A stretch of DNA of 64,000 nucleotides from Perognathus longimembris pacificus. Its lineage: Eukaryota > Chordata > Mammalia > Rodentia > Heteromyidae. Within the stretch, counting starts at the first letter, position 1; each line of letters starts with the position of its first letter. Positions 1-64,000 of this stretch are shown piece after piece. Made by a program: the position numbers and the translations under genes. The stretch covers positions 46,920,568-46,984,567 of the forward strand of contig NC_063172.1 of NCBI RefSeq assembly GCF_023159225.1. Reading direction: 5' to 3'. The notes beneath the pieces were generated by a model that ran no database searches, was not told the origin of the DNA, and worked only from the letters and a program-made list of their open reading frames with translations.

Positions 1-458
1 AATTAATATTTGTCAAATAGTCAAAATATTTATAAATGGACAAATTTCAATCTTGATGATCATTTTTAAAAATACATTCTTTAAGTATATGATATTAAGA
101 TTATGACTATTATTTAGTTCAGAGGTTTGTTTGCTTATCTTTTGTTTGGTTGTCCTGTCCTTTGGTGAAAGCTGAGTATTAAAATCTCCTACTACTATTG
201 TGCTTGGGTCTATCCTGTTTTGTAGGTCCAAAAGTATTTGTTTAACTTATTTAGGTGCTCCATTGTTTGGTGCATAGATATTGACCACTGTGATTTCCTT
301 TTCATAGGCCTTTCCCTTTATTAATGTGTAATGCCCTCCCTTGTATCTTCATACTGAGTTTAATGAAAAGTCTATTTTATCAGATACCAATATAGCTAGT
401 TCTGCCTTCCTGCAGGGTGCATTTTAATGGAATATTTTTTGCCATCCCTTCTCCTGGA
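1..458 (-). mobile_element. L1 ORF2 fragment, endonuclease region, inverted
   Basis: Read on the minus strand, this is part of LINE-1 ORF2 from the endonuclease domain. The frame at 13-231 contains the conserved GDFNT block, with the D and N of the APE-like nuclease active site, followed by the usual serine/proline-rich stretch. The text continues to about 458 with stops and frameshifts. It extends off the left edge of the window. It abuts a plus-strand L1 3' end at about 459, so the two could be one twin-primed insertion or two separate ones. It is a dead fragment. Confidence 0.85.
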
Positions 459-1025
459 GTATGGAAACAACCCACATGTTCCACAATTGGTGCGTGGATC
501 CAGAAAATGCGGTACCTATATATGATGGAATTTTACACAGCTATTAGAAGGAATAAAATAATGTCATTTTCAGGGAAATGAATGGAACTAGAACAAATCA
601 TGTTAAATGAGGTAAGCCAAGATCAGAAGACAAGTGGTGCATGTTTTCAGAAATTAGATCTAAAAGGCACTGGGATATGACAAACTATATAGAATTCTAG
701 ATACCCACTTACTGTTGGACCAGAAGGGGATAGCCTTAGAAGAGAATCACAAAGGTACAATACCCAAGTGCCTCTCCACATGTATATAAAATTATACACA
801 TGTACATATGCTGAAACAAACAAAATTATCTATATGCATACATATAATATATATACATATATATATCCTGAAACAAACTCCAACGGTATGAAAACAAAGG
901 ATTTTTTTCTTAATGTGTTTCTTTTTTTGTTGCTGTTGGTTTTGTATTCTTTAACTTATATATAGTGTATTCACATCCACATGTAAGGGAGGGTAGGGGG
1001 AAGGGCACAGAAGTTAAAAAAAAAA
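459..1025 (+). mobile_element. L1 3' end (ORF2 C-terminus, 3' UTR, A tail)
   Basis: Plus-strand L1 ORF2 C-terminal sequence, recognisable from the encoded text for a Trp/Tyr-rich end (roughly 500-620), is followed by a diverged 3' UTR. It ends in an A-rich tail at about 1014-1025. The coding part has decayed. The chance frame at 768-965 lies in the AT-rich 3' UTR and is not a gene. It sits head-to-head with the inverted endonuclease fragment to its left. Confidence 0.8.
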
Positions 1026-2869
1026 GGAATTACAAACACACAGAACAACTGGCAGAACTCAGGAAAAAATAAAAATATTATTTTAGAATTAAAAACTAAA
1101 CTAGAGTGAAAAATATGACTGAAGAAAGTGAACATTTGAGTCTTATATTCTTCAACTATGTGACTGGTTATTTTAATAAAAATACATTGGTTGCAAGTTA
1201 CATTTTGAAATGTATTTGAAATACTCTAACAATCAATGGTAGATATTCAAGTAATAAATCAATACCAAACATAATTAGAAAAATGTGTATTTTTAGAAGG
1301 CAGCCATGTTTTTCAAGTAAATATAACACCAATTCCATGATTTTTTAATTTTAATTTATAGGACTAAAATCATTAGTCCAGGAGTCTTTAACTCACATTT
1401 GCTGTGTGAGGAGCAGGAATTACTGCTCTCTTTTCAGTTTCTCCCTACTTTAACTCTATTAAGCCAAAATAAATTCTTGCTAAAACTTTTTATAAAGGCT
1501 AAATTAATAAATCAGAATATTGTAACAAAATAATAGTTCCAGCCATCAAAGAAATTATAGTATATTTGAGGTTAATTTTAAACAATTGTTTCTATATTTT
1601 ATTCTGTTTTCTTCTAGAGATTCAAGAATTGTTCCTTCCATTTTTATGAGAATGACTTCAATATGTTGTTCACATTTTCCCTTTCAAGCACTGTGGAAAC
1701 AGAGAGTATGATACCTTCTACTTCTGGGCTTCTCAGTAACAAACAGTATAAACTCAGTTGGCTGCTCAAAATGACAACACTTTCTCTGAAACTAACAATT
1801 AACAAATCCACAACTATATAAATTAAAGTTATTTATAAAATACCAATGAACATTAGATACAGAAGTGAAGACCAAGAGGAAAAGTCAACCAAAGCCTTTT
1901 AATATTGAGACCCTGCTAACCTAGTCTCTTTAGAAAAATATTTGATTTGTATAATAACATCAATAGGCAGAGCTATGCTAACTGGCCAAGCTTCTAACAA
2001 AATAACCAACCTATGAGTACACACATTCTGGCAAGCAGTAGCAAGCCAAACCCAGTACCAATCTGTAGTCTTTGAATAAAAGTCTTATTAGACATCTTTT
2101 AAATGACTTTACCTTATTAATATTTAGTTTTCAGTCTCTTGTTTTCTCAAAAAATTTAAGGATACTGAAAAGCACCTTTACAATTATTTAATAGTTTGAA
2201 TGCCAATAACTTTATACTAAAACAGAGAAAACTATAATGACCAGAAAAGTAAAGCCATCCACCTGGACAATAGCCCAAGTCAAACCATTTTGGCACTGTT
2301 TCATTAATAAGGATATAGATTCAGCAAAAAAATTCATGGCTTGAAATCATCTAATGGTAAATTTGACCCAAACACACTTAAAGTTCCTAGATTATTCAGG
2401 TGGACATTTTTATTAATTTATTCAAAACCAGTTAGAGCTACATTCTCTAGTCTTCATTTTTACCAAGAAAAAAGCAGCAGAATAATAAGAGTATATTGAT
2501 AGCAAGTAGTGACTTAAATGGGAGGATGGAATTAATCAAAGTAAGAAAATTGAAGTAGCCATTTATTTATAGCTATCAATCATATGCCACTGTCAAGTAT
2601 TGTCTGGAAATAAGGTTGAAACTGTTTTTCAATTGATGCTGTTCAGAGATAATGAGCTTTCTTCTTCACCTCAAGTACAGGAAAGGCCCCATTTTACTGT
2701 TCCTTAGAAGCTAAAGAAAATGAGAAAACTGCATTTATAATGCTTTCCTTTCCCTTGGTCTTTAGTTATAAGTATTTCTTTTAATTTCCTGTGCTCTTTA
2801 TCATAAATAAGAGATGTGACATCTATTCTATAACCTCATGTGATTTGTAGTTATCTCAACAAGATAACC

Positions 2870-2870
<1 letters not shown>
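1026..2870. other. Unannotated AT-rich stretch
   Basis: I see no gene, RNA or recognisable repeat here. Open frames are short and the sequence is AT-rich with many short A and T runs. Confidence 0.5.

Positions 2871-2925
<55 letters not shown>
2871..2925. repeat. (CA)n microsatellite
   Basis: An almost uninterrupted CA dinucleotide run of about 55 bp, likely length-polymorphic. Confidence 0.97.
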
Positions 2926-2926
<1 letters not shown>

Positions 2927-4440
2927 TTCTTTAGTGGGTACCTAAAATTTTTGTTATCTTAGATGGGTGGGAAACATTATTTGTACTCAGAAAATTTGTA
3001 CCTAATGGTAGTTTCCATTCCACATGCAGACTGAAAGAATTGAAAACTCACATGCTGGAAAATCCACAAATTAGATGTCAGTCTGTTTTTTAAAAATCAA
3101 GTAAGTGATCATCACAATTTCTAAACCATATTAGCATCATGCTAAGGCTTGTGGAAAAATATGAAACACAAAAAGTATAATGTCAATATACTGCAAATTA
3201 ATTAGAAAATACATTTCTATTAAAACAAAATAATAATATTCTTCAAAAAGAATGAGTTATAAGCAGCAATTAGTGTTATAAACACACTACTACTGAAATA
3301 CAGAGAAGGCAGGTTCAACAACAAATCATAGTCAAATAGTAGTAACAGTCTCAAAACCCAATCCATATGCACTTAGCCAGAGCCTGTATTTTATCAAATA
3401 TTCACAACTTGTGATTTACATACATATTCAAGTTTGAGATATTTTAAAAGTTATCCTAATCTTAGAAGTTATACTGATGAGTAGGCCAAAAATGGTAGAG
3501 ACAAAGTGGTCAGAGAATTCTAGAAAATTAGACAGGAAGGAGTAAACGCATAGAGGTCCTAAACCATATTCCAGGAAGAATTTTGGTTTCCAGATTAAAT
3601 AGGGAAAATATTTTTTCAGGAAAGGGCAAAAATCATGGAAACATAGAAGGAGTTTAGGTGAGATAAATTTAGTTGATTAAGTTGAAGGGAACCACAGAAA
3701 ACTGCTTCTGTAATATATATGATAGGATGTTCAAATTCCTCCCACTTTGAAGCTTAAAAATTTACTTACTAGCTGTTGACAGCAATATATTAGAGAGTCA
3801 ATAGAGTCTGTCTCTAAGAATTGCTTCAGTCAGTTTCATCTCTTCTTTTCCACATCCAGAGATGAAATGATACAGGGTTAAAAAGCCTTGGCTTCCTGGC
3901 CTTAGTGAGAGACTCAAAATAATCCAGCCAGTCCAGCTTCAGAGTTCCTTGTGGCACCCCAGAACTCAGAGAAGTTCCTTTCCTGTTTTGTTTTGTTTCT
4001 GTTTTTACTAAATCTTTCCCTTTTCTTTCTTTCACAGTGTTCTTCCATGAGGGTGTCTCAATTAATTTCCTGTGCCAATTCTCTGAGTCTATTTTCAGAA
4101 AACCTGACCCAATACCACTTTCCACTCTTACTAAAAAATGTTAAAAATGGGTTCAATGTATGATTTTGTTATTATCAATACCTTGGCTTCATGGACTCAA
4201 ATACATACATTCTTTAAGGTAGAGAATATATCATATTTTTAAAAAATATCTCACTAACACAAATACAGATTTAAGTATATTATAAACATTTAACTCATGC
4301 TACCTGAATTGAAATTATTTTTGAAGTTAAACCACATTAAAATTTATCTAATGTATATGAAGAGGAAAAGTACACCCTACAGGAACCATTTATAAACTAA
4401 AAAATAACAATATCAACTACATCAACTCAACTACATATCC
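2926..4440. other. Unannotated stretch
   Basis: No supported gene. The 99-codon frame on the minus strand at 3826-4125 and the 70-codon frame on the plus strand at 3951-4163 overlap each other and show no domain I recognise, so I treat both as chance. The 3830-4130 part is less AT-rich than its surroundings. Confidence 0.45.
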
Positions 4441-4492
4441 CTGTTACAGCACTTAAAACATAGTAGATACTCAATAAATGTCAGCTGACAAT
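4441..4492 (+). repeat. Possible MIR SINE 3' end
   Basis: The text with a 'cacttaaaacatagtagat' core followed by 'actcaataaatg' matches the conserved 3' end of the ancient mammalian MIR family (frequent in old mammalian DNA). Only this short part is recognisable. Confidence 0.5.
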
Positions 4493-5697
4493 GAAAAAAT
4501 TCAATCACAGCACCTAAATCGTATTGGCATCTCACAAAGTATTTACATAGACCTCTTATTTAATCTTCCTCTTAGCTTTCAACAAATGAGGCATAAGTTT
4601 TAAGTGGGAGCTACACATATACAAAAATACCTAAGTCCTCATTAGAATGTGAGGAGGAATTGGATTATATCAGGCTTCTTCTCTGTAGTGCCTAGAGGGC
4701 TTTGGGCCTGCATTTCCCAAGGACAGGTTCAGCTATGATATTCATGTAATCTTGAGTCCTGAATCAGAATCTCTGCACTTTCATTTTCTCAAACTTAAAT
4801 TTGTATTATCTTCTAACAGATTCCCATATGATGATGATAATAAATGGTCCAGTGTAGCAATTATTCATTGTATAATTCATGCTGTTACAAAGATTCTAAG
4901 AACATTCTAATGTGCTGTTGCTCAATTTTTTCTTTCTTTCTTTTTTTTTTTCTCAAAATTTGCTCAGGTTCTACTCCCAATGAGTTACAGGAGGGCAAAG
5001 TTTGCTTACTGACATTTTTCTAACATGTAGTCAGGATTGAGACTTCTGTTACCAGATAATGTTCAGGAATCCAATAATGTAGCCGAATTAGGACTACAGA
5101 AGGATAATTGAGCACCCATGTATCTTTCTCAAACCCATGGTACCTCCTTGGGGACAAAATGTCTTGTCTAAATTTCTTCATTACAACCCAAATTAGGTTG
5201 GACACTAGCAATCATCTGAAATACACGAGGACCATCACCTATGTTTCTAAAACTTGTGTAGTTAAGAACAGATGTTTGAATCAGAAAATATAAGTGGATA
5301 AACCTGAGGTTTTATCTCTTAGGATTCACTAGTATTATTCTGGAGTTGTTGACATATCATTCTCCTGGAGATTCTAGAAAGTTCTTCCACATCTTCTTTG
5401 AGCAACCATCTCCTCATGTCTGGAAGCTGCATCTTTTCAACTTCCTTCTGAATTTGGAGTATAAATGATAACCCAACTGTGCAACAAAATTATTGAATAG
5501 GAATACTAGTAAAATAACTCCTGTACTACACTCTTATGCCATTTGGGAACCAAAACCTATAAATACTTTTCTGAAAAATTATGGACACCCATCATGAGGA
5601 GTGATAAATATTGGCATCGTTAGCCACATGTGCATAACATTAGTTTTTCAACGTCACATATCAGGCTATAAAGCGCACAAATTTCATCTGAGGTGAT

Positions 5698-5714
5698 TGC
5701 CACTAGATGCCGCT
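5698..5714 (+). promoter_or_regulatory. CTCF-like motif (one core mismatch)
   Basis: The text TGCCACTAGATGCCGCT resembles the CTCF core CCACTAGATGGCGCT, but has C where the second G of the GG is expected. That position is important for binding, so occupancy is uncertain. Confidence 0.2.
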
Positions 5715-5785
5715 GATGTGTCTGGAGGCCTAGAAACTGAATTCTACAGAACTATAAAGGCATACATCTTGGAAAATAAAATGCT

Positions 5786-5800
5786 GTTACTATGGCGACC
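5786..5800 (+). promoter_or_regulatory. X-box-like imperfect palindrome (RFX family)
   Basis: GTTACTATGGCGACC is close to the RFX X-box GTTRCC-AT-GGYAAC, with two differences. It lies about 70 bp from the CTCF-like core in an otherwise unannotated region. Function is inferred only. Confidence 0.25.
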
Positions 5801-6960
5801 AGCTGAGATTATGGATAATGAGAGTACCATGTTTAACACTCTCTGAGGAGCTATTGTTCTCCACATATTGCTCTGTGCTGAACATTACTGACCTTCAAAA
5901 TGTACCAAAATCATTGGTATTTTCCTTTATAAAATAAAGGCTATTTCATTCAGTACTTTGGGTGAGTGAGAAGTTGTACATATCAGTTATTCACACATAC
6001 ATACAACATGGAAAGAAACCACCAAATGATTCAGCTTTGTTATTTTGGTGCAGAAAAGTGATTGATGACCTTAACAACTCATGAGGTCATAGTTTCTACA
6101 AATCCATAGGATTCACCAGTTTTAAAGTTCTCCCTCTTTCAAGATAGAAGAAATGGTTTAAAAAAAGTTCCATGTATTTCATTTGCATGATAGTATTATA
6201 CATATTTATATACATTTTATATTTATTATAACATGTTATATATGGTATGAATTATAGCTATATTTCACAGATACATATTATATTTATATACAAATGATTG
6301 TGTCTAATTAATAATTGCCCAAAAGTGTGTTTTCATTAAGAAAAGGCTACAAAAATTTCCAATTGAGTTAAAGAAAATCATGAAATAAGCAAATGTACTT
6401 TTGTCTAGAGCTAACAGTGGAAATTATTTTTAATCCAAATGGAAATAGAAATATTTTACATTGAAAAGTTTAGAACAATGAAGATGAGAAATGTATATTA
6501 TATATACTTATTCAAATTTCATAATGATGCCCATTATAAATACCTTAGGATAGGTGCTAAAAATGCTAGAAAAATAAAAATACGGTATATTTATTTTTTA
6601 TCATCTAGTTGTTAACTTTCAATGAATTTTTAATTTATCATATTCACAAGAAAACTGCAGAAGTAAGGTTCATACTTTTATGTTTATAAAAATTAAATGT
6701 ATTGATAATTTGCAAAAGATATAGTGATGTTCCACAAGATTAAACCACAAAAAAATTCCCTGAAAATAATTTCTTGAACTTGCATAGCACAATAAAAATA
6801 AGTTAATATATCTCAAACTTCAAGCAAGACAAAAATTAATGAACAGATTTTTCATGCCAAAAGACCTTATATAATAACAAATGAGTAATGAACGTGCCAC
6901 TTTTAATAATATATGATGGGTGTTTATTATCCTGGAAGGGTAGACCTAGTCCTACCTTTC

Positions 6961-6975
6961 AAAACCTATGAATGA
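6961..6975. repeat. Target-site duplication, left copy
   Basis: AAAACCTATGAATGA is repeated exactly at 8161-8175 and brackets the truncated L1 between them. Confidence 0.93.
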
Positions 6976-8160
6976 GATGAGGCCTTACCAAAACAAAACC
7001 GCAAAGAACCAATATCCCCCTCATCAAGTGGGCTAAAGACTTACAAAGAAACTTCTCTGATGAGGAAATGAGAATGGCCAAGAGACATATGAAAAAATGC
7101 TCTACATCACTGGCCATAAAGGAAATGCAAATCAAAACAACATTGAGATTCCATCTCACCCCAGCAAGAATGTCATATATCAAGAAAACTAATAATAACA
7201 ACTGTTGGAGGGGATGTGGCCAAAAGGGAACCCTATTTCATTGTTGGTGGGAATGTAAACTGGTTCAGCCACTCTGGCAAGGAGTATGGAGATTCCTCAG
7301 AAGGCTCAATGTAGAACTCCCCTATGACCCAGCAGCCCCACTTTTGGGTATCTATCCAAAAGCCCACAAACAAAATCACAGTAATGCCACCAGCACAACA
7401 ATGTTCATCGCAGCACAATTTGTCATAGCGAGAAGCTGGAACCAACCCAGATGCCCCTCCATAGACGAATGGATCAGGAAAATATGGTACATATACACAA
7501 TGGAATTTTATGCCTCTATCAGAAAGAATAACATTGTTCCATTTGTAAGGAAATGGAAGGACTTGGAAAAAGTTATACTAAGTGAAGTGAGCCAGACCCA
7601 AAGAAACATGGACTCTATGGCGTCCCTTATTGGGAATAATTAGTACAGGTTTAGGCAAGCCATAGCAGAGCATCACAAGGCCCAATAGCTATACCCTTAT
7701 GAACACATAAGATGATGCTAAGTGAAATGAACTCCATGTTATGGAAACAATTGTTATATCACAGTTGTAACTACTTTCAACGTCCTATGTGTATGTGTAG
7801 TTTCTATTATTGATGATGTTCTTGTATCACCTTCCTGTGGTTGTACCTACACTATCTCTGTAATCTTATCTGAGTATATTGGAAACCGTGTTTACTGGTA
7901 TTGGAAGTAGGAAATTGAAAGGGAATACCAAAATTGAGAGACACAGGGTAAAAAAAGAGAAACAACTACAAAAGCAATACTTGCAAAACTGTTTGGTGTA
8001 AGTGAACTGAACACCTCGGGGTGGGGGGGGGAAAGGAAAAGGGAGGAGAGAGGGGGGCATGAGGGACAAGGTAACAAACAGTACAAGAAATGTATCCAAT
8101 GCCTAACGTATGAAACTGTAACCTCTCTGTACATCAGTTTGACAATAAAAATTTGAAAAA
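6976..8160 (+). mobile_element. 5'-truncated L1 insertion
   Basis: A 1.2-kb LINE-1 3' end flanked by a perfect 15-bp TSD. The frame 7068-7643 (191 codons) is the ORF2 C-terminal domain. It keeps the C-x3-C-x7-H-x4-C motif (Cys46, Cys50, His58, Cys63 of the frame) and the Trp-rich end. The 3' UTR follows, with a G-rich/purine tract at about 8020-8060, an AATAAA signal near 8144 and a short A-rich tail. No endonuclease or reverse transcriptase domain is present, so it cannot move by itself. The intact TSD and open C-terminal frame suggest a fairly recent insertion. Confidence 0.93.
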
Positions 8161-8175
8161 AAAACCTATGAATGA
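8161..8175. repeat. Target-site duplication, right copy
   Basis: Exact second copy of AAAACCTATGAATGA, directly after the L1 A-rich tail. Confidence 0.93.
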
Positions 8176-8262
8176 TCTATTAAAATCTAAAATAAAATTG
8201 ACCTACAATCTCTTTGAGCCTTGTATTAAACGATTCACAGATAAACTAGGCACTCACAGATA

Positions 8263-8500
8263 AGCTAGGCTCACACCACTCATCCTAGCTACTTGGGAAA
8301 TTGATATGTGAGAATTGTGATTCAAAGCCAACCAGAGCAGAGAAATCCCTGAAACACGTATCCCCAGTTAATCACCCAAAATGTCAGAAGTTGAACCATG
8401 TCTCAAGTAGTAGCAGACTGCTAGCTTTTAGTAAAAAAGATGAAGGACAATGCTCAGGCCCAGAGTTCAAGACCCAGGACTGGAACAAAAAAAAAAAAAG
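8263..8500 (+). mobile_element. Fused 7SL(B1)-ID SINE (B4-like)
   Basis: The left half reads like a 7SL-derived monomer (GCTCACACCACTCATCCTAG, then a GAGAATTGTGATTCAAAGCC segment). The right half is the tRNA-Ala-derived ID-like body (CTCAAGTAGTAG, then GCTCAGGCCCAGAGTTCAAG). It ends in an A run at 8487-8500. The 89-codon frame at 8301-8570 is an accident of this SINE. A 19-bp imperfect tandem duplication (TCACAGATAA...) lies just upstream at about 8235-8270. Confidence 0.75.
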
Positions 8501-10635
8501 ATTTAAGGTGTCATTAGATATCATGACATGCTTCTTAACAGTAGATACACTTTTTCAAACAACAAAATGACAAGAATATATGGAAATAAGGGATATCATT
8601 AACATAGTAACCTATTATTTGTGACATAGGTTTCACACTACAAGACATTCTAAAAGTAGAAATCTGTGGCTATCCCTACTTAGCTATCACACTCATAAAA
8701 ATGTAACGAAGACATCCAGGAACTATAAACACTGGTGTTACATACTCCTACAGTGTGTTCTACTCTCTACTTTCTATAACTGTGGTTACAAAGTACCACA
8801 AACTAGAATGCTCAAAGGAGCAGAAATATATTGTTCCAGAGTTTAAGAGGCTAGGGATCTGAGATCAAGTATCAGCAAGGCCAAGGTTTCTTTAATTCCT
8901 ACTGTGAAATTTCTTCTTCTATTTTGGTAACTTTTGATAGTTTTATGGCAATCTTTGACCCAACTGGGTTTGCAATGTAGCTCTTATACTTAACCCCATT
9001 ATCATATTCTTCTTGTGTACATCTGCCTTTACATGGATATTTGTAAGGACAACAAACAAGAGTGTACTGAAGGACCTTCTTTCTTCAGTACAACCTCATC
9101 CTAACCATTTATATCTACAAATAATTTTGATTTTCTAATTTTGCTAGAAATGAAGCTAATAAACTTATACCATTCCTCTGTATATACATATATAGAGAAA
9201 TAGCTATAGCTTTATGCATATATACACACCTATGTATATATTACATACACACAAACACACATACACACAGACAGAAATGTTCAGATTAAACATAGAAGCC
9301 TCTAGTAAATATGCTACCTAACCAAAGTTATTGTAAATGGAGTTAAGCAATGTAATTTTCTCAAGTTTTCAGCATATATTTCTAGCATTTTCTTCCCAAA
9401 CTACATCAAAGATGAAACACTAATGACCTTCAACATTTCCAAAGTTCAAAGATTTTTTTCACTCATTAATTCATTCATTCTTCATCCTAAGCTTCGTTTC
9501 ATTGCTAGGTCTGGGTTGTAAATCAAGCACCCATCACAAGATTTTGAATTCAGTAGGCCTTTATAGATGGAGGTTGACCTGCTCCATCCTAACTAGATAT
9601 TGAGGTAGACCAAATAGTTATTGAATATAAAAGACCCATTTTATTAAAGTTTATAAAGAATGCAAAGGGCATTGAAAAATACATCGTTTGAAAATTACAT
9701 TTTGATTAGTTCTCCCAACCCTGATATTAATGCAACCCTTTCATCAGTTTTTCAAGGTAAGCTTTGGATTGCCATTACAGATGTTTATATAAAGAAACAA
9801 CTGTGCAGCCACATCTCTAGCAGCCTATTGGCAATCGCTCATGTCTTGCCAAACCACAGTTAAACATATCCAACACTAAACAGCTTATCATCTTTATTCT
9901 CTTACAATACTTTGGATACTTTGTATGCTACGGATTTATCTTGTCTAAACCATTGCTTTTCCATCACCCTGGCTCAAAAATCAATCTTTTCTCCTTTTTT
10001 TGAAACATTTCTTTTGTGAGGCTTCTCATTTACTCATTTTTAACTCCATGACATTTTTCTATCTATTCCCTACTCTTTATTCCCACAGAAACCAGTCTGA
10101 TTACCATTCTTAGAACATTTGCTTTCTAAACAGTATCCTGAATTGCTTTTCCAGCATATTTATTTTATTGAAGCACAAATCTGATCATGATATACCCTTA
10201 AATTAAAATCTTGTCTTTCTATGCATGAGCTAGAGAATAAAGCTCTTTGTTTAGAATTCAAGGTCTTTCATTGGTCTATTATCTCCATTTCCTATCTTCC
10301 TAATGCCCATCACAAACAGAACACTATTTTCCAACTAAAATAACTGCTGTTCAACTGAGTATTCCCAATCCTCAATGTCATTTTATTTGAATCTTAAGAA
10401 AAAAACCCTTTATCTCCCAGATAAACTCTATTATTCAGTCATAATAATTACTGTTTCTACTGGTTACATGAAAGAAGCAACTGAATTGACTTACTGCAAT
10501 TAAATTATATAGTTTGAAATTTTTCAAAATTCATACCAGTACTACATCCCAGATGTTAAGATACATACAGTCTTTTTCCATAAACTCAGTGATTATTGGA
10601 ATATTTAATGCCTGTATTATTTATGACTTAGGTTT
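8501..10635. other. Unannotated stretch
   Basis: No gene seen. The part 8775-9060 resembles an old dispersed mammalian repeat (ACAAAGTACCACAAACTAGA, later TCTGCCTTTACATGG), but I cannot name the family with confidence. Imperfect TA/CA-rich low-complexity sequence lies at 9180-9270. The 67-codon frame at 9660-9863 has no recognisable feature. Confidence 0.4.
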
Positions 10636-10905
10636 TGTTGTGAAGGTGATATACAGAGGAGTTACAGTTACATAAGTCAGGTATTGAGTAGAATTCTTTT
10701 TGAACAATGTCACCTTCTCCTTTATTTTGTACCAGTTTTTCCCCCCAACCCTCAACTTCTCAAGTTGTATAGTTCATTTCTAACATAGTGTCTCATGAGT
10801 ATCACTACTGAATTGGTTCACACTTTGTCCAACTGATTCTGTGCTTTCCCCTCCCCATCCCAAATCAGATAAACATACACAACACAAAGAGATTCCTCCA
10901 TTATT
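10636..10905 (-). mobile_element. Old L1 3' UTR fragment
   Basis: The text GATATACAGAGGAGTTACAG, the run of C at about 10741 and the pyrimidine-rich segment are the reverse complement of the L1 3' UTR seen elsewhere in this window (compare 8000-8150). It is strongly diverged and retains no coding sequence. Confidence 0.7.
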
Positions 10906-11273
10906 AGAGAAAAGTATGAATATAAACTTTAATATTTTTAAAACTAAGTATTCCTTCTCATATAAGATAAATTATAAAGTTTCATAATACTGCTTGCTAT
11001 TTTGAAGTATTTCATGACAGAATTCATTTAAAAAAATATAGCCAAAAGTAAACAACATCTGCTTAACAATCAGATTTCCAGTTATTTTTCTAACCGAACT
11101 TTATGAAGTATACATAATATTTTCATATTTACTATAGTTATTGGATTACAAAAGGAATATGTGTTCTATGTGAAGCAACAGAAAAAATAAACTTCCAGTT
11201 ATATACTCTTAAGAAATATTATGCTTTAGCTTGAATACAAACATAATTTTTGCTATTCAAAAATATTTTACAA
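10906..11273. other. Unannotated AT-rich stretch
   Basis: No gene or clear repeat; immediately precedes the 5' end of a long L1. Confidence 0.5.
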
Positions 11274-12880
11274 GGGGAGACTTCCGGGAAGACCACAGAG
11301 GAGCAGCAGATCGCTAGCTAAGCTTCCTTCTATATCCCAGTTTTACCACTCCAGAGAAACTTTTACCCATAGAAATACAGCCCAAGTAAATTATAACAGT
11401 ATAGGGATTCTGACCAGAAAGAAAAAATCCACTTTGCTGGCCTGAAAACAGATTTGAGTTCCAGGGGGTTTCAGCCACCACACCAGTGCCGGTGATAGCA
11501 CAGTACCTGGCTCTCCATGCACTTAAAGCACACAGTGGTGACCAGGAAGAAATCCTCCAGACGGCAGCACACAGACACAGATTGCAAGCAGAGCACAGAT
11601 AAACCAAAATTGCAGAGAAAGCATGAATGCCAAAGAAAAGACATTCTCACTGGCACCCACAGAGCAGCATCTAGAAGGTAGCCCTTCCCCAACCACCAGA
11701 GTGAAGTGGCAGTTTTGATTCTGGCATAGACCTAGCGAGAGCAGACTGGAAATAAAGCAGTAAACCAGGCCCGAGGCCTCCCCGCACTGTTGAGTTTACA
11801 GCCTACTCAGAGGCAGGTGTTAAAGGCAGTGGCCCCACAACAGATGGGAGGAGCCACAGTTCCTGAGACCATTCAATGTCCCCCAACTACAGAAAACACC
11901 CAACTCCTAACTGCAAGCAGTGCGAACCACAAAGCTCCAGGATTTATCTAATAGGGAGGAGTGTCAGCACCCTCCAAGCTGATCCACCCCCTCCAAGCTG
12001 AAAGCAAATCAAACCAGCCAAGCAGAGGACAGTAGACTGTACACCATCGCAAGGAAACCAGAGACTGGAAAGAGCCTACCCAAACAAGGAAGACTCCCTT
12101 TCACTTCACATGTTTGTCTGTTCTTGTTTCTTATCCATTTTTTGAAACTTTTTTATTTTTGATCTTTCATTTTTGAGTTGTTGTTTTGTTTTTGGTTATA
12201 TTTTTGTATTGTTTTATGTGTTTGTCTTTCTGTATTTTTTCTTTGTTTCTCTGTTCACATTTTTTTCTTTAAAATTGCTTTCCTTTGACTAATACCTTTA
12301 CTCTTTTCTGCTGACTCTCCATTGTTTATCATTTTATTCTTGTTCTTTCTACTGATTGTACTCTTTTTCATCTTTCCAATTCACTGAAACTAAACCAAAA
12401 TCATCATTCCCCCACTCCTGTTACTCCATTCTCTTCACTACTCCTAACTTATCCTCTTGAATTTACTTCCAAGACCTACAGACTCCATTGACCCCTAGTT
12501 ATCAGCAGACTAGATAGAAGGTATCCCTGTTCAATCTGAGAAAGTCAAAGGGGTTCACAGAGAAATCCCACCAGTTGAAAAAGAAAAAAATGTAAGAGCA
12601 AATTTGCTGATAAGTTTATAATGGTAAATAAGTAACTACTGAATACAGGGCTCAGGGTTGATTGTTCTATTAAAATTTTATTCTGAGGGGACACCAAATC
12701 TGCTTTCATGTATAAAGAAGACAGGGAACGTATCTGTATATGATTGTGAACTTCTAAGATTTATACAACAGGGCTTGGTAAGGTCTGCTTTGGGTCTTCA
12801 GTGGTGCTCACAGGTGCTTGTAGATTAACATTTCCAATCCAAATGGGCAGAAGAAGCACAAGAACGAAGTCAAGTCAAGG
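11274..12880 (+). promoter_or_regulatory. L1 5' UTR (subfamily B), promoter region
   Basis: Non-coding leader of the long L1, where the internal RNA polymerase II promoter of L1s lies in known families. The first 800 bp have mixed composition; 12110-12400 is strongly T-rich. Frames of 97 and 73 codons on the minus strand (11314-11607, 11471-11692) show no features and are treated as chance. Confidence 0.65.
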
Positions 12881-12919
12881 AATCCCATCTCACACTCAAA
12901 ATAAGCAGTAAGCAGAGCA

Positions 12920-13990
12920 ATCAAAGATCTAGAAGAGAACCCTCAAAATGCTCTACAAACTCTACTGATAAAAATGTTAAATGAAAAGTTTGAATCTCTT
13001 CAGACAACTATTCTAGAGTGTGAGGAGGTGAGCCAAAGATTAATACATCAATCTGCCCATAAATGAATAGAGGATTTCATAGCCTCCACAAATAGAAAGA
13101 TAAATGAATTTCAAGAGTCCAGTGAGAAGACAGATACCCAGCTAAAAGATTTTAGAGACAGCACTCAAAACCAAATTAATGAATTAAAGAAGTCCATACA
13201 GGACCTATGAGAAAATTATAGCAAAGACATGGAAGCCATCAAGAAAGACCAGTGAGAAGGAAGAGAGATACGAAATCATGTAGCGAAATCATGTAGCTAC
13301 CTACAGAGCAGATTAGATAACGCAGAGGATCGAATCTCAGGAACTGAAGATTCCTTAAACTCTATGGAGAAAAAACAAAACAAAACAAATCCAAACAGCA
13401 AAACAGATTACTTCAGGAGCTCCAAGATACACACAGGAAGCCCAATTTAAGGCTAATAGGTCTCGAGGAAAACCTAGAGAAAGAAGTTAATGGAATAGGC
13501 AATATGTTCAACAGAATAATAGCAGAGAACGTCTCAAATATCCAGAAGGATAGGCCTATCCAGATACAAGAAGCATTTAGAACCCCAAACAGACCAGACC
13601 AGAGTAGGACATCCCACCAACACATTGTGATCAAAACAGGATCAATAGAGACCAAGAAAAGGATCCTTAGATCCGCTAGGGAGAAGAAAACAATCACATA
13701 TAAGAGAAAAACAATCAGAATGACTCCAGACTTCTCAGCAGAGAGCATGAAAGCAAGAAGAGCCTGGAATGAGGTATTCCACACCCTAAAGAAAAATAAC
13801 TACCAACCAAGAATACTGTATCCAGCTAAACTGTCTTTCATAGCCAAAGGTCAAATAAAAGTCTTCCACAGTAAGGAAAAACTGAAACAATACATCTCCA
13901 CCAAACCAGCATTACAGAAAATCTTCAAGGATGTCCTACACAGGTTAAAAAAAAAAAAAAAAAAAAAAAAAGATTACAAGACAGACATAG
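12920..13990 (+). pseudogene. L1 ORF1 (RNA-binding protein), broken
   Basis: ORF1 of the long L1. The N-terminal part (about 12940-13400) encodes a decayed coiled coil rich in Lys/Glu/Gln with several stops. From 13504 to 14007 a 167-codon frame covers most of the RRM and the C-terminal domain; the stretch with REKKTITYKRK and the NYQPRILYPAKLSF block are characteristic of L1 ORF1p C-termini. An uninterrupted A run of about 25 near 13947-13971 lies at the end of the frame and reads as a poly-Lys stretch, probably from slippage. Known ORF1p proteins form trimers and coat L1 RNA; this copy is dead. Confidence 0.85.
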
Positions 13991-14064
13991 AAATGAATCC
14001 TAAATAGAAAACTAGGATATTGGGACAAGAATAGGGAAGACACAGTCTTTAAAAAGATAGCTAT

Positions 14065-17000
14065 AATGAAAGGAATAAATGATCGTCTATCAATCCTCTC
14101 AAATTAATGGATTTAACTCTCCAATTAAACTACATAGACTCATAAGTTGGATCAAAAATCAAGAGACAACTTTCTGCTGCCTCCAAGAGACACATCTACC
14201 CAGAAAAAGCAAATATTTTCTAAAAGTGAATAACATCTACAAAGCAAATGGTCCCTATAAGGAGGCTGGAGTTGCAATCCTAATATCAGATAAAATTGAC
14301 TTCAAATTAAAAATGGTAAGAAGTGACAAAGAAAGTTACTACATACTAATAAAGGGATCTGTTCTAAAGGAGGATATAACCATTCTAAATATCTACACCC
14401 CAAATACAGGAGCATTGACTTTCATCAAACAAACACTACTGACTCTAAAAACACACATAGATCCAAACACATTGGTAATTGGTGACTTTAACACTCCTCT
14501 GGACAGACCAACACATGAAAAAATGATCAAAGAAACCTCAGAACTAAACAACTGCATAGACCAACTAGACCTTACTGACATCTACAGAATATTCCATCCA
14601 GCAACAACCAGAATATATATTCTCTTCTGCAGCACATGGAACATTCTCCAAAATAGATCACATCTCAGGGCACAAAGCAAGTCTGTACAAATTCAGAAGT
14701 ATCAAAATCATTCCCTGTATTCTCTCAGACCACAATGAAATAAAATTAGAGCACAACTCAAAAAGCCACCACAGAAAACCCTACAACTCATGTCAACTAA
14801 ACAACACATTGTTGAACCACCAGTGGGTCACTGAAGAAATTAGAACAGAAATTCAAATGTTTATGGACAAGATGAGAACACAAAGTATCAGCTCCCTTGG
14901 ACACAGCAAAGGCAGTACTCAGAGGAAAATTTGTAACTCTAAATGCCTACATCAAAAAAACTGGAGAAACAGCAATTCAACAACTCAAAGAAGAATCTTA
15001 ATCTCCTTGAAAGAGAACAACAAGACAAACCCCAAGCCAATAGACGGAAGCAAATAATTAAAATTAAATCAGAATTAAATGACTTAGAGTCAAAAAAAGA
15101 AAAAAAGTCCATAGAAAGAATCAACAAAATGAAGAGTTGGTTCTTTGTAAAAATTAACAAGATAGAGAGACCCCTAACAAATCTGACAAAAAACAATGGT
15201 AGCACACCCAAATAAACAAGAACAGAGATGAAACAGGTAACATCACCATAGAAACAACCAAAATTAAGAACACAATAAGGGAATATTTTGCAAACCTTAA
15301 CACCAACAAATTCGAGAAGCTGAAAGAAATGGATGAATTCCTAGTCAAAATTGATATGCTCAAACTTAACTATGAAGATTTAAACATTCTAAAGAGACCC
15401 ATATCCAGCACTTAAATAGAACCAAAATAAGAGGTCTCCCATGCAAGAAAAGCCCAGGTCCAGATGGATTCACAGCAGAATTCTACTAGGCCTTCAAAAC
15501 AGAACTCACACCAATATTTCTCAAACTCTTCAATGAAATTGTATGTGAAAGACCACTATCAAACATATTCTATAATGCCAGTCTATTCCTTATCCCAAAA
15601 CCAGGTAGGGACTCATCAAGCAAAGAGAAATATAGACTAATTTCACTGATGAACATCGATGCAATAATTCTCAACAAAATTCTGGCCAATAGACTTCAAC
15701 AGGTAATCAAAAAAATAATACACTATGACCAAACTGGATTCATCTCCAGTATGCAGAGCTGGTTCAATATAAGCAATTCAATCAACATAATCCAGCACAT
15801 CAACAGGAGCAAGGTCAAGAATCACATGATTATATCACTAGATGGGGAAAAAACATTTGATAAAATCCAGCACCCATTTTTGATAAAAAACTTTGGAGAA
15901 ACTACGATTACAGGGAACATTCCTGAATATAATTAAGACTGTCTACAACAAACCCACAGCAAACATTACTCTTAATGAGGAAAAGTTAAAACCATTTCCT
16001 CTACAATCAGAAGCAAGACAAGGTTGTCTACCCTCCCCTCTCCTCTTCAACATAGTACTAGAATTCCTAGCCAGAGCAGTAAGGCAAGAGGAAGACATAA
16101 AGGGGATCCAAATAGGAAAAGAAGTCAAACTCTCTTTGCAGATGACATGATCCTGTATCTAAAGAGCCCCGTAGAATTTACTCCCAAGTTAATTGAGCTG
16201 ATCCAAAACTTTGCCAAAGTAGCAGGATATAAAATAAACCCTCAAAATTCAATGGCCTTTCTATATGCCAACGACCTGAAGACTGAGGCCGAAATCAGGA
16301 AAGCAACTCATCTTGCAATACCCTCAAAAAACATAAAAAACCTAGGAATAACCTTAACCAAAGAAGTGAAAGACCTCTATGATGAGAACTTTAAAAACAT
16401 GAAAAATGAAATTAATGCAGAAGTAAGGTAATGGAAAAACCTCTCATGCTCCTGGATTGGGAGGATTAATATAGTCAAAAATGGCAATATTGCCAAAGGC
16501 TATCTACAAATTCAATGCGATTCCCATTATTATCCCAACACCATTTTTTAATAAAATAGGGGAAGCAATCCAGAAATTCATATGGAACAATAAAAACCCA
16601 GAATAGCAAAAACAATCCTAAGCAGAAGAACAGTGCTGGAGGAATTACAATAACAAACTTCAAGCTGTATTATAAAACTATAGAAATAAAAACAGCCTGG
16701 TATTGGCACCGGAACAGGCCTGAAGACCAATGGAACAGAATTGAAGACCCAGAATTGTACCTAAAGAACTATGCCCACTTAATCTTTGATAAAGGAGCTA
16801 AAAAAAATAGGATGGAAGAAAGATAGCCTCTTTAACAAATGGTGCTGGCAAAACTGGTTTAAGACCTGCAACAAATTAAAAGTAGATCCTTATATATCAC
16901 CCTGCACCAAATCAATTCCAAATGGATCAAAGACCTCGAAATAAAAGATATCCTGACACTCTACAAGAAGGAGTAGGAAAAAACCTTGGGTCCTTGGCAC

Positions 17001-17760
17001 AGGACGAAACTTCCTGAACAAAGACCCAGAAAAGCAACAAATCAAAGAATGGTTGGAAAAATGGGACTGCATCAAACTGCAGAGTTTCTGCAGGGCAAAG
17101 CACATAGCTTGCAAATTAAACAGAAAGCTCATAGATTGAGAGAAGATCTTTACAGGCCATACAACGTAAAAAGGCCTCATATCCAAAATATATGCAGAAC
17201 TAAAAACGATTAAATTCCTTCAAAACATAACCCCAAAGAACCAACAGCCCCCTCAACAAGTGGGCTAAAGACCTAAAACTCTGAAGAGGAAATGAGAATG
17301 GCCAAGGAACAAATGAACATCACTGGCCAAAAAAAAATGCAAATCAATACAACATTGAGATTCTACCTCTCCAGTAAGAATGTCCATTATCAGGAAAACT
17401 AACAATAACAAAGGCTGGAGGGGATGTGGCCAAAAAGGAACCCTACTTCATTGTTGGGGGGAATGTAAACTTGTTCAGCCATTCTGGAAAGAGTTATGGA
17501 GATTCCTCAGAAGGCTAAACATTGAGCTCCCCTGCGACTCAGCAGCCCCACCCTTGGGCATCTACTCAAAAGTCTACAAACAAGAAAACACTAAAGCCAC
17601 CAGCACAACAATGTTCATCACAGTGCAATTTGTCCTTGCTAAAATATGGAACCAACCCAGATGCCCCACAGTAGACGAATGGATGAGGAAAATGTGGTAC
17701 ATATACACATGGAATTTTATGCCTGTATCAGAAAGAATGACATTCCCCCATTTGTAAGGA
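14065..17760 (+). pseudogene. L1 ORF2 (endonuclease-reverse transcriptase), broken
   Basis: Order of domains is preserved. The endonuclease at about 14079-14740 has the LQETH catalytic Glu block near 14188 and GDFNT near 14480. The reverse transcriptase core has the FADD active-site block encoded at 16135-16146. The C-terminal cysteine motif is in the frame 17380-17757. Reading is split among several frames (14079-14738, 14809-15057, 15649-15936, 16024-16431, 17380-17757), so at least five disabling changes are needed. The protein would nick target DNA and reverse-transcribe L1 RNA; this copy cannot. Confidence 0.9.
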
Positions 17761-18386
17761 AATGGATGGACTTGGAAAAAAATTATACTAAGTGAAATGA
17801 GGCAGAGCCAAAGAAACATGGACGTTATGGTTTCCCTCATATGGAATAATTAGCACAGGTTTAGGCTAGTCACAGTAGAGGATCACAAGAGCCCAATAGC
17901 TATGCCCTTATGAACACATAAAATGATGCTAAGTGAAATGAACTCCATGTTATGGAAATGAGTGTTATATTACCATTGTAATTACTTTCAACATGCCATG
18001 TAAAACCGTAGCTTTTTTTTTGTTATGATCCTTTTGTATACCCTTCCTGTGGTTGTCCCTGTGCTATCAGTATATCTCATCTGAGTACTCTGGATACTGT
18101 ATATACTGTATATACTGGTATTAGAACTAGGGAAGGGAAAGGGAATATCAAAATCGTCAGACAAAGGATAAAAAGACAAGTGACTCCAAAAGCAATACTT
18201 ACAAAATCATTTGGTGTAAACCAACTGATCCATTCATCGGGGTAGAGAGACAGGGATGAGGGAAGAGGGGAAATGAGGGAGGAGGTAACAAATTGTACAA
18301 GAAATGTACCCACTGCCTTAGGTATGTAACTGCAACCCCTCTGTACATTACTTTGACAATAAATAACTATTTTTTTTTAAAAAAGG
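17761..18386 (+). other. L1 3' UTR and tail
   Basis: 3' UTR with the conserved block GAACACATAAAATGATGCTA, a purine-rich tract at about 18240-18285, then ACTTTGACAATAAATAAC and a short A-rich end. The same block order is seen in the L1 3' ends at 7.6-8.1 kb, 24.4-24.9 kb and 49.2-49.4 kb. Confidence 0.85.
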
Positions 18387-19107
18387 AAGATTCTTGGGTA
18401 TGTCTAACTCTCTAACCTCTCAATACCTTATAAGAATTTAGATTTTCCTCTTCAACTCAGAAGGACAGCTGAACAAATTTATATTATCTATGAATGTTAT
18501 ATTTGTGTTTATACAAAAATATAAAATTGTCTAATGATCATCAAATAGTGCAGACTAATTCTTCCCTTGAGGGCAGAAAACTATGATGCAAACAGTCACA
18601 CCACGGTGCCTTCAGTAGGCTTCATTTTACTAGGTAATGGTGTAAAGTGGCGTTTGGGGAGGGAATGGGACTTTCTTTTTTCTTTCTTTTTTATTTTTAA
18701 GGATTCCTTAACAGGACTAAAGATTTAAGTGTGAACAACCATGGACGTGTACAATATATTTGAGCAGTGACCTTTCCAGTATATGTCCTTTTCTCCCCTC
18801 TTCTTCTTCTTTTTAAAACAAGACTTTGGAAATTCATTATGTACTCTTAACCCTCTGAATAAATAACTGAGAGAAAAGTGTTAAATTCTATCAAAATTGC
18901 AATTTTATTAAGAATATTACAAATACTGGTTTCTCACCTCAGCATCCAAACAGTGGCCCTTGATTTTACAAACAATTAAATTTCCTATTCTAAACAAGTA
19001 GTTTAAAATTCAATTCACTTTGAAAACTGCTGACTCTTGACTACTTTGTCCTTTAATATAGTTTAAATACATAAGAATATAATAAAATAGCCTATAATAA
19101 ATAAAGA
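18387..19107. other. Unannotated stretch
   Basis: No gene or clear repeat seen; T- and A-rich. Confidence 0.5.
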
Positions 19108-19110
19108 GTA

Positions 19111-19322
19111 GGCTGGGAATATGGCCTAGTGGTAAAAGTGCTTGCCTCATATACATGAAGCTCTGGGTGTGATTCCTCACCACTACATATATAGAAAAAG
19201 CAAGAACTGGTTCTGTGGCTCAAGTAGTAGAGTGCTATCCTTGAGCAAAATAAGCCAAGTACAGTGCCCAGGCCCTGAGTTCAAGCCCCAGGACTGACAA
19301 TCAATCAAACAATCAAAAAAAT
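19111..19322 (+). mobile_element. ID-like SINE (tRNA-Ala derived, long form)
   Basis: Starts with GCTGGGAATATGGCCTAGTG, whose first part keeps the tRNA-derived promoter boxes (TGGCCTAGTGG as box A region, GATTCCTCACC in the place of box B GGTTCGAATCC). It continues into the second module with CTCAAGTAGTAGAGTGCTAT and GAGTTCAAGCCCCAGGACTG. The tail is A-rich with CAATCAAT-type sequence. Transcribed by RNA polymerase III and moved by L1 in known relatives. Confidence 0.92.
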
Positions 19323-19439
19323 GTAATTATATGACAAATATACAATGGTGTAGAACTCTCAGTTCCTTTGTAAAAAAAATTTGCTCCTCTTTATAATCCT
19401 TAACTGTGGCTCTCCTATGCCAAATCATCTATGTTCTAT

Positions 19440-20762
19440 ATTTTTAATTCCAACAAACTCTTCCAGCTGTGGCCTTCTCTTCAATCTTCCATTTGTCATT
19501 GGGCCTAAGAAAATGATGCCCAGTGTCCTCTCCCAAGTTTCCTTGAAGAGGATGGGGTTCCAAGAGAATGCCCTTGTATGGCATAAGATCGGCTCCCATC
19601 GTTTTAGTAATCATGAGAAACTTGTCAGCTGACACAAAAAGAATATGGGAGCTATTCTTGAAAATAGCACACCCTAATCGTCATCTCCAGCACCATTTGA
19701 CCAAAAAATGGTATGCACGCTATTGAAGGGAGGAGTGCTTAGCCACATTAAGCTCTCACCTGGCCAGTAGGCCATTCAGTTCTCTCTCACCTGGCCTTTT
19801 TCATGGAAAATGCCATGAGGCGCGAGAGGGTAGGGAATAAAAATGTGGCCCAATTGTTCATGGCCTGAGTGCTTCTAAATTGTGAATAGGTCCCTGGAAC
19901 AAACAGAAGAAGCTGATCACTGCACAATGATTTTGTGACCCTGACTCTTCTTCATAACAGCAGTAAATAAAGCCAGTCTCACTTCCTGCCAAGATGACAC
20001 AGGTTCTGTTTATGCTACACAAAGAGTCAGATCTGCTGCTGTAGAGGTCCTAGGGGAACTAGGAATGAATGGCAATACAGTAGCAGAAACAGGGGTGGAA
20101 AAATTGGGGGTGACAGGTCTGTGATGGGGCACAGCCACAGCCCTCTTTTTCCAAGGTTATTTAATCATATTTTTAGATGACCAAGATATCTATCTGGTCA
20201 CCATTAACAGCTGGTTAGAAAAAAAGATACACAGTGGCTTTCCAAGCATGAATGATCCTCTTGTGTTTTTTGGAAAACAGGCAACATTGTCTAAGTTCAA
20301 TGTGCAGTGGGGTTTTTGCGGCATCAAGCCACCCACATCCCTCCTCATGGATGGTTCTTACCTTTATTCAAGTTTATTATTTTCAAATTCATGCACACAG
20401 CCAGGCTCAGATTTCTGGGGGAGTCTTAGGGACTGAGGTTGGCTCTACAGTTGTGCTCTGAGAGGCTGCGTGGAACTTTTCCCTGCTCTTGAAAAAGCTG
20501 TAAAAGTAATTACTGCAGCTTCAGCCCCATCCTTTCTGTATGCTTTTACAGCTGAGTGATGTATTCTTCCTTTGCTCTCTGTTGCTCTTTCATTATCGAC
20601 ATGTACAGTCATCACTAACTGTTCACTTGTCCTGCATGAACAGTATTTCAGGGTCTTCCACTTTGTCCTTCAAAAATATTTTAACCTGCAGTTCCTTATT
20701 GAAGAGCATTTGCAGTTTCTTAATAGATTCCATATTTGCTTGTAAAAGTCGAGCCATTTAAT
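19440..20762 (-). pseudogene. Possible unidentified retropseudogene or unique sequence
   Basis: This GC-richer block lies between an ID SINE and an old L1. On the minus strand there are two short peptide-like frames. One at 19444-19722 (with or without the first Met at 19633) ends in a Lys/Glu-rich stretch. The other at 20623-20757 is a 44-codon frame with amphipathic helix-like pattern. Neither matches a family I can name. No poly(A) tail or TSD was found, so this may be plain unique sequence. Plus-strand frames at 19381-19632, 20248-20461 and 20540-20761 are probably shadows. Confidence 0.2.
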
Positions 20763-20764
20763 TC

Positions 20765-21608
20765 TTCAAAGTACAAAAAGATTGACTAGTTGGTTCAAAA
20801 GGCAAGATCCAACTAAATGTTGTCTACAAGAGACATATAACTAACAAAATGAAAATATTAAAAAATACAAATATCTCCTCAAGGTGAAAGGCTAGAATAA
20901 AGTTTTCAGAGAAAATGATCCTCAGAAACATGCTGGAGATTAATTCTAATATCTAATAACACAGTTTTCTAATTGAAATTACTTAGAAGACACAAAGAAA
21001 GTCATTTCCTGTTGATAAGGGAAACTCTACTTGTAAGACCTATCAATTTTAACATCTGTACACCACATACTGGAGGATCCAACTTTGTGAAACACCAGTA
21101 GAGACCTTGAAAACACAAATATATCCAAGCATAATGATTTTGCAAGACTTCAACAAACTATTGTTACCAATGAATAGATCATCCAGTCAAAAACTTAGCA
21201 AAGAAACCTAAGAGTGAAACTAACAGATTTCTGTAGTATATTTTACCCAGCAATACTATAATGTACATTGGTGTTGGAAGCCCATGAAACACTGTCCAAA
21301 ATCGATTATACACTAGATTATAAAGCATATTCCAGCAAATTTATAAGAACTGAAATTACCCCATGTAGCCTATCATATAATACCATAATAAATTTGGAGT
21401 ATAACAGCTAAAGAACCCACAGAAAATATCCAAACTCATGGAGAATAAAACATTACTGAATAATCAGTGGGCCCAAGAAAAAGGAAGGAAAACCTAAAAG
21501 TTCCTAGAACATGGTGTACATAAACATAGAACTTAAAAGAAACTTTTGGACATGTATAAGACAGTACTAAGAAAATTTGTTGCTATCAGTGCCTACATCA
21601 AAAATTAG
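20765..21608 (+). mobile_element. Older L1, segment 1 (ORF2 endonuclease region)
   Basis: Diverged L1 ORF2 beginning within the endonuclease domain; the LQETH block can be recognised near 20820 and later blocks align in order with the L1 at 14150-14960. It is 5'-truncated near 20765. It stops at a younger minus-strand L1 insertion and resumes at 22062. This older L1 serves as the host for four later insertions. Confidence 0.8.
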
Positions 21609-21624
21609 TGAAATCTCAAATTAT
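21609..21624. repeat. Target-site duplication, left copy
   Basis: TGAAATCTCAAATTAT is repeated exactly at 22046-22061 and flanks the minus-strand L1 insertion. Confidence 0.93.
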
Positions 21625-22045
21625 GTTTTTTCTTATTTATTGTCAAAGTGGTGTACAGAGAGGTTACAGTTTCATATATTAAGCCTTGGGTACATTTCTT
21701 GAACTGTTTGTTACCTCCTCCTTCATTCCCCCTCCCCCCTCCCCTTTTCCCTCTCCCCCCATGAGTTGTTCACTGGTTTACACCAAACTGTTTTGCAAGT
21801 ATTGCTTTTGTAGTCATTTGTCTTTTTATCCTTTGTCTCTCGATTTTGATATTCCCTGTCATGTCCCTAGTTCTAATATAAGTATATATAGTATCTAATG
21901 TATTCAGATGATACAGTGATACTGCAGGTACAATCACAGGAAGGGATTCAAGAGGATCATTAACAAAAGAAGCTACAGTTTCACATAGCATGTTGAAAGT
22001 AATTACAACAGTGATATAACACTTGTTTCCATAGCATGGAGTTCA
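21625..22045 (-). mobile_element. Short 5'-truncated L1 3' end
   Basis: Reverse complement of about 420 bp of the L1 3' UTR, including the pyrimidine-rich tract (21718-21765), the TTTATTGTCAAAG end and the ATGAACTCCATG block at its inner end. A perfect 16-bp TSD proves it is a separate insertion into the older L1. No coding sequence. The 70-codon frame at 21686-21898 is chance. Confidence 0.93.
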
Positions 22046-22061
22046 TGAAATCTCAAATTAT
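22046..22061. repeat. Target-site duplication, right copy
   Basis: Second exact copy of TGAAATCTCAAATTAT. Confidence 0.93.
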
Positions 22062-22317
22062 TAGTCCAATACTATGCCTCAATCTCTTAGACAAGAAAAA
22101 GCCAAACCCCAAACAAGGTGATGAAAGAAATAATAAAGATTAGATCATAGATAAATTGGAGACTAAATGAAGTATATGAAGAATCAGATAGAAGTAAAAA
22201 GTTGTTCTCATAAAACATAAAATTGATAAGCCCTTAGTAAATATGACCAAAACAAGAAGCAAAGTATTCAAATACATAAAATAGAGATGAAAGGAGGAAT
22301 ATCACAATAGTAAAATT
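22062..22317 (+). mobile_element. Older L1, segment 2 (ORF2)
   Basis: Continuation of the interrupted older L1 ORF2. The end at 22317 joins, after removal of the next insertion, to 24908 and reproduces the order seen at 15250-15340 in the other L1. Confidence 0.8.
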
Positions 22318-22332
22318 AAGAGTGTTATTAGG
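22318..22332. repeat. Target-site duplication, left copy (chimeric L1/env insertion)
   Basis: AAGAGTGTTATTAGG recurs exactly at 24893-24907. It frames the entire 22333-24892 chimera as one insertion event. Confidence 0.93.
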
Positions 22333-22876
22333 CCATTCTCATTTTCTCATCACAGAAGTCTCTTTCTAAGGCTTCAGCCCACTTGTTGAGGGGGCAATTA
22401 CTTCTTTGCACTTTTGTTGCCAGAATGTAATTTTTTCAGTTTTGAATATATATTGGATATGAGACCGTTGTCCGTTTTATGGCTGGTAAAGAACTTTATC
22501 CAATTTGTAGGCTTTCTGTTTATCTTGCAAGCTATGTCCTTTGCCCTGCAGAAACTCTGCAGTTTGATGCATTCCCATTTGTCCATCCTTTCTATGATTT
22601 GTAGCATTTCTGGGTCTTGGTTAAGGAAGTTTCATCCCGTGCCAAGGAGCCCAAGTGTTTCTCCTACTACTTCACTTAGAATTTTCAGGGTATCTGTTTT
22701 AATTTCGAGGTCTTTGATCCATTTGGAAATGATTTTGGGGCAGGGTGATATGTATGGATCTAGTGTTAGTTTGTTGGATGTGTTTAACCAGTTTTGCCAG
22801 CACCATTTGTTAAAAAGGCAATCTTTCTTACATCCTATTTTTTAGGTCCTTTATCAAAGATTTAGTAGGCATAGTT
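22333..22876 (-). mobile_element. Inverted L1 ORF2 piece of chimeric retroposon
   Basis: Reverse complement of L1 ORF2 from about the position equivalent to 16770-17300 in the L1 at 11274. Read on the minus strand it ends at the block GAGAATGGCC, which in intact L1s is followed within about five bases by the sequence that opens the plus-strand L1 piece at 23827. The right edge at about 22876 (GGCATAGTT, then a break) is where L1 similarity stops and env-derived sequence starts. This is the inverted half of a twin-primed L1 insertion. Confidence 0.88.
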
Positions 22877-23826
22877 GTGTGGGTCCACCATCTTTGTTTA
22901 AAGAAGTGAACTCGCCTGTTTTAGGTTGGGTGGGTCACCTAGCCTGCCTTAAACCATCCTCGGGATCTTTTTCAGAGCAACGCTGAAGGCCCTGTAATAG
23001 GTTGGTCAGAATGAGACCCCCTCGTACCCTTCTCTGGCTGTGGTTCCTCTCAGGGGAAAATTCATTCACGTGGAACTTGACCTTATGCAGCTGGCAGGCT
23101 AACCTCATGAAAGAGTTTTGCAATATGCATACAATCCAAGGAAGGCATAGAAAAACCATCAGCAAAAGTATCTCTGGGCCGAGCAATGTCATTAGCAGCC
23201 CCTTAACAATAGTCAAGGAAGGGATATACTGTTGAAGTTGTTCAAACAGTTCTTTTGCTGTTTCTGCCACTTCAGAGTCCAGAGGCGGAGCTTGTTCTAG
23301 TCCAGCTATTTGCCTAGGGAGTTGAAAGTGATCTAAGGACAAATTATTATGTTGCCAAATACCATCAAGATGTGCTACAACTTGTTCCCAAGGATAGCTC
23401 AACCCATTATATTTATGGAGGGTGACACAGATAAAGTCAAACCCAGCATGACAGTGCACCAGTTGCAAAGTTTGTAAAGCATGAATTTGTTCTCTGAGAG
23501 ACAACACAGATTCATACAATGCTTCTAATTTTTGTTCTACCTTATCATCAATCCTGCCTTGAAAGTGCAGGGCTTGCATAGTATTATGAGCAAGCAGATT
23601 GACATAATGAGTTGGCTGCACACTTTGTGCTAAAGCCACAGTAGCTGCTGTAGAAGAGGTAGAGAAAGAAATAAAGGCTACAATGCCTGCTATCAATAGC
23701 CCTATAAATCGTCTATGGCGCATGAGCTCTTTTAAATGTTTTAACACTTGAATACCTGTTTCTTCATAACAAGCTTCAGATATGTTCACAGGAAGCATGA
23801 CAAATGGAGGCTGCTTAATAACAATT
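22877..23826 (-). mobile_element. Captured endogenous retrovirus env segment
   Basis: About 950 bp of retroviral env in antisense to the window, placed between the two halves of one L1 insertion. It contains the last part of SU, all of TM, the stop and about 58 bp of 3' flank. No LTR, gag or pol is present. Because the flanking L1 halves share one TSD and no additional TSD surrounds this block, it probably entered during the same reverse-transcription event by a template switch, not as a separate provirus. The right junction lies near 23826 where ACATATGAAAA of L1 begins. Confidence 0.85.
22935..23798 (-). CDS. env: Retroviral Env transmembrane subunit fragment (betaretrovirus-like)
   Basis: A 287-codon frame from the first Met, open a further nine codons upstream to the junction. 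Visible parts in order: a short SU remnant (1-26), a furin-like RHRR site (27-30), an Ala/Ser/Gly-rich hydrophobic fusion-peptide-like segment (31-55), heptad-type helix sequence (56-110), a C-x7-C disulfide loop (Cys116, Cys124), a membrane-proximal helix, a hydrophobic membrane anchor (about 199-226) and a roughly 60-residue basic cytoplasmic tail. The layout fits class II (MMTV/HERV-K/IAPE-like) Env; that family has a noncovalent CX7C-type TM loop. No signal peptide and almost no SU are present, so an intact Env cannot be made from it. No promoter of its own is evident. Whether it is expressed is unknown. Confidence 0.85.
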   Translation of the reverse strand: MLPVNISEACYEETGIQVLKHLKELMRHRRFIGLLIAGIVAFISFSTSSTAATVALAQSVQPTHYVNLLAHNTMQALHFQGRIDDKVEQKLEALYESVLSLREQIHALQTLQLVHCHAGFDFICVTLHKYNGLSYPWEQVVAHLDGIWQHNNLSLDHFQLPRQIAGLEQAPPLDSEVAETAKELFEQLQQYIPSLTIVKGLLMTLLGPEILLLMVFLCLPWIVCILQNSFMRLACQLHKVKFHVNEFSPERNHSQRRVRGGLILTNLLQGLQRCSEKDPEDGLRQAR

Positions 23827-24892
23827 ACATATGAAAATTTTCCCTAAATCACTGGCCATAAAAGAAATGCAAATCAAAACAACATTGAGATTCCATCTCA
23901 TACCTGTAAGAATGTCCTACTACAAGAAAACTAACAATAACAAATGTTGGAAGGGATATGGCTAAAAGGGAACCCTACTTCATTGTTGGTGGGAATGTAA
24001 ACTGGTTCAGCCACTCTGGGAAGTGGTATGGAAATTCTTCAGAAGGCTAAGCAAAGAGCTCCCCTATGACCCAGCTGCCCCATTTTGAGGCATCTACCCA
24101 AAAGACCACAAACAAGAACACACTAAAGCCACCAGTACAACAATGTTTATCACAGCACAATTTGTCATAGCTAAAATATGGAACAAAACCAGATGCCCCT
24201 CAGTAAAATCACGATCAGGAAAATGTGGTACATATACACAATGGAATTTTATGCCTCTATCAGAATGAATGAAATTGCCCCATTCGTAAGGAAATGGAAG
24301 GACTTGAAAAAAATTATACTAAGTGAAATCAGCCAGATGAAAAGAAATTTGGACTCTATGATCTTCCTCATAGGGAGTAATTAGCACAGGTTTAGGCTAG
24401 TCACAGCGGAGGATTACAAGATCCCAGTAGTTATACCCTGATGAACACATAAGATGAAGCTCAGTGAAATAAACTCCGTGTTATGGAAATGAGTGTTATA
24501 TCACTGTTGTAATTATTTTCAACATGCCATAGGAAACCATAGCTTCCATTGTTGATTATCCTCTTGTATCTCCTTCCTGTGGATGTACCTGCACTACCAC
24601 TGTATCTTATCTGAGTACATTGGAAACTGTGTATACTGGTATTAGAACTAGGAAAGTGAAAGTGAATACTAAAATCAAGAGACACAATATAAAAGGACAA
24701 ACGACTGCAAAAGCAATGCTTGCCCAACTGGTGTAAACCAACTGAACACTCATGAGGGAGAGGGAAAGAGGAAGAGGGGAGAGGGGAAGGAGGGAGGAGG
24801 TAACAAACTGTACAAGAAATGTATCCAATGCCTAACGTATGAAGTTGTAGCCACTCTGTACATCATTTTGACAATAAAAAAATTTTTTTAAA
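23827..24892 (+). mobile_element. L1 3' piece of chimeric retroposon
   Basis: L1 ORF2 C-terminus with the cysteine motif near 23943-23995, then a full 3' UTR with purine tract (24750-24800) and the end ATTTTGACAATAAAAAAATT. The chance-sized frame 24178-24384 is the ORF2 end in one frame. It starts five or so L1 bases after the point where the inverted piece at 22333 ends, showing both come from one L1 RNA. Confidence 0.92.
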
Positions 24893-24907
24893 AAGAGTGT
24901 TATTAGG
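24893..24907. repeat. Target-site duplication, right copy (chimeric L1/env insertion)
   Basis: Exact second copy of AAGAGTGTTATTAGG, next to the A-rich tail. Confidence 0.93.
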
Positions 24908-25722
24908 GAATATAAAATTTCATGCCAACAAACTAAATAAGTTTATAGAAAAGGATGCATTCATAGATAAAATCCATGTACCCAAACCAAGTGAAAAAGA
25001 TATAAATCACTTAAACAGAGTCATAGCAGGTAGTGAAATTAAAATAGTAATGAAAGACCTCCCAACCGAGAAAATCCGGGTTCTGATGGTATCAAAACTG
25101 AGTTCTGTATGGCTTTTAAGGTAGAACTAACATCAACACTTCTTCAATTCTTTGGTGAGGACAAAGAAAGGATCACTACAAAAATATATTTTATGAAGAC
25201 AGCATTATACTTATCTCAAAACCAAACAGGGACTCAACAAAAAGTGAAATATAGACCAAGCTCTTTGATAAACATAGATACAGAATTCCTTAAAAAAATT
25301 CATGCCAACAAAATTCAATAACTAATAAAAAATCGTATTCTACACGCAATCAGGATTTATCCTAGAGATGTAAAACTGATTCAATACACATATATCAATA
25401 AATATGATATAACAGATATTAAGAGAACCAAAGCATATATGATCATCTCAATAAATGCAGAAAATGACTTTGAAAATGAATGCAACATCCTCTTATGGTA
25501 AAAGCACTGGAGATCTTCAGAACTATTAGAACATTCCAAAACATAATGAAGACTTTTTAAGAAAAATCTACAGTCAACATTATACTCAATGGTCAAAATT
25601 AAAATCATTTCTTCTTAATCGGGAATAAGAAAGGATTTGTACTTTCTCTGCTCCACTTCAATATAGTACTGGAATTCTTAACCAGAACAAGACAAGAGAG
25701 AAACAAATGGAATTCAAGTAGG
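24908..25722 (+). mobile_element. Older L1, segment 3 (ORF2 reverse transcriptase region)
   Basis: Diverged L1 ORF2 covering the start of the reverse transcriptase domain. Blocks matching those at 15300-16130 appear in order, ending in GGAAAAGAAGT just before the catalytic-Asp region, which follows at 33162. Frames 24897-25124 and 25109-25321 are decayed ORF2 pieces. Confidence 0.82.
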
Positions 25723-25732
25723 AAAAGAAGTA
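25723..25732. repeat. Target-site duplication, left copy (full-length L1)
   Basis: AAAAGAAGTA, repeated at 33152-33161 at the other end of the 7.4-kb L1. Confidence 0.8.
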
Positions 25733-27656
25733 ACACCAGGGAAAGGATGATGGTGCTAACACAATAGGGGGCACCCCAACTTGCTCCAACCAAATAGTGA
25801 GCTGGGAACTCCAACAACTAATGCCCCATCAAGAGAGCGGCAAACTCAACAACCAGAACAAACAGAGAAACACAGGAAACAAAAAAGAACAACAAAAAAA
25901 AAGAAAAGTCTATAATCTGCACGGAGCCAGAAAATTTGGGGGGTACCCCTCCACCATAGCCTGAACAGGGCCAGGCTGGGAAAGCGGCTCGGTCGCTGGC
26001 AAATGGGACCACAGATCATCAGCGACCACAGAAGCAACAGAGGAAAAGTCCACTGCGAGTGCAGAAACCAGACAGTAGGAGCTCCACGGGACACAGACCA
26101 TGCACAGACCGGACCAAGCCAGATGGCAGCGTGGGTCTGGCCATGTGTGACCAAATGGCTGGGACCAGACAACAGCAAGGGAGCCTGGTGCCACAGACAT
26201 GGAGAGCCGGGGCTGGCGCTGCCACCAAATGATTGCCACACCCTAGCCCGGAAAATCCCACAGTATTGTGGGACACACACACAATCCAGGACCAGTAAGT
26301 TCCCCATTGCTGCCCCTCCCCCAATGGGAGATTAGCTCTGACAGAGGCCCAAAACCTGACATAGAGCTCATCACAAGGGGTCAAAGAAACTAGAGCTCCT
26401 TCCTTCCCCCTCTCTGCCCCGAGGGAACAAAGAACCCCATATCTGGCGGCTTTAGGACCCTATAGCTCTTGGGAGAACACAGGAGCTAGCAGCAAGCGGA
26501 GCACCTCCAAACAAAGTGGCCAAGAGACACCTTAGGTCAGTGTCCCCCAAACCCCCAGCTAGGGAGCCTGAGTCTGCATGCACCAGTCCCACCAGCAGGG
26601 ACCCAGGGACTGGTAGGCATTTTACCTCAACTTGAGGCACCCTGGTTTGTGCAGACCTTTTGAACAACAGCTGCAGGCTTGCTGGTGTGCAATACCAGCC
26701 CAGCAGGGGCACGTGGGCCTGAGCACATGGTCCCCTCACAGCAGAGGCGTAGAGAGGCCATGGGCACCAACCCACACCCAGACATTTGAACCTGCTAGGA
26801 GCCACGCATACTGCCCTCACAGCAGGTTCACAAGAGGGCACAAGCACCCTCCAACAAATCCAGGGCAGCACACGCCCCAAAAGAAACACAAGAGCTCACA
26901 GCTATGTGCCCCCCAGAGAGCCCATGTGGGTCAGCGTTCTATCCCTCCAGCAGGAGGGTCCTACACTCATTCCCCTGCGGGAAAGCACAGGAGGGAAAGT
27001 GCCCCCCCCCCCCCGCGGTAACACCCGCTCTGGTATGCACACTCTGCACAGGTGGCTGGGCCACCCCTCAACAGCAATAGCTATTCTGACAGGAGCACTC
27101 CACAGAGGTGGCTGGGCCACCCATCAGTGGCAATATTCAGACTGAGAGGCGAGCTCTCTTGACCCACAGAAACTAGTGGAAAAGGAATTTTAAAAAGAGA
27201 AAAGTCTCCACACCACGCTGAATCAGCAACCTGCAAACCTCCAACAGGGACCTACAAGGGACAGCACAGTACAGTGGCAGAGCAAAGTCCCACAGAGAAA
27301 GCCACAGAACGAACCCACCCCTAACTGCTGTGAGGATAAGCACATTGGCAACAACCAAGATAGTCACACTCACCCATAGGGCATAAGGTTCAAAAGCTGA
27401 ACTCAAACCCAGAGCCATGATACAAACAAATCCCTGCTGGTGAACCAGCAGGAACCAGCACAAAGCCAAGCCAAGGCAGCCACATACCAGTCCCCAAAAC
27501 GAAGTGAAGGAATTAATCCATAACTGATTCACTCCAAATGTGTAAATCACAAAGAAATATTACAAATTTTATGAAAGGTCAAGCCAACTACAAAAAGCAG
27601 TACTACCGAAGAGGAGATGGAGAATAAAGAAAACAACTGAGGGTAAGACAGCAGAA
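25733..27656 (+). promoter_or_regulatory. L1 5' UTR (subfamily C), GC-rich promoter region
   Basis: About 1.9 kb of leader with many CpG or former CpG sites, much more GC-rich than its surroundings, as expected for an L1 promoter. It includes a run of C at 27002-27014 and two copies of a 56-bp unit with AGGTGGCTGGGCCACCC at 27050 and 27106. Many overlapping frames of 100-150 codons on both strands (25846-26307 -, 26003-26335 +, 26452-26889 -, 26632-27021 +, 27173-27550 -) reflect GC content and are not supported as genes. Confidence 0.75.
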
Positions 27657-27930
27657 ATGATCGAATGCCTCAGGAACAAATTAAAAAAACAAATCCAGGA
27701 ATGTAGAATGGAAGTCTCAAAGGATCTTCAGGAAGTCAAGAAAGAAATGGAAGCAAAAATAGATACAGTCTACTCCTCCGTTAAGGAAAAGCTTAGAATC
27801 ATGAGAAACAAAATGCATGAAAAAATATATTCAAAATACAACTCATTAAAAGAAGAAATTACCACAATGAGAGCTGATGTGGCAACCATAAACAGCTCAC
27901 TTGCAAACCACACTCGAAGCCACATCACAG

Positions 27931-27940
27931 AGAATTGATC
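27931..27940. repeat. Target-site duplication of SINE, left copy
   Basis: AGAATTGATC, repeated at 28157-28166. Confidence 0.88.
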
Positions 27941-28156
27941 TTTTTTTTTTTTTTTTTTTTTTTTGGCCAGTCCTGGGGCTTGGACTCTGGGCCTGAGCAC
28001 TGTCCCTGGCTTCTTTTTGCTCAAGGCTAGCACTCTTCCACTTGAGCCACAGCACCACTTCTGGCCATTTTCTATATATGTGGTGCTGGGTAATCGAACC
28101 CAGGGCCTCATGTACATGAGGCAGACACTCTTGCCACTAGGCCATATCCCCAGCCC
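27941..28156 (-). mobile_element. ID-like SINE inside L1 ORF1
   Basis: Minus-strand long ID-like SINE. It begins on the plus strand with the T run of its A tail (27941-27964), then GGCCAGTCCTGGGGCTTGGA, and ends with CTAGGCCATATCCCCAGCCC, the complement of the SINE start. The 10-bp TSD shows insertion into L1 ORF1 after that L1 had landed. Little divergence from the other ID-like copies suggests it is fairly young. Confidence 0.95.
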
Positions 28157-28166
28157 AGAATTGATC
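28157..28166. repeat. Target-site duplication of SINE, right copy
   Basis: AGAATTGATC, second exact copy. Confidence 0.88.
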
Positions 28167-28897
28167 ATCTTGAATCTCAAGTTTCTCTTTTGGATGATAA
28201 GGATCAGATGATTATCGCACCCCAAGAAACTGTCAAACTCCAGGGCAAACTAATCCAGGAGATAGTGGACAGGGAAAAAAGATATAATTTGCATATTATC
28301 AGAATAGATGAAGGAGAGGAGTACCAGAGCAGAGGTATACAGCACATATTCAATAGAATTATTAAAGAGAATTTCCCCAATATCAAAATGGAAAACCTCA
28401 CCCAAATAACAGAAGCATATAGAATACCTAGGAGACCGAACCATGGAAGAAACATCCTCAGACACATCATAGGCAAGCCCTCAGATTTCAACAAGAAGGA
28501 ACACATTCAGAATGCAGTCAAAACAAAGAAAGAACTATACTACACAGAAAAAAAGACCAGAATCATGGCAGACATCTCCACAAAAACTTACAATGCACAA
28601 AGAACACCATCCAAGTCCTGCAGTCCAACAATTGCCAATCCAGACTTAGAGACCCAGCAAAATTAAAATTTACTTTGGAGGGAAAAGCCAGAACTTTCCA
28701 TAGCAAAGGCAAACTAAAGGAATATGTGAATAAAACCCAGCCTTACAATGAATTCAAAGAGGGGAGCCCCACCCAACAGAAAACGTACAGGACCTCCAGA
28801 CAGAAACAGAAAGAAACTACAATAGCCAGAGCCCAACAGGAAGAGCAGCCCAAAAAAGACAAGAAAGAAGAGAGATGAAACACAGCCTAACAGGAAA

Positions 28898-31800
28898 ATG
28901 GAAGGGGAAAAAAAAAACCTATCCATGATCTCTATGAATATTAATGGATTAAATTCCTCAATAAAGAGGAGACGACTAGCACAGTGGATGTGCAAGCAAA
29001 ATATTGCTATCTGTTTTCTTCAAGAGACCCATCTTACAGCAAGGGACAAAAACAGGCTCCGAATGAAAGGATCCAGCAAGATCTTCCAAGAAAACGCACC
29101 TACCAAAATGACAGGGGTAGCCATCATGATTTCAGACAAGCTATACATCTCATTAAAATCAGTTCAAAAATATAAAGGAGGACACTGCATTTTAATATAA
29201 GGAAAAATCCAGAACCAAGATATCATCGTGGTAAATTTATACTCATCAAACAAAAGAGGCCCTAAATATGTCAAACAAATTCTTTCAGAACTACCGAACT
29301 AGATAGACCCAAATACAATCATAGTGGGAGATTTTAATACTCCACTCTCTCCAAGAGACAGATCCAACACACAGTGGATTAGCAAAACATCCAAAGACCT
29401 AAGTAAGACCATATCCCACATGGATCTGATAGATCTGTACAGAGTGTTTCACCCTACAGACACCCAAAATACATTCTTCTCAGCAGCCCATGGAAAATCT
29501 CCAAAATTAATCATGTCATAGTCCACACAAAGTATCTCAGCAAATACAAGAGTCTTGACATTATTCCATGTATTCTATCTGATCACAGTGGAATCAAGGT
29601 AGCCCTCAACAACAAAGGATACCACAGAAACTACACAAATACTTGGAGGCTAAACCCCTCACTGTTATCTAATACTTGGGTAACAGAGAAAATTAAGGAC
29701 GAAATCAACAAGTTCATAAGCCACCACAACAATGAAAATACATCACAAAGAAACCTATGGGACACAGCAAAAGCATTAAAAGAATAGAATCAGAACAGGT
29801 AAATAATCTCATGATGCAGTTAAAACGATTGGAGGAACAAGAAAAATTTGAATCTAAAACGACTAGGGGGAGCAAGACCACAAAGATCAAAGGAGAGATA
29901 AATCTAACGGAGAATTGAAAGATCATTAAACAAATAAATAAAACTAAAGGCTGGTTCTTTGAGAAAATAAATAAAATTGACAGACCCCTCGCAAGACTTA
30001 CAAAAAAAAAAAAAAAAGACTCATATCCGTAAAATCAGGGACTCCACCGGAAAAATTACAACAAATACAAACGATATTCAAACAATCATAAGGAACTATT
30101 TCCAGAACCTCTACTCACTAAAGAACAAAAATTTTACAGAAATCGATCAATTCTTAGAGAAGTATAAACTTCCCAAACTGAATCAAGAAGAAATAAATCA
30201 ACTAAATAAACCAATAACTTACAGCGAGATACAGGGGGTAATCAAGAGCGTCCCAACAAAGAAAAGCCCAGGCCCAGATGGATTCATCAATGAATTCCAT
30301 AAAACCTTTAGTGAGGAGCTAATACCAATGCTCCTCAAACTCTTCCCCAAAATAGAAACAGAGGGAGAAATCCCAAACTCATTCTATGAAGCTAATATTA
30401 TACTCATCCCCAAACCAGGCAAAGACCCAACAAAAAAAAAGAGAACTACAGACCAATATCACTAATGAACACAGACGCAAAGCTCCTCAATAAAATATTA
30501 GCTAACAGGATCCAGAAACTGATCAAGAAAATTATACATCATGATCAAGTAGGCTTCATCCCACAGTCACAAGGATGGTTCAACATCCTTTAATCAATTA
30601 ATGTAATTCACCACATAAACAGAACTAAAATCTTTTTATCTTTGTCGATGCCCAAAAAGCCTTTGACAAAATACAACATCCATACTTATTAAAAGCTCTG
30701 GAGAGAACAGTTATAGATGGAAAATTCCTTAAAACAATAAAAGCCATGTATAAGAGACCAACTGTTAATATCGTATTAAATGGAGAGAAACTAAAATCAT
30801 TCCCCCTAAACTCAGGAACAAGGCAAGGATGCCCAATCTCCTCACGTCTTTTCAACATAGTGCTGGAATCCCTAGCCATACCAATAAGGCAAGAGGAGGA
30901 CATCAAAGAGATCCACATTGGCAAAGAAGAAATCAAACTATCCCTATTCACAGATGACATGATCTTGTATCTGAAGGACCCAAAAAACTCAGTCCCCAAA
31001 CTCCTATACCTAATAAACCATTTTGGCAAAGTAGCAGGATACAAAATCAATCCACAAAAGTATGCAGCTTTTCTGTACACCAGCAATGTACAAGCAGAAA
31101 AGGAAATTATGGAAATAATACCATTTACAATAGCCAAAAAAAGAATAAAGTACCTAGGGATCAACCAAACCAATGTAATGAGAACCTATTTAATGAGAAC
31201 TACAAAAATCTAATAAGGGAAATCAAAGAAGACACAAGGAGTTGGAAAGACCTCCCATGCTCATGGGTAGGCAGAATCAATATAGTGAAAATGGCCATAT
31301 TGCCCAAATTGTTACACAAATCCAATGCAATCCCCATCAAGATCCCAGCTACATTCCTCACTGAAATAGAGAAAACAACCCATAAATTCATATGGAACAG
31401 CAAAAGACCTAGAAGAGCCAAAGCAATCTTAGGCACAAGAAGCAGTGCAGGAGGAATCACAATACCACACTTCAAGCTCTATTATAGCAGCATCATAACA
31501 AAAAAAAAAAGGAAAACAACCTGGTATTGGTATAAAAACAGACTTGAAGACCAATGGAATAGAATAGATGACCCAGAAATAAAGCCGCGTTCTTACAGTC
31601 AGCTGATACTTGACAAAGGAGCTAAAAACATTCAATGGGAAAAACATAGCCTCTTCAACTACTGGTGCTGGAAAAACTGGGCAGCCACATATAGAAAACT
31701 CTAAGTAGACCCTAGCTTATCATTATGCACCAAGATCAACTCAAAATGGATTAAGGACCTCAACATCAGACCTGAATCCTTGAAACTATTGAAGGACAGA

Positions 31801-32690
31801 GTAGGAGAAATGCAAGAACTTATAGGCACAGGTAAGACCTTCCTGACCATAGTCCTAGGGGCACAACAGATAGGGGAGAGTCTCGACAAATGGGACTACT
31901 ACAAAATAAAAAATTCCTGCACAGCTAAAGACAGAGCCACCAAACTAGAAAGACAGCCAACCATATGGGAAAGAATCTTCACCAACAAAGCAACAGACAA
32001 AGGCCTAATATCCATCATCTACAGAGAACTCAAAAAACTAATCCCTCCAAACCCAGTAAACCAATTAAATGGGCAAAGAAGCTAAAGAGCGACTTCACAG
32101 GAGAAGAGATAAAAATGGTAAAGAAACATATGAGGAAATATCCAACATCCCTGGCAGTAAAGGAAATGCAAATAAATACAACCCTGAGATAACACCTCAC
32201 TCCAGTTAGAATGGCCTATACTCTGAACTCAGGCAACAACAAATGCTGGAGGGGGTGCGGGGAAAGAGGAACCCTTCTCCACTATTGGTGGGAGTGCAAA
32301 TAGTACAACTACTTTTGGAGAACAGTATGGAGGTTCCTCAAAATGCTCAGCATAGACATACCCTATGACCCACCCATACCAATCCCAGGCATCTATCCTG
32401 AACAAAAGGTCTCAGGATATCATAAAGACATCTATACATCCATGATTATCGCTGCACAATTCACAATAGCCAAAATATGGAAACAACCCAAATGCCCCAC
32501 TACAGATGAATGGATACAAAATATGTGGTACCTGTACACAAATGAATAATACATAGCGATTAGAAATGATAAAATATTGGTATTTTCAGGGAAATGATCA
32601 GAACTTGAACAAATAATGTTGAGCGAGACAAGGCTAAAATACAGAAAACAAAGGGGCATGGTCTTCTTGATATATGACTGCTGTGGGGAG
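28898..32690 (+). pseudogene. L1 ORF2 (endonuclease-reverse transcriptase), broken
   Basis: Starts at a Met shortly after ORF1 (28898). The endonuclease has LQETH near 29016, GDFNTPLSP near 29326 and SDHS near 29580, so its catalytic residues are still visible. Stops lie at 29198-29200 and near 29299. The reverse transcriptase region is split (29977-30465, 30746-31213, 31285-31704). The active-site block reads FTDD (30947-30958) rather than the usual FADD, keeping both Asp. The C-terminal cysteine motif lies near 32240-32300. Homopolymer A runs at 30001-30016, 30431-30439 and 31499-31510 coincide with frameshifts. Confidence 0.9.
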
Positions 32691-33151
32691 GGATCAGTAT
32701 AGACCAGGTCTGCAAACCAACAAACTTATTTCAAATGGCATTTCCACAAGTTCAGGTCAGTGATCTTACATTATGTATCTAACACCAAAAAACTACTAAA
32801 CATAAAAAGGTCTAGAATAGACCTATCAGTGGATCACAATAGCTCAACATCTATGTGCACATGATTATATAAGTTGAGGATAAGCAAAAACAACTCCAAG
32901 ATAAGGACACAGGAGGATTCAATTGTTGTCGTTACGTTTAATGTTCTAAGTGAATGTCCTTTGGTGTACCCTTAAGTGGTTAGTGTATATGAGTTTGGTA
33001 CACTGGATATTGCATATATGCCTATCTGATCTAAGGAAGGGAAAGAAAAATGAGAGTGTAAGATATCACAAGAAATGTACTCACTGCCTTATTATGTAAC
33101 TGTACCCCTTTTGCACAACACCTTGTCAACAAAATTTAATCAATATTTTAA
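32691..33151 (+). other. L1 3' UTR (subfamily C)
   Basis: Non-coding end with GAAATGTACTCACTGCCTTA and CTTGTCAACAAAATTTAATC near its end and a short A run. It shares the last block with subfamily B but lacks the long purine-rich tract. Confidence 0.8.
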
Positions 33152-33161
33152 AAAAGAAGTA
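33152..33161. repeat. Target-site duplication, right copy (full-length L1)
   Basis: AAAAGAAGTA, matching 25723-25732. Confidence 0.8.
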
Positions 33162-33915
33162 CAACCATCCCTTGCAGACTATATGATATTATATCTAAAG
33201 TATCCCCTAGTCACCTCCAAACTCTGAGATATGATAAATAATTTTGGTAAAGTAGTAGACTAGATAATCAATCTACAAATTTCAATAGCCTTTCTACATA
33301 TCAACAATGAGATCTAGAATAAACTCAGGAAAGCAAATTAATTCGCAATTATTTCAGAAGAAAACAAAAGAAAATATCCTTGGAGCCAACTTAGCCAAGG
33401 CAACAAAGGACCTCTACAATAAATTGTTGAACATAGACATTGTAGAAGACATTAAGAAGTGGAAATGACTACCATGTTCCTCAATTGGAAGGATCAACAT
33501 TGTGAAAACAGCAATATGGCCTATAGGAATCTACAAATGAAATGCAATACCCATCAAAACACCAATGTCGTTTTCCCCTGGAATAACGAAGAACATACAA
33601 AAATAAATCATATGGAACCACTAAAAATCTTCCATAGCAAAAACAATCCTGTTCAAAATAAGTGTTACTGGAAGTATAACAATTCTAGAATTCAAACTCT
33701 ACTGTAGGAATATAGTAATAGAAACAGCTTGGTACTGGCAAAAAGAAAAGTAAAAGCCCAAGACTAATAAATCAGATCTTAAAATTAACCCAGAAACTTA
33801 TTACATATGATAAAAATAAGACAACCTCTTCAATAAATGGTGTTGAGAAAACTGGATAACCACACACAGAAAACAAACTTCATCCCTATCTATTACCCTG
33901 CACTAATATCAATTC
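33162..33915 (+). mobile_element. Older L1, segment 4 (reverse transcriptase and beyond)
   Basis: Older L1 resumes with the region of the catalytic Asp pair (TTGCAGACTATATGATATTA; one Asp lost to Tyr) and continues through blocks equivalent to 16190-16920 in the other L1. Badly decayed. Ends at the next insertion. Confidence 0.82.
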
Positions 33916-33930
33916 AAAATAGATCAATGA
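33916..33930. repeat. 15-bp direct repeat, left copy
   Basis: AAAATAGATCAATGA, repeated at 35820-35834. On either side the older L1 text is continuous, so this is a TSD of the insert between. Confidence 0.88.
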
Positions 33931-35819
33931 AGTAATTGAGGATAACACTGGATAATGGCTTTTTGAAATTGAAAAAAAAATTTTGGAGCAACTGTAAACA
34001 GAAATGCCAAATTATTGATGGTTATTTTTGCTGCTTCATATAGGTATAAAATTAATGCATAAGGAAGCCCATTCTTTCATGTTAAACATGGGGTGGAGGA
34101 GGGGAGAAAGGGAACTTTTTCTTAAAATGACAATAATTACTTCTATTTTAAAATTTCCTGATGATTGAATGTGAGGCCCTTCTAACATGATTTGAGAAGC
34201 TGTAAAAGTATAGGCAAGTTATTTTCCTGTTTATATTTCTTGTTTGTTTGGAGAACAATTGGTAGGTGTCTAATGACTGTTTACTTCATTGTTATATTGC
34301 AGTAAAAGATTTAAAACAACCATTGTATGTTTGCTTTTGATGTAACCCTTTGTGAAATTAGCACTTTGGGGGCCAATGAAGAAATGCAGTGTTCACTCTC
34401 TTCCTCTCTGCCTTTCCTTAGCAGAAATGTGCTTATTAGCAAGCTATAAGTCAAACTGCTGCCTTTAAAGAAAAAATTCACAAAACTGAGTTCAAAATTA
34501 AAGCAAGTGTTCCAAAACTTGGTCTCTGATATTTGTAAAACTTTTTCTTCCTCTATTAAATAAGAATATGTTACCATTAAAGTCGTTAGTATTATATTGT
34601 TTTCAGAAAGACACAATGGACAACTATAATCCAGCATCTTAATGCATTGAAACTTTTTAGAAGGGTTGGGAAATGTGGCTGGAAAGGTTCTTTGGAAAAT
34701 ATATAATCAAGGTACTTCATGGCATTTTAAAAAAGGAACGTCTTAATAACAGTGTTGACCTCTATTTGGATATTTTGATCCTAGTTTTTTCTTCAGAATC
34801 TCCTTTATTGGAATTGTTATTTGATCATAAAAAGAGGAGGTGTTGATATCTACTTGTTGAGTTTATAAGATGTTTTCCTGGATATAAACAAGACTATTTA
34901 AAGAAAAATATTTTTTCTACCATCTGGTACTAAAAATATGAATTTTTACAGATTCCCCTGCGTAATCTCTTGAAATATCCTTGGCAGAGTTTGATGATGA
35001 CTCCTAAGCTTTTTCGTCATGCACTCATAATCTGTCTCATAAAAATAAATGAAACCATGATTTTCCTCCACAATGTACCATGTCTAATTTCCATGGGTTT
35101 ATTCCATCAATGGATAGATATTTGGACTTTGTATTGCTTGTATGTTTTATATTGGATCATCCATAATGTCTCCGGAGAATAAAATAAGGATTGTTAAGTA
35201 CATCTTTCAAGGCAGAGCATTGAGTTGGGAAGGGGGGGGATGACATTTCAGGTCAGAAAATGGCAATATTCTATTTGGTACCTTAATGCTCAGAACATAG
35301 TGAAAACTGGAAATAGAGGGAACAAGTAGATAGCACTGTTCTTTTTCTCTGGACAGTGGCAGCACAAGTTGGTGGTATGGAGCTTTACTTCTAGGACAGC
35401 AAAACTGCAGATAATAGGATGGATAATTATCAGAAGACAGCTCAGGCGAAGGTCTGATCATTCTTTAATAATACTTTGTTACTTGAATTAAGGATCGGAG
35501 ACATCATAAATGGGATGGATTTCTGTGCCTTTTGCTGTTATTGTTTAAGTTACAAATAGTTCTGGTACATCTCTTAATGTAAGTGGCTATTTGACTTTGG
35601 AATTTTGCATTTGAGCTATACCGTCATCTATTTCTTTTGTTTAGCTGCTCTAGAAAATGAGGTAGCCTGAATTTACATTTGTATAATTCTTTACCACCTC
35701 TAGTTAAATATTTCCTTTCATTGTTTAAAAATAATTGATGTGTTCCACCATATACTTTTTTCATATATTAGATGGTTAGAATTCTAGAGAATTGATTATA
35801 AAATATTTTCAATACAAAT
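33931..35819. mobile_element. 1.9-kb inserted segment of unknown origin
   Basis: Lies between two copies of a 15-bp direct repeat within the older L1. The interior is not L1, SINE or LTR sequence that I recognise. It looks like 3'-UTR-type DNA: AT-rich, several AATAAA signals (near 35041 and 35178) and no long open frame (108 codons at most, minus strand 34311-34637, no domain recognised). The right end TTTTCAATACAAAT is A-rich, but no clear poly(A) tail remains. Likely a retrotransposed piece of a cellular RNA in plus orientation; other routes are not excluded. Confidence 0.6.
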
Positions 35820-35834
35820 AAAATAGATCAATGA
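35820..35834. repeat. 15-bp direct repeat, right copy
   Basis: AAAATAGATCAATGA, exact second copy; the L1 text continues from here with GACCTCAATGTAAG. Confidence 0.88.
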
Positions 35835-37120
35835 CCTCAATGTAAGATCTGAAACCTTGAAACTTCTATAGGAAGGAGCAGGAGAAACATTTAACTTTTC
35901 ATCACAGGCGGAAACTTCCTAAGAAATGTTTCAGAGGCTCAACAAATAAAAAAGAAAATTTATAAATTAGACTGCAAACTAAGTTGTTTCTGATAGATAA
36001 CAAGATACAAAGACAGCTTGAAGGGTGGGTAAAAATCTTTGCCAGCTGTATTTCAAACAATGGTCTTTTATGCAGAATATACAAACAGCTCAAGAAACTA
36101 AACTATTTAAGAATCAACAACTCAATTTAAAAAATGTGCAAATAAACTAGAGACTTATGAAAAGAAACATAAATGGCTGACACATGAAAAAATGCTCAAT
36201 ATCTCTGGTCATAAAGAAAGGACAAATGAAAACGACACTAAGATTCTACCCCACCTTCAGTTAAAATCATCAAGAATACAAACAATAACAGATGCTGATG
36301 AGGACATAGGTAAAGGAACCATAATACACTGTGGGTGGGAATGTGAACTTGTTCAACCACTCTAGAAAGGAGTTTGAATATTTCTCAAAAACCTAAACAT
36401 AGGACTCACCTATGATCCATCACACCACTCTTGGACATATATTCAAAGATTACAAATCAGTATGGAGTAAAACAAAAACTACTTGCACAATTATTTTCAT
36501 TGTGCACTAGTCACCATTGCTAAGGTATGTAAACTAGTCACCATTGCCAAGGTATGAAAAGAGCTCAGAGACCCCACAATAAATGAATGGATAAAATATG
36601 TGGTATAAATATATGATGGAATTTTAACTCATACATTAGGAAAAATGATACTCTGTCATTTGCAAATAAAGAATGGATGTGAATAAATTATATTAAGTAA
36701 GTCAGGCCCAGAGAAATAGATTGCGTATTTTCTCTCATATGTTTAAGTTGGATCTAGTCTCTAAATGTACAAGTTAACAAAGATGAGGTTGTACTAACTG
36801 AAGCATGGAATTGTTAGGAGAGAATTCACGTGGTGTAATTCCTTAGAAAACTGTCCAACAAAGTGAATACAGGAAACTGTCATTTGAAAGCTGTGAGTAG
36901 TGAGGTCAAGCAGAATAGAAGAAGGGAGGATGCAGTCACAATATTCAATGCATATCTAATGAAACTAGGAAACTTGAGGAGAATGGTTGAGATTGGAAGG
37001 ATAGTGGATAATGTTTAAAAGGATGATAACAATCAAGGTGCATTGTACTTACAAAACTGATTTGTTGAATGGTATCTCTTTTGTATAACTACTTAAAGAT
37101 AATAAAATATTATTTAAAAA
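35835..37120 (+). mobile_element. Older L1, segment 5 (ORF2 C-terminus, 3' UTR, tail)
   Basis: Final part of the older L1: decayed ORF2 C-terminal blocks (GTGGGTGGGAATGTGAACTT near 36332, comparable to 17456-17475), then an older-type 3' UTR ending TTGTATAACTACTTAAAGAT and AATAAAATATTATTTAAAAA. The 3' UTR type differs from the younger L1s and resembles those at 43.9 kb and 62.7-63.0 kb. A 20-bp unit (CTAGTCACCATTGC) is repeated at 36509 and 36535. Confidence 0.85.
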
Positions 37121-37224
37121 AGTAACTACAGGTAATATGCTTCTATATGAATTGCAACTATATTTACACCTGTTACTTGTTTAAAAGCATCATATAATTA
37201 GCTAATATTAGCAGAAAGTTGATT

Positions 37225-37822
37225 ATGAATTCTTTTTTATATTTATTTATTTTATTGTCAAGTGATGTACAGAGGAGTTACAGTTTCATGCGTAATAGAG
37301 TGAGTACATTTCATATCCAACTTGTTTTCTTCCTCATTTCCCCCTCAACTCCCCTCTCCCCATTTCCCTCTCCCTCCATGAGTTGTACAGTTGGTTAACA
37401 CCATAAGGTTTTATAAGTATTGTTGTTGCATTGGTTGTTACAGTGCTGTCAGGGATAAAGCCACATGAAGGGAATACAGAAAAGGAGGGGGGAAGGGGAG
37501 TGGGAGGGGGAGGGGGAGGGGGAGAGGGAGAGGGGAGGGGGGGAAGAGGAGGAGGAGGAGGAGGAGGTGGAGGAGGAGGAGGAGGAGGAGGAGGAGGAAG
37601 AGGAGGAAAGAAGGGCACAGTTTCACGTGGCATGTTGAGAATAACTCCAACAGTAACATACACTTGTTTTTATAACTTTAAGTTCATTTCGCTTACCATC
37701 ATCTTATGTGTTCATACTGGTATAGCTCTTAAGCTATTGTACTCTTCTGCTAGGACTATTCTAGGTGTGTAATAATTATTCCCTATGAGGGGAACCATAG
37801 AGTCCATGTTTCTTTGGGTCTC
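37225..37822 (-). mobile_element. L1 3' end with expanded purine tract
   Basis: Minus-strand L1 3' UTR: TTTTATTGTCAAGTGATGTA at the A-tail side, the pyrimidine-rich stretch, the CACATGAAGG region, and the end of ORF2 by about 37822 (CCATAGAGTCCATGTTTCTT). The middle is expanded into a G-rich repeat (37481-37612). Frames on both strands there code only poly-Gly or poly-Pro/Leu and are artefacts of the repeat. Confidence 0.85.
37481..37612 (+). repeat. (GGGGGA)n/(GGA)n repeat, G-quadruplex-prone
   Basis: First GGGGGA-type units (37498-37545), then GGA/GGT triplets (37546-37612). At least eight runs of four or more G are closely spaced, so the strand could fold into G-quadruplexes. It sits where L1 3' UTRs carry their purine tract. 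Confidence 0.93.
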
Positions 37823-37916
37823 AGAGACATAGCAACATGTAGACATCAATATGCTGTATCAGAAATTTAGGCTGAGGTTTCCAATGTAGTAAAAAATATT
37901 TTAGTAATATCTCAAT

Positions 37917-37930
37917 AAGAATAATTATAT
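37917..37930. repeat. Target-site duplication, left copy (retroviral RNA retrocopy)
   Basis: AAGAATAATTATAT, repeated at 40458-40471. Confidence 0.92.
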
Positions 37931-38011
37931 AGCTCTCTCTCCCTTCTCTCCGGCCATGGATCATCTCAGCCACAGGCCAGCAGTTCGGTAATAAACTTTC
38001 TTTCCTGCCTG
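37931..38011 (+). other. Retroviral R region, 5' copy
   Basis: R as it stands at the 5' end of the RNA: GCTCTCTCTCCC start, GGCCATGGATCATCT body, AATAAA at 37990-37995 and CCTGA at its 3' end. About 94% the same as the 3' copy at 40366-40450. Confidence 0.85.
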
Positions 38012-38035
38012 AATATGGTGTGGTGTTCTCTTTTA

Positions 38036-38044
38036 CCGGCTACC

Positions 38045-38050
<6 letters not shown>
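38036..38050. repeat. Target-site duplication of nested SINE, left copy
   Basis: CCGGCTACCTACTTT, repeated at 38268-38282. Confidence 0.92.
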
Positions 38051-38076
<26 letters not shown>

Positions 38077-38267
38077 GGCCAGTCCTGGGCCTTGGACTCG
38101 GCCTGAGCACTGTCCCTGGCTTCTTCCCGCTCAAGGCTAGCACCCTGCCACTTGAGCCACAGCGCCGCTTCTGGCCGTTTTCTGTATATGTGGTGCTGGG
38201 GAATCGAACCTAGGGCCTCGTGTATCCGAGGCAGGCACTCTTGCCACTAGGCTATATCCCCAGCCCC
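38051..38267 (-). mobile_element. ID-like SINE inside the retroviral U5
   Basis: Minus-strand long ID-like SINE with a T run (38051-38076; A tail) at the left, GGCCAGTCCTGGGCCTTGGA, and the SINE 5' end CTAGGCTATATCCCCAGCCC at the right. The 15-bp TSD is perfect. Inserted in U5 either in the parent provirus or after the retrocopy formed. Confidence 0.95.
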
Positions 38268-38282
38268 CCGGCTACCTACTTT
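38268..38282. repeat. Target-site duplication of nested SINE, right copy
   Basis: CCGGCTACCTACTTT, second exact copy. Confidence 0.92.
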
Positions 38283-38298
38283 AAAAACCTAACACATA

Positions 38299-38316
38299 TG
38301 GTGCCGTGACTTGGAT
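38299..38316 (+). promoter_or_regulatory. Primer binding site, tRNA-His type
   Basis: TGGTGCCGTGACTTGGAT is complementary to the 3' end of tRNA-His with one mismatch (T for C at position 14). It lies four bases after the end of U5, where minus-strand synthesis of the parent retrovirus would be primed. Confidence 0.85.
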
Positions 38317-40183
38317 GGGGCTTAAGAGTCAGGACAGGCTGAATTCCCATCTATTTTTCTTCTTTTTCTGGGAGTATCCCCAGTCCTGACAGCCCTTTTT
38401 CCGCGAACCGAACTGCTGCAAGTCGCCACGCGGCACTTTTCACTAATACCATTGCTGGCCTCCACATCCACCTCCACTTCCACACCACTTGTCTACCCTG
38501 GTGAGTGAAACTGCTGCTGCTCCAGTTCTCTGCTGCTCCATCTGCCACTTCTGCCACTTCTGCCCTCTGCCGCTTCTGCCCGGTAAGCTCTCATCCACTC
38601 ACCAGGCGCCTCCCTCCCATGCTTTTTGGGTTTTGCATCACAGTCACACCCAAGCCGGGAAACTGCCAGCACACCTCTTGACAGTGCAATGAGGCCTGCT
38701 TGAAATACTTGCACAGATACAGTTTTTGCCACTGCAATGCTAAATGGTCAGAAGTCACTTATATTCAAGCTCTCTTTCTCTCTTTTCCTCTCTTTCTCTT
38801 TCTTTTTCTCCCACTCTCTCATCTTCCTGCTTACTTGCTTACTTTATAAAATTCCCAAGTTGTACCACCGTTGTGTGCCTTGCTCACAAAGCTGCCTCTT
38901 TTCACAGACCTCTGAAACTGAGGCTTGACCACCAATGTGCTTTATCAGCAAAGATATCTAAAAGTTCTTTTCTCTAGCATTGACCAAGTGGTGGATATTG
39001 GGTTTAACAGGCACAAGCTCAGGCGCCATTATGCCACATGTTCTCTATTAGTGTGTTTGTGTCCTCCTGCCACCCCCCTCAACATGGCATCCCACTAGAG
39101 TTTATCAAAATATGGTTTCTCCATTTTATAATCTGAAAATTGTTGTTTGTTAGCAAAATTGTTTTTCTAACCGACCACGTGGTTCTAAAATATTGGACAA
39201 AAAATGTCATTTACTATTGGAATTCCAAAAGAGTCTATGGCTGAAATTCATTTTTGCATGCTGTAAAACCTATGTGCACAGTGTGTATGTGTGTTCCATG
39301 TGTGTATGTATGTGTAAACATCATTTGTTAGTATGTGCATCTAGCTATATATCTGTGCTAAAACTCATCACATCTACTGATTTGTCATTGCAGAATTCTG
39401 GCAAGTATTTGGTCAGTTCTTGACAAGGTACAGGTAAGCTCTAGTCCCCGTGGTCTCCTTGTTGTTTTAATTGGAAATAAAAAAGGGCTTTTGTGGCAAA
39501 GATGCCTTGGATTGCAGTTCGAAGCCAGCCCGGGCAGAAAATCTCTCAAACTCTATCTCCCAACTAACCAGCAAAGAGCCAGGCTGGAAGCATGGCTGAA
39601 GAGACTTATCTCTTACCAGACAAATGCTGGAAGTGGAGTTCAAGTGGTAGAGTACTAGCCTCGAGCAGAAGTGCTCAGGGACAGTGCCCAGGCCCTGAGT
39701 TCAAATCCTGTGAATGCCAACGGGGGCAAGCCATCCCAGCAACAAGCACCTAGACCACTGGGACTCAGCCAGTTCCAGGAACAAATATCATGGAGTGGAG
39801 TAAGAGGAAAATGATCACATCCAAAATGGAGTCACTTTGTCTCACCCTTTCAAAATTAATCAGAGCCGGGGGATCAAGAGATAGTAGCTTGTCCATCTAA
39901 TGTCCATACCTGAGTATAAGAACTAGCCAAGTCACCCAATTTTTAATTTTGTGCCCTAAGCCCTTCCTTTTGCCTTAATATTTTTTTTGTCCAGCCCCTG
40001 CCTCATGAGACTTCTTCTAGGCTTCATTCAAGGACTGGCATCTACCACCAAGGGACCCTACTGCTCGCCTTCTCCAGGAGAGGCCACATTTCTGCCTTTT
40101 ACCCCTAATGCCGACGCCCCTTGCCAGCAGGAAGCAGCCAGAGAGAGTCTTCATCCTTTTTCATAACTATTAAAAGGCAGGAA
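38317..40183 (+). other. Internal region of the retroviral retrocopy, no intact gene
   Basis: Leader with repeated CTGCTGCTCC/CTGCCACTT sequence (38500-38580), a possible splice donor CCGGTAAGC near 38580, a long pyrimidine tract (38770-38825), then decayed sequence. I cannot assign any stretch to gag, pol or env; the last 100 bp before U3 might be env remains, but this is a guess. A fused SINE lies at 39490-39728. Frames at 38351-38557, 38489-38692, 38737-38928 and 39193-39423 are unsupported. Confidence 0.5.
39490..39728 (+). mobile_element. Fused 7SL(B1)-ID SINE inside the retrocopy
   Basis: Left part with GATTGCAGTTCGAAGCCAGC and CCGGGCAG (B1-like), an extra duplicated middle, then the ID-like part CAAGTGGTAGAGTACTAGCC and CAGGCCCTGAGTTCAAATCC. 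No clean TSD found. Confidence 0.75.
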
Positions 40184-40365
40184 TGTTAGGTCCTCTCCCT
40201 GAGGGCTCCATGTAGATGCCCCCACCTCATTAATTCTCCACCCAGTTACCTGGGTAACCTGCAAACCTGGAGGCAGTTACCTCCCCTTTCCCTGAGGTCA
40301 CATCCTAATCCACCTGGCCCCACCCCTTGCCCCTGCCCTAGATATAAGGCAGGGCTGGGTGGGGG
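40184..40365 (+). promoter_or_regulatory. Retroviral U3 with TATA box
   Basis: U3 starts TGTTAGG, the inverse of the U5 end. It contains TATAAG at 40343-40348, about 23 bp before the R start at 40366, matching the place where the retrocopy begins at its 5' end. A purine-rich AAAAGGCAGGAA precedes it and may be the polypurine tract. It could act as a promoter for flanking DNA if still recognised. Confidence 0.75.
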
Positions 40366-40457
40366 GCTCTCTCTCTCTCCCTTCTCTCCGGCCATGGATC
40401 ATCTTGGCCACAGGCCAGCAGTTTAGTAATAAACTTTCTCTCTTGCCTGAAAAAAAA
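40366..40457 (+). terminator. Retroviral R, 3' copy, with poly(A) signal and tail
   Basis: AATAAA at 40428-40433, cleavage point after TTGCCTGA at 40450, then seven or more A. There is no U5 after it, as expected for a polyadenylated RNA end and not for a provirus. Confidence 0.85.
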
Positions 40458-40471
40458 AAGAATAATTATAT
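40458..40471. repeat. Target-site duplication, right copy (retroviral RNA retrocopy)
   Basis: AAGAATAATTATAT, exact second copy. Confidence 0.92.
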
Positions 40472-40678
40472 ATCCTTTGGTTAGGGAAGTTTTGCTACAC
40501 TCAATATTTAGAAAAAAAATATGATGCTGCTTTTTTTTCTGAAATACAGGTGTCATTCAAAATGAACACATTCAATTACCATTTATTGACTGTCTTCTAT
40601 GTGTCATATTAGTGGGTGCTAGTTATCCGTGTATATTCAACCCAGAAAGGACTTCCAGACCCAAGAGATCAAATATGG

Positions 40679-40734
40679 CATTTAACATACAAAGTTTAGG
40701 GGCTGACATTTAACATACAAAGTTTAGGGGCTGG
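40679..40734. repeat. 28-bp tandem duplication at a SINE edge
   Basis: CATTTAACATACAAAGTTTA plus GGGGCTG(A/G) occurs twice in tandem. The unit holds the SINE's target-site sequence together with the first bases of the SINE. A third copy of AACATACAAAGTTTA at 40948-40962 is the TSD on the right side. Confidence 0.9.
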
Positions 40735-40860
40735 GAATATGGCCTAGTGGCAAGAGTGCTCCTTGTATACATGAGGCCCTGGGTTCAATTCCTCACCACC
40801 ATATATACAGAAAACAGCCAGAAGTGGCGCTGTGGTGCAAGTGGCAGAGTGCTAGCCTTG
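40728..40860 (+). mobile_element. ID-like SINE with microsatellite tail
   Basis: GGGGCTGGGAATATGGCCTA at its start, CCTGGGTTCAATTCCTCACC in the box B area and CAAGTGGCAGAGTGCTAGCC in the second module. The 3' module is cut short at GAGCAAAGAAAAAG, where the tail has become a GAAA repeat. Confidence 0.92.
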
Positions 40861-40870
40861 AGCAAAGAAA

Positions 40871-40938
<68 letters not shown>

Positions 40939-40946
40939 GAAAAGAA
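40861..40946 (+). repeat. (GAAA)n microsatellite from a SINE tail
   Basis: About 80 bp of nearly perfect GAAA units directly following the SINE. Frames here encode Lys/Glu/Arg runs and are artefacts. Confidence 0.95.
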
Positions 40947-40962
40947 AAACATACAAAGTTTA

Positions 40963-42677
40963 CACAGCATGCCCATTTTGCTGCAACTTGTGAATTAGAA
41001 CTGAAATTATACTGCAGATCTGTCAGAAACCAACCTACTGTGTTTTATTTTCAAAAAAATTCTTTCAAAAAGTGAGTTGATTTTGGCTAAAAGATGTTCT
41101 TTCTTCAGATTTTAATTTGTGAGGGACAATCCAAATTGTTTTACCTGTATAATTTCTGAAGGAAAGGAGAAGATATTCTTCATGTAAAGGAAGAACTCTT
41201 CAAAATAATTACTGAATGGAATCTGATGTCTAGAAGACCTGTGGTACTTTCCAACAGAAATATGTCATTCTTTCCAGTCTCCAATGGAATTGTCAGAAAA
41301 CATATAAACCCTCTTGCTAGTTAATTTTATTATAAAAGCTTTTTTTTTTCTCTTGGATAGTCACTATATACGAATCATGAACTTAAGCTTGTGTAGTATT
41401 ATAATCTCAGAGAAGAAACCAGGGAATGGAGTCAGATGGACATAGATCCAATCCCTAATTTTTTCACTGATGAAATGGAGTACAAGACACTATTCTTGAA
41501 TCATTCCAGATTGAATTCACCTCATCATTTATGAAGTCAGGAAATTATTAGGGGTGGAGAATTGAAATAAGTAATATGTGAAAAGAATTATGACAATTAT
41601 GGTGAATATTAAAATAGATAATATATGAAAAGAGCTTAGAGTTTAAGCAATCTTGGCCTGATACAGTATTTAAAATAAGAATTTTATTTATGCTTACATT
41701 TTGAAAATTTGAACATAGGTCAAAAATTTTATTCCACCCACCAGAAATGGATACTGTAAGACATTAGGATGCATTTGGTTTTGTGTACAGTGAGATCATG
41801 TTGAGCATCTTATTCTACACCTACCTTATTTCACTTAGCATAAAGTAAGTATGGATAAATAAATATAACTGCAGTGAACATGTCAAACAGCTGGAAGAAA
41901 GTATTCTGGAATTTTTAACAGGAATAATAAATGTTTAAGGAGATGAATGTGTTTAAATTCACATAAACATTACCTATACATGTGTATAAAATCACATTAT
42001 GACACCTCATTACCAGGCACATTTTCATATTTCAATACATTGCTTAAAAGTAAATTTTAAAATAAGACCAGTTCAAAATATAATTTGAAAATCTGTCATA
42101 GATATTACCTGTCAAAAATACTGAAATGACTTGCTCATAATTACAAACTAATAAGCAGAAATTTTCAAAATATTATGCTTTGAATGTTTGACAATAAAAT
42201 GCCATATTTGGGGTTATATTTTCCTAAGAGGGAACCATTTGTTTCACTACAGGATAAAATTTGTCTTGCTTTAGACTAAAATCATTTGGCATGGCCATTA
42301 GTTTTCTACCAATTCCTTCCTCTACTCGATTGTAAAACAGCTTAGTCAATAGAAAGTTAATCAAATGTGCACATCCCTTTACAATCAAATAATCACAGAC
42401 ATACCATTAGACAATGCCTAGGCCTCCAGTGAAAATCTCTTTTTGTGCCTTCCCAAATCTTCTACATGCTATGAAAGCATAAACCTTTGATTTCTAATCC
42501 TGTCTATCAGTTCTGAACAATCACAAGATTCATTCTTCTACATACTTCATTTTAACATTTTAAGTAACCTATATACATTTATTTGGGAAAATATTTTATT
42601 GTATTTATATTTTCCTTTAGTCTATGTTTTTCTGATTGTTTTGATAGACATATCACTGTGATTCAAACCATCTCTCA
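40963..42677. other. Unannotated stretch
   Basis: No gene seen. AT-rich; the 41690-41880 part might be an old L1 or L2 remnant, but I cannot name it. Confidence 0.4.
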
Positions 42678-42692
42678 AAGTACTTATTTTTG
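42678..42692. repeat. Target-site duplication of U6 copy, left
   Basis: AAAGTACTTATTTTT, near-identical to AAAGTACTTACTTTT at 42799-42813 (one mismatch). Confidence 0.8.
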
Positions 42693-42798
42693 GTGCTCAC
42701 TTCGGCAGCATATATACTAAAATTGAAACCAGAGAAGATTAGCATGGCCCATGTGCAAGGATGACACATAAATTCGTGAAGCATTCCATATTTTTTTT
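42693..42798 (+). pseudogene. RNU6: U6 snRNA retropseudogene
   Basis: About 100 bp starting GTGCTCACTTCGGCAGCATA and including AGAGAAGATTAGCATGGCCC and CAAGGATGACACATAAATTC, ending GTGAAGCATTCCATATTTT. Several bases differ from functional U6 and a few are missing in the 5' domain, including the part after ATTGAAAC. The ACAGAG box region is altered. No PSE/TATA promoter was sought successfully upstream, and the TSD shows it was retrotransposed. Presumed inactive. Confidence 0.93.
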
Positions 42799-42813
42799 AA
42801 AGTACTTACTTTT
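42799..42813. repeat. Target-site duplication of U6 copy, right
   Basis: AAAGTACTTACTTTT; one T-to-C difference from the left copy. Confidence 0.8.
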
Positions 42814-42994
42814 GATTAATTAGCAAGGTGCATGATGATGGCTAAATTACACTTGTTCTCTATGCCCATTTGCTCCTATGAAAAATTAAGAATAAAAAAG
42901 TATCTACTATATTGAATTGTCAAGAGAATTAAATTCAGAACGACTTGTGGAACAATATAATCATTTGCTAAGTGGTTAGGGTATTATTTTTGTT

Positions 42995-43228
42995 GTTTTT
43001 GTTTTGGTGACAGTCTTGGGGTTTGAATTCAGGGCCTCTACACTATATTTGAACTTTTGTGCTCAAGGCTAGCATGCTACCTACCACTTGAACTCAAAAC
43101 ACCCCTTCTGACTTTTCGGGGTTTAATTCAAGACAAATATCTCACAGACTTTCTTGGCTGGCTTCAAACCATGATCTCAGCTTCCTGAGAAGCTAGAATT
43201 ACAGGCATGAGCCACCAGCACAGAGCCA
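42995..43228 (-). mobile_element. Fused 7SL(B1)-ID SINE
   Basis: Minus strand. GTGCTCAAGGCTAGCATGCT is the complement of the ID-like module, and GCTTCCTGAGAAGCTAGAAT with ATTACAGGCATGAGCCACCA is the complement of the 7SL-derived module. Well diverged. Confidence 0.85.
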
Positions 43229-43890
43229 CTAAATGCTTTTATTTCATTGTAGTTAGGAGTACTGATAGGAACAACAGTCATTCAGTCTTAAGCTCTAGGA
43301 CAGCTACCAGAAAAAAGTAGGAAAAAAGTAAATGATAAAGTTTCTGTAAATAGATAATAATGATTAATACAATGCTAGAACAAATAAGACTAGCTCAAAA
43401 GTCAAAAGGAGACATATTTAGCAGAGCTGGAAATGTAATTCAGTGGTAGAATGTTTGTCTAGTATATGCAATGTTTTGCATTTAATACTAGTATTGAAAA
43501 AATGCACAGTTACTGATGTTAGGTTAGCAATTTCTTTCTTTAATTAAGTAGTTTCACATATTTACAAGACTTAGTTATAAATAGACTTAAAACAAAGAAC
43601 TATGTCACAATGACACACACCAAACATTATTAGCTATTTTCTATTGTCAAATTCTTATAAAAAATACAGACATAGGCTATGTTTGGAACTCATTAATTTA
43701 TGAACTCAAAAAAGGTAATTCTAACTTCAGTACCTAAAGTTTGCTTTTATTAATTTCTTTAGTAAGAAACATGATGTTTACAACCTCACAATCATTATGT
43801 CTTAAAAAAAATGGAAAACGCTAAAAACAGACTATTAACAGTTACATAAGTCAGGAAAAGAGTAAAATTATAACTTTTCAACTACAAACA
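43229..43890. other. Unannotated stretch
   Basis: No gene. A decayed ID-like 5' part (GCAGAGCTGGAAATGTAATT with CAGTGGTAGAATGTTTGTCT) is visible at about 43422-43500 and may be a truncated SINE. Confidence 0.45.
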
Positions 43891-43899
43891 TACAGAGTT

Positions 43900-44265
43900 G
43901 TGTGGATCTAGACACAAACTGACCAAAGGATGATATTACTTATGAGAAGAAGTGGAAAGGTGTAACTAATCTAAACTACTAATGAACTGTTTAATCAAAT
44001 GAATACCTGGAAGTGGAAACATATTTGGGTAGAAAGGTCAAAGTGGGCCACACAAATGGAGGAAGGAAAAGTGAGCAAATAGTCCTTCTGCTTAATGTAC
44101 ATTATATAAAAAATTGAACTAAGAAACTCAAAGGTAGAAATGGGAGTGGGAAAATAGAGGAATATGATGAAAGAAGTGATGTTGATTAAGATGTGTTGGA
44201 CTTATAAATTGACTTAGGGAACTTAAAACTCTTGGTACAACTACTTAATAATATTTTTTGGAAAG
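43900..44265 (+). mobile_element. Old L1 3' UTR fragment
   Basis: GATGTTGATTAAGATGTGTT and TGGTACAACTACTTAATAAT near its end match the older L1 3' UTR type at 36.9-37.1 kb. No coding sequence is left. Confidence 0.6.
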
Positions 44266-44833
44266 AAAGAAACATGACTTTTACTCCTTAACGATCCAAA
44301 TCTAGAATGATCCAATTTAAGATTATTTCCTTGAGGAGAGTCAGATTTATACAGTATCCCATATAAATGAGAATGATAAGAAAGACTGTCAAAATAGATT
44401 ATATGGCTATTACTATTTCTATGGCCTGGAAGCACTCCTTGCTACACATAAAAGACATATAGAACCCATGGACAATCAGTCCAGTCAAACGTTGGGATTA
44501 TAATTGTTTTTTTTTATTTATTTTCAATCTTTATCTTTTGGTGCTTGAAAGGTTAAAACTGCTAGTTAAGGATAATAAAAATAAATTTAAAAAATAGTCA
44601 TTATTATCATGTATGTTGTATCTGAGTGTTTTGATTAATACATAATCAAACTGAAAATATAAAGATTTATACAATTTCATGGTTTGAAATTTAATCACCA
44701 TCAGGAAAGATTTTTGTGCTATATGTCATATAACCAGTTACATTTTATTTTGGAAAGTAGTTGTGTTTAAGGGGAAAGTTATGAGGTGAACTAAACATGG
44801 GGGAAATTTGAACTTTGAGCTCTTTGTAAAGCC

Positions 44834-44933
44834 AGTTTAGAATTTTTTTTTCAAATTTTTATTATCAAACTGATGTACAGAGAGGTTACAGTTTCATACA
44901 TTAGGCATTGGATACATTACTTGTAGTTTAGAA
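44834..44933 (-). mobile_element. Very short L1 3' end insertion (about 80 bp)
   Basis: TTATTATCAAACTGATGTAC through ATTAGGCATTGGATACATTA is the complement of the last 80 bp of the L1 3' UTR. It is flanked by AGTTTAGAA at 44834-44842 and 44925-44933, so it is an extreme 5' truncation. Confidence 0.85.
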
Positions 44934-47900
44934 ATTTTTAAGTATATAAGACAATAAAAAAATCACAATTCACAAAAAATAAATTTGAACTTTGTATTCT
45001 AATTTAGCAGGAAAGCTATTAAATTCATTTTTTCCAACACATTGATTCACTCTACAGCTTTTTGGACTCTTAAAGAATGTAGTGTAAAAGCCAAGCTGGC
45101 TCCTAACTTGAAATGAGTGAATATCCAATCACCAAATAGAGCAACAACTATGGCCTAACAAACTGAAAAAGAAATCAAAACTATGATGAAGCTTATCATA
45201 CAACTTTTTAACTGTCAACTTCTGAAGTTACATTTTATAAAACTTTGTCTTCTCTAAGCTCCCATAAAAAGATTTCAAACAGCATTCTAACCTAAGTATA
45301 AAAATGTAACACTTCCTTGAAATTTCTTAATATTGTCTATTAAGAAGATGGAACACTAAGTTCAGTGACTCTTTATGTACTATAGACCCTCTTTCTTTAT
45401 CCAAACCACACTAAAAATAGGTCTTTATATAACGAAAATGTTGAGACATTAAATGGTAGCAATGTGAATGAGCACCACTATAATAAGGTTTTCTCACCAA
45501 CTGTTGGTTTATATTATATTAACACATGAAAAAGCTACTCAAACATTAAAATTAATGCATCATAAAACAATAGCAATGCTTCACACAAAATATACTTTTA
45601 TTTGAATCACAACTATTCACAATAGCTATGAATATCTCCATTCAAATTGCTATCATGAATATTGTATAAAATGAGAAGAATAAACTAAAGCAAAATTAGA
45701 ATACTGCTTTATAAATTATAATATGTCAACCTAACAAATGGTAGACTTGTCATATTGAGCAACTAAATGTCTAAATGATCATTCAGCACTCATAGTGTAG
45801 GAAGAAAAAAACAGTGACTTTGTTGCCTCTAAAGCAGTTGCTCGATTTTTCATACTGTCATTCTACTCTATTAGCAAAGCCTAACACAATTAGGTATGAA
45901 TATGCAGTAATAACATGCAAATTGTTCCCTCACAATTGCCCTAAGGCAGCAGTCTCAGCCTTTCTAAGCTTGATTCCTTCTACATCATTACAGGTTTGGC
46001 ATAATTCATCAGGAAGGAAAAAAAAAAAAAACCAACCTCAGTCTTATTGCAAGTTGCCAGCTAGTAGTAAAATCATTGGTAGCTGTTAACCACTTTCCCT
46101 CAATGGGTTTGTTAGCATTGCTGTCCCCAGCTCCCTGCCACTCCTGAACTTGTACATGTTTCCCTTGGGTAATGTTAGACACTACATTTGAGCCTGCCAG
46201 AACAATTAACCCTACTGTTAATTAGAATGAAATGTCAGGCACACAGATGGTACAAGCTGGCACCCTGCCATCCCGCCAACTGCTGCTGAATGCAGCTACC
46301 CTACTGCTGACAGCTGCTCAGCCATGTCCCAAAACAGCAGATGTCAAAACTTTCCAGCTGAGGAAGGTTAAGAAAAGCAAAGAGGAGGGGTTTCTCATCC
46401 AAGCAATGACGATGAGTGTTTTAGTGCTATTGTATCTATTACCTGTTGTCATACTCTACCAATCAAGAGCACGTCTGCAAGCAGGGAGACACAAATTTTA
46501 AATAATGATGCTAATAATCATAACATAAATAAACACAATATGCCTATAATTCCAGAAAAGTATAAAAGCAGCACTGGCAGCCACAAAAATCACTGAACAT
46601 TTCCTCTGAGTTCTCCGTGCATGAGTGGCATATTTTAATATATGCTTTCAAAGACAATGCAAGACTCTTAATTCTACTGAATCAGGATCGTAAGGAGACA
46701 AATAAAATGTCCACATAATCTTTAAACAAAATACTTTTTTCCAGAAGTAACACAGAGATAAAATTATTTTACTTGATATATTTTATAACTTATAAATATA
46801 ATTTATGAGATGTAAATTATGACTATTAGCCTTTTACAAATGTATTTGATTACCAAAAGAGATAAAGAAGTGCTGTCTATCAAAAAACAAGATAATATAA
46901 AATTAAAGCCTAATATAAGTAAATAATATAAAGCCTAATCAGAAAATAAAATTACAAGAAATACTATTTTAGCTGAAGTCAACTTTAGAATTCTGACTCA
47001 GATGTGTAAATCTTGTAGCTAAACAAAATATTAATTATCTCATTTTGAACTAGTTGGAAATTTTAGCTATTTCTAAGCATGTGAGTAGACACATCCACAC
47101 ACATATACACAATTTGGATCATAAATATTTAGTACTTATTCTTTATTTTAGAAATCAGTTTTATGCTTGAAAGTCATTAAACATTGAATTGTAGAAGTGT
47201 GAAAATAATCTCACCTCAATTATGCTTTTTGAGACATTCTCTTTAACAGTGTGAATACATACAGATATTATAACCTAAATGACACAGGAAACCTTGCCAT
47301 GAATTCTCAAGATAATGTTTCTGACTTTTCTTTTTTAATCAGACACCATTTATTGATAAATTATTCATTAGCTATTATGTAAGTATGCACACATATAAAA
47401 TTTTTCTCAATCTAAAACTCTTATTCAAAATGAGTTTAAAATCAAACCCACACATACATACACATACAAATCTTCACTCAAGGTAAAAAGGAATACAATA
47501 CTAATAGATAAATGTACCACACCATAGTGATTATCTGCCATGCATAACCAATATTAACTCTCCTAAGGGAAGATTTAGTGGAAATGTGCAAAATGATGTA
47601 CAACATTTTTTAAACTGAAGGATTGATTTGGAAAGTCTATGGCAGATTAAGGAATTACTGTCATTTCTCCAATTTTTTTCTATTTAATTTTCTTGGAATT
47701 AAATGACAGAAACTAGCCTCAAAGAATCCAATCATTTAGCCATATTGTCCTCTATGTGTCTCAGCAACTTGGATTTAAAAAAAAAAAAAGTCCATTAGAT
47801 AATTTGTGGAAACGAACCCAATATTTTTGTAAACAGTTGTGAAAATATGCATAATGGCAAGTCCTTAAATGTTTAAGCAGAATAATATAGATTTTTCTTC

Positions 47901-48670
47901 CCTGCCGATGTAATAGAGAAAATGCATGGTAAATTTACTATAAGAACACATATTGAGATTGAAAAATAATCCAATTTAGAAAAGTGTAATGTGCATTATC
48001 TTATAAAGTCTGATATCTTACTTATACCTCTTCTCACTCTATCCTAGGACCTCAGAGGAGACTAGAAAGAGGAGGAAGGCAAAAGAGAGAACTAGATCAC
48101 AGCAAATGAGAGAAAACCAGATACAGAATAACAGGCATGAGAAAGGGGAATTTTAGGGAACTTATGAAGACAAATAAATAATGTAAATGAGCAAGAACAT
48201 AGGAAGAATGTTTTATTTGATTCTGAAATCCATTCTAGTCATTAGGCAGAACTCTTCTGCCTATATCAGGACCCCTGTAGCAAAACATGGATTCTTCTAA
48301 ATACCTGAGTTTTCTTACTTCATTTATGGTAGTCCATTGCAGGATTACATTTTGTTAGGGGGAGAAGGAGTAGTTGCTTTTAAATTGAGTAATTTTTTAA
48401 GTTATGAAAATGCTTTTAGTAATTTACATATTTCTAAAACATTTAAAAGTACTAGTAGTAGAATAATACAAGATCACAGGGGAAGCAAACCTTATTAATT
48501 AGCTCAAAACTTTGTATTTCAAAACAAAAGAAGGCTGAGAACTTCAAAGTTCAAGGTACTTACTTCAATTTTGGGACAATGCTGAAGTTCTGTAATAACA
48601 GCTATGTGGGAGGCCAAGGATAACAAGATCATTTTCTGAGGTTGTTCCAGTCCTAAAACATAAGACTACA
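44934..48670. other. Unannotated stretch, part may be conserved noncoding DNA
   Basis: No supported gene. 45900-46500 is less AT-rich, contains an octamer ATGCAAAT (45918-45925) and several CTGCTG/CAGCTG words, and looks like unique sequence. The 89- and 91-codon frames (46232-46501, 45814-46089) show no domain and no splice logic that I can defend. The remaining sequence is AT-rich. Confidence 0.4.
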
Positions 48671-48683
48671 TCTAAAAAAACAC

Positions 48684-48889
48684 TTTTTTTTTTTTTTTTG
48701 CCAGTCTTGGGGCTTGGACTCAGGGCCTGAGCACTGTCCCTGGCTTCTTTTTGCTCAAGGCTAGTACTCTACCACTTGAGCCACAGCGCCATTTCCAGCC
48801 TTTTCTGAATATGTGGTGCTGAGGAATCGAACCCAGGACTTCATGCATGCTAGGCAAGCACTCTACCAGTAGGCCACAGTTTCAGCCCC
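48684..48889 (-). mobile_element. ID-like SINE
   Basis: T run (48684-48699), GCCAGTCTTGGGGCTTGGAC, GGCTTCTTTTTGCTCAAGGC and the 5' end complement GTAGGCCACAGTTTCAGCCC. Probable imperfect TSD AAAAAAACACTTTT/AAAAAATAACTTTT. Confidence 0.93.
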
Positions 48890-49029
48890 AAAAAATAACT
48901 TTTGAAAGGCAAAAAAGAAAATATCTCAAGCGCTAGGGCATTGCCAAGCAAGTGTAAGACCTGAGTTTAAAACGTCATACTATACAAAAAATATCTTTAA
49001 AATCACAAAACTCAAAAATGTCAAAACCG

Positions 49030-49445
49030 GTGATTCTGGTCTCATGAGTGTCCACGTGGGGAGAAACGACAACAGCAACTATAATAAACAGCCATCTGAG
49101 GTCCACTCCAGCACAGCCAGTGATAAAAATTGACACACGACATTCACTAGTGCTACCTGTAAAGGTTTCTTCACCTGTGCTGAACAGAGGAATAAGGGGC
49201 CTGAAATATCAAAATTCAGAGACAAAGGACAAAAAACACCCAAACCATTCCAAAAGCATTTGGTGTAAATCAACTGCACAACTCCGGGGAGAAGATGGGA
49301 AGGGAGAAGGGAAGATGGGGGAAAAATAAGGGAGGAGGTAACAAGTTGAACAAGAAATGTACTCATTGCCTTACATATGAATCTGTAACCCCTCTGTACC
49401 ACACTTTGACAATAAAGAAAAAAGTTTAAAAAAAAAAAAAAAGAA
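49030..49445 (+). mobile_element. 5'-truncated L1 3' UTR with A tail
   Basis: ATATCAAAATTCAGAGACAA, GCATTTGGTGTAAATCAACT, the purine tract (49285-49340), and AAGAAATGTACTCATTGCCT to TTTGACAATAAAGAAAAAAG plus a poly(A) run. The 93-codon frame at 49048-49329 lies in non-coding sequence. The left edge is uncertain by about 100 bp. Confidence 0.85.
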
Positions 49446-49467
49446 AGAAAAAAGAAACGGAGGTGGG

Positions 49468-49656
49468 CTGGGAATATGGCCTAGTGGTAGAGTGCTTGTG
49501 TCACATACATGAAGCCATGGGATCGATTCCCCAGTACCACATATATAGGAAAAAACAGAAGTTGCTCTGTGTCTTAAGAGCTAGAGTGCTAGCCTTGAGT
49601 AAAAAGATGCCAGGGACAGTTTTCAGGCCCTGAGTTCAAGCCCCAGGAATGACAAA
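49468..49656 (+). mobile_element. ID-like SINE
   Basis: GGCTGGGAATATGGCCTAGT start, CATGGGATCGATTCCCCAGT in the box B area, AGTGCTAGCCTTGAGTAAAA and TGAGTTCAAGCCCCAGGAAT. Inserted just behind the L1 A tail; its own tail has grown into the long purine repeat that follows. Confidence 0.95.
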
Positions 49657-49984
<328 letters not shown>

Positions 49985-52900
49985 TGGAGGTGAGAGGGGA
50001 GTGGTTGATTCTAGTTTTTGGGAGAAAGCCTCCATACTTAATTACATGCCGCGGGATTTGGGCTAGGACTTGACAACATTTTTTGCAATCTTCTTTTAAC
50101 ATAATCTTCTTTTAACATATCTGTCAATGGTTTATTTCTACTCACCACTACCAAAAAACTTTAGTAAACTGTGCTTTCCTTATAAAATAAGATATTGGTA
50201 TGACTCAAAACCAAAGTTGCGTAATGCTTTCATTGTCCATTAGCAGTTCTTTCGTAGCAACCTGAAATTTTACATGAACTTCATTTTCTGAAATCACTTA
50301 GATTCTCCATTTGCTATTAGTTTGTTTAGAAAGTTCAGTACTTGTAAACAATTCTCTAACATTCATATTTTTGTTCATTTAGACTTTTGTCCCCCGCCCC
50401 CTAAAGCTGGGTTCCATTATAGTCATTTACTTTAAAAAAAAATAGGCAATCCATGATCCCTTTCATTTTCTCCAGTGATAATTTCCTGTCACAGACTGAC
50501 AAAATTCACTTTGAATTCCATCTCCATTGCGAATCTTTCCAAAACCTCACTGCTTGAAGTCATCAGCTGATTTTGATAAATTTCTATTACAATTGGAGAC
50601 TCTTTCTAAGATCTATCACATAGTATGATGTATTAAAACTATTTATACATGTCTTATTTTCCTTCCTAGATGAGAAATGACTTGGGATCTGCTGCATCAA
50701 GGAATTTAGCATTGTGCCTTGTATAAATTCTCAATTATTACTTAAATATTTTGGAATGAATGATGAGCTGATACATAAAATGGAAACAGAATCAGAAGAG
50801 ACAAGTTTCTGACTGAGCTAGAGTAAATGCCCTGAAATTACCTGTTTGTTTTCTCACAGACCTTTAAAGAGCATTGGCAGAGGTAAGCCAAGTGCCCATG
50901 GTATTTGGAACATTAAAAGACATAGGTAATGGAAAATTGTCAGGGAATATTTTTTCTAGTCTTAAAGATATAAGATGTTATTTCTATGTGTCAGAAAGAA
51001 AGTAAAAAATGAGAAATCTTTGATCTGTAATACAATGAATAAGCACCAAATTCCACTTTAGCAACCTCCTTTGCATCAAAAATTTTCACAGGCTCTCACA
51101 GGAAATAAACATGGAAGACAGAATCCAGGTTCTGTAGAGAAAATATGTTCACCTTACTTAAAACTTTTTAGCTACTCAGTGACTTATGTATGTTATTCAC
51201 TCTCCACTGAAATAATTCATAGTTTGCTTAGACTTTAGAAATAACCTCATGTATGTAAGCATATATATTATCAGTGAGCTACACCCTTCTCCTGAGGTAC
51301 ATAAATTTAAAAGAAAATTCTAGTATGAAATGAAAGTATAATAATGAAATCTTTTACGTTGTACAATTAACACACAAATAAAAATGGAATATAACATTTG
51401 GGAAAAGGTAAAACCATCTTTTTGTTTTCAGCACTTACGACACTGTGCTGGCTCTAACAGAAAGAAATCAGAGGTATATCCTTGTAGAGTTTCACTTTAG
51501 AAACCAAATTACCACTAATTAGTCCATCACATAATATAAGAAATTTTAAAATAATTTAAGTGTTAGTAAATAACAGAAAAGAGAAACATGTAGTGAGTAT
51601 TTAAGTGAAGAATCTTTTATAATCTCAGGCAAAGTTTCTTCAAAAACTGACAAAGATACTTGGCATAGAGGAATGGATCAATCAGTGTCCTGAAATTACC
51701 ATTCATAATATAAAGATTTCTAAAAGAAGCATTGGATGATTTAAAGTTGATTGTGCATTTTTTAAAATTTACCTATGTTCTCATATGTGTCTCAATCTGA
51801 CAGAAAGTAGATCAATTGTTGGAAGATGCATATCAAATTTAATATATATGTATTTCTTTATTACAGTTGTAGGCTAATTGAATGGTTATATTTTGTGCAA
51901 AGCTATTTATGAAGAAATTCAGAGCACTAGAACTGGCATTTAAACAAAATAATTTTGTTCTGATGTTCTGATATATTAAGAAGAGTTTAAGGTGTCATAT
52001 AACTACATGTGTAAGTACACCCTTATTGTTGACCTTACAATGCATTTAGTGTCTTATACTTCACTAATGCTGTCTCTACTACCACAAGCAATTTATTCTG
52101 CCTCATGTTCCTCAAGTGCTCATAAATCAACATTAGATCCTTTTTACTGAGTTGCTGATTTTAAGCCTGCACAGTAAGAGTGAGCATTTGGATTCAAAGT
52201 ATAATATTGGCACACATATTGATTTTAATTAGTCTAATTAGTTCATTACACTAAAAATCACATAGATCATTTATTACATCAAACCTAATGGCATATGATC
52301 AAGAATTTAATATGATAATGAAGTAGATCAATTATCGCTCATAAAGGAAGTCATTAAAAAGTGTAAACATTGTCAAGCTGAATACCATGAAAAATTATGA
52401 AGTCAGCAAAGAGAATTTGCATATTCACACTAATTTTATTTTACAATCAATCTTCTCTTTTTAAAAATGAACAATTTTTGTTCTTAATTTTCCTTTTATG
52501 CTTCTGAAAATATTATTTTGAGCAAGGCACATGCTGGTTAACATAGATTATAGACTTATATGCATGTGACTCTGCCTGGGAAATACCTAGGAGAATATTG
52601 CACACAAAAAAGTAGTACCATTGGATGAAATGAGGAATATTTAGAATTCCAACTTTACTTTGAAAAGTAAGCATTTATTCACTTTGCCAGTTTAGTGGTT
52701 TTGGTTTGTATAACAACAAAAACATATTACAAATGTGGATCCTTGAGGTATATGTGAAACTAGAGATATCATACTGACTGGTAGGATTTTCTTTATCTCT
52801 CACTAAATAATATTAGCAATGTATAATTACATTCAGTAGGAACAAAGATATCTGCAAAAGAATTCATATTATAGCAATACATACTAACTTATTAATGCTT

Positions 52901-54700
52901 CTTTGCAGCTTTAACATTACCAAGACACCTTAAATAAAAGCAGCCAACTGTGCACCCTGCTTCTAACTCAATGCTTTGCCATTCATCATTATTATTGGTA
53001 TCATTACCCTTTGCTTAGGGTCCCTTCACTCTGTTCTAAATCCATTTGACAGTAGTGTGCATTCAAGCCATTCAAAATTTATTTTTCGGGTAGGAACTTG
53101 TAGGGTGGTATATAAAATATTTCTTAGATCTAGATAGAATATGATCAAATCGTTATTTCTTAACTGTTAAATATCCACAAAAAATTCAGTCTCATTTGTT
53201 TTCCTAAACCTCTTCAGAGATTTCTCCAGACAAAATATTACACCTTCATATTAATATTGATATATATTTAATGTAAATATTCATTATACATGCATGATAA
53301 ACTTTAATAGCTTTAAAATGTGCAATCAAATAAAATACCTTCCTCAAAGACAGATCTTCATTTTGTTGGCAAGATGGTAAATCTGGAAACTACATTTAAT
53401 GGACTCTTCATGATTCTTCTGTTTCATTTTGAATTCCTCATAAGCTTGTTGAATGGATAAAATGAGTTAGTACTTATAAAGAACTTAAACTAAGGATAGG
53501 TACCCAGGGATGCCAGCTAACTTAGATGTAAACTATCATAAACCTCAAGAGGCAAGTGCTGGTCTCTCAGATGTCTGAGAATTTCCTGCTTTACCAGCTT
53601 GCCACAGCCAACTGCAGTATGATGAAAATATACCTTTGTCCTTAGTGACTAACTTCCTGTGCCTACTATAGAATATGCCTCAATCACATGGTTTCTTAAT
53701 GACAATTTTATTTGTATCAGAACCGTTCAACTCAGAATAACTTTCTTGTTACTACTTTCTGGAACTAAAATTTGTGAAGAGAATAAATGTGAGTTCAAAC
53801 TCCTTATTATGACATTTTTCAGTCTCCCTCTTCCTGCCCAGGACATTTCTCCTGTAGCCACAGCAGATTCTGCTTGAATCTTGAAGCTTCCTTGTTCTTC
53901 ACATCCTAGGTTTGCATTCTTATGAAATCTTCCTCTTGCTCCCTGATAAATCTCTAATGACTTCTCAAAATCCTTCCCTGAGTCCCTTCCATTCTTCAGG
54001 ATGAGCTACAGTCTCTGTGAAAAGTATTTAATCCCATTGAGCTTTAAATTCAGTGAAATGGATCAATAGTAGTATCATCTACTCCAGCTTGTTTCTTAGA
54101 TTAGACATATTTTGCATTGAGTATTCAGCATGTAATAGCTGCTGAAGGCATTATGTTAATTATAATAATTATTAATAATAGTATTTCATCTAAAATGCAA
54201 GACTTTTTCAGACTCAATTAGCATGTATACTGGGATCAAAGCATTTAAACCTTTAGTTAACAAGTCCACAAATCCTAAAAAATGTGATGCCAACTGTGAC
54301 ACTACTAGTGATGAATATAGAGATAGGAACTTAAAACTCAGTAGTCAAAAATATGCAGTTGCCTTAGGAGACAGTTTGAAATCATAAATAGGTAATTAAC
54401 ATATTCTAGAAAAGCAACAATTATTTCAAAGATCATATTGTAAAAAGAGAAAGAAACTTTTAAAAATGATTTTAGGGAACATTTAAATACAGCAAAATCT
54501 GGTGATAAGCTGTAAATAACATGTCATGTCCTTGTTTTATGAAGCAAAAGCAATGAACTTGCAGATTCATTTCCTCCCTACTCCTCAGAAATAAATAGAG
54601 AAAGAACACCTCTATTTCCTTTCATAATCTGTCATGCAAGAGCTGTGCTTTCTCTGTCAAGATCACAAGCTTTGGTGAGTCAATCATGGCATGCTTTGTT
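49985..54700. other. Unannotated AT-rich stretch
   Basis: No gene, RNA or clear repeat over 4.7 kb apart from a possible old MIR/L2-like 3' end at 50708-50768 (GCATTGTGCCTTGTATAAAT, then GGAATGAATGATG). Open frames are short. Low repeat density compared with the left half of the window. Confidence 0.45.
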
Positions 54701-54729
54701 TTTAATTTAGATAAGCAGATTGTTTGCTT

Positions 54730-55030
54730 TTGAATGAAGTACACAGACCTGTACCATGTTGAGAGGTGGCCTCCAGTGAATACACAGAGGACTACAGTGG
54801 AACCCCAGCCAAAAGCAGCACACAAACCGCTCTCCAGATTCCATTGCTTGCATGCACACACTGCTTTAATTAATCCATCATTAGCATCAGAGCAGAGCAC
54901 CTCCCGCCCACCACACCTGGCTTGACAGCTGGATTGAAAGTACCATTGACAGCTGGTGCTTATGCACTTGCTTGAAGTGTGGGGGCTGATGATGGGCTTG
55001 CTTGGGGAGCCAGAGTCTTGCTGAGAGGTT
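54730..55030. promoter_or_regulatory. Candidate noncoding regulatory block
   Basis: GC-richer island in AT-rich DNA with clustered motif-like words: TTTAATTAAT and CATTAGCATC (homeodomain-like, 54865-54887), and TTGACAGCTGG twice (54922-54932, 54946-54956), each combining a MEIS/TGIF-like TGACAG with an E-box CAGCTG. Frames of 92 and 63 codons overlap on opposite strands and are unsupported. Regulatory role is inference. Confidence 0.25.
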
Positions 55031-55700
55031 ATGTTTGATGAAGGTAATAGCAGTTAATGAGAATATTTTTGCAAGAGTTTGGGGACTGATGTAACAACAT
55101 TATAATAAAATGCATATAGTTGGCAATTCAATAGCTAGTACTGCTAAATACTGAAAAGCCATGTAAATGTTAACAAATGTCTCATGTGTTAAGAAATAAG
55201 CTCCCACAGAGCAGTATTTTTAAACATTAGATGGCAAAATAGAACAGTGCAGGTATTCCTTGACCAGGTATGTGAAGGGTAAAACATCCCATAACCACCG
55301 AGGTAGTTCTCTTTAATCCTGGGGCATGCTCTATCATTACCCTCTAGCCACTGCAGGACAGAGTCTTAAGATTAACCCTGAATGGTTATCTTTTATACAT
55401 CACTGATGGACATCTATATTTTAGGTCCTTCTTCAGCGAACTTCATCCTTTAACTACAGTTAAGAATGATTAAGTGGCTTAGAGTACTGTGATGGTTCCT
55501 TCTATTGCATTCAGTGTATCTCTGCTCAATTGTAAATAAAAACCCAAAAGATTCTGTCCCTTGTGTCTCCAGGTTCAATAGGCTGAAAAGATGCATATAT
55601 TGTTTTCTTTTAAACTATTCTTTATTCATCAGGCAGATACCATTATTCATCAGGCACAGGAACAGCACCTTCACAATGCATATAGAACTAAGGTTAAAGG
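55031..55700. other. Unannotated stretch
   Basis: No gene or clear repeat seen. Confidence 0.45.
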
Positions 55701-55707
55701 TATAATT

Positions 55708-55930
55708 TGGATCTGGACACCAGTGGCTATAATACTACCTATTCAGGAGGCTGAGATGTCAGAACTAGAGTTCAAAGCTAGTCCAGGCAGTCTGGGAGAC
55801 TCCAATTAACCACAAGAAAACTGAAAGTGGTGCTGGCTCAAAGTGGTAAAGTGCTAGCCTTGAGCAAAACAGCTCAGGGACAGTGCTCAGGCCCTGAGAT
55901 CAAGACACATGACCAACTCCTCCACCAGAT
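55708..55930 (+). mobile_element. Fused 7SL(B1)-ID SINE
   Basis: CACCAGTGGCTATAATACTA, AGGAGGCTGAGATGTCAGAA (7SL-like module), then GTGGTAAAGTGCTAGCCTTG and CAGTGCTCAGGCCCTGAGAT (ID-like module). Tail replaced by a TG-rich repeat. Confidence 0.88.
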
Positions 55931-55990
55931 GTGTGTGTGTGTGTGTGTCTGTCTGTCTGTCTGTCTGTCTGTATCTGTGTGTCTGTGTGA
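55931..55990 (+). repeat. (TG)n(TCTG)n microsatellite at a SINE tail
   Basis: TG units then TCTG units then mixed TG; directly after the fused SINE. Confidence 0.95.
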
Positions 55991-57244
55991 GCCTTCCTGA
56001 CAAGACATCCACTGATCATTCATCCTTACCCTATCTTTGCAGACTCTAAGGCAACATAACTTGAATTTTTTAGGGCTTTTCTGAAAATACACTGTACTTT
56101 TAAATTTTCTTTTCCTTTGTGTCTCAGTACCTTCATTCACATTGTCCCAATTTGTTTCATGAAGATAATAATCATGATAAAATGTGCTTCTTTGGACATA
56201 TGAAGAAGAATGTAAGAGGCCTGACTCAATAACTGAAATTTTTAGTTACAAGAAAATCTGTCATATTTAACTATTAACATTCATTTTTGGATAAATATAC
56301 AAAGAAAGAAGAGAACTGGCTTCACCTTATACTATTTTTTCTCCCCTTCCTGTCTTATGTTATTCTTCTGCTTTGAACCAAGGAATATATTTCAGTTATC
56401 AAGTTTTTCTTATTTAATCTATCCCTTGAGTTACAAGTTGTTTATGTACCTCTTATAATGTCAGCTACAAATTTTTTAAGTCTATTGAGCACAATACATT
56501 TAAAAATTGTTACAATTGACAAATGACATGTTCTCAGTCATTTGAATAAGTAAAAAACTTATGAACTACAACTTGTAACTCAAAGAAATGCAGGGAATTT
56601 TCTAATGGTCATAATGAAAATATGGTAAGGATAGATTTTTATAATGTGAACCTCTACTGAGGAGATGTTATGTATTAGAAACTGTCTCAGGCTCTTTAAG
56701 TCAGCTTATTCAACTTCCCTGAGAAGCTGTTAATAATAAAAGTTTCAACAATTTAGAAACAAAGGAATATGGGGAAAAAGGTATACTGAATGAGAGTCAT
56801 TAGTGGGACTTAGATATGAATTCAAGCAGTTCAGTACTAACTCAACCACTGTGTTATAGCCATCTCAGCATCTCCAACATTGAGCTCAAACATTTAGGAG
56901 TTATATGACATTGCCTCAGATGGAATATTCACATACCTATGCTGTTCAGTATACCTGAGTGTGCCTGCCTTACCGCCTTGAGAACATAGAAATTGCTTTA
57001 TCACGGTAAACAATAGTCATCTAACTTAATCTTTATAGAGCAGGTATTCAAGAAGTATCAGCGGTATTACACTTAAGTATATTGCCTTAGTTTATCAGAA
57101 AAGTATGAAGGAACAAATCTCTGTGAGTCTCTCACATTTGCATAATTTAAAAATGCATGGAAAGCCATTCGTTCCAGATTATCTTCTTAGAGATATTTGT
57201 ATTCTGAAGAGTCTTGAAAACCAGAGAGTTTAGAGAGTCTCTCG
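55991..57244. other. Unannotated stretch
   Basis: No supported gene or named repeat. An imperfect inverted pair is visible: TTGAGTTACAAGTTGT (56427) and ACAACTTGTAACTCAA (56568), about 140 bp apart. Confidence 0.45.
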
Positions 57245-57247
57245 CTA

Positions 57248-57260
57248 AAAAGCTAGTATG
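57248..57260. repeat. Target-site duplication of 5S fragment, left
   Basis: AAAAGCTAGTATG, paired with AAAAGCGAGTATA at 57302-57314. Together with the preceding CTA the repeat spans up to 15 bp with one internal mismatch. Confidence 0.75.
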
Positions 57261-57300
57261 GTCTACGGCCATACTACCCTGAACACGCCTGATCTCATCT
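57261..57300 (+). pseudogene. RN5S: 5S rRNA 5' fragment, tailless retropseudogene
   Basis: GTCTACGGCCATACTACCCT and GAACACGCCTGATCTCATCT match the first 40 nt of vertebrate 5S rRNA with about four changes, mostly at CpG sites. It starts exactly at the mature 5' end and is cut within the molecule with no A tail. Direct repeats flank it. It lacks the internal promoter A/C boxes, so it is not transcribed as 5S. Confidence 0.9.
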
Positions 57301-57314
57301 AAAAAGCGAGTATA

Positions 57315-58199
57315 CTTGCGACCCAAGAGCACTGGTGTAAAAGTCTCCTTTAAGGCAAAGTACATTAGAAACCCACCTTCCCTAAACTCAAAATTTTGTT
57401 TCTGTAAAACACTAATTGTTTATCTCAACATTTATCTGAGCTCTGTGTGGGACTTGGAAAGAAAGAGAACAGAGTCAAATAGACCCATGCTACTTGCTGA
57501 CCATGAGAACAGAAGTTCTTCTCTATCCCAGATGTCCAGGCCCTCTGGTAGCATACTAAGAATTGTGAGAGGATGACCTGATCACTTGAAAATGGAATAA
57601 AATATTAGATCTGATAAAGCTTTTGTATAAAACAGCTAATGCTAGGGTAACATATTTGCATGAGCTCTTTAAATAAATATTTCTAAAGTTTAGTTTTAAA
57701 ATTATAGATTTATATTTTTGTATATTAACATTCCTGCATTGTTCATTTCTTCATTTTTGAGTATTCAGACAGCCATAGTTAAAGATTATTTTTAAAACTC
57801 TCATCTCCTAAACACAGAAATTTTTGTTATTTTTTCCTAAAAAATATACTGTATTTTATAATACTATAATGTTTATCTAATATTTACAGTGTATTAGGCA
57901 TTGTAAGTAATTCAGCTATGATTTAAAGTATACACAGGAAATATATAGATCTGAAAATACTTAAGTATCAATAGATTTTTGTATTCATAGCTATCCTGAA
58001 CTCAATCCCTTGTGACTACAAATGGATGTCTATATTTATCTCCAACTGAGGAAATTTATTATTCAAAAATATTTATTTTAAAAGACCTTACTTAATTTCT
58101 AAGTTAATAAAATGCAATCCGAAATAAAATGCAAATCAGAAAAAAATATATAAATAAATAAACTATCACTGATGGCCTACTACAAATGGTTAAGTTTTT
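57315..58199. other. Unannotated AT-rich stretch
   Basis: No gene or clear repeat. The 86-codon frame at 57316-57576 has no recognised domain. Confidence 0.45.
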
Positions 58200-58202
58200 G
58201 TA

Positions 58203-58438
58203 CTTGGTGGTAATGGTGGTCATGGGGCTTGGACTCTGAGCCTGGGCACTGTACCCAAATTCTTCAGCACAAAATTAGTGCTCTACCACTTGAACCATAC
58301 TCCACTTCTGGTTTTCTGGTGGTTAATTGGAAATAAGAGCCTCACAAACTTTCCTGCGTGGGCTGGCTTTGAACCATGGCTCTCAGTAGCTTCCTGAGTA
58401 GCTAGGATTACAGGTGTGAGACAGCAGAGCCTGGCTTA
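58203..58438 (-). mobile_element. Fused 7SL(B1)-ID SINE
   Basis: CATGGGGCTTGGACTCTGAG (ID-like module complement) and AGTAGCTAGGATTACAGGTG with TGAGTAGC (7SL-like module complement). Confidence 0.88.
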
Positions 58439-58464
58439 AGTAGTTTTTAATCAAAACATTTCTT

Positions 58465-58477
58465 AAAAGCTATGATT
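58465..58477. repeat. Probable target-site duplication, left
   Basis: AAAAGCTATGATT, close to AAAACTATGATT at 59390-59401 on the far side of the L1. Confidence 0.6.
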
Positions 58478-59389
58478 ACACTGTTGGTGGGATTGTAAAT
58501 TTGTTCAACCACTCTGGAAAGCACTGTGAAGGGTCCTCAAAAGGCTAAACAAAGAACTCCCACTTACAGGCATTTGCCCCCAAGAATCATAAACAAGGCC
58601 ATACTAAAACTGCCAGCATGACCATGTTCAAAGCAGCATTATTTACCATATCTAAAATATGGAACCAACCCAATTGCCCTTCAGTAGATGAATGGATCAA
58701 GAAATTGTAGTATGTACACACAATGGAATTCTATGCTTCTATCAGAAAGAATGGCATTGCCCCGTTCATAAAAATATGAAAAGACTTAGAAAAAAATCAT
58801 ACTAAGTGAAGTAAGCCAGACCCAAAGAAACATAAACTTTATGGTCTCCCTTATTGGTAATAACTAGTATGTGTCTAGGATAGTCCTAGAAGATGATTGT
58901 AGTAGCTCAATATCTATGTATATATGATCACAGAAGATGATTCTAAGAGAAATGACCTCTGAAATATACAAGCCAAGTGGCTTATCATTGATGTTGTTAT
59001 TTTCAACATACTATGTGTAATATTTTTTTTCTTCTATCCACCTTCCTTATGATTTAGCCCTTGTGTCACTGTACTTGATACTGGTACCCTGGGTATTTTA
59101 TATATGTCTATCTGAATTAGGGAAGGGAAGTGGAACATTAAAATGGTGAGACAAAGGATAAAAGCCAATCCAATGCAACAGCAATACTTACAAGACAATA
59201 TGTTGTAAACTAACTGTACAACTCATGGGAGAGAGGGATTGGGGAGAAGGGAAGATGAAAGAAAAAGAAGGGAGGGTATAACAAGTTGGACAAGAAATGT
59301 ATTCACCACCTAGCATATGCAACTGTAACCTCTCTGTACTTTACCTTGACAATAAATATGTGTGTGTGTGTCTGTGTCTGTGTGTGTAT
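58478..59389 (+). mobile_element. 5'-truncated L1 3' end
   Basis: Starts in the ORF2 C-terminal region (ACTGTTGGTGGGATTGTAAA), continues with decayed ORF2 end text and 3' UTR with its purine tract (59225-59275), ending TTTACCTTGACAATAAATAT. The tail has become a TG/TCTG repeat (59358-59388). Probable short TSD. Confidence 0.88.
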
Positions 59390-59469
59390 AAAACTATGAT
59401 TCTGTGGATAGCTATCTGTATAATTTCCTTGTTCTTTCTCCTCAACGGCCAAGAAGACTGTGGGCCCCT

Positions 59470-59706
59470 TGCATTCGGTTTTTATTTTTATTTTATTTCA
59501 TTTTTTGTTGGTCAAGGGGCATCAACTCTGGGCCCAGGCACTGTCCCTGAGCTCTTCAGCTCAAGGCTAGCACTCGTCCACTTGAGCCACACATTGGAGA
59601 TAAGTCTCACGAACTTTCTTACCCAGGCTGGCTTTGAACCATGATCCTCAGATCTCGGCCTCCAGAATAGCTAGGATTACAGGCATGAGCCACTGGAGCC
59701 TGGCTC
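59470..59706 (-). mobile_element. Fused 7SL(B1)-ID SINE
   Basis: GGCCCAGGCACTGTCCCTGA and TCAAGGCTAGCACTCGTCCA (ID-like), a deletion in the middle, then AGCTAGGATTACAGGCATGA (7SL-like). The frame 59297-59644 is an artefact of this repeat and the L1 tail. Confidence 0.85.
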
Positions 59707-59775
59707 CCATTGCATTTTGTATACAGGAACTGTGACTGAAAGATTTAACTTTGTAACAAAATCAGTCTGACACTG

Positions 59776-59860
59776 AATTCATTCATTCATTCATTCATTC
59801 AACAAATATACTTGACCCTGAGAGACTATACTAAGTACTGGGATGTTAAACCAAATAAGA
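59776..59860 (-). repeat. (ATTC)n and possible MIR/L2 remnant
   Basis: A short ATTC run (59778-59800) followed by CAACAAATATACTTGACCCT and TAAGTACTGGGATG, resembling the complement of the shared MIR/L2 3' end. Confidence 0.5.
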
Positions 59861-60637
59861 TTTTATTTAGTAAGGAAATGATGATGCATATCCTAAACCA
59901 ACTCTGCAATATACATTTGGCAGATGAAAATCCTGAAATTAAGAAATGATAAATAAATACAGATTTTAGCAAAATTGATGCTTTAACAAGTTCATTTGAT
60001 GTCAAATTTATTATATTCAATACTAGAACAGCCTAGAAATAGATTCATAATTAAGAACTTTCTAAAACTGCAAATAATTATCTATCACTACCTCTCAAAT
60101 TTTAGATTTTGCCTTGGTTGAACTTTCATGTTATAGTGGGAGGGTCAGGGTCATAACAGTGATTTCTGTTATGTAACACAAATTAAAGCAACCAAAAAAA
60201 TCGCCAACAAAACCCAAAATACTGCAAGCAACATGCCAGAAAGAATAGAGGAGGAATAATTGAAAATGAAAAACATATTTTAGATAATTATTTTAATATA
60301 AACCAGCCCCATGAATGTTATTTGATCATTAGAAGCAAAGTTCTTAATTATGAAAATATTTATAGAGTGGAATTATCATGTCATCAGTACTTTCATACTG
60401 CATGCTTGAGATAAATACAGACTGCACAGAGACAGACAAAAGATGAGTAATATTCTTAAGAAACAGAGTAAGGCAAAATAGAGGAAGAAAATAAGTTAAT
60501 AGAAAGTACCAAACCAATTAAATGCTATGAGTAAAATAAAATTTCTTAAGTACTGAAGTACATATTAAATTAAGATTATTGATTGGGAATTATATATTCT
60601 GTATAATAATCACAATATATTGTTATATTTACTTCAT
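59861..60637. other. Unannotated AT-rich stretch
   Basis: No gene or clear repeat seen. Confidence 0.45.
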
Positions 60638-60648
60638 TATATTTTTGA
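60638..60648. repeat. Target-site duplication of SINE, left
   Basis: TATATTTTTGA, repeated at 60862-60872. Confidence 0.75.
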
Positions 60649-60861
60649 GGGGCTGGGAATATGACCTAATGGTAGAGTGTTTGCCTCCCATGCATGAAGC
60701 CCTGGGTCTGATTCCTCAGTACCACATAAACAGAAAAAAGCCAGACCAGAAGTGGCGCTGTGGCTTAAGTGGTAGAGTCCTAGCCTTGAGCAAAAGAAGC
60801 TCAGGGACAATGCCGAGGCCCTGAGTTCAAGTCCAAGGACTGGCAATAAACAAAAAACCAA
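60649..60861 (+). mobile_element. ID-like SINE
   Basis: GGGGCTGGGAATATGACCTA start, CTGGGTCTGATTCCTCAGTA in the box B area, AAGTGGTAGAGTCCTAGCCT and CCTGAGTTCAAGTCCAAGGA; A-rich tail. 11-bp TSD. The 81- and 91-codon frames over it are artefacts. Confidence 0.95.
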
Positions 60862-60872
60862 TATATTTTTGA
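60862..60872. repeat. Target-site duplication of SINE, right
   Basis: TATATTTTTGA, second copy. Confidence 0.75.
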
Positions 60873-62699
60873 TAAAAATTTTCTTAACATCAAAAATAAA
60901 TGTAACTACCAAATTAGCAAAAGAAGAAATAAGTTGGGAAAAGGCATTGGGATTTTTATCACAAAGAGGAATTATATATTACATTACACATTTATTCACC
61001 CACAAATAAGTCCTTTTCATTTTATGATGCATTCCAGTTTTCCTTTATTTATTCATATTAAGTTTGCATTTACTGAGTACATAATATAGGGAAATGTTAA
61101 AACAAGACAGAGACTACATGGTAAAAGGGAATTTGGATACCCCCAAATATCTAAGGTAGTTTAATGTGATGTTTCACCATATAATTGCACCTACTCAAGT
61201 AGTGGAGACAAAACAATATACAGTTAGTTCAAAATGGGGCTCACTGGAGTAGTCCAGTGTAACTAGTATCTTGCCAAAAGGAGGACATTTGGACAATGAC
61301 ATTCACATTGGAAAGGTCATGTGAAAGGGATGTCAGAGTTCAGATATGTGTACAAGCTAAGGAACACCAAAGACTTGCAACAAAGACCAAAAGTTAGTGA
61401 GCAAAAGAACATATTCTCTTTTAAATACTCTAAATAAAAGTCAACACTGTGGACAACTTGACTCGAACCTCTGCTCTAGAAACATGAGATAATATATATC
61501 TTTCTTTTTGTTAGGGAGCCCTAGCAAATCCATACAATACATGTAACTTTATGGAACAATAAATGGGTACCTTGCTTTTAGATATTAGCAAAAATTATGC
61601 ATCTGCTTACATATGAAAGCATAGAAAGGATAAGATAAATCGCAGTAGCATGGAAAGGAAAAACAGAATGGCCATATTAAAAGGCAGGAAAAATTAGCAA
61701 CTTGATTAATAAGCAATGTAAAAAAAAGAAGAGTTTTATTCACTTTATTTGATGTGAGCAAAACAAACTCATTTCGCAAAAGAGAGATTTAAAAATTCAA
61801 CTTATTTTATGTACAGGAAATAACCTATCATAAATATTAAAACTATTCATTAGTATTAGTTTGCATTTTTTCTTTTGATGAGAAAACTATTCCAGTAATA
61901 AATCATATGCATTGGCCATATTACTAATCTTAGTGGGACATGAGAGAAATAATGAAAGGTCATTTACACCAGTCTTCCCTTGTTCTGCCACTGTTAACCT
62001 TGGTAACTCATGTCAAAATGGAACAATCATGAGAAGTGAAACAGCCTGGATAATCTAGAGAACAAACGCAATTCAAATAAGTTTGAGAGCCAAAAGAAAA
62101 CATTAGATTTAGTGAGAGCCTAAAATAAACTATCTTTAAGTTTTTAATGTCAGATCTAATAACTTCTTAGTGCAAAATAGCTGTTACTCTCCAGATTGAT
62201 ACATATAATAAAAACAGAGTTGTTTGAAAAGATTGGTAACAAAAATATGAACCAATGGATAAATCCAGAAAATACAAGTAAAATGGGAGCAAAAATAGAC
62301 ATATGAAAAGATGGATAAGAACATTCAAAACACCAAGTGGATAAATAGTGACAGTAAGTGTTGAGAAAAATCATAGTTCATGAAAAAGATCCCACGTTTT
62401 GAATAGATTCACACATTTAAATAATTATCATTATATAATTAAATGATTGTATAGTTGATATATAACATGGTAACAATATGATCATTTCATTATATTTAAT
62501 TAATTGACTTAAAATACAATGAAGTTTTCAATAAGGTATATTATAATATAAATTTTATTATATTTCAAAACTTGATAGTACTAATAGACAAAAATGTAAG
62601 TAATATCATAGAAGAAACAAATAATACATGTTTAAGTAGGGCTACATACTCACATTTTCTTTGCCTAATTTAGACACATGTTTAAGGCTAAACATATTT
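60873..62699. other. Unannotated AT-rich stretch
   Basis: No gene. 61035-61090 may hold another weak MIR/L2-like remnant. Very AT-rich at 62380-62620. Confidence 0.45.
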
Positions 62700-62704
62700 T
62701 TTCT

Positions 62705-62795
62705 TTTCATTATTACCTTTAAGTAATTGTACAAAGGAGTTGCAATTTAACAAAGCAGTTTATGAATATAATATATCTTGACCAATTTCACTTTT
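62705..62795 (-). mobile_element. Old L1 3' UTR end, copy 1
   Basis: TACCTTTAAGTAATTGTACA, then AACAAAGCAGTTTATG, the complement of the older L1 3' end type seen at 37.0-37.1 kb and 44.2 kb. A second copy follows 165 bp later. Confidence 0.55.
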
Positions 62796-62874
62796 TAAAA
62801 CATCACTGATCCCTTTCTTCCCCATACTGTATTATTTTTTAAAATTAATTGATTTTTGTGTATGTTTTCATCTT

Positions 62875-62995
62875 TTTTTAATTATCTTTAAGTAGTTGTA
62901 CAATGGAGCTTCCATTTAGTAAAGCAGTTTTTGCATACATAGCTTGATCAATGTTGCCCGTACTAACATTCTTTTCTTAATTTTGTAGTATATAC
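62875..62995 (-). mobile_element. Old L1 3' UTR end, copy 2
   Basis: TATCTTTAAGTAGTTGTACA, AGTAAAGCAGTTTTTGCATA and GCTTGATCAATGTTG repeat the order of copy 1 at about 75-80% identity. Confidence 0.55.
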
Positions 62996-64000
62996 ATTGG
63001 ATTTCGGACTGCAATCTCCCTTAACAGATTTTTTAAAGACCATTTTATTCTGTAATAATTTAATAAAAAGGAACAACTAATAAAATATTAGCAAATTTTA
63101 TATATTAAGAGTTTGTTGAAATAAATTCCAGGGAAATACATTCAGTCCATAGCTCTTTATAATCTTTTGTCACCAACACAGAGAAAGAATCAGTATTACT
63201 CAAGTTGAATTTTCAAATTATTCCTTACATCCAAGCCGATTTTCAAACACACAAGTTTGTCTTTCATAACAGAACAAAAGACTTATTTTCTGTTACAAGT
63301 CTTGTTACCACCTAACTATGAGGAAAGAGGTTACACCTAGACAATCCAAAATACCTTAGGTTAGGGGAAAAAAAAGGCTCAAACCAGGTTATATTCTAGG
63401 CTTGAAAGGTCCCAATCATACATCACTATACTGTCATCATGTAATAGGATGACCATACATCCTGCTTGTCCAGGACAGTTGTGGTTTATGTCTGTTGTCC
63501 AGGTGTAATTATTAATAGTACTCCCTTTGCTTTCAAAAGTGTTTCAGTTTGGGCAATAAATCTTATAGTCACCCTACCATGTAGTGATACAATACCATTG
63601 CTTACCAGGGTAGGAATCTCAGACCTTTCCTGTCCTAAGATTTGTGAGGATGTCTGATAAAGAAACCTCAATGGAATTAAGTATTTATAATTGCATTTCA
63701 CTACCAGAGCAGTACTTACAACCATGATGCAATTAAAAAGTGTATTTATTGAAACAATTGTAAGGAAATACTAAATTCTATCTAATGCATAGGACAAATA
63801 TAAGAAAAATAAGCGTGTATTAGGTAAAACATAGTATGACCTTCTTAAATACATAAAGCATGTTCGCATAAATGAACATAAACATGAACATACATAGCCA
63901 ATGAAATTAGCACAGAGTAGAAGATAGGCCAGGGTGATGAAAAAGTATTAATATCCAAATGCCAATGGCTCACATCTATACATATAGCTATGTAAAAGGC
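62996..64000. other. Unannotated stretch
   Basis: No gene supported. The frames at 63466-63657 (+) and 63486-63725 (-) overlap on opposite strands and lack recognisable domains. Confidence 0.45.

Follow-up and report, generated by a model that had tools for sequence, protein, structure and literature searches.

L1 insertions that arise by target-primed reverse transcription (TPRT) carry target-site duplications (TSDs) of about 7-20 bp. L1 twin priming was reportedly put forward by Ostertag and Kazazian in 2001. More recently, Law and Burns (2026) dealt with 5' transductions and promoter-co-opting L1s, among them RAP1GDS1-L1PA2; in the part of their account used here, 5'-inverted L1s are left out of the chimera prediction, so that an insertion of the type described below lies outside the reach of that survey (PMC13174262). 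The small selection of literature examined held no recognised inverted insertion from a transcript of a provirus within an L1, which does not establish that precedent is absent. We analysed a window of 64,000 nucleotides from the genome of Perognathus longimembris pacificus, in which one insertion combines inverted L1, antisense retroviral env and direct L1 sequence. We hold with high confidence that it is the twin-primed copy of a transcript from a provirus nested in an older L1, and that no template switch is needed to explain it.

The insert is enclosed by a perfect 15-bp TSD, AAGAGTGTTATTAGG, whose two copies are identical and flush with it, as an earlier sequence-only reading had recognised (Table 1). 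The insertion site, TT/AAGA, has one mismatch to the L1 EN-like site TT/AAAA. The order proposed in that reading, with env in antisense between an inverted and a direct L1 segment, was borne out by matches to other L1 copies and to env. The inverted arm, starting at 22333, corresponds to L1 copy A from 17301 down to 16767 on the minus strand, and its part at 22632-22841 matches LINE-1 ORF2p of solved structures (E 2.6e-18). The direct arm, starting at 23827, corresponds to L1 copy B from 7085 onward. On copy B the two L1 edges lie at 7077 and 7085, leaving 7 bases missing, or 5 if the GG common to the TSD is counted as L1; these two shared bases at the TSD/L1 edge may reflect complementarity between the second primer and the RNA. 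The near adjacency of the edges, already pointed out, thus stands. The env segment does lie between the two L1 arms, but its borders had to be moved: alignment to the env-L1 fused copies described below places the L1/ERV border at 22883/22884 rather than 22876/22877, and env extends to 23829, not 23826, with 2-3 bases (CA or ACA) in common with the start of L1 at 23827/23828. Similarly, the insert has an L1 3' end with AATAAA, but the supposed A-rich tail that follows, AAAATTTTTTTAAA, is short and A/T-rich, with no pure A run, and is not a clean poly(A).

Table 1. Features of the insertion at 22318-24907 of the window
Feature	Position	Strand	Evidence or remark
TSD, 5' copy	22318..22332	+	EN-like site TT/AAGA at start
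L1 ORF2 segment, inverted arm	22333..22883	-	matches to L1 copies and LINE-1 ORF2p
CCCACA, one copy of the 6-bp proviral duplication	22878..22883	-	alignment to fused copies
Polypurine tract AAAGATGGTGGA, right end of provirus	22884..22895	-	
ERVK-like env, 3' part, open frame, stop codon at 22935	22935..23829	-	
L1 3' part (end of ORF2 and 3' UTR)	23827..24872	+	overlaps env by 2-3 bases
AATAAA and A/T-rich tail	24873..24892	+	
TSD, 3' copy	24893..24907	+	

When the insert and one of the two TSD copies are removed, the flanking sequence gives an alignment that spans the join, with the L1 copy at 15012-15530 (65%, 526 columns). The joined flanks therefore behave as expected of an empty site, and the target site is an older L1. 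At this target site, antisense L1 3' UTR (21633-22046) stands beside direct L1 ORF2-like sequence (22068 on), perhaps representing two older L1s or another rearranged L1.

The whole structure represents a single L1 insertion made by twin priming. A straight env-L1 insertion that was inverted after integration by a DNA rearrangement would also be expected to show this arrangement of segments. However, one end of such an inversion would have to coincide exactly with the TSD, and the 5-7 bases missing at the L1 break are what twin priming predicts; we consider a later inversion highly improbable.

The env segment belongs to a 302-aa open frame on the minus strand (22935-23843), which gives a Pfam GP41 match (E 1.3e-30) and also matches ERVK entries of the PDB. 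The closest proteins are 6 Env sequences with 38-45% identity, most of them named ERVK-7-like, while a search of a phage collection gave no match.

A template switch during this insertion predicts that env and this L1 had not been together before it. To test this, we used the env segment as a query against the genome of the window (G000, 2.21 Gb), so that all comparisons are made within this genome. We scored 40 of 1350 candidate env places, and all counts are accordingly lower bounds. One place was the window itself, 32 matched at 96-97% and 7, which we call plain ERVs, at 92-93%. In 32/32 places of the first group, env abuts the L1 known from the window insertion, always at the identical base, with no inversion and in one orientation. 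This junction was found in 0/7 of the listed places at 92-93%, where the match to the env query begins only at its base 8 or 12. The suggestion that other L1 copies with env should be sought in the genome was therefore fruitful, with at least 32 places found, all of them uninverted. These fused places were read as 33 stretches, L002 and L009 being one place. In all 32, L1 continues past the point of inversion, and the positions that correspond to the two L1 edges of the window are separated by 8 or 11 bases. In the seven fused copies tested, the L1 and env of 22600-23829 form a single alignment run (7/7), and 23828-24100 matches the opposite strand, directly adjoining. The first seven fused loci differ from one another by less than 1%, and some of the at least 32 places may be assembly duplicates of each other: C3648 and C3649 are equal in size and env position, and C1492 and C3678 agree in env position only. 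Contigs carrying the 32 env copies range from 28 kb to 1.64 Mb in length; none of these copies is on the contigs of at least 46 Mb to which the window and the 7 plain copies belong.

These copies bear directly on the origin of the L1/env join. The sequence-only reading had explained it by a jump during twin priming, with the reverse transcriptase leaving the L1 RNA at about 22876 and continuing on an env RNA. The orientation of every part agrees with such a jump, and template switching and, separately, antisense twin-priming chimeras are known for snRNAs, as far as the cited account extends (PMC4476161). However, the junction, 7 bases away from the proposed jump, pre-exists to the base and uninverted in 32/32 places and bears the 6-bp duplication of a provirus. 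The jump would thus have had to recreate a provirus/L1 junction by chance. It would be rescued if the fused copies derived from the window, but the window lacks their LTR, the remainder of their provirus and their L1 5' half. We give template switching during twin priming very little credence.

Sequence divergence points to a single template. Against one fused copy, the window shows 18/542 mismatches in inverted L1, 28/939 in env and 28/996 in direct L1, a homogeneous divergence of about 3% over the three segments (p 0.85; p 0.87 and 0.86 with two further copies). Over 22333-22876 the window differs by 2.95-3.69% from 11 fused stretches of 10 places, while its env differs by 7.25-7.68% from the plain ERVs (3/7 compared). 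The shared junction and the uniform divergence show that env and L1 were already fused in the RNA. Twin priming in a single insertion event, as proposed earlier, is upheld by the TSD, the EN-like site, the inverted/direct order and the adjacent breakpoints, and all segments come from one RNA.

The same data leave next to no room for env having entered the L1 copy later, as a separate event, a reading in whose favour no point was found. Env lies precisely where the two twin-priming cDNAs meet, the source copies have it directly adjoining the same L1, its divergence equals that of the L1 arms, and no direct repeat of at least 14 bp, the shortest visible to the method, surrounds it. Template switching, later entry of env and inversion after insertion were thus rejected on the evidence of junction, divergence and breakpoints.

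The fused copies differ from the window in one respect. About 42 bases of L1 3' UTR that are present in the window are missing in all 31 places that could be read there (stretches L002-L008, L009, L014, L018 and L021-L042; L013 stops short of the region). No fused copy with the full L1 3' UTR, and so no exact copy of the template, was found among these 31. Relative to the present fused copies, the template was thus ancestral or a sister; these copies were multiplied or homogenised after the window insertion. A loss of the bases by the fused copies is more probable than a gain in the window, because other L1 copies of the window (families D5 and D7) align there without a gap.

The fused copies reveal how env and L1 came to be joined. 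Their order is L1 5' half, 5' LTR, env, polypurine tract and L1 3' half. On the right they read from the env stop through AAAGATGGTGGA and CCCACA into the L1 3' half, and 11 stretches, representing 10 places, have CCCACA behind the polypurine tract. On the left, the L1 5' half ends in GAACCCACA, followed by the TG of the 5' LTR (found in three stretches, L013, L015 and L017). The presence of CCCACA at both proviral ends identifies it as a duplication of 6 bp made on integration. On copy A, the match of the L1 5' half ends at 16761 and that of the L1 3' half starts at 16767. When the two halves are joined with one CCCACA, they align with copy A at 84% over 603 columns without a gap at the join, the 11 gap positions all lying away from it. 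The duplication and the gapless joined halves show that the provirus integrated into an L1, both running in one direction, and the window's L1/env join is a retroviral integration junction. An argument made earlier, that env, had it inserted independently, would require a duplication of its own and that none is seen, holds in its first part, as the provirus does have a 6-bp duplication, but not in its second: one copy is present at 22878-22883. It is the only one in the window, the other lying at the 5' LTR of the source.

This provirus has a single LTR. Its left TG stands at CCCACA and the duplication is intact (L015 about 5070-5090; L009 about 6222-6239). With an LTR query, no second LTR was matched in L009 and L014, which extend about 4.6 and about 7.1 kb beyond the L1 3' end. 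The right end of the provirus is 2 bases short of the U3 TG in the plain copies that read GGGGGAGA followed by TG (3/7); the other 4/7 plain ERVs differ from this reading by one or more bases. A one-LTR viral DNA ending at the polypurine tract would fit these observations, as would a provirus from which almost exactly one LTR was lost later. Aberrant integration with one DNA end that is a poor substrate has been described for ASLV and HIV vectors, in the part of the work cited here (PMC5041404). By analogy, integration of this kind might have produced the one-LTR provirus. Compared with a plain ERV, the provirus lacks internal stretches. It also contains about 2.3 kb (L015 1638-3933) that have no match in the plain ERV stretches L016 and L020 and are perhaps a nested element. 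Elsewhere in the window, an 81-bp stretch at 37933-38013 is repeated 2.4 kb away at 40371-40451 (93%); it is LTR-like by eye and contains AATAAA, and the two repeats may represent paired LTRs of a short element.

In C3923:308000-345000 the provirus-in-L1 unit is itself repeated every ~16,657 bp (L013, L014, L017 and L018). Env is present there three times, at 310087, 326742 and 343390 (spacings of 16,655 and 16,648), and L014 matches L017 and L018 one 16,657-base period further on at 99.6-99.9%. In the first of the three copies, the L1 3' half is cut at position 1473 of L013. In L017 the L1 5' half matches copy A for about 2.0 kb and then gives way to a different L1 stretch, at a point that we judge to lie inside ORF2. 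As the L1 5' half breaks off in this way, no L1 promoter is seen, which makes the LTR the likelier promoter and points to L1 proteins acting in trans. For the 3' flank of the source L1, no repeat was found beside the L1 5' end or in the stretches examined, with one mismatch in 12 bases tolerated only near the 5' end.

We therefore favour nested-provirus read-through followed by twin priming, which would have run as follows. An ERVK-like provirus integrated in sense orientation into an old L1, duplicating the 6 bp CCCACA. With a 5' LTR and no 3' LTR, its env continues straight through the polypurine tract into the L1 3' half. The transcript probably began in the 5' LTR and was polyadenylated at the L1 3' end, and this fusion RNA would have been used in trans by the L1 machinery. 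A first cDNA, primed at the A-rich tail, would have extended along L1 as far as about 23828. Priming by the second nicked strand would have taken place on the same RNA, in its L1 portion and 5-7 bases further upstream in L1, and the second cDNA would have run through L1 and then env without a break before stopping at 23829. Finally, the two cDNAs may have been joined over the 2-3 bases that they share.

The open env frame does not need selection as an explanation. Among the changes that could be assigned, in a comparison covering 9 of the at least 32 fused places and 3/7 plain ERVs, the window branch has 11 (8 nonsynonymous, 3 synonymous and no stop) and the branch of the fused copies 15 (13 nonsynonymous and 2 synonymous). 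The unconstrained expectation is 0.67/0.29/0.04 for nonsynonymous, synonymous and stop changes, and the 8 nonsynonymous and 3 synonymous changes of the window branch give no sign of selection on the frame. The same env piece is open in 6/9 fused copies; it is not open in the other 3/9, nor in the 3 plain ERVs.

This locus illustrates that a seeming template-switch chimera can be the read-through product of a nested locus. It follows that a pre-existing junction should be looked for in the same genome before template switching is claimed. A provirus nested in an L1 fragment also constitutes a route by which retroviral coding sequence is handed to L1 for copying. More speculatively, and we think the odds are against it, the one-LTR provirus with its right end at the polypurine-tract/U3 border may have turned a promoterless L1 fragment into a composite LTR-env-L1 unit. 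In such a unit the LTR would provide transcription and the dead L1 a 3' end for L1 proteins, and the window insertion would be the only recognised offspring. If so, L1 could spread retroviral env without retroviral machinery.

Set against described systems, as they appear in the parts of the papers cited here, the window insertion combines known processes. It shares with L1 twin priming the inverted/direct order in one TSD, the adjacent breakpoints and the short shared bases, but its second cDNA extends beyond L1 into retroviral sequence (PMC2837659). As in the snRNA/L1 chimeras, foreign antisense sequence adjoins direct L1 inside one TSD; there, however, the second reverse transcription begins on a separate snRNA, whereas here it begins on L1, within one RNA (PMC4476161). 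HERV-W processed pseudogenes likewise show the L1 machinery copying a retroviral transcript, but they have R-U5 and U3-R ends and poly(A), while the window's RNA had an L1 3' end (PMC5537654). RAP1GDS1-L1PA2 offers a fusion RNA with a foreign 5' part and an L1 3' part, transcribed from a genomic locus and inserted with a TSD and an EN motif. In that case, the join is spliced and the L1 nearly full length, whereas the window insertion derives from a nested provirus, carries an L1 fragment and is inverted (PMC13174262).
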